A stretch of 22,259 nt of DNA from a virus: positions 1 to 22,259 of IMG/VR virus record IMGVR_UViG_3300023284_002524. The stretch is one strand, 5' to 3'. Positions 1-22,259 of the stretch are shown one piece after another. The notes under the pieces are model-generated. The model had not been told where the DNA came from. It saw nothing but the letters and a program-made list of their open reading frames with translations, and did not search any database. Each line of letters starts with the position of its first letter. The first letter of the stretch is position 1. The translations under genes were made by a program, and so were the position numbers.

Positions 1-80
1 CTAAAGGTGAGCTTAGACTCTAAAAATTTCTCTGGAAGATTCTAAAGGTCATTTTATCAAGGATAGTATTCAGATCGTGC

Positions 81-272
81 TTAATCTTCTTCCCAACCCA
101 CTTCAACTTCATCTTTGAAGGTGTCAAAGTCAGGCACTACTACCCAGGTCATACTCTCTATGTCGTGAATGATGCGTTCTTCCCTGCCTACTTCGGGTCT
201 GGGGTCTGCATAATCGTAGAATTCGCAATGTTTCGTCTTCACATAGATGATTAGGTTGCCTTTTTTAGCCAT
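81..272 (-). CDS. Small hypothetical phage protein
   Basis: A 63-residue acidic protein of unknown function. It begins MAKKGNLIIYVKTKHCEFYD and ends in an acidic tail (VEVGWEED). The ATG at 272 is preferred over an upstream in-frame start at 296, because it overlaps the TAA of the upstream minus-strand gene (267-265) by 8 nt, the same spacing used by the other genes of this cluster. It is the last visible gene of a minus-strand operon. I recognise no domain, signal peptide or membrane segment. Confidence 0.6.
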   Translation of the reverse strand: MAKKGNLIIYVKTKHCEFYDYADPRPEVGREERIIHDIESMTWVVVPDFDTFKDEVEVGWEED

Positions 273-480
273 GCTTCGCCTCAATCTCCTTCTCAAGCTT
301 CTCAGCTTCTGCCTCTAATGCATTATATATCTTGTTATCATCTTTATGCACCCCAAATAATTCATTAAACGGTGCCTTGGCTCCAATTATTTTCCATACC
401 CAACTATCATTGTGAAGTCGCCATGCTTCAATTCCAAAGCTATACATCATATATTTCCGTTTTACAGCGCTAAAGCCCAT
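265..480 (-). CDS. Small hypothetical phage protein
   Basis: A 71-residue protein of unknown function. The N-terminal part is aromatic (MGFSAVKRKYMMYSFGIEAW). The C-terminal third is a predicted charged helix (residues about 50-71, rich in Glu, Lys and Ala) that could be a short coiled coil. Its start overlaps the end of the upstream lipoprotein gene by 11 nt and its stop overlaps the next start by 8 nt, so it belongs to a translationally coupled minus-strand operon. No family is recognised. Confidence 0.6.
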   Translation of the reverse strand: MGFSAVKRKYMMYSFGIEAWRLHNDSWVWKIIGAKAPFNELFGVHKDDNKIYNALEAEAEKLEKEIEAKHG

Positions 481-730
481 AATCAGCTTCTACCTCCCTC
501 TCCTCACCACTCAAAGGATCGACAATGCTATCAAAATGATAGATCTCACACTTACGGCCTATCTTGCTTAGGCGTATATAGACCTTCTGGGCATCTTTGA
601 AGTTATATAGTAGCCAACTCTTAGGTCTTGGCTCGCAACTGACCTTCCAAGTAGCAGGTCTGTCAGGTTGCCAGACACTAGGGCATGCTGTCAGCGTCAT
701 TAGCAGAGCCATGAATATGATTTTATGCAT
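470..730 (-). CDS. Putative small lipoprotein
   Basis: An 86-residue protein with a clear lipoprotein signal peptide: MHKIIFMALLMTLTAC, a basic residue, a hydrophobic core and a canonical lipobox LTAC with the acylated Cys at residue 16. The mature part has two further cysteines (SCEP and KCEIY), which could form a disulfide, and an acidic C-terminus. The frame is open upstream to 895, but the ATG at 730 is chosen because it starts the signal peptide and overlaps the upstream stop (725-723) by 8 nt. Phage lipoproteins include outer-membrane spanin subunits and superinfection-exclusion proteins. Its position in a minus-strand cluster with tRNAs, away from late genes, fits exclusion or host takeover better than lysis, but this is inference. 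Confidence 0.65.
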   Translation of the reverse strand: MHKIIFMALLMTLTACPSVWQPDRPATWKVSCEPRPKSWLLYNFKDAQKVYIRLSKIGRKCEIYHFDSIVDPLSGEEREVEADYGL

Positions 731-953
731 CTTTCCATGCTTCTTTCTTATCTTTATCTTCTTCGGGTTTTGGAGAACATGATAAAAGTAACGACCAATG
801 CATATGAGCTGCTTTCCAACTCTGATCATCTGGATCTCTATCATCCCAACGACATATTTCCATTCTCTCGATATCCCAACCCAGTCCCTGCACAAAACTG
901 ATAATCTTTTGCGCTGTTGATAAATGTTCCTGGGTAATGGGTGTTTTCTTCAT
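723..953 (-). CDS. Small hypothetical phage protein
   Basis: A 76-residue protein of unknown function. It is mainly helical at the N-terminus (MKKTPITQEHLSTAQKIISF), with an Asp/Trp-rich middle and a Lys/Glu/Asp-rich tail. The ATG at 953 is preceded by a plausible ribosome site GAGGT on the minus strand. It is the first of four overlapping minus-strand genes, lying directly downstream of two tRNA genes, so it is probably co-transcribed with them. Confidence 0.6.
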   Translation of the reverse strand: MKKTPITQEHLSTAQKIISFVQGLGWDIERMEICRWDDRDPDDQSWKAAHMHWSLLLSCSPKPEEDKDKKEAWKDA

Positions 954-1005
954 TGTAATCTACCTCACATTCACGCTGGGGTGGAGAGGGGAGGGGTTAA
1001 GTAAG

Positions 1006-1078
1006 CGGGGCTGACGGGACTCGAACCCGCATTCCCCAGTCTGACAAACTGGTGGACTAACCATTCTCCCACAGCCCC
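1006..1078 (-). tRNA. tRNA-Asp (GTC)
   Basis: The minus strand folds as a full cloverleaf. The acceptor stem GGGGCTG/CAGCCCC is perfect, the anticodon stem CCAGT/ACTGG encloses loop TTGTCAG with anticodon GTC, and the T arm carries loop TTCGAGT. Base 73 is G, the usual aspartate identity base. The 3' CCA is not encoded, so it would be added by the host enzyme. It is 3 bases from the adjacent tRNA-His and probably on the same transcript. Confidence 0.93.
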
Positions 1079-1081
1079 AGA

Positions 1082-1155
1082 TCAGGAGGCCGAGACTCGA
1101 ACTCGATCCTCGGGAGCCACAATCCCGTGTGCTAACCATATGACACCACCTCCTA
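1082..1155 (-). tRNA. tRNA-His (GTG), lacking the G-1:C73 identity pair
   Basis: The minus strand gives a cloverleaf with T8, D stem GTGT/GCAC, anticodon stem CGGGA/TCCCG, loop TTGTGGC (anticodon GTG) and T loop TTCGAGT. The acceptor pairs AGGAGG with CCTCCT, plus a terminal T1-G72 wobble. The discriminator is A73 and no G-1 is encoded, unlike nearly all histidine tRNAs, where G-1:C73 is the main identity element. CCA is not encoded. The anticodon is unambiguous; the exact ends are less so. Confidence 0.88.
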
Positions 1156-1292
1156 TCCGCAAAATAAACATTTTGGCTCTACACCGCCGCTTTCGATTTA
1201 TTCTCACACGATGCAGTACCCATACACACCCTTATATAATAATAAACTCCTATATACTACATTTGTGGATAAAAAATCGAAAGCCCTTATAA
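1156..1292. other. AT-rich intergenic region, possible replication origin
   Basis: A 137-bp gene-free stretch between the ATPase gene and the tRNAs. It contains an AT-rich core (TTATATAATAATAAACTCCTA), an 11-bp perfect inverted repeat, and TGTGGATAA at 1264-1272, the exact complement of the DnaA box TTATCCACA. The AT-rich DNA could equally supply a promoter for the tRNA operon. Origin function is inferred from these elements and from the neighbouring replication-type ATPase. Confidence 0.3.
1189..1284. repeat. 11-bp perfect inverted repeat GCTTTCGATTT / AAATCGAAAGC
   Basis: The arms are 1189-1199 and 1274-1284, separated by 74 bp of AT-rich DNA that includes a consensus DnaA box (1264-1272). 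The spacing is too wide for a simple terminator. It could serve as paired protein-binding sites or as origin iterons. Confidence 0.6.
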
Positions 1293-2435
1293 TCATTGAT
1301 ATCCAGCTCTGGACAGCCAACCCCTAGCTGTGTCACTTAGACTCACTAAGTCGGGTGGTCTGCCCTTTCCATCGGGTTTAGATTCTGTCAGAGTCACAAC
1401 CCCAAGCAAAGACAGATCTTTAACCACGCGATAAACATTTGATCCTGATACAATACCGTTCATTTCCTTACGAAATAGAGGCTCAGTCGCTGCTACAACC
1501 TTCTTAAACACACTCCTACGGGGCTCAGGCATACAATCAAACGCCACGCGGTGCAATACGCTTAAGTCTTCCAAATCTGTCGTCCCATGCAACGCAGCGA
1601 GACCCTTAGCCAACAGTCCTAAGGCCTTCATTATCCTAGGTGTGCCTTCAGGTGTAGGCGGCAACTGCACCTCATCCCTGCGATATCTGTCACGTGTCAC
1701 GGGTGTGCGCATTGCAGCAGTCAAACTGGCTATTGCGGCGATCTTCTTTATCGTGCTGCGGCTCAACTCAACGTTGGCCAGATTGAGTATGCCACCATTG
1801 ATAGCAATCTGATAGGCCGCATTGAGCGCTGTGTTCATGTCATCTTCATCCCCCACGCGATCCCATGCACTCAGTGCCAATTCCTCTGGATCTATGATGC
1901 TATCAAAGCGCAGTTTCAGAAAACGCTCACCTAGATGGGCATCAAAGGTGCTATAAAGATCTACTGCCGGTGTAATGCCCACGAGCAGTGTAGCCTTGCC
2001 ACGCCATATCCGTGTGACTCCTGTACCCCAACTGCGTTCAATCATGCCATCGCCCACTTCTCTGAACTGTGCAAAGATCTCAGCACGAGTGTGTGGGTCA
2101 CCAGTCAAAAGCTGTGACAGCTCCTTGATGACTATGAACGGCCTTGGCCCAAGCTGGGCTAGCAGTGACGGATCTTTGCCGCCTGCAATCTTTGCGCCGC
2201 TTAAAAGCGTTTTAGACGTGAGCTTGGACAAAATGACTGCGCCACGAATTCCTTCCAATGGCATTAGAATCGCCGTCTTGCCCATGCTGCTAGGCGCAAT
2301 CAATTCCAACCACACACTCGGCCCACTATCCCAATTTGCCACAACTGTGCCAAGCATAGCTTCTATGGCGGCATGATCGAAATTCGGTAGATGTTTTTCT
2401 AAAGTTTCCCTAACGGGTTGGATTGGTGCTTCCAT
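1293..2435 (-). CDS. Phage P-loop ATPase with C-terminal winged-helix region
   Basis: A 380-residue ATPase, probably acting in DNA replication or DNA remodelling. A Walker A-like motif APSSMGKT lies near residues 47-54. A hydrophobic strand with acidic end, PFIVIKE, near 99-105 replaces Walker B. They are followed by RAEIFAQFREVGDG, a W-x-GK element (IWRGKATLLVGIT) and an LGERFL arginine-containing motif. This order is typical of a widespread phage and mobile-element ATPase family whose members usually read SSMGKT and K(D/E)-x-(T/S). The last 80 residues (NVYRVVKDLSLLGVVTL) resemble a winged-helix DNA-binding domain. The ATG at 2435 is chosen over a TTG at 2450 because it coincides with the predicted transcription start of a minus-strand promoter; no Shine-Dalgarno is visible. 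It is transcribed divergently from the packaging and structural block. Helicase loader, helicase or primase-associated ATPase cannot be separated from sequence alone. Confidence 0.75.
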   Translation of the reverse strand: MEAPIQPVRETLEKHLPNFDHAAIEAMLGTVVANWDSGPSVWLELIAPSSMGKTAILMPLEGIRGAVILSKLTSKTLLSGAKIAGGKDPSLLAQLGPRPFIVIKELSQLLTGDPHTRAEIFAQFREVGDGMIERSWGTGVTRIWRGKATLLVGITPAVDLYSTFDAHLGERFLKLRFDSIIDPEELALSAWDRVGDEDDMNTALNAAYQIAINGGILNLANVELSRSTIKKIAAIASLTAAMRTPVTRDRYRRDEVQLPPTPEGTPRIMKALGLLAKGLAALHGTTDLEDLSVLHRVAFDCMPEPRRSVFKKVVAATEPLFRKEMNGIVSGSNVYRVVKDLSLLGVVTLTESKPDGKGRPPDLVSLSDTARGWLSRAGYQ

Positions 2436-2440
2436 GCCAC

Positions 2441-2469
2441 AATCTAGCAAAATGCAAGACTAGTAGCAA
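2441..2469 (-). promoter_or_regulatory. Predicted sigma70-like promoter for the ATPase gene
   Basis: Read on the minus strand, TTGCTA (2469-2464) and TAGATT (2446-2441) are separated by 17 bp. Each hexamer matches the consensus at 4 of 6 positions. The expected start site, near 2434, falls on the ATG at 2435, which implies a leaderless mRNA. Confidence 0.4.
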
Positions 2470-2477
2470 CCTTGCAT
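2452..2477. promoter_or_regulatory. Operator-like palindrome between divergent promoters
   Basis: A perfect 7-bp inverted repeat, ATGCAAG (2452-2458) and CTTGCAT (2471-2477), with a 12-bp spacer. The right arm contains the -35 element of the rightward promoter, and the leftward -35 lies within the spacer. A dimeric regulator bound here could control both directions. No regulator gene is recognised nearby. Confidence 0.4.
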
Positions 2478-2500
2478 AGATCTCATAATTATGCTATATT
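2472..2500 (+). promoter_or_regulatory. Predicted sigma70-like promoter for the rightward block
   Basis: TTGCAT (2472-2477) and TATATT (2495-2500) are separated by exactly 17 bp. The -10 element matches TATAAT at 5 of 6 and the -35 matches TTGACA at 4 of 6. The predicted start site, near 2507, is only about 4 bases before the ATG at 2511, and no Shine-Dalgarno is visible, so the first message would be leaderless or nearly so. Confidence 0.5.
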
Positions 2501-2510
2501 CTTAGCACGA

Positions 2511-2840
2511 ATGAGCAGCAATAACCTAGATTGGTATACTGAATATGCGAGATGTAAAGCATATTATCCACATCCCGAACAAGCTTGTGAAAGCATTGCC
2601 AGCTCTTCGCCTATCAATCTTTTCGAGTGCCCCCAATGTCATCGGACCTTCCTATCCCACCGCTCCTCGACACCGATGTGCGGCGGGGGCCTCGAAGGAA
2701 AAGTCAACAATCCCAAGATCTTTGGCACAAGGCCGGGAAATGTTTCTCGTCTGAGTTGGCTCATGTCCTACTCGAAAGAAACTGGCAGCGCTTCTGCGCT
2801 ATCTCATCATCAGGCTTGGCTCAACGGGAAATTTCAATGA
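2511..2840 (+). CDS. Small protein with zinc-finger-like motif
   Basis: A 109-residue protein opening the rightward block. Residues 40-57 read CPQCHRTFLSHRSSTPMC, a CxxC followed by His50 and Cys57 that could bind zinc, as in phage-associated zinc-finger and homing-endonuclease-linked modules. The rest (RLSWLMSYSKE, SHHQAWLNGKFQ) is not recognised. Two other frames are open across parts of this DNA. This frame is preferred because it follows the promoter and because its TGA stop overlaps the next ATG as ATGA at 2837-2840. A perfect DnaA-box sequence (TTATCCACA) lies at 2564-2572 within the gene. It might be a regulator, but that is a guess. Confidence 0.55.
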   Translation: MSSNNLDWYTEYARCKAYYPHPEQACESIASSSPINLFECPQCHRTFLSHRSSTPMCGGGLEGKVNNPKIFGTRPGNVSRLSWLMSYSKETGSASALSHHQAWLNGKFQ

Positions 2841-3088
2841 CAGTTAAAAGATTGCCTATTCCAACTTCTTTATCTTTGTCGGGACTTAAACAGGCAAGGG
2901 AAATACTGTCAGATTCACAAGATATTGTTATAACTTTGATTATATCGGAAAGCGATGAAGCAACAGCCAATAAACTTTTGGGCAGTTTTCCAATAGAAAT
3001 AGCCATACTCTCCGAGTATTTCATAAAGGATGGAGCATGGGCATTGGTTGGTTACAATGGTAATATTGTCATATCTGAAGCCGTTTAA
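2837..3088 (+). CDS. Small hypothetical protein
   Basis: An 83-residue protein of unknown function. The ATG at 2837 forms an ATGA overlap with the previous stop, and its TAA overlaps the next gene as TAATG (3086-3090), so it is tightly coupled on both sides. The frame stays open upstream to 2627, but that extension overlaps the previous gene and looks non-native. The protein has a strand-rich middle (DIVITLIISES) and a C-terminus ALVGYNGNIVISEAV suggestive of a small alpha/beta fold. The DNA is more AT-rich than its neighbours. Confidence 0.55.
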   Translation: MTVKRLPIPTSLSLSGLKQAREILSDSQDIVITLIISESDEATANKLLGSFPIEIAILSEYFIKDGAWALVGYNGNIVISEAV

Positions 3089-3654
3089 TGGCAAGTTCAC
3101 GTAGCACTGGTTGGCGAGATGAAGATCGTAACAAACCTGAATGGCTACAGAAACTACGTAGTGACTATTCTGTCTCGCTTCATCCCAAATACACCCAATT
3201 GCAAGCATGGAGCAGAGCAGCTATAGCCTATCAAAAGCTCTACGATAAGACAAATAAAAAGACAGCTGAACACTTTGATGTAAATCTGAGTCGTTATGAG
3301 CGGCATAAACGCTCCATCGCTGGCAAAGAATGGGGAGAGAAGATTGAGAAGATAACAGAAGATCCCAATGAAGTTACAAGGCTTGTGTTGCAATCTGAGG
3401 GCCTCGGTTTGGCATTGGATCAATTCGTTTTGTATGAGGGCGCCAAAAGCAAAGGCGATTTCGCTACTGCGCACAAGATAGGCAAGACCCTGTTAGATTA
3501 TGCAGATCTTGGGCCTAAGAAGATTAGAGATGATCAGCGTATGACACCTCAGATCATAATCAATATAGCTCGTGAAGACATGTTAGCTACACCCATAGTT
3601 GAAGCGGAATATACACTTGTCAGCGAAAGCACAACCACAGCTCTCCTTCCATAA
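3088..3654 (+). CDS. terS: Probable terminase small subunit
   Basis: A 188-residue protein directly upstream of the large terminase and overlapping it by 56 nt. Small terminases bind the packaging-start site and hand DNA to the large subunit. Residues about 45-75 (AYQKLYDKTNKKTAEHFDVN and following) resemble a helix-turn-helix. The middle is helical and charged, which suits an oligomerisation core. The C-terminal stretch MTPQIIINIAREDML resembles the terminal segments seen in many small terminases. The identification rests on position, size and architecture, because this subunit is poorly conserved. Confidence 0.6.
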   Translation: MASSRSTGWRDEDRNKPEWLQKLRSDYSVSLHPKYTQLQAWSRAAIAYQKLYDKTNKKTAEHFDVNLSRYERHKRSIAGKEWGEKIEKITEDPNEVTRLVLQSEGLGLALDQFVLYEGAKSKGDFATAHKIGKTLLDYADLGPKKIRDDQRMTPQIIINIAREDMLATPIVEAEYTLVSESTTTALLP

Positions 3655-5278
3655 AGGCGATGAGACCTGGCATCATTTGCGTGAGCTGGCGCAAAATGAT
3701 CTATGGTGGCTTAACGAGAAGGTATTAGGTCATGGCCCTATCCCGATGCGACATGAAACGCATCTTGCGTTGCTCCTCTTTGCCCAAAGACGTACAGGAA
3801 TCCCTGAAGTGGATTCTGCGCGAGTCCAGAGAATACTCGTTCCAAGAGAGTACGGCAAGTCAACAACCATTACAAAAGCTAGGACCCTGCAAAACATACT
3901 CAAAGACCCTAACCATAGAGTCGGAATTGCTAACGAGACTCTCCTCCTCGCGAAGGGCTTTCTTGGAGAAATAAAAGCGGTATTTGAGCAAAATGACCTC
4001 ATCAAGCAATTATTCCCTGAGATTGTCCCAGAGAACTTTCACGATACCCTCTGGAGCGCAGACTCCATCAACGTCAACAGAACCAGTCATCGTAAAGAAC
4101 CAACCATCCTTGCTGCTGGGGTTGATAGGTCGATTACAGGCTACCACATGGCGGAATGGATCCTCGACGACATCATGTCCAACGAAGCCGCAGAGAACGC
4201 AAGAACCGGAAGCTTTAGCGAGATCGAGAAAATCAAGCGCTGGATGAATCGCCTAGAGCCGCTATGCGACGGCCCAAACACACCTATAACGATTATAGGC
4301 ACTCCCTGGTGGGAAGGAGATTGCTACGAATATGCTGAAGAGTTGTGGGGCCATGACGAGAAGGTGCAAACATTTGTTTGGATCATCAAGCTACCTTCAG
4401 GAGAAACCCAACACATAGAACTAACAGTTCAGGGCGATCTAGCCACCTATCGCAGGCCTGTCGTTGTCGATGGTAAACTAACGTTTCCTGAGAAATGGCC
4501 CTGGCATCGCATCGAGCAGATGCAGAAGAACGACATTCAGCTCTATGCAGCCAATCTCATGCTTGAGCCTAGCAGCGAAGTAGTCAGGGATTTCAAAGAT
4601 GGCTGGCTCAGAACTTATGATTGGGACTCACCAGGAAAGCGTTTGCGCTATCGCGATCAAAAAGGAGAAATGCGCTATGTCATGGTTCATGAGATGGATA
4701 CTGTCATGTCTGTCGATCCAGCAATTAGCCAAAGCATTAAAGCTGACCGCAGTGGTATTGTGGTTAGCGGTACTCTTGATGGCGTTCACCATATTCTTCT
4801 CGAAGCTCTTGCTGAAAGGCGCGGTGTACATGATCTTTGCAAGATAATCAAAGAGCTTCACAATAGATATAAATGCCGCAGGATCTACATTGAGAGCATC
4901 GCTTATCAAAAGGCGCTTTTCCAAATCTTGCAGCATGATCGCTTGCCAGTCATCGAAGTAAAATCTCATTCAGAAAAAACCAAAGAAGTACGCATTCGTG
5001 GCCTAGAGCCATTCTTTCGTCAGGGCAACATTTACTACAACACCAGACAGATAGATTTTCTACGCGAATATCGCAGTTTCTCTCGTGGCCGTTGGGATGA
5101 CATTCTCGACGCTTGCTCCATGCTCACAGATGAATGGGGCAGAACAATAGGATCAGCTCCTCAAGCTGATAGCAGAAAGAACATAGATGACGCAGCCCTC
5201 GAAAAAATCAAGAAGTGGTCAGCCGGACATAGATATTCATCGCCGCGTCGAGGAAGAGATAGACGCGATAGTCACTGA
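3599..5278 (+). CDS. terL: Terminase large subunit (packaging ATPase-nuclease)
   Basis: This 559-residue protein is the DNA-packaging motor and headful nuclease. ATPase domain: Walker A variant VPREYGKST (81-89), Walker B WILDD (187-191), and coupling motif IIGTPWWEGD (232-241). RNase H-like nuclease domain: VMSVDPA with Asp373, RIYIES with Glu432, and RWDDILDA with Asp501 and Asp504, which together form the expected acidic metal-binding set. The length is typical. The start is uncertain. TTG at 3599 overlaps the small terminase by 56 nt and has no strong ribosome site, and no in-frame ATG occurs before Met50. The C-terminus is Arg/Ser-rich (SSPRRGRDRRDSH) and overlaps the next gene by 92 nt. 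All diagnostic motifs are visible, so the identity is secure. Confidence 0.95.
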   Translation: MKRNIHLSAKAQPQLSFHKGDETWHHLRELAQNDLWWLNEKVLGHGPIPMRHETHLALLLFAQRRTGIPEVDSARVQRILVPREYGKSTTITKARTLQNILKDPNHRVGIANETLLLAKGFLGEIKAVFEQNDLIKQLFPEIVPENFHDTLWSADSINVNRTSHRKEPTILAAGVDRSITGYHMAEWILDDIMSNEAAENARTGSFSEIEKIKRWMNRLEPLCDGPNTPITIIGTPWWEGDCYEYAEELWGHDEKVQTFVWIIKLPSGETQHIELTVQGDLATYRRPVVVDGKLTFPEKWPWHRIEQMQKNDIQLYAANLMLEPSSEVVRDFKDGWLRTYDWDSPGKRLRYRDQKGEMRYVMVHEMDTVMSVDPAISQSIKADRSGIVVSGTLDGVHHILLEALAERRGVHDLCKIIKELHNRYKCRRIYIESIAYQKALFQILQHDRLPVIEVKSHSEKTKEVRIRGLEPFFRQGNIYYNTRQIDFLREYRSFSRGRWDDILDACSMLTDEWGRTIGSAPQADSRKNIDDAALEKIKKWSAGHRYSSPRRGRDRRDSH

Positions 5279-5621
5279 GTGGCTTCCAAGGCTCAATCTG
5301 AGGGACTGGAAGTTCACAGTGAAGTTCGATGAGAAGGATGCCTTAGCAACATGCGACTGTGACACAGACTATCTAGAAGCTACGCTTCACTTCAATGTGC
5401 CCAAGATCATTAATCTGAAGCCAGATCTGGAGGAGCTTGTAGTTCACGAGCTAAGCCATCCCTTCAATTGGCGCCTCTGGGATTATGTGAATCAATTCAT
5501 CAATGGCAATAAGGCTCAAGAGTGGATTACGCGCAGCCTCTTTGAAGAAGCCACAACACGCATTGGCAATTCTCTGGTTGACACCAAGAAGAGTTTGGAG
5601 AAGCAATATCAAAAACAGTAG
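5187..5621 (+). CDS. HExxH zinc metallopeptidase-like protein
   Basis: A 144-residue protein with a VVHELSH motif (zinc ligands His87 and His91, catalytic Glu88). Downstream FEEATTRI (Glu120/Glu121) is a plausible third ligand, as in SprT-like and other gluzincin-type peptidases. The N-terminal half has a strand pattern typical of such folds (WKFTVKFDEKDALATC, EATLHFN). No signal peptide is present, so it acts in the cytoplasm or virion. It begins inside the 3' end of terL, overlapping by 92 nt, and no later in-frame ATG is available before the motif. Its role is unknown. HExxH genes beside terminases occur in other uncultured phage genomes, and no separate prohead protease is seen here, so a maturation role is possible but unproven. 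Confidence 0.7.
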   Translation: MTQPSKKSRSGQPDIDIHRRVEEEIDAIVTEWLPRLNLRDWKFTVKFDEKDALATCDCDTDYLEATLHFNVPKIINLKPDLEELVVHELSHPFNWRLWDYVNQFINGNKAQEWITRSLFEEATTRIGNSLVDTKKSLEKQYQKQ

Positions 5622-5661
5622 CTTTTGTGGGCATGCAAAAACCATTTAAATGGAGATCTTC

Positions 5662-5877
5662 ATGAAACCCACTTCATTCACTACAGCCTTCTACTTATTG
5701 ACGGCTGGAGGTACTGTAGCACTCTTCCTCAACAATGTTCTTGAGCTTGTTGGGCTAGAGATCGCAGGCGGCCTATACATGTTAGGCCTTTTGGCTGTTT
5801 ATGTAGCTTTGTCTGGCTTCGTAGCCGCAGGCGGTGTCTACAAGATTGTAGAATTTTTCAAGAAATTGCTTGGATAG
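5662..5877 (+). CDS. Small membrane protein, holin-like
   Basis: A 71-residue protein with two hydrophobic segments (TTAFYLLTAGGTVALFL near residues 6-22 and GLYMLGLLAVYVALSGFVAAG near 38-58), followed by a short basic amphipathic tail (KIVEFFKKLLG). This is the layout of small two-segment holins. The ATG at 5662 is chosen over one at 5650 because GGAG sits 6 bases upstream of it. It is far from the other envelope genes at the right end of the window. Holin function is plausible from topology only, and many small phage membrane proteins have other roles. Confidence 0.6.
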   Translation: MKPTSFTTAFYLLTAGGTVALFLNNVLELVGLEIAGGLYMLGLLAVYVALSGFVAAGGVYKIVEFFKKLLG

Positions 5878-6036
5878 ATGGCGAAGACCAAATCCAAGAA
5901 GCAAGTCGGGCTTTTGCTCTCCAGCGGATCGCCACTCAGTGCCTCACAAAAGTCTAAATTGAAAAGAGAGCTGAAGAGTGGCGCTGTTAGGGTAGGCAAG
6001 AGTAAACACAAGAGTGGGCATAAGAGAAAGAAATGA
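5878..6036 (+). CDS. Small highly basic protein
   Basis: A 52-residue lysine-rich protein starting at the base after the previous stop (TAGATG). It reads MAKTKSKKQVGLLLSSGSPL and ends in a Lys/His/Arg-rich tail (KHKSGHKRKK). Similar tiny basic proteins containing LLSSGSPL-SxxQK-KLKREL occur beside portal genes in uncultured tailed phages; this is from memory of the pattern. Nucleic-acid binding, for example as a packaged internal protein, would fit the charge but is inference. Confidence 0.6.
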   Translation: MAKTKSKKQVGLLLSSGSPLSASQKSKLKRELKSGAVRVGKSKHKSGHKRKK

Positions 6037-6065
6037 AACCCAAAAAGAAAGGCAAGAGCTACTAA
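6033..6065 (+). CDS. Possible 10-residue basic peptide (very short ORF)
   Basis: ATGA overlap with the previous stop, then MKPKKKGKSY and TAA directly before the next ATG at 6066. It may be a genuine mini-gene or simply a spacer that passes ribosomes through to the next gene. The perfect start/stop coupling on both sides is the only support. Confidence 0.25.
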   Translation: MKPKKKGKSY

Positions 6066-6338
6066 ATGCCTCAGCATTACTTCAAATTCACTAGCGCGAC
6101 TGATCTGCCTAGCGTGCTTAACTCGCCTTCAGACGTTGCGGCAGATGAGTCTCCTGAGACTGTCTCAGGTGGTCCTCCTGGCGATGTCAGAGAGTTCGGA
6201 GTGCATCATGGCCCAGACGGTGCTCCGCGCAAACAGGTTATGATCTCAGGTGAGGGCGAAGGACCATCGCTTCAGAATTCCAGCATTCCTGGTGGCATCC
6301 CCGCAGATGTTGACACTGACTTTAAGCGAATCCCATAA
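6066..6338 (+). CDS. Hypothetical protein, Pro/Gly/Ser-rich
   Basis: A 90-residue protein of unknown function that is acidic, low in hydrophobic residues and rich in Pro, Gly, Ser and Asp (SPETVSGGPPGDVREFG), so it is probably disordered. Its TAA and the following ATG overlap (TAATG). It lies in the packaging-to-portal interval and may be a minor head component or an assembly factor. Confidence 0.55.
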   Translation: MPQHYFKFTSATDLPSVLNSPSDVAADESPETVSGGPPGDVREFGVHHGPDGAPRKQVMISGEGEGPSLQNSSIPGGIPADVDTDFKRIP

Positions 6339-6694
6339 TGGCTGGCCACACGAAGAAGATTCCACAAGACAAAGGTGTACGTGGAGACGTCAGCACGGCA
6401 GGCACCAGCATCCTCAAGGGCGCAGAAGCCTCTACAGGTCAACGTACCAGTGCCGCTAAGAAGCTTCTCTTCAATCGTGGTGCACCCTTAGCGTCACGGG
6501 CTGCCGCAGGTATAGCGCTCTTCAAGGGCCGCAAGATCCGCGAGAAGAAGAAGAAGATCAAGAAGTCTCCTGGCTTCACGCTAGAGATTCAAGAAGCTGC
6601 ATGGCCCACAGGCAGTGGCAGCCTGAACCAGAAGATGATCGCAGAGATGAAAGACTCTACTGAGCATCATCGTGGGAAGCCCTTTGTGCCATGA
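6338..6694 (+). CDS. Hypothetical basic protein
   Basis: A 118-residue protein with a strongly basic centre (KGRKIREKKKKIKKSPGF, near residues 62-79) and an otherwise Gly/Ala/Ser-rich N-terminus. No family is recognised. The basic cluster could contact DNA. The start overlaps the previous stop and the stop overlaps the next ATG as ATGA, so it is coupled in the operon. Confidence 0.55.
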   Translation: MAGHTKKIPQDKGVRGDVSTAGTSILKGAEASTGQRTSAAKKLLFNRGAPLASRAAAGIALFKGRKIREKKKKIKKSPGFTLEIQEAAWPTGSGSLNQKMIAEMKDSTEHHRGKPFVP

Positions 6695-6855
6695 TCTGGT
6701 TTTGGATTGCGGTTGGCTATTTGGGTGCTGTTGTGATTTTAGCTGAAGCCATCTCGTTAGTATTAAATGGTCTTCCTCCTAAGAAGCCGCCGTTAAAAGA
6801 AATGCGAAGAGCCTCAAAGAAATTCTGGCTCAAAGAATATGCCGCAAAGCGTTAG
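6691..6855 (+). CDS. Small single-span membrane protein
   Basis: A 54-residue ORF starting in an ATGA overlap at 6691. An N-terminal hydrophobic segment (MIWFWIAVGYLGAVVILAEA) is followed by a proline pair and a basic tail (PPKKPPLKEMRRASKKFW). It overlaps the portal start by 17 nt. Topology would be N-out with a basic cytoplasmic tail. Function is unknown. Confidence 0.5.
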   Translation: MIWFWIAVGYLGAVVILAEAISLVLNGLPPKKPPLKEMRRASKKFWLKEYAAKR

Positions 6856-8728
6856 CTGGGGCAAAGGGCGCAAGGCCGCATTTGAGCAATGGTTTGCTCA
6901 AGAGCTACACAACGCTCTAGCTGACCGCCAAGGTGTAGAGCGTAAATGGGCCGATTGGATGGAGCAATATGATGCTCCTAGACGCGCTGCCGCAGACTTT
7001 CCCTTCCCTGGTGCGAGCAATGAAGAACTTCCTCTTACCGCTATGCATTTTGAGCCGGTTCTTGCTCAATTCATCCAAAGTATTCATGCTCCTCGCAATA
7101 TCTGGACCGCTATTGATCTATCTGGTCAGTTCACGGATAGCGTCAATGCTATCACAGAGTATCTCACGGTCATCGACCAACTCTTCCTAAAGATGCGCAG
7201 AGTAAATCAACGCGCTTTCCCAGACTTAATCTTGTTAGGAACTGCTGCGTGGCATCCAACTTGGTTGTTCGAGAGAAGGAAACAGAAGAAGTACGACGAA
7301 AACCTCAACGTTATCACAGAGACCGTCATCATAAACCAGCCCACAGTCCAGCACCTGCCACTGGGCGACTTCATCTGGCCAGCCAACGCATGGGATATAG
7401 ATCCAGACGCTCCCGTCGCACCAGCACGTTGGGTTGGCCATCGCATCAAGCTTACTGAGAATCAGCTTAGGGCTCGCGCTAAAGGCCAAGAGCCCTTCCT
7501 GCCCAACTACGACTCTGCCATAACCAAGACCGTTCTCACCCGTGAGAGCGAAGAAGAAGAGATTGTTGAAGGCAAGACAAGAGACATTGATGAGCTTAGG
7601 CCCAGCTTTGATCGCAAGATTGAACTGTTCGAGATTGAGTGTCGCTGGGATGTCGATGGTGATGGCATAGACGAAGATGTCATCGTTGTGTGGTATCAAA
7701 AGATGGGTGTCATTCTCAGAGCCATCCACAATCCCTGGATGCACGGCAAGAGGCTTTACGAGGTTGAGCAATACATAAAGACCTTCTCATTGTTAGGCAA
7801 AGGTATCGCCTCGATGGATGAGATGATGCAGGCTGTGGGGAGCAAGATTCTCAATGCTCAAATAGATAATGTCCTGTTGGCGAACACTCGTATGTTTGGC
7901 TTCCCACAAGGTGCCATGATCAGGCCTGACGAGCCTATATATCCAGGCAAGGGTTGGCCTCTAGGCCCAGGTGAGAAAATCCAAGAGATCAAAATGGGAG
8001 AGGTCTATCCTAGCCTCTTCCAAGTATTGCGGGAAATTATCACTATGGGCGAACAACGCACTAGCGTGAGCGAGCTGCGCCAGGGCGACATAAGCGGCTT
8101 ACCCAGCCGCACTCCAGCCACTAGCGTGTTGAGCTTGCTCAGGGAAGGCAACAAGAAATTCGACATGATCATGGGCAACATGCGCGCAGGGGCATTGGCA
8201 AATATAGGCAAACGTGTGTTCCAGATGATTGCTCAGCGCCATCAAGGTGGCGACAGCAAATGGGCAGCTCTAGCTCGTGAGAAGCTAGGTGAGGAAGATG
8301 CCGCTAAAGTAATCTCCGCTCTGGATGAGCCTATGGTTGTCCTAGAGGACGGCTTAGGCTTCGAGATGACTGCGACTAGCGGCCAGGTCAACAAGGAAGT
8401 TGAAAAACAATCGCTGATTGGCCTAGCACAGTTTCTCGCTCAAGCCTATCCTCAGATGAACCAAGCCGCTCAGCTTATGGGCGATCAACAGTTAGCGGCA
8501 CAGACAGCAGTCTCAACATTTAACGGAGGCAGAGAAGTGTTGATGCGTTTGCTCGAAGCCTTCGACATCCAGAACCCGGAGCGCTATCTGCCACCGGCGG
8601 CTGGCCAGCAAGGAGGAGCCCAGCCCGGCGCTCCCGGTGAGGTGCCTCAATCCAATCTCGGCGGCCCCGGAGGGCCTCAGCCGCTTGGCGCTGACCAGCT
8701 TGGGGCGCTGATAGGCATAGGACAATAA
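6839..8728 (+). CDS. Portal protein (podovirus type)
   Basis: A 629-residue protein matching podovirus portals in size and character. The portal forms the dodecameric ring at one capsid vertex, through which DNA is packaged and ejected. Supporting stretches: an early FPFPGASNEELP loop, a long helical wing-like region, ECRWDVDGDGIDEDVIVVWY typical of portal clip/wing strands, and the helical stem region MDEMMQAVGSKILNAQIDN. The tail is Gly/Pro/Gln-rich (AAGQQGGAQPGAPGE). It follows the terminase module and precedes the scaffold and capsid, as expected. It overlaps the preceding small gene by 17 nt. Confidence 0.88.
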   Translation: MPQSVSWGKGRKAAFEQWFAQELHNALADRQGVERKWADWMEQYDAPRRAAADFPFPGASNEELPLTAMHFEPVLAQFIQSIHAPRNIWTAIDLSGQFTDSVNAITEYLTVIDQLFLKMRRVNQRAFPDLILLGTAAWHPTWLFERRKQKKYDENLNVITETVIINQPTVQHLPLGDFIWPANAWDIDPDAPVAPARWVGHRIKLTENQLRARAKGQEPFLPNYDSAITKTVLTRESEEEEIVEGKTRDIDELRPSFDRKIELFEIECRWDVDGDGIDEDVIVVWYQKMGVILRAIHNPWMHGKRLYEVEQYIKTFSLLGKGIASMDEMMQAVGSKILNAQIDNVLLANTRMFGFPQGAMIRPDEPIYPGKGWPLGPGEKIQEIKMGEVYPSLFQVLREIITMGEQRTSVSELRQGDISGLPSRTPATSVLSLLREGNKKFDMIMGNMRAGALANIGKRVFQMIAQRHQGGDSKWAALAREKLGEEDAAKVISALDEPMVVLEDGLGFEMTATSGQVNKEVEKQSLIGLAQFLAQAYPQMNQAAQLMGDQQLAAQTAVSTFNGGREVLMRLLEAFDIQNPERYLPPAAGQQGGAQPGAPGEVPQSNLGGPGGPQPLGADQLGALIGIGQ

Positions 8729-8729
8729 A

Positions 8730-8924
8730 ATGAAAAAATATACGATTCGTTATGTAATTCCCAACGGTGCAGGACAGGCGCTGAGGTATGCTGAAACGAT
8801 TGAAGCGACCAAAACCTATCGTAGCGGAGATAGTTTTGTGTTTAACTTGAATGATGAGTTGCTTAAGATTGTTTCACTCAGATTTATTCAGTCTATTGAT
8901 GTGAGTCCAATTGAAGATATTTAA
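8730..8924 (+). CDS. Small hypothetical protein
   Basis: A 64-residue protein starting one base after the portal stop. It appears beta-rich (KKYTIRYVIPNG, SFVFNLNDELLKIVSLRF), with no signal or membrane segment. Unknown function. It overlaps the next gene by 14 nt. Confidence 0.6.
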   Translation: MKKYTIRYVIPNGAGQALRYAETIEATKTYRSGDSFVFNLNDELLKIVSLRFIQSIDVSPIEDI

Positions 8925-9288
8925 GTGGCGCCAAGACAAACCCACCACACCATATCCCTTCGGCCTGAGTGCTCAACAACTTGAGCACCTCAAAGACTTG
9001 CATGATATGCCAGAATTTGGTATATTTATACACCTATTGCGTGACTTTGCAGAATACAATGGTGAATCATTATTATACTCTGATGACAACTTCTTCTATC
9101 GCCGTCAAGGCTACATCCAAGCCATTAGAGAAGTTGCAACTCTCATCCCTCGCATTCTAGCCCAAGCCAAAGAAGCTGATACTTATGCCAGATCCAGAGA
9201 ACCTGAACGATCCACAGACAGAACCCGCACAGGACTTGGAGCCTTCGGAGGACCCTGGTTCAATCGAACCAACGGTGACACTGAGTAA
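8911..9288 (+). CDS. Hypothetical protein upstream of the scaffold gene
   Basis: A 125-residue protein of unknown function. The start is probably TTG at 8911, as no ATG precedes the conserved-looking part. Residues about 18-95 are helical (LSAQQLEHLKDLHDMPEFGI). The last ~35 residues (YARSREPERSTDRTRTG and on) are encoded within the 104-nt overlap with the next gene and look like forced composition rather than folded protein. Portal-scaffold intervals in podovirus-like genomes often hold one or two such small genes. Confidence 0.55.
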   Translation: MKIFKWRQDKPTTPYPFGLSAQQLEHLKDLHDMPEFGIFIHLLRDFAEYNGESLLYSDDNFFYRRQGYIQAIREVATLIPRILAQAKEADTYARSREPERSTDRTRTGLGAFGGPWFNRTNGDTE

Positions 9289-9991
9289 AGACGATATAGC
9301 AGAGATGATGAAGGAGTCTGCTGCTAGTGCTGTGCAAGCTGCTCTTGCTGCTCAACCTCAGCCCACAGTAGCTGAGCCTGCGCCAAGGCCTCAGCCAGTC
9401 GCTGATGATCCTCTAGCGAGCATTGGCGATGATGATCTTCTGGAAGGCCGCAGTCTCAAGTATCTAAAGAGCAATGTAGATCAACGCTTCGGCAACTTAG
9501 AAACTGCCGCAATGCAGCTCTACAGCACTAACGTAGACAATCTTCTGTCCAATGCTGAGCTGCGCCATCCCCAAGTTTTTGAGAAATGGGGCAAAGAGAT
9601 CAAAGAGATTGTTGATGAGCAACGTCAGAATCGTATAGTCTCAGCCACAGATATCCAAGAAGCCATAGAGCGTGTGAGGGCGCGACACATAGATGAGATC
9701 GCTGAAGAGCGTGCTAAGCAAATGCTCAACAATATGCCCGTCACAGAAGGTATAGGAGAAAGCTCAGTTATGGGCGATGGAGTAGATGAGTCTCAAGAGA
9801 TCCCAGAAGCATGGCAAGCGATCTTTAAAGAACACGGCATTACCAATGATATGGCTCGCAGACGCTGTGCAGACTCCAATATCAGCATGAAGAAATATGT
9901 AGAGATGATGCAAAATCATCAAATTGTCCGCGATGGTCCCAATAAGTATGTAAGCTATGACCTTGATAAAGGTGTAAAATCCAGTGGCTAA
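9185..9991 (+). CDS. Probable capsid scaffolding protein
   Basis: A 268-residue acidic protein. The first ~85 residues are Glu/Pro/Ala/Gln-rich and probably disordered. Residues about 85-190 are charged, probably coiled helices (SATDIQEAIERVRARHIDEI, AEERAKQMLNN). A mixed C-terminal region could contact the coat. Scaffolds direct procapsid assembly and are poorly conserved, so the call rests on composition and on the position between portal and coat. The N-terminus overlaps the previous gene by 104 nt; the acidic start MPDPENLNDPQTEPAQ is typical of scaffolds, which supports the ATG at 9185. Confidence 0.65.
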   Translation: MPDPENLNDPQTEPAQDLEPSEDPGSIEPTVTLSKDDIAEMMKESAASAVQAALAAQPQPTVAEPAPRPQPVADDPLASIGDDDLLEGRSLKYLKSNVDQRFGNLETAAMQLYSTNVDNLLSNAELRHPQVFEKWGKEIKEIVDEQRQNRIVSATDIQEAIERVRARHIDEIAEERAKQMLNNMPVTEGIGESSVMGDGVDESQEIPEAWQAIFKEHGITNDMARRRCADSNISMKKYVEMMQNHQIVRDGPNKYVSYDLDKGVKSSG

Positions 9992-10553
9992 AAAGAAACG
10001 TAAGCCCCTAGTTTTCTCGCAACAACAGAAGTCAGAAGCCCAGAAGTTCGCCAAGAACCCTGAGAGGTTACGTAGTCATATGGCTGAGCCACCTCTAGGC
10101 GGCTGGGACTCAAGCTATGTCCCTGGCTATAGCGATGCCCGCCATCACAACGAGATCCTGAAGCGTGAGGGCAAGAAGCCTGTGCCGCTGCCAATTCGGC
10201 TCCAGTGGATGCGCATGGCTAACGACAGTCATGACTATCGTGACATAATCAAGTGGAAGCGTCTGGGTTATGAGCCTTTAGAATGTGCCGAAGGCGGTTG
10301 TGCTAAGCTCGAAGAACACGGCTATGATCTGCCTCCTGCGGGTCATATAGACCCTCAAGACCACATACGCAAAGACGACTTGATCTTGGGCTGGACATCA
10401 GGAGAGCGTGCTGCTAAAAATCTAGCAGACGAGGAAGCCTACAAAAAGGCTATTCACGACGTCCCTGCACAGGATACAATCGAAGGCGAAGTAGAAGAAG
10501 AAGAGCAGGTTTATCTGAGTCATGGCGCTGATGCGTTTGACCAAGTTTGGTAA
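9984..10553 (+). CDS. Hypothetical protein between scaffold and head genes
   Basis: A 189-residue protein starting at GTG 9984, overlapping the scaffold gene by 8 nt. The N-terminus is basic (MAKKKRKPLVFSQQQKSEAQ). The middle has two close cysteines (ECAEGGC) and a His/Asp-rich stretch. The C-terminus is very acidic (EGEVEEEEQ). No family is recognised. A minor head or assembly role is suggested only by location. Confidence 0.6.
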   Translation: MAKKKRKPLVFSQQQKSEAQKFAKNPERLRSHMAEPPLGGWDSSYVPGYSDARHHNEILKREGKKPVPLPIRLQWMRMANDSHDYRDIIKWKRLGYEPLECAEGGCAKLEEHGYDLPPAGHIDPQDHIRKDDLILGWTSGERAAKNLADEEAYKKAIHDVPAQDTIEGEVEEEEQVYLSHGADAFDQVW

Positions 10554-10577
10554 AAAATAACACAACTGCTATTTTTT
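10552..10577 (+). terminator. Weak A/T-only stem-loop after the scaffold-side genes
   Basis: AAAAAATA (10552-10559) and TATTTTTT (10570-10577) form an 8-bp inverted repeat that ends in a T run and overlaps the stop codon of the previous gene. With no G/C pairs it would be a weak terminator. It could separate assembly genes from the strongly expressed decoration/capsid pair. Confidence 0.3.
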
Positions 10578-10608
10578 CCCCCAGCGATAAATAGTCTTTA
10601 TTGCTAAA

Positions 10609-10627
10609 GCCCGCGTAGGCCGCAGGC
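10609..10627 (+). other. GC-rich hairpin upstream of the capsid genes
   Basis: GCCCGCG (10609-10615) and CGCAGGC (10621-10627) pair at 6 of 7 positions around loop TAGGC. It lies immediately before the AT-rich nested repeats. It may be an RNA-processing or stabilising hairpin. Confidence 0.35.
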
Positions 10628-10636
10628 ACCAAGAGA

Positions 10637-10705
10637 TGTTCGTTATTCACTATATGTTCGTCATTTACTGAACAGTGAATAAATAACGAACAGTAAACAT
10701 TTACT
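10637..10705. promoter_or_regulatory. Nested inverted repeats in the leader of the decoration/capsid genes
   Basis: The outer arms are TGTTCGTTATTCACT (10637-10651) and AGTGAATAAATAACGAACA (10674-10692), complementary except for a 4-base insertion. An inner hairpin pairs TGTTC with GAACA around GTCATTTACT. A third element, AGTAAACATTTACT (10692-10705), is a near-perfect palindrome ending next to the ribosome site AGGAG and the ATG at 10716. Possible roles are a promoter or operator for late head genes, a phage-polymerase hairpin promoter, or a 5' mRNA stabiliser. Confidence 0.5.
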
Positions 10706-10715
10706 AGGAGAGGGT

Positions 10716-11162
10716 ATGAGCTATCCCTTTGGGTTAAGCTATGCCTACGGTGCCTACGAGGTAAGAAACGCGGTTCCCGCGTCAGCATTTTCACGCGGCG
10801 ATCCCCTGATGCTCACCTCTGCGTCATCTCTCAGTGGCTCCAACATTCTCTTTGCCGCCGGGCAGGAGATTGCTGGTGTTGCACTCAGTGCTTCAACTGA
10901 GAGCTACCGCGACAGAGTTCCATATCTAGTGTGGCAATCAGGAACCGTTTTCTGGTCCCGCGTTACCGCAGGCTCTACAGTCACCCCAGGTGAAGAGTTC
11001 GATTTCGAGTTGACCTCTGCCATCTACATGGTGACGACCTCCCAGCTTTCATCCCGCGTCGTGATTGTACGAGATACTCAGGAGCTGACTCCGGTCCACT
11101 CCAATGAGTCGTTTGTGCTCGTTCAGCCGTTGGTCGCTGGTGGTGAAGGCGAATGGGAATAG
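10716..11162 (+). CDS. Probable capsid decoration or head-associated protein
   Basis: A 148-residue protein directly upstream of the major capsid gene, with a strong ribosome site AGGAG. It is a beta-rich, cysteine-free chain with repeated strand and turn character (EIAGVALSASTESYRDRVPY, VPYLVWQSGTVFWSRVTAG), resembling small jelly-roll or head-decoration proteins. The reading PYLVWQSGTVFWSRV-AGxxVxPGE is a common layout in phage capsid-adjacent proteins. The leader with nested inverted repeats implies high expression. Exact family not assigned. Confidence 0.6.
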   Translation: MSYPFGLSYAYGAYEVRNAVPASAFSRGDPLMLTSASSLSGSNILFAAGQEIAGVALSASTESYRDRVPYLVWQSGTVFWSRVTAGSTVTPGEEFDFELTSAIYMVTTSQLSSRVVIVRDTQELTPVHSNESFVLVQPLVAGGEGEWE

Positions 11163-11173
11163 GAGACTAGGCA

Positions 11174-12073
11174 ATGACTATTACAGCAACCCAATTCTTG
11201 CTGCTGCTTGAGCCCGGTCTCCGCAACATCTGGCACGAGTCTTGGCCGCCAAGAGAACTCCAGTTCGTTGATGTGTTCAACATTGGCGATATGGCTAAGG
11301 CCACAGAGACAGATGCCAAGATGGGCGGGTTCGGTGCTCTAAACGAGCAAGCCGAAGGCGAAAGCATAATCTTCCAAGATCCGCTGACGCCTATCACTCG
11401 CGAATACACTTATCGTGTATTTGCAAGTGGCTACCGCATTACAGATCGCATGGTTAGGGACGAGCTTTATGGGCAGGCAGAGCGCTTTGAGCGCGATCTT
11501 ATGTCTGCCGTCAGAGACAACCAAGAGATTCAAGCTTGGGATCTTCTGAATAACGGCTTTGCCACAACCAATAACACCGGCTTCGACGGCCTATCACTCT
11601 TCTCCACTGCGCATACGCGCTTGGATGGAGGCGCAAACCAGGCCAATAGGCCCGCAACAGACGCTGCACTCAGTTTGAGCGTCTTGCACGATGCCATCAT
11701 TCAGTTCCGCAATTGGGTCAATGAGCGTGGTAGGCCTTTCCAGGCTAATCCAAAGCTCCTAATTGTGGCGCCTGAAGACATGATGGTAGCGGATGAGTTG
11801 CTCAACAGCAACTTAAAGCCGGGCACTGCTAACAACGACCTCAACGCCGTCACGCGCTTTGGACTCAGCTTCAAAGTCGTAGACTACCTCACTTCAACCA
11901 CTGCTTGGTTCCTTATCGGTGACAATCACGATATGAACTATCTCTGGAGATTTAGACCAGAGAGTGGCTCAGAGGTAGACTTTGATACTGATATAATCAA
12001 GCGCAAAGTTCGTCAGGGCTATGCCACTGGATTCGGTGAGTGGCGCGGTACATACGGCACGACTGGCGTGTAA
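11174..12073 (+). CDS. Major capsid protein, Mu gpT-like
   Basis: A 299-residue coat protein. The order of motifs resembles the Mu-like major head subunit (gpT) family, an HK97-fold variant: a charged early region (QAEGESIIFQDP), the strand and helix REYTYRVFASGYRITDRMVR, GFDGLSLFSTAHTRLDGGAN, LLIVAPEDMMVADELLNS, and C-terminal FGLSFKVVDYL / WFLIGDNHDM. It has a strong ribosome site AGGAG 8 bases before the ATG. It is shorter than many coats but normal for this family. It is followed by a strong hairpin. A Mu-type coat within an otherwise podovirus-like layout suggests modular exchange or a distinct lineage. Confidence 0.85.
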   Translation: MTITATQFLLLLEPGLRNIWHESWPPRELQFVDVFNIGDMAKATETDAKMGGFGALNEQAEGESIIFQDPLTPITREYTYRVFASGYRITDRMVRDELYGQAERFERDLMSAVRDNQEIQAWDLLNNGFATTNNTGFDGLSLFSTAHTRLDGGANQANRPATDAALSLSVLHDAIIQFRNWVNERGRPFQANPKLLIVAPEDMMVADELLNSNLKPGTANNDLNAVTRFGLSFKVVDYLTSTTAWFLIGDNHDMNYLWRFRPESGSEVDFDTDIIKRKVRQGYATGFGEWRGTYGTTGV

Positions 12074-12079
12074 CACTCA

Positions 12080-12131
12080 GACTCCCTATGAAGCTTAACC
12101 AGCGATCAGCTAACCAGGCTCATAGGGAGTC
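12080..12131 (+). other. Perfect 12-bp stem-loop after the capsid gene
   Basis: GACTCCCTATGA (12080-12091) and TCATAGGGAGTC (12120-12131) are exactly complementary, with a 28-base loop that can extend the stem with a bulge. No T run follows, so it is not a classic intrinsic terminator. A role as a partial attenuator or in 3' mRNA protection of the capsid message is likely. The ribosome site of the next gene lies just downstream (12145-12149). Confidence 0.6.
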
Positions 12132-12157
12132 ACAACTTTAAGGCAGGAGAAACTTAA

Positions 12158-12562
12158 ATGCCTGTTGATTTTGATTTAACAACCCATAGTGCGCTAAGTG
12201 TAGGCATTGATCCAGCGAGGCCTGGTGGCACTCCACGAAGCCGCAGTGGCACAGCTATCTTTAGTGTGGGCACGTTGGGCACTGGTATTGTCGGCATACA
12301 CTCAAGTGTTGTTAGTGTTGATCCGGCCAACATGGCTGCGGGCAGCTCTTCAACATTGACTGTTGCCCTGCAAGGTGTTCAGGCTGACAGTTGCGTGATA
12401 GCACATCCCATAAGTTCTCTCTGGAGCGCTGAGTATCTGCGCCTCAATTATGTAGCTTATGGTCTAAGTGCAGGCGTTGTAGAGATCGGCTTCAGCAACA
12501 CGACGGGTGCTGCTATCAACGCTGCTGTATTGAACTGGCGCGTTACTGCAATTGACTTTTAA
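12158..12562 (+). CDS. Small beta-sandwich virion protein
   Basis: A 134-residue protein with a strong ribosome site (AGGAG). Its C-terminal ~90 residues have a layout very common in phage structural proteins: a short Val-rich strand (VVSVDPANMAAGSSSTLTVA), a middle DSCVIAHPISSL strand, and a final N-T-TGAAIN-A-LNWRV strand. This predicts an Ig-like sandwich of a decoration or tail-associated protein. Unlike its neighbours, the gene is separated from the coat gene by a hairpin, so its level may be tuned separately. Confidence 0.6.
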   Translation: MPVDFDLTTHSALSVGIDPARPGGTPRSRSGTAIFSVGTLGTGIVGIHSSVVSVDPANMAAGSSSTLTVALQGVQADSCVIAHPISSLWSAEYLRLNYVAYGLSAGVVEIGFSNTTGAAINAAVLNWRVTAIDF

Positions 12563-12591
12563 AGGCATAGCCTAAAAGGAGGCGATGCCTT
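12562..12591 (+). promoter_or_regulatory. Hairpin holding the ribosome site of the next gene
   Basis: AAGGCAT (12562-12568) pairs perfectly with ATGCCTT (12585-12591), and inside it GCCT (12570-12573) pairs with AGGC (12580-12583). The Shine-Dalgarno AAAGGAGG lies in the loop and inner stem, and the ATG at 12592 follows directly. Folding would partly sequester the site, so translation of the next gene may be tuned or coupled to upstream ribosomes. Confidence 0.5.
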
Positions 12592-12957
12592 ATGACCAGA
12601 GCATACGATAGATTCTATCGCCCATTCACTGGGCAAGTAGAAAGCGACAGTACATCAAGCGTCATAGATACACGTTATGCGTTTGATGTCACAGTTTCAT
12701 GGAGAACCACAAGTGGTACTACGTCAATCTTTACTTACCAAATCAGCAATGATTTTGATGGTGTAGCTGCTAGTGCTAACCCCGCTGACGCGTCATGGAG
12801 TGATTGGACAGCCTTTGGTGATTCAAGCCTGTTCGGTGTCAACAGCTTAACTTCAACCTTTGATCCACCTCTAGGCTATGCGTGGGCAAGGCTTCTCCGT
12901 GAGAACAGAGCCTCTAGCTCTAGTATGGACATAGACATTCACGTGTTATATAGATGA
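12592..12957 (+). CDS. Small beta-rich virion protein
   Basis: A 121-residue protein of the tail or virion surface type. The pattern AFDVTVSWRTTSGTTSIFTY, then ISNDFDG, ASWSDWTAFGDSS and YAWARLLRENRASSSS, resembles the small sandwich proteins common in uncultured phages, in which a short series of strands ends in W-R-x3-SGSG-like segments. The ATG at 12592 is next to the hairpin-held ribosome site, and the stop overlaps the next start as ATGA. Confidence 0.6.
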   Translation: MTRAYDRFYRPFTGQVESDSTSSVIDTRYAFDVTVSWRTTSGTTSIFTYQISNDFDGVAASANPADASWSDWTAFGDSSLFGVNSLTSTFDPPLGYAWARLLRENRASSSSMDIDIHVLYR

Positions 12958-13415
12958 GCATTTTAAAAGAACTTTTTGGTCATGGGAAGAGAACAAAGAT
13001 CCCGAAGATCCCGCGAGCCCAAGTACCGAAGGAACCGAGAAAGCCCAAGCGCAAGCCTGGTACTGCTGACGTCTTCGACTTCAGAGAAGGACTCACCGCC
13101 GCAGTCAACGGTCCAAGTCCTAAGGTCGCCAAATATATCGTTCAACCGGGAACCGCAGCCGTTGAAGTCTACGACACAGCGGGCAGGCTTATGGCCTACG
13201 ATGTATTCAAAGCTACGGAGCCTGCTCCGAGGGGTGCTTGGTATCCTGTCAAAGGGAAACCCGCTACGCTGGTAGTGCCAGGCCAGACGAGCACGCCACA
13301 ACAGGAGTTTGAGTTCGACTTTGGCGATGCACATCCTATCACAATGCCCGAGCACATCTTAGCTAAGCGTGAGATTGGCGGCAGAACAATTAAAGTTTGG
13401 TGGTCCTGCATATGA
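12954..13415 (+). CDS. Hypothetical protein with basic proline-rich N-terminus
   Basis: A 153-residue protein. Residues 10-36 are Lys/Arg/Pro-rich (KRTKIPKIPRAQVPKEPRKP) and probably unstructured; the remainder is a beta-type domain (TAAVEVYDTAGRLMAYDVFK). It is coupled to both neighbours by ATGA overlaps. The basic tail might anchor it to the capsid or to DNA. No family recognised. Confidence 0.55.
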   Translation: MSILKELFGHGKRTKIPKIPRAQVPKEPRKPKRKPGTADVFDFREGLTAAVNGPSPKVAKYIVQPGTAAVEVYDTAGRLMAYDVFKATEPAPRGAWYPVKGKPATLVVPGQTSTPQQEFEFDFGDAHPITMPEHILAKREIGGRTIKVWWSCI

Positions 13416-13894
13416 ATCACAATAAAATAATAGCCCGCATTCAACGAGCCACGACAGGTGAATGGGAAGTCTCCAGCATCAATGAGAACCTGCGTACCAA
13501 CACTGGTATCAATCATCAAGCCCAGATCATGGGCAATCGTTTCAATGGAAGCGGCGTGGGAAGTTCTCCTATTCAGCTTGCCATAACTGAAGACACAGTC
13601 GCACCCGCTGCATCACAAGATAGTATTCCAGCTGAGTTGACTGCTGATGGCCTGTCGCGTCAGACAGGCACATTCTCACACACAGCTGACGCCTCAAGCT
13701 ATACTCTGAATGCTAGCTGGAACTACACAGGTGGCTCAACTGTCACAGTTGCTAAAGCAGCGCAGAATTCAACATTGACGAGCTTCGAGGCATCAATCTC
13801 GTTGGATACTCACTTTGTGATTACATTGCTTTCACCTGTCGCTGTGTTGGATAGTGGAGACACGCTAACAATTGATTGGGGCATCTTCTATTAA
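13412..13894 (+). CDS. Tail/fiber-type virion protein
   Basis: A 160-residue protein. The ATG at 13412 forms an ATGA overlap with the previous stop, and is preferred over TTG at 13397. Its order of elements is a layout common in phage tail-associated proteins: NLRTNTGINHQAQIMGNR, PIQLAITEDTVAPAASQDSI, ELTADGLSRQTGTFSH, YTLNASWNYTG, and a final DSGDTLTIDWGIFY strand. In these a short helix is followed by a sandwich that may bind neighbouring fibers or the capsid surface. Function is inferred from that resemblance. Confidence 0.6.
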   Translation: MNHNKIIARIQRATTGEWEVSSINENLRTNTGINHQAQIMGNRFNGSGVGSSPIQLAITEDTVAPAASQDSIPAELTADGLSRQTGTFSHTADASSYTLNASWNYTGGSTVTVAKAAQNSTLTSFEASISLDTHFVITLLSPVAVLDSGDTLTIDWGIFY

Positions 13895-13913
13895 GCTTTT
13901 ATGGGAGATGTAA

Positions 13914-15206
13914 ATGCCAGATACATTTCGTGTAACTAGCTACGAATACAGACATCCCACAACCTTTAGTGACTCAACCAACGCTCTTCAACTGCGTCAA
14001 GATTTAGCGCCAGATTATTTCCTTATTATTCAGATGGGTGGTGCTGGTGATGAACTCAGCACTGGCAATAAGGGTCCCAATCAAAGTTATATTCGCGTCA
14101 CTCATGATGGCTTTGGCTCGGGTGATTTAGGCGTTAGCGATGCCAGCGACGAAATAATCCTAAGAAGAACATCATCCGCCAATACATGGAAGGGAACTGT
14201 TGATGTCATCGAATGTTTGGGCGATCAAGCCACTACTGGTTTTACACTTAGGGATATATCTGTTGTAGAGTTTATAACATCAAGCACAACCACCACCAAA
14301 GTAGTTTCGACTGCTTGGAGTGATATTAGCCAAGTAGGTACATACGGAGGAAAATTAGGTGGCGGCTCAGAGACTCAAGCTAGCAACGCTGGCCATTATC
14401 CTACAGTTTGGGGAAAGGTTAGACCCAGCGGCACTGATACAATTCTCATAGATCGTGACCTAACTGGAGGTGGCACCAGTGGGGCTACTTTCTCTGTCTA
14501 TGTGGTTGAATGGGGAAGTGAGTGGCAAATTGAATCGGGGAATATAACTGGCTCCGCTGGTGGAGCCCAATCAGACGCAGTGAGTGAATATGACCATGTA
14601 ACGCTAAATAGCATAGTCACTGTAGCTGAGTCTTTTGTGCTTGCCTATGGCATGAAAGACGATAATGGCATCGGTGATGGTTGGGATGGAGATTTATTTG
14701 CCCTCGGCAATGGCATTTCAGATGGAATTAGCGGAACAACAGATAGAGTAGCCTGCGGCGCTGACAACACAGATAACAGAGATGTCCAAGTCTTTGTGCA
14801 TCGTCATGCCAACGCGGCTGTTCAGTGGAGTTACGGCACGTGGGATAATTCAACCAATGGTGGCCTAAATAGCAGCGATCTCAGCAGCACCTTCAGCTTA
14901 GGCGATACTGGAGGTGGTGCAGATGAACTTCACGAAAACTCCTATTCCACCATTCGCTTCACTGAAGCTGGCAGGCGATTTGCCATTCTTAGTGCCAGCT
15001 GTGATGGAGTAGGAACGAGCTTTCCTAGACCTATTATGCACAGTCGCTGGGTTAGTGACACCACAATTAATTACAAAATCAGCAGATCCGGCTTAGGGCA
15101 TACTGTTTGGCATCAAGGCGTAGATCTCAGTAAAGTTAGCTTCAGCGAAGGGGCTTCGTTAGTTTATAAATCGAAGATAGGCAGCAATACATTGCTAAGG
15201 ATGTAA
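13914..15206 (+). CDS. Virion structural protein with repeated beta domains
   Basis: A 430-residue Gly/Ser/Thr/Asp-rich protein with ribosome site GGGAG 6 bases before the ATG. It appears to contain several related segments ending in hydrophobic strands (RDISVVEF, FSVYVVEW, HTVWHQGVDLSKVSF), each preceded by a Gly/Asp/Thr-rich loop and an I-L-RDL or I-M-SRW type strand, suggesting internal duplication of one sandwich unit. Such proteins are common in uncultured phage structural regions and are likely surface-exposed tail or head fibers. No enzymatic motif is seen. Confidence 0.6.
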   Translation: MPDTFRVTSYEYRHPTTFSDSTNALQLRQDLAPDYFLIIQMGGAGDELSTGNKGPNQSYIRVTHDGFGSGDLGVSDASDEIILRRTSSANTWKGTVDVIECLGDQATTGFTLRDISVVEFITSSTTTTKVVSTAWSDISQVGTYGGKLGGGSETQASNAGHYPTVWGKVRPSGTDTILIDRDLTGGGTSGATFSVYVVEWGSEWQIESGNITGSAGGAQSDAVSEYDHVTLNSIVTVAESFVLAYGMKDDNGIGDGWDGDLFALGNGISDGISGTTDRVACGADNTDNRDVQVFVHRHANAAVQWSYGTWDNSTNGGLNSSDLSSTFSLGDTGGGADELHENSYSTIRFTEAGRRFAILSASCDGVGTSFPRPIMHSRWVSDTTINYKISRSGLGHTVWHQGVDLSKVSFSEGASLVYKSKIGSNTLLRM

Positions 15207-15208
15207 TT

Positions 15209-15676
15209 ATGGGAAGAATGTACTCGGCCAGTTTTGACACCATAAACATCGCCGCAGTCAATGATCTTGTAGAGATTTCACCTGCGGATGATGTACCGAT
15301 CAAGTTTCATGCTTGCTTCGTGGCGCAGAAGACTGATGTGGGCGATGCCAACGAAGAGCTACTGAGAATCGCCATAGTCAGAGGTCATTCTACGGTTGGC
15401 ACAGGCGGGCAATCAAGTGTGCTCAGTGGGTTAGATCCTAGTGAAGCTGACGCTTCCAGCGGTGTCACATTCAACAACACAACGTTGGCAACAGGTGGCA
15501 GCCCCAATACGCTGCATACAGAGTCCTTTAATATCAGAACAGGTTGGGCATATCTGCCCACACCTGAGATCAGGCCCAAGGCAGATCAAGGCGACACCAC
15601 AATGGTTGTGAGGCTTGTGGATGCGCCAGGTTCTGCACTCAGCATTGCAGGCACGCTTTACATAGAAGAACTCTAA
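15209..15676 (+). CDS. Conserved small virion protein
   Basis: A 155-residue beta-rich protein. The sequence follows a recognisable layout seen in many phage and metagenomic structural regions: MGRMYSASFDTINIAAVNDL, EISPADDVPIKFHACFVAQ, an E-LLRIAIVRGH strand, a Gly/Ser-rich loop, NTLHTESFNIRTGWAYLPTP, and a closing TLYIEEL strand. It is probably a structural component of the tail or capsid surface. Its start is 2 bases after the previous stop. Confidence 0.65.
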   Translation: MGRMYSASFDTINIAAVNDLVEISPADDVPIKFHACFVAQKTDVGDANEELLRIAIVRGHSTVGTGGQSSVLSGLDPSEADASSGVTFNNTTLATGGSPNTLHTESFNIRTGWAYLPTPEIRPKADQGDTTMVVRLVDAPGSALSIAGTLYIEEL

Positions 15677-15679
15677 GCC

Positions 15680-16732
15680 TTGGCCTTTGTATATCGTCGC
15701 CCACCAAGATTTCAGCGCAAACGCCCTTGGATAGGTACATTACCAGGTGTTGGACAAACTGTCACAGCCGAACTTCAAGATAGCTTCACGTTTTCAGACA
15801 GCCTAGCTCGTGATGCAGAGAACACGCGAGATCTGAGCGATGCATTTACGTTCTCTGACAATCTTTCCAGAGATGGAGAGTTTACACGCAGCCTAAGTGA
15901 CTCTTTCACATTCGCAGACAATCTTGATCGTGTCAGACATCTTATTAGAGAACTCCAAGATAGTCTAACATTTTCAGATGCTATAGATAGAGATGTAGAA
16001 AACACTAGAGATCTAAGTGATGTTTTCATCTTCGTGGACAACTTAGATCATACCACAGAACTTGATAGAGTTCTACAAGACATATTCACATTCACTGATA
16101 ACCTATCGCGTGATTTAGAAGATGCCACGCGCCTGCTTAGTGATATATTCACCTTTAGTGATGCTATTGATAGAGACCTCGAACTCACACGAGATCTTCA
16201 AGATAGTTTTACCTTTGTAGACGATTTAGATGCGGCAGCTGCAAGGACTGTTGAGCTTACAAGATTGCTTCAAGATGTCTTCACATTTGCTGACCAGATT
16301 ACTCAATCAACAGAGAACCAGAGACTCTTGCAAGATGTTTTCACTTTCTCAGATCAACTTGAGCGTGACCAGGAGCTGACAAGAGACCTTCAGGATTCAT
16401 TCACATTCAGTGAAAACCTGGAGATCACGCGCCAGCTCGATAGGACGTTGCAAGACATATTCACCTTTGCAGACAATTTAACCTACAATAGACATCTCAT
16501 TAGATCTCTTTCAGATAGCTTCACCTTTACAGACTCCTTACAACGAGATCAAATCCTCACACGCTTCCTTAATGATATCTTTGGTTTCACCGATAATCTG
16601 ACTTCCAGTGCGGAAGAAGCTGTTGCCAGATTTGGAATCAAAGACCTCAAATGGTTATATAGAATGAGGAAGTATCGCCGTCACATGGGTGAACGTATAG
16701 AGATTTTTAATATTCCTTGGTGGAGACATTAA
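15680..16732 (+). CDS. Tandem 20-residue repeat protein (probable fiber or surface protein)
   Basis: A 350-residue protein that starts at TTG 15680, three bases after the previous stop. After a basic N-terminus (YRRPPRFQRKRPWIG), residues 32 to about 316 are 14 tandem copies of a 20-residue unit, consensus L(Q/S)D(S/I)FTFSDNL-RD-ELTR. All copies are 20 residues except one of 21 and one of 24. Each unit is one short strand (FTF) flanked by charged, turn-forming residues, so a solenoid or extended fiber is likely. The C-terminal ~35 residues (KDLKWLYRMRKYRRHMGERI and on) are basic, aromatic and non-repetitive, perhaps an attachment or capping domain. Related LSDSFTFSD-type repeats occur in other phage and archaeal-virus proteins, from memory. 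It is followed at once by the tailspike gene. Confidence 0.75.
   Translation: MAFVYRRPPRFQRKRPWIGTLPGVGQTVTAELQDSFTFSDSLARDAENTRDLSDAFTFSDNLSRDGEFTRSLSDSFTFADNLDRVRHLIRELQDSLTFSDAIDRDVENTRDLSDVFIFVDNLDHTTELDRVLQDIFTFTDNLSRDLEDATRLLSDIFTFSDAIDRDLELTRDLQDSFTFVDDLDAAAARTVELTRLLQDVFTFADQITQSTENQRLLQDVFTFSDQLERDQELTRDLQDSFTFSENLEITRQLDRTLQDIFTFADNLTYNRHLIRSLSDSFTFTDSLQRDQILTRFLNDIFGFTDNLTSSAEEAVARFGIKDLKWLYRMRKYRRHMGERIEIFNIPWWRH
15773..16627 (+). repeat. 60-bp coding tandem repeat (14 units)
   Basis: DNA counterpart of the protein repeat. The period is 60 bp, with insertions of 3 and 12 bp in units 6 and 8. Units share TTCAC(A/C)TT-type cores but are diverged at synonymous positions, so this is an old, selected repeat rather than a recent slippage product. 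Confidence 0.8.
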
Positions 16733-17968
16733 ATGGGTTCTAGAGTATTTCGTAGCTGGATGTTCAAAGCAGATGATTTCCCAGTTGTTAATGTCAGGAC
16801 AGATCATGGCGCTTTAGGCGATGGAGTGACTGATGACACGGCAGCTTTCCAGGCCGCTTTTGATGCAGCTGATGATCTAAAGTTCGCGAGTAATAGAAAT
16901 GGCCCGCCTGTATATATCCCTGCTGGGCGTTATGTAATATCTTCTAATCTCAGTTGGTTGAATCATGATATTCTAGGCGACGGCCCATTTGCTACAGAGA
17001 TCTTCTGGAGCGGAGAATCCACAGAGCCATGTATATCTAGAGATGCTGGCACAGCCAAAATATCAGGATTACGTTTTGAGGGCAGCTCCGGTACACAAAC
17101 ACCCTCTGTTTGGTTGGAATTGGCCGGGACAGATTTTGATGGAAATGCTATAGATTATGGCGATTGGATAGAAGAATGTTTCTTCGTTGATTGGTCAACT
17201 GTTCATTCTGTGGCTGCTATAAGGTTAGGTAAACCTATTAATGCTCATTTACGCAGATTGCGCTTTGGCAGCGGTGGTGGTTATGCAATTCAAGCCAATG
17301 TGACCAATACAGGTGGAACTTTCCAACTTGAAGATTTTACCATCGATGCTACCGAAAACAATTCCGATATGTCTGGCTTCATTCAGTTTTTGTTTGAAGG
17401 TATTGGTGACAACCTAGATGCCAGAATAGCTACAGGCAGAATTGAAAGTGATGGAAGCTTTGCTTATCCTAATGCTTTAGTAACTTTGGAATCTGCCCTT
17501 ACTGCAAACCAATTAGGGATTATTCCAGGCGGCTTTATACTTGAAAACATAACCTTATCCGTTGGGGCATCTCAACAAGTTGATGTAATCAACCAAGAAA
17601 CTACGCAGACCACTGTTGGTGCTCATGTAAATCTGAGACACATACGCGATATAGGAAGTTCTATACGTTCATTGTCTGGTGGTACTTGGAGTTCTACTGC
17701 CAATATTCCTGAGTTCATTCCAAGTGGTCATATAGGCTCGATGTATTGGGGTCGTCCTAATTCAGGCTCTGCCGTCACCAATCAAAATATGTGGCATTTT
17801 GATAGAATAAATGTCAACGGGGCTCAACTCACTGTAGGCACGGGTACTCCAGAAGAAAATGTTAGTGGTGTAACTGGAGCCTTATTTATTAGAACTGATG
17901 GTGGTGCCTCAGAAGCTTTCTATGTAAAGGAAAGTGGTGTGACTGATAACGGATGGATAGCTAAGTAG
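16733..17968 (+). CDS. Tailspike-like protein with pectate-lyase-type beta-helix
   Basis: A 411-residue protein. Residues about 19-80 hold the hallmark VNVRTDHGALGDGVTDDTAA followed by FQAAFDAADD and PVYIPAGRYVISSNLSW, the N-terminal signature of the pectate-lyase-3 superfamily of right-handed beta-helices. Repeated short strands with Gly/Asn/Asp turns follow for most of the chain. The C-terminal ~80 residues (NVSGVTGALFIRTDGGASEA, FYVKESG) resemble tail-fiber ends. Phage proteins of this type trimerise and bind or cleave host surface polysaccharides. The catalytic site cannot be located with confidence from sequence alone. It starts directly after the repeat-protein stop. Confidence 0.75.
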   Translation: MGSRVFRSWMFKADDFPVVNVRTDHGALGDGVTDDTAAFQAAFDAADDLKFASNRNGPPVYIPAGRYVISSNLSWLNHDILGDGPFATEIFWSGESTEPCISRDAGTAKISGLRFEGSSGTQTPSVWLELAGTDFDGNAIDYGDWIEECFFVDWSTVHSVAAIRLGKPINAHLRRLRFGSGGGYAIQANVTNTGGTFQLEDFTIDATENNSDMSGFIQFLFEGIGDNLDARIATGRIESDGSFAYPNALVTLESALTANQLGIIPGGFILENITLSVGASQQVDVINQETTQTTVGAHVNLRHIRDIGSSIRSLSGGTWSSTANIPEFIPSGHIGSMYWGRPNSGSAVTNQNMWHFDRINVNGAQLTVGTGTPEENVSGVTGALFIRTDGGASEAFYVKESGVTDNGWIAK

Positions 17969-18640
17969 ATGCCAAGCTACACTTTATCTGAGCTTCTCAG
18001 CTTCTCAACAGCCTTCGCAGGTCGCAGAGATGACATCGACCAAAGTGATGTCAGTTATATGGTCAACATGAGCTACATAGAAGTCGCAGACATCACCAAG
18101 CACAAACTCACAGAGAAGATAGCGATCAGCTCAACGACTAGCGGTGAGAACCGCATTGACCTGCCCGCAGATTATGACAGTATAATCAATCTCTCTCGCT
18201 TGACCAGTGATCAAGGCAGTGGGAAGACGCTAGTAAGAATTAGCGCTTCACGCGCAGATGACACAGGCTTCCAGCCCAACGGCACTCCTCAACGCTATGT
18301 ACTCTTTAATGACTTCTTAGAAATCCATCCCTCACCAGACTCTGGTTACTCATTGCAGCTGCGCTATCACAGCCAGATCACAGATATGCTAGCGCTCACG
18401 GATGTGCCCTCGCTGAGCACTCCCTGGCGCAAAGCAATCCTGTATAAGACCATAGCTGAAATCTATGCTTTCACCGAGAACCCAGAAGGCGAGATTATAG
18501 CCGCCAGCCGTTACAACAACTACGTCCAACAGCTACGTGAGGATGAAGGCAAGCGCCAGCATGACGAGAGCGGCATCAGGTTTAGTCATAGCTATAAGGA
18601 TGTCAGGCAAAGAAGCAAACGCTCCTTTGATGTAGTGTAG
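17969..18640 (+). CDS. Head-tail adaptor (gp6/gp11-like) protein
   Basis: A 223-residue protein resembling phage adaptors that sit under the portal and connect it to the tail (T7 gp11 and P22 gp4 type). Characteristic order: a helical N-terminus with QSDVSYMVNMSYIEVADITK, the strand-turn RIDLPADYDSIINLSRLT, GTPQRYVLFNDFLEIHPSPD, SGYSLQLRYHSQI, LSTPWRKAILYKTIAEIYAF and a basic helical C-terminus. It begins at the base after the tailspike stop. The gene lies about 9 kb from the portal and after the tailspike, an unusual position for an adaptor. Confidence 0.7.
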   Translation: MPSYTLSELLSFSTAFAGRRDDIDQSDVSYMVNMSYIEVADITKHKLTEKIAISSTTSGENRIDLPADYDSIINLSRLTSDQGSGKTLVRISASRADDTGFQPNGTPQRYVLFNDFLEIHPSPDSGYSLQLRYHSQITDMLALTDVPSLSTPWRKAILYKTIAEIYAFTENPEGEIIAASRYNNYVQQLREDEGKRQHDESGIRFSHSYKDVRQRSKRSFDVV

Positions 18641-19996
18641 ATGACCCATTGGAGTCAAGTCACCAGTAGCGGCAACACCTTCGAATCTGGTGACACAAGC
18701 TCTTCACAAACCTGGGACGGCAGCGACTCCACCACCAATCAGTTTTTCGTCGTTAGCATCACCACATCTATAGTCACCTCAATCGAGACATCCATCACCA
18801 CGACTGTCAGCGGCGACACAGTCAACGCCCTGAGCCAGGACACCATTGGCTTAGTCTATCGTGAGATGTGGAATGACATCTCTGCCGCCAGCGATGTCAC
18901 CGGCAGTCGCTGGACATTGGGAGCTGGCTCTTGGGATGTGAGCCAGCGCAGTAATAATACAGAAATAGCAGGTGGTGGTGGCGCAGAGCCAATAGATTAT
19001 ATCTTCAGTGATTTCGGTGCTGTGCCTAACGACTTCGTGGCACAGAGCAATATCGAGATCAGAGAATTAGGCGCCAGCAGCGATCAGTTCTGGGTTGGCG
19101 TTAGTAATCCATCTTTATCAATTCAGGGTGATGAAGCCTACTACATGATCATCAGGGCTGCACCTCAAGATGACATCTTCATTACCAAGCGTGTGGGTGG
19201 AACTAATGAGTTTGTGGCCACGGATGTACTTGGAGAAGGCATCGGTTTAGCTGAGATCTGGTCTATACGCCTAAGCGGTGAGAGCAGTGATGGCACCTAT
19301 GACCTAGAGATGTTCGCGGATCAAGTCAGCTTCATGACTGAGCTTGAAGTGAACCTTACAACAAGGTTGACCCATAGCGATGCCACACCGCCAGCTTTAG
19401 GTAATCATGCAGAGATTGCAGCACTCAGTGATACCATCTTTGACGAGCAATGGCTTTGCGGCAGCGTCATTACAGTGCGTGGTTTGCTCAATAACTTCAG
19501 TGTCAAAATAAGCAGCTTGGACACTTTGACATCAACTGGCGGCTCTGATGTAACGCATAGTGTTCGCACTTTAGCTATGCCATTCAGTGCTATTACTGTC
19601 TTCGACAGTAATGATAGCGCTCTGACATTCCATCATTTCGATATCCTGAGTGAGCGCACATCAATATTTGGCGGCGATACTTGGACATTCGCACAGACAC
19701 TACCCAGCGAGAGCACAAGTGAAACAACCAGCCTGACCACAAGTGAAGTCACTAGCGAAGGCTTCTTACTGCTTAGTGGCTCCACACAGACCTGGAGTGG
19801 CAGCACAACCTCAGATTACTTCTTCCACGGAATGAAGGCTTTCCAAGATGGTTCTGGTGGGATAGATTTCATTCACGCCGTAGCATCTCCCGCCAAAGGT
19901 GGCCCATACTGGCGTGTGGCCACTGACAGAAATATCATGCTGCGCAGTCGCAGCAACATCACCTCAGCGCAAAGCATTGTGGAAGGAGTGCCCTAA
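18641..19996 (+). CDS. Virion protein with a lectin-like central region and Ser/Thr-rich ends
   Basis: A 451-residue protein. The central region (residues about 85-270) has the strand pattern of a concanavalin/LamG-like sandwich (SRWTLGAGSWDVSQRSNNTE, FVAQSNIEIRELG, YYMIIRAA), which often binds sugars. It is flanked by Ser/Thr/Gly-rich stretches, with SSSQTWDGSDSTT near residue 21 mirrored by GSTQTWSGSTTSD near residue 387, suggesting a duplicated linker or strand. Probably a tail fiber or receptor-binding component. The sequence starts one base after the adaptor stop, and no catalytic motif is evident. Confidence 0.6.
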   Translation: MTHWSQVTSSGNTFESGDTSSSQTWDGSDSTTNQFFVVSITTSIVTSIETSITTTVSGDTVNALSQDTIGLVYREMWNDISAASDVTGSRWTLGAGSWDVSQRSNNTEIAGGGGAEPIDYIFSDFGAVPNDFVAQSNIEIRELGASSDQFWVGVSNPSLSIQGDEAYYMIIRAAPQDDIFITKRVGGTNEFVATDVLGEGIGLAEIWSIRLSGESSDGTYDLEMFADQVSFMTELEVNLTTRLTHSDATPPALGNHAEIAALSDTIFDEQWLCGSVITVRGLLNNFSVKISSLDTLTSTGGSDVTHSVRTLAMPFSAITVFDSNDSALTFHHFDILSERTSIFGGDTWTFAQTLPSESTSETTSLTTSEVTSEGFLLLSGSTQTWSGSTTSDYFFHGMKAFQDGSGGIDFIHAVASPAKGGPYWRVATDRNIMLRSRSNITSAQSIVEGVP

Positions 19997-20160
19997 TGAC
20001 ACCATCGCTCATGGTTTTGATTGGCAGCAACACAATAGCTATCATATTTGGTGCAGGCGTTTTGTATCAACGTGTCAAAGGCTTGGACAAGCGGCTTGAA
20101 AGGGTTGAGAATTTACTCAATGGACACCTTTATAGATTAGGCGATCACGATGCCTCTTAG
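19996..20160 (+). CDS. Small membrane protein with coiled tail
   Basis: A 54-residue ORF preceded by a good ribosome site (GGAAGGAG) and overlapping the previous stop as TAATG. A hydrophobic segment near residues 5-23 (LMVLIGSNTIAIIFGAGVLY) is followed by an amphipathic charged helix (QRVKGLDKRLERVENLLNGH). This architecture resembles XhlA-like or spanin-like small membrane proteins of phage lysis modules. It overlaps the next gene by 11 nt. Confidence 0.55.
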   Translation: MTPSLMVLIGSNTIAIIFGAGVLYQRVKGLDKRLERVENLLNGHLYRLGDHDAS

Positions 20161-20455
20161 CAGCTTCACAGGCCTTCCAGCAATCCCCGATCCTTCAGAA
20201 GCTACTCCAGGTCTGTTTGATGCTCGTTATAGCGTTATAAGCCAGAATCTGGATCAGATAAATAGCGATGTCAGCAGCTTTCTGTCAACGGATAGAATTC
20301 ATGTCAGCGGCTCCACAATAAGAATTGCCACTCCATTCACACCCGCCAGCGGCACAGCCTCTGGCAATACAGGTGAAATTGTCACTGACGCAAGCTACAT
20401 TTATTACTGTACCTCAGAAGACAGTTGGAGCCGTGCCACACTTGAGACTTTCTAA
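20150..20455 (+). CDS. Small tail-associated protein
   Basis: A 101-residue protein. Its C-terminus, GNTGEIVTDASYIYYCTSED followed by SWSRATLETF, matches the common ending of phage tail and fiber proteins (G-x-GxIxxDxxYIYxCxxxxxWxRxxLxxF/W). The N-terminal half (LPAIPDPSEATPGLFDARYS) is a short helical arm. Probably a virion component. Confidence 0.65.
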   Translation: MPLSSFTGLPAIPDPSEATPGLFDARYSVISQNLDQINSDVSSFLSTDRIHVSGSTIRIATPFTPASGTASGNTGEIVTDASYIYYCTSEDSWSRATLETF

Positions 20456-20744
20456 GAATGCTTTCCTAGCATTCACCGCAGTTGGTGTGTTGCTCGTGCT
20501 CAGCCAATGTGGAGATCCCTATGCGATAGATACACGCCTGTTTCCAGGCTCAGCAGAATGTGACAAGATCGCACAAAGCATTATACACACCGACAATGAT
20601 GTAGATTTGAATGAATTAGAAAGATTAATTAATATATATAATGAACATTGTATAGCTTCCAGAAGTAAAGGTGATGGAGATGATGAAATTCCCAAAGCTG
20701 ATGATACCCATGCTGATGCTGCTCACAGTATCAGTTTGCGGTGA
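20442..20744 (+). CDS. Putative secreted or lipoprotein, first of an overlapping pair
   Basis: A 100-residue protein. TTG 20442 gives MRLSKNAFLAFTAVGVLLVL, a strong signal peptide followed by SQC. The Gln before Cys is not a canonical lipobox, so lipid attachment is uncertain. The mature region is acidic and helical (DLNELERLINIYNEHC) and ends in a Lys/Asp-rich tail. The gene overlaps both neighbours. A 6-bp hairpin, GAATGC/GCATTC (20456-20474), lies at its 5' end just after the upstream stop. The frame extends upstream, but the signal peptide decides the start. A spanin or exclusion role is possible. Confidence 0.5.
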   Translation: MRLSKNAFLAFTAVGVLLVLSQCGDPYAIDTRLFPGSAECDKIAQSIIHTDNDVDLNELERLINIYNEHCIASRSKGDGDDEIPKADDTHADAAHSISLR

Positions 20745-21174
20745 TGCGCCAACAGCACCTCAAAGTTTAGCTGAATTTCAAGCAATCCGTTTGAAGGTTT
20801 GTCCACCTAATGCCACAGCAGCAGCGCAGTGTATAAAAGAAATAGAATCCAACGATGTCTTCTGGACAGACAGTGTTTATGTGGGCGACATCTTTTGGAC
20901 TGGAGCAGAATATCTTAATGTATCGGTCTTTTGGACAGATCCTAAGAATTTAAATTGCTTTGATGGTCTCTGCGCTGTTTCCAAGAGGTTTGGTATCTTT
21001 GATGCCACCAGTGATAACTTCAAAGACATAGTCTTCGGCTTTCGAGCACCTGGAGAATATGAACTGTTCTTGGCCCTTGCAAATCTACGTTTTGAATCTC
21101 TAGCCGATACAAGCTTCTTCCTCACCGTGGCTGGTGATGGGCCGCCTGCACCTCAAGGCATTATAGTGTACTAG
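20680..21174 (+). CDS. Putative secreted or lipoprotein with FWTD repeats and Ig-like domain
   Basis: A 164-residue protein starting inside the previous gene. ATG 20680 has AAAGG 8 bases upstream; a GTG at 20671 is an alternative. The N-terminus MMKFPKLMIPMLMLLTVSVC is a Met-rich signal peptide with a Cys that would be acylated only if SVC is accepted as a lipobox. A cysteine and three imperfect repeats of about 12 residues follow (DVFWTDSVYVG, DIFWTGAEYLN, VSVFWTDPKNL). The C-terminal ~70 residues (FRAPGEYELFLALANLRFES) resemble an Ig- or PKD-like sandwich. Both genes of the overlapping pair have CGD at the putative mature start. Function unknown; envelope-located. Confidence 0.55.
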   Translation: MMKFPKLMIPMLMLLTVSVCGDAPTAPQSLAEFQAIRLKVCPPNATAAAQCIKEIESNDVFWTDSVYVGDIFWTGAEYLNVSVFWTDPKNLNCFDGLCAVSKRFGIFDATSDNFKDIVFGFRAPGEYELFLALANLRFESLADTSFFLTVAGDGPPAPQGIIVY

Positions 21175-21177
21175 GGG

Positions 21178-21206
21178 TTGCGCTTTATGTGCTAGTGCTG
21201 TATTTT
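21178..21206 (+). promoter_or_regulatory. Possible sigma70-like promoter upstream of the JAMM gene
   Basis: TTGCGC (21178-21183) and TATTTT (21201-21206) are separated by 17 bp, each matching consensus at 4 of 6 positions. They lie in the only gap of more than 40 bp in the right-end region. The ribosome site GGAGG (21214-21218) and the ATG at 21224 follow. Confidence 0.4.
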
Positions 21207-21223
21207 TATTCACGGAGGCACTC

Positions 21224-21736
21224 ATGCGTTTGTTTTTGGCAATTTTGGCAATATTCGCTACTGCCTCCATGTCGCCTGCCCAGCAACGAGATACGCTGAA
21301 TTTCGACACTGGGCTGCTCATTAACCTGAACTTGATGTATGAGCAATTTGAAACAGAATATTATTTATGCATAGAAGGCATTATGGAGAGCAGGACACTC
21401 CATCTCGTAGATTTCAGGATGCCGCCGCACAAGACATCTACACCTTCCCGCGTAATTGTATCACATGGTTGTGACCTGTATAAAAACATTGTCGCCGTCC
21501 TTCATACCCACGTCGATGATCGCTGGAGTTCCTGCTATCTCTCGCCGTCTGATACCCAAAATGTGCTTAAGGACAATTATATCATCACGATTGTCCAATG
21601 CGGTCCCACGCGCTATGCGTGGTGGTTCAAGTCTCAAGTACATCGCCATCGTCTGATGACCCCAATTCCATATTTCCCTACGCCGTCTTTACCGGCTATA
21701 CCAAGACAAACAGTTCAATTTGACTTGAAGGATTAA
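21224..21736 (+). CDS. Secreted JAMM/MPN-like metallopeptidase candidate
   Basis: A 170-residue protein. MRLFLAILAIFATASMSPAQ is a signal peptide with probable cleavage after a small residue near 19-20. The remainder follows the JAB/MPN layout: a glutamate-containing strand (YYLCIEGIM, Glu51 candidate), AVLHTHVDDRWSSCYLSPSD carrying His94, His96, Ser107 and Asp110, then YIITIVQCGPTRYAWWF. The JAMM signature is HxH-x7-SxxD; here the spacer is 10 residues, but all ligand positions are present. Cys83, Cys104 and Cys126 could bridge outside the cytoplasm. JAMM domains cleave isopeptide bonds, and one occurs in phage tail protein K next to a peptidoglycan peptidase. An exported stand-alone copy in a phage is unusual. 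Ribosome site GGAGG. Confidence 0.65.
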   Translation: MRLFLAILAIFATASMSPAQQRDTLNFDTGLLINLNLMYEQFETEYYLCIEGIMESRTLHLVDFRMPPHKTSTPSRVIVSHGCDLYKNIVAVLHTHVDDRWSSCYLSPSDTQNVLKDNYIITIVQCGPTRYAWWFKSQVHRHRLMTPIPYFPTPSLPAIPRQTVQFDLKD

Positions 21737-22259
21737 ATGGAGCCACGCATTACAGCCTTTGACATTGAAGCCACTGGCCTCAAAAGTAGCTTCGGACATA
21801 TTATATGTTGTAGCTTCCTCGATATCCTCGACCCTAAAGCCAAACCTGTTACTCTCCGCATAGACGATCAGAAGTATAGATGCCGAAGGAAATCTGATGA
21901 TAGTAAGCTTGTGGCTGCGATCAAGGCTTACTTAGAAAATAGTTGGATGTGGTGTGGATGGTATTCAAAGCAATATGATATCATGTACATCAATGGCAGA
22001 CTAATTGCTGCTGAGCTAGCACCTGTCGAGAAGAGGATGCATCTAGATCTCATTTATTTCTCTAGAATGCTCAAGCTGCATAGCAGCAGACTAGATAGTG
22101 TCGCTAAGACATTTGAGCTGAAAACTCAAAAGACTGATATCTTGCCTTCGACATGGTTAGAGGCAGGAGAAGGTGATGAAGACGCTATAAATTATGTCGT
22201 TAAGCATTGTCAGGCTGATGTTGAAGTGCTGCGGGATGTGTTTCCTCTTTTGATGCCTT
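21737..22259 (+). CDS. DnaQ-like 3'-5' exonuclease, N-terminal part
   Basis: An incomplete gene that runs off the right edge after 174 codons. It starts at ATG 21737, directly after the previous TAA. Motif Exo I is FDIEATGL (Asp9, Glu11). Exo II is GWYSKQYD (Asp81), with LDLIY (Asp104) nearby. Exo III is YVVKHCQADVEVL (Asp161), matching the RNase H-fold exonuclease family of the RNase_H_2/YprB type. Such enzymes proofread or process DNA in phage replication. Whether it is stand-alone or the N-terminus of a polymerase cannot be decided from this window. Confidence 0.8.
   Translation, partial: MEPRITAFDIEATGLKSSFGHIICCSFLDILDPKAKPVTLRIDDQKYRCRRKSDDSKLVAAIKAYLENSWMWCGWYSKQYDIMYINGRLIAAELAPVEKRMHLDLIYFSRMLKLHSSRLDSVAKTFELKTQKTDILPSTWLEAGEGDEDAINYVVKHCQADVEVLRDVFPLLMP

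Follow-up and report, generated by a model that had tools for sequence, protein, structure and literature searches.

A predicted exported JAMM-family protein encoded by an environmental phage and related to chromosomal genes of Gemmatimonadota

RESULTS

A divergent JAMM-family protein in a phage fragment

The open reading frame (ORF) at positions 21224-21736 of an environmental phage fragment encodes what is, judged by its sequence, a divergent member, carried by a phage, of an exported JAMM family without a name. The original prediction of an exported, stand-alone JAMM-like phage protein is thereby supported by homology, by the conservation of residues, and by the fold of a relative. What is new here is the export of a phage JAMM protein together with its cellular family; the JAMM superfamily itself is known. 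No description of the exported family was found in the literature searched, which did not cover most subscription papers.

The window, that is, the whole stretch of DNA analyzed, is a linear fragment of 22,259 bases and constitutes the complete IMG/VR record IMGVR_UViG_3300023284_002524. The genes considered here are as follows.

3599-5278, terminase gene (phrog_38)
6839-8728, portal gene
11174-12073, major head protein gene
17969-18640, tail-adaptor-like protein gene
17969-20455, tail genes upstream of the JAMM ORF
19996-20160, ORF of 54 aa with one helix, just upstream of the JAMM ORF
20448..20744, plus strand, second upstream lipoprotein-like ORF (LSKNAFLAFTAVGVLLVLSQCGD...), taken from the ORF list, start uncertain
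20683..21174, plus strand, upstream lipoprotein-like gene (MKFPKLMIPMLMLLTVSVCGD...), with a relative in Gemmatimonadota genome G160
21224..21736, plus strand, gene of the predicted exported JAMM-family protein, 170 aa (coordinates include the stop codon), 43% identity to G162:C84 (E = 5e-18)
21737..22259, plus strand, DNA polymerase exonuclease-like gene (phrog_403, E = 2.5e-14), continuing past the window end

The JAMM ORF follows the last tail-like ORFs and precedes the exonuclease gene, and all of these are on the plus strand. It begins with ATG just downstream of a GGAGG-like site, and its stop codon is immediately followed by the start codon of the exonuclease gene. By terminase, the nearest annotated phage is a podovirus from Manatee Spring, with 34% identity. 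The terminase gene of podovirus MW202554 (L047, 32008-34542, minus strand) is interrupted by an intein-like insert (CSRPDMRVLL...VGDSIMG). Two further ORFs on the plus strand of the window were noted. The one at 5187-5621, just after the terminase gene, encodes 144 aa with HELSHP, which partly resembles the HExxH zinc-peptidase motif, and it gave nothing better than E = 0.12 against Pfam. The other, at 15680-16732, encodes 350 aa made up of about a dozen degenerate 'LxDSFTFSDNLxR' repeats, which Tandem Repeats Finder did not detect.

Predicted signal peptide, active-site residues, and cysteines

The features assigned to the product of the JAMM ORF (hereafter, the window protein) are listed below; all are on the plus strand.

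21224..21280, predicted Sec signal peptide, residues 1-19 (MRLFLAILAIFATASMSPA), from sequence and hydrophobicity, with cleavage after S-P-A
21356..21358, E45, predicted catalytic glutamate, invariant in 39 relatives and aligned with the JAMM Glu of CSN5
21368..21370, C49, invariant cysteine (100% conserved), with C83 as its probable partner
21470..21472, C83, invariant cysteine (100% conserved)
21503..21511, H94-T95-H96, predicted zinc ligands, both His 100% conserved
21533..21535, C104, predicted to form a disulfide with C126, 3 residues before S107 and 74% conserved; C74 of AfJAMM precedes S77 likewise (PMC300881)
21542..21553, S107-P-S-D110, predicted oxyanion-hole Ser (82% conserved) and third zinc ligand Asp (100%)
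21599..21601, C126, predicted partner of C104, 16 residues after D110; C95 of AfJAMM is 15 residues after D80 (PMC300881)

The predicted signal peptide is composed of Arg2, a hydrophobic stretch, and the S-P-A cleavage site, and its mean Kyte-Doolittle hydrophobicity is 2.7 over 12 residues, compared with values of at most 1.1 elsewhere in the protein. The Gemmatimonadota relatives also begin with a hydrophobic N-terminal segment. The mature part contains H94-T-H96-x10-S107-P-S-D110, and the predicted arrangement, a signal peptide followed by HTH-x10-SPSD with all JAMM ligand positions, was found in the sequence, with E45 as the acid. The ligand set (E45, H94, H96, S107, and D110) is complete and in fold order. 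The textbook JAMM consensus is EXnHS/THX7SXXD (PMC300881), and the window protein departs from this classical form (EXnH[ST]HX7SXXD) in having a spacing of 10, not 7, between HxH and SxxD. The HxH-to-Ser loops of relatives are longer, and one such relative, L065, still models as a JAMM fold. What the x10 spacing rules out is therefore no more than the narrow consensus.

Four cysteines (49, 83, 104, and 126) are present in the mature protein, not three as predicted. Their proposed suitability for an oxidizing compartment is supported, as two are invariant and one pair matches a disulfide of AfJAMM. That disulfide, C74-C95, joins the loop that precedes the active-site Ser77 by 3 residues and a strand that follows Asp80 by 15 residues (PMC300881). 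C104 and C126 of the window protein are located at S-3 and D+16, compared with S-3 and D+15 in AfJAMM, and by analogy the same staple would be expected here. C49 and C83, both invariant in the family, likely form a second pair.

The short motif alone is weak evidence for JAMM identity. H[STN]H-x7-12-SxxD occurred in 262 of 200,000 shuffles of the mature sequence (about 0.13%), and looser versions are also found in unrelated ORFs. The motif goes beyond chance because the ligand residues are invariant in 39 natural relatives and because of the fold of a relative.

Relatives of the window protein in Gemmatimonadota genomes

When the window protein alone was searched against Pfam, no match was obtained at E <= 10, and the gathering score of Prok-JAB (PF14464) was not reached. 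It had no match among all PDB sequences, no convincing match in NCBIfam, and none at E <= 10 among 50,697 phage records; neither NlpC/P60 nor lysin families were matched. PHROG 11661 was considered as the family and was dropped, as its match was weak (E = 0.18) and the JAMM-family profile did not match it. In IMG/VR, single-protein pattern scans with the window protein and its tail-adaptor and exonuclease neighbors found no relatives, the motif patterns HTH-x7-C-x-L-S and WHNHPW returned chance or unrelated matches only, and no candidate was confirmed from alignment-guided scans with synthetic (A1) and natural-sequence (A6) alignments. Phage and plasmid sequences were also searched by tblastn, for which the queries were two relatives, a synthetic consensus, and the window protein, and no convincing match was obtained. 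A terminase-guided search led to 10 distant phage contigs, and the JAMM gene was in none of the stretches of their DNA that were examined.

Relatives were identified in Gemmatimonadota. The seeds for the first relatives (A1, A4, and A5) were in part synthetic and were not database sequences. The last row of alignment A8 begins with mistyped residues, an error outside the domain. Seed A5, modelled on an exported JAMM-like type with 'ATWHNHPW', was used in a scan of Gemmatimonadota genomes and led to 13 natural loci, each encoding an exported protein of the same layout. A profile of these 13 natural relatives, from which the window protein was left out, matched residues 21-153 of the window protein with 24.3 bits, and no other six-frame ORF of the loci compared at that stage gave a significant match. 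With the window protein alone as the query, 25 of the 395 Gemmatimonadota genomes searched yielded a relative at E <= 0.01; the best was G162:C84 with 43% identity (E = 5.2e-18). The family profile matched 42 of the 395 genomes at E <= 0.001. Since direct searches with the window protein find relatives, the homology link is independent of the synthetic seeds, and our conclusions on the family are drawn from natural sequences and from these direct searches.

Among 39 distinct relatives, E45, C49, G52, C83, H94, H96, and D110 are invariant, and S107 and C104 are conserved in 82% and 74%, respectively; the E45 position is where each of them has the JAMM glutamate. When a 14-row family profile was searched against all PDB sequences, the top matches were only JAMM/MPN+ enzymes, namely CSN5 (E = 0.0012), RPN11, and archaeal homologs, and the Glu, HxH, Ser, and Asp of the family were in register with CSN5. 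Pfam Prok-JAB was matched by five of the 14 profile members (best E = 4e-7). The comparison with JAB/MPN profiles that the original prediction had suggested was negative for the window protein itself and positive for some of its relatives. The window protein has the mature-domain homology, the E-C-G-C-H-H-D set, and the N-terminal export signal that characterize the exported Gemmatimonadota JAMM family as defined here. In the tree, it sits on a long branch nearest to L109, and its composition is odd; given both, a changed activity is possible. Gemmatimonadota genomes were also seen to encode other exported JAMM-like paralogs, whose loops differ (HSHP...C, HTHPY, and HNHPP; L078, L079, L080, L120, L122, L106, and L115), and the exported JAMM group is therefore larger than one family.

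The AlphaFold2 model of the window protein, from an alignment of only 10 sequences, had a pLDDT of 44 and was unusable. For L065, which is 29% identical to the window protein, the model reached a pLDDT of 68.6 and a pTM of 0.69. JAMM/MPN proteins were at or near the top of the matches listed by Foldseek for this model, and among those listed by VIA-align the Z values were 11.7 with a Caldiarchaeum Rpn11 homolog, 11.2 with P. furiosus JAMM1, and 10.3 with AfJAMM. These results support a JAMM (deaminase-like) fold for the modelled relative.

Genomic setting of the relatives and probable origin of the phage gene

Several relatives sit on megabase contigs and are therefore cellular genes. Six relatives of the nearest group have one neighborhood in common; the neighbors of the closest single relative, G162:C84, differ. 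In another clade (L062-L074), the exported JAMM gene is part of a type IV pilus locus, where it is flanked by pilR/pilS-type genes on one side and by pilC on the other; it is encoded on the opposite strand, and pilC was found in 12 of the 13 loci. Among the loci compared, no functional partner was common to all clades. The nearest relatives of the window protein are housekeeping-type chromosomal genes, not phage lysis genes.

The phage lipoprotein encoded at 20683-21174 has a relative in G160 with 33% identity over residues 6-159 (E = 3.8e-9; tblastn E = 2e-9), and the same genome carries a JAMM relative 36% identical to the window protein. The JAMM protein and the adjacent lipoprotein both have relatives in one Gemmatimonadota order and thus both point to that order. 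No convincing relative of the lipoprotein-like ORF at 20448..20744 was found in the order of G162. Three observations speak against such a host. A terminase relative was present in just 1 of the 395 Gemmatimonadota genomes, nothing was found in Gemmatimonadota for the exonuclease-like protein, and the GC content of the phage is 47%, compared with about 65% in the relatives. From a sensitive search of this one phylum, we conclude that Gemmatimonadota are probably the hosts of the phage, that it probably has envelope genes of host origin, and that the JAMM gene was most likely acquired from a Gemmatimonadota host. The long branch is consistent with a transfer long ago or with rapid evolution in the phage. 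The JAMM and lipoprotein genes provide a gene-based hint at a Gemmatimonadota host for an otherwise unplaced environmental phage.

DISCUSSION

Proposed function

We consider it fairly probable that the window protein is a Sec-exported, single-domain JAMM/MPN+ zinc peptidase, derived from Gemmatimonadota, that cleaves a protein of the host envelope at a peptide or isopeptide bond. The basis of this proposal is family membership and a full active-site set, by homology or from the fold of a relative; zinc binding, disulfides, periplasmic location, and activity are inferred, and the substrate and the purpose, envelope modification rather than lysis, are guesses. The signal peptide would be removed and the protein would fold in the periplasm, where C104-C126, as in AfJAMM, and probably also C49-C83 would staple the fold. 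A zinc ion would be held by H94, H96, and D110, a water molecule would be activated by E45, and the oxyanion would be held with the help of S107. Cleavage of a peptide or isopeptide bond in an envelope protein may then change the host surface or envelope during infection. To our knowledge, the characterized JAMM enzymes act inside cells, mostly on ubiquitin-like conjugates. The present family is predicted to lie outside the cytoplasm with an intact active site and added disulfides, and its substrates must therefore be others than ubiquitin-like conjugates. An envelope protein is the preferred substrate, since the relatives are genes resident in cells and have to be tolerated during growth.

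An envelope-protein peptidase or isopeptidase is thus favored, and a cell-wall or lysis role is the main rival and is possible. As part of a lysis module, the protein would be an exported peptidoglycan endopeptidase that cuts peptide cross-links, doing the job of an endolysin or accessory lysin beside spanin-like small lipoproteins; we regard this as unlikely. The location of the gene would allow for such a role: it comes after the tail genes, lysis genes frequently follow structural genes, and a short way upstream are the 54-aa one-helix ORF (19996-20160) and two lipoprotein-like ORFs. The bonds cut by JAMM enzymes are isopeptide bonds, and the cross-links of peptidoglycan are isopeptide-like. 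However, we know of no JAMM enzyme that cuts peptidoglycan and of no endolysin with a JAMM fold, the relatives are not lysins but genes resident on chromosomes, where their neighbors are housekeeping or pilus genes, and the adjacent lipoprotein is related to a cellular protein rather than to a known spanin. The earlier remark that the window has no classical endolysin holds for the window proteins scanned, among which no known endolysin was found, but the window is only a linear 22 kb fragment, and the missing endolysin is therefore uninformative for function. Less likely again is a broader form of wall cutting, in which the secreted phage JAMM isopeptidase cleaves peptide cross-links of the host wall and the Gemmatimonadota family remodels the wall by the same chemistry. 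If true, the wall-cutting reading would be of much higher interest; the protein would then lyse the cell or open its wall with a fold that we know from no endolysin.

The pilus loci raise the idea that the protein interferes with type IV pili or other surface structures, by blocking or altering them, and thereby excludes competing phages after infection. This seems improbable: one clade of relatives does have its gene in a type IV pilus locus, with pilC in 12 of 13 loci, and two exported lipoprotein-like genes adjoin the JAMM gene in the phage, but the clades nearest to the window protein are without a pilus neighborhood, the gene is on the opposite strand in the pilus loci, and the window contains no pilus gene. 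The tail genes close by (17969-20455) would suit a structural protein of the virion or its tail, comparable to lambda tail protein K with its JAMM domain; this is a very improbable role for a protein with a signal peptide, no NlpC/P60 partner, no tail-protein similarity, and relatives that are cellular exported proteins. A chance resemblance in an unrelated exported phage protein could account for the lack of a direct family or PDB match and for a short motif that appears in about 0.13% of shuffles; against the 43% identity to relatives, the invariant ligand residues, and the JAMM fold of a relative, it is hardly credible. For the favored envelope-protein peptidase, the occurrence of the family both in Gemmatimonadota chromosomes, as a conserved gene, and in a phage offers two routes to function, and the window protein is short and easily expressed and tested.

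Comparison with known systems

Stand-alone JAMM proteins in phages are less unexpected than the original prediction held, in that BFVD contains short phage proteins named 'JAB domain' or 'metalloprotease' that match the JAMM-fold model. Those of Brevibacterium phage Cantare (123 aa) and Gordonia phage Yikes (149 aa; weak, E = 0.03) stand alone like the window protein, at very low identity; the surprise is thus confined to export and to the cellular family. Lambda tail protein K also has JAMM residues in a phage protein, and is a tail protein in which JAMM is fused to NlpC/P60. The window protein has a different architecture, being a 170-aa single domain with a signal peptide. The function of the JAMM domain of lambda tail protein K is given as unknown (PMC300881). 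LfgB, a JAMM protease from an E. coli cryptic prophage, is reported to degrade the antitoxin MqsA (PMC10846083). Both LfgB and the window protein are thus (pro)phage-borne JAMM proteins; the reported target of LfgB is intracellular, and no description of a signal peptide in it was found (PMC10846083).

The eukaryotic MPN+ isopeptidases CSN5 and RPN11 are the best PDB sequence-profile matches of the family, with catalytic residues in register, and differ in that they are intracellular, work in large complexes, and target ubiquitin or Nedd8. The deubiquitinating enzyme of the proteasome likewise has the JAMM fold. AfJAMM (AF2198, PDB 1R5X/1OI0; PMC300881) resembles the window protein in its ligand set and in the equivalent disulfide across the active-site loop, and the fold of the modelled relative aligns with it at a Z of about 10; by contrast, AfJAMM is archaeal, has the X7 spacing, is described as intracellular, and has no signal peptide. 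The closest counterparts are the exported Gemmatimonadota proteins (e.g., L109, L110, L111, and L062-L074), which share the signal peptide, the single domain, the pattern E...C..G...C...HxH...C.LS..D, the WW motif, and the C-terminal tail. Compared with these close relatives, the window copy differs in being carried by a phage, in its shorter HxH-to-S loop (10), in having Val instead of Pro after HTH, and in its long branch.
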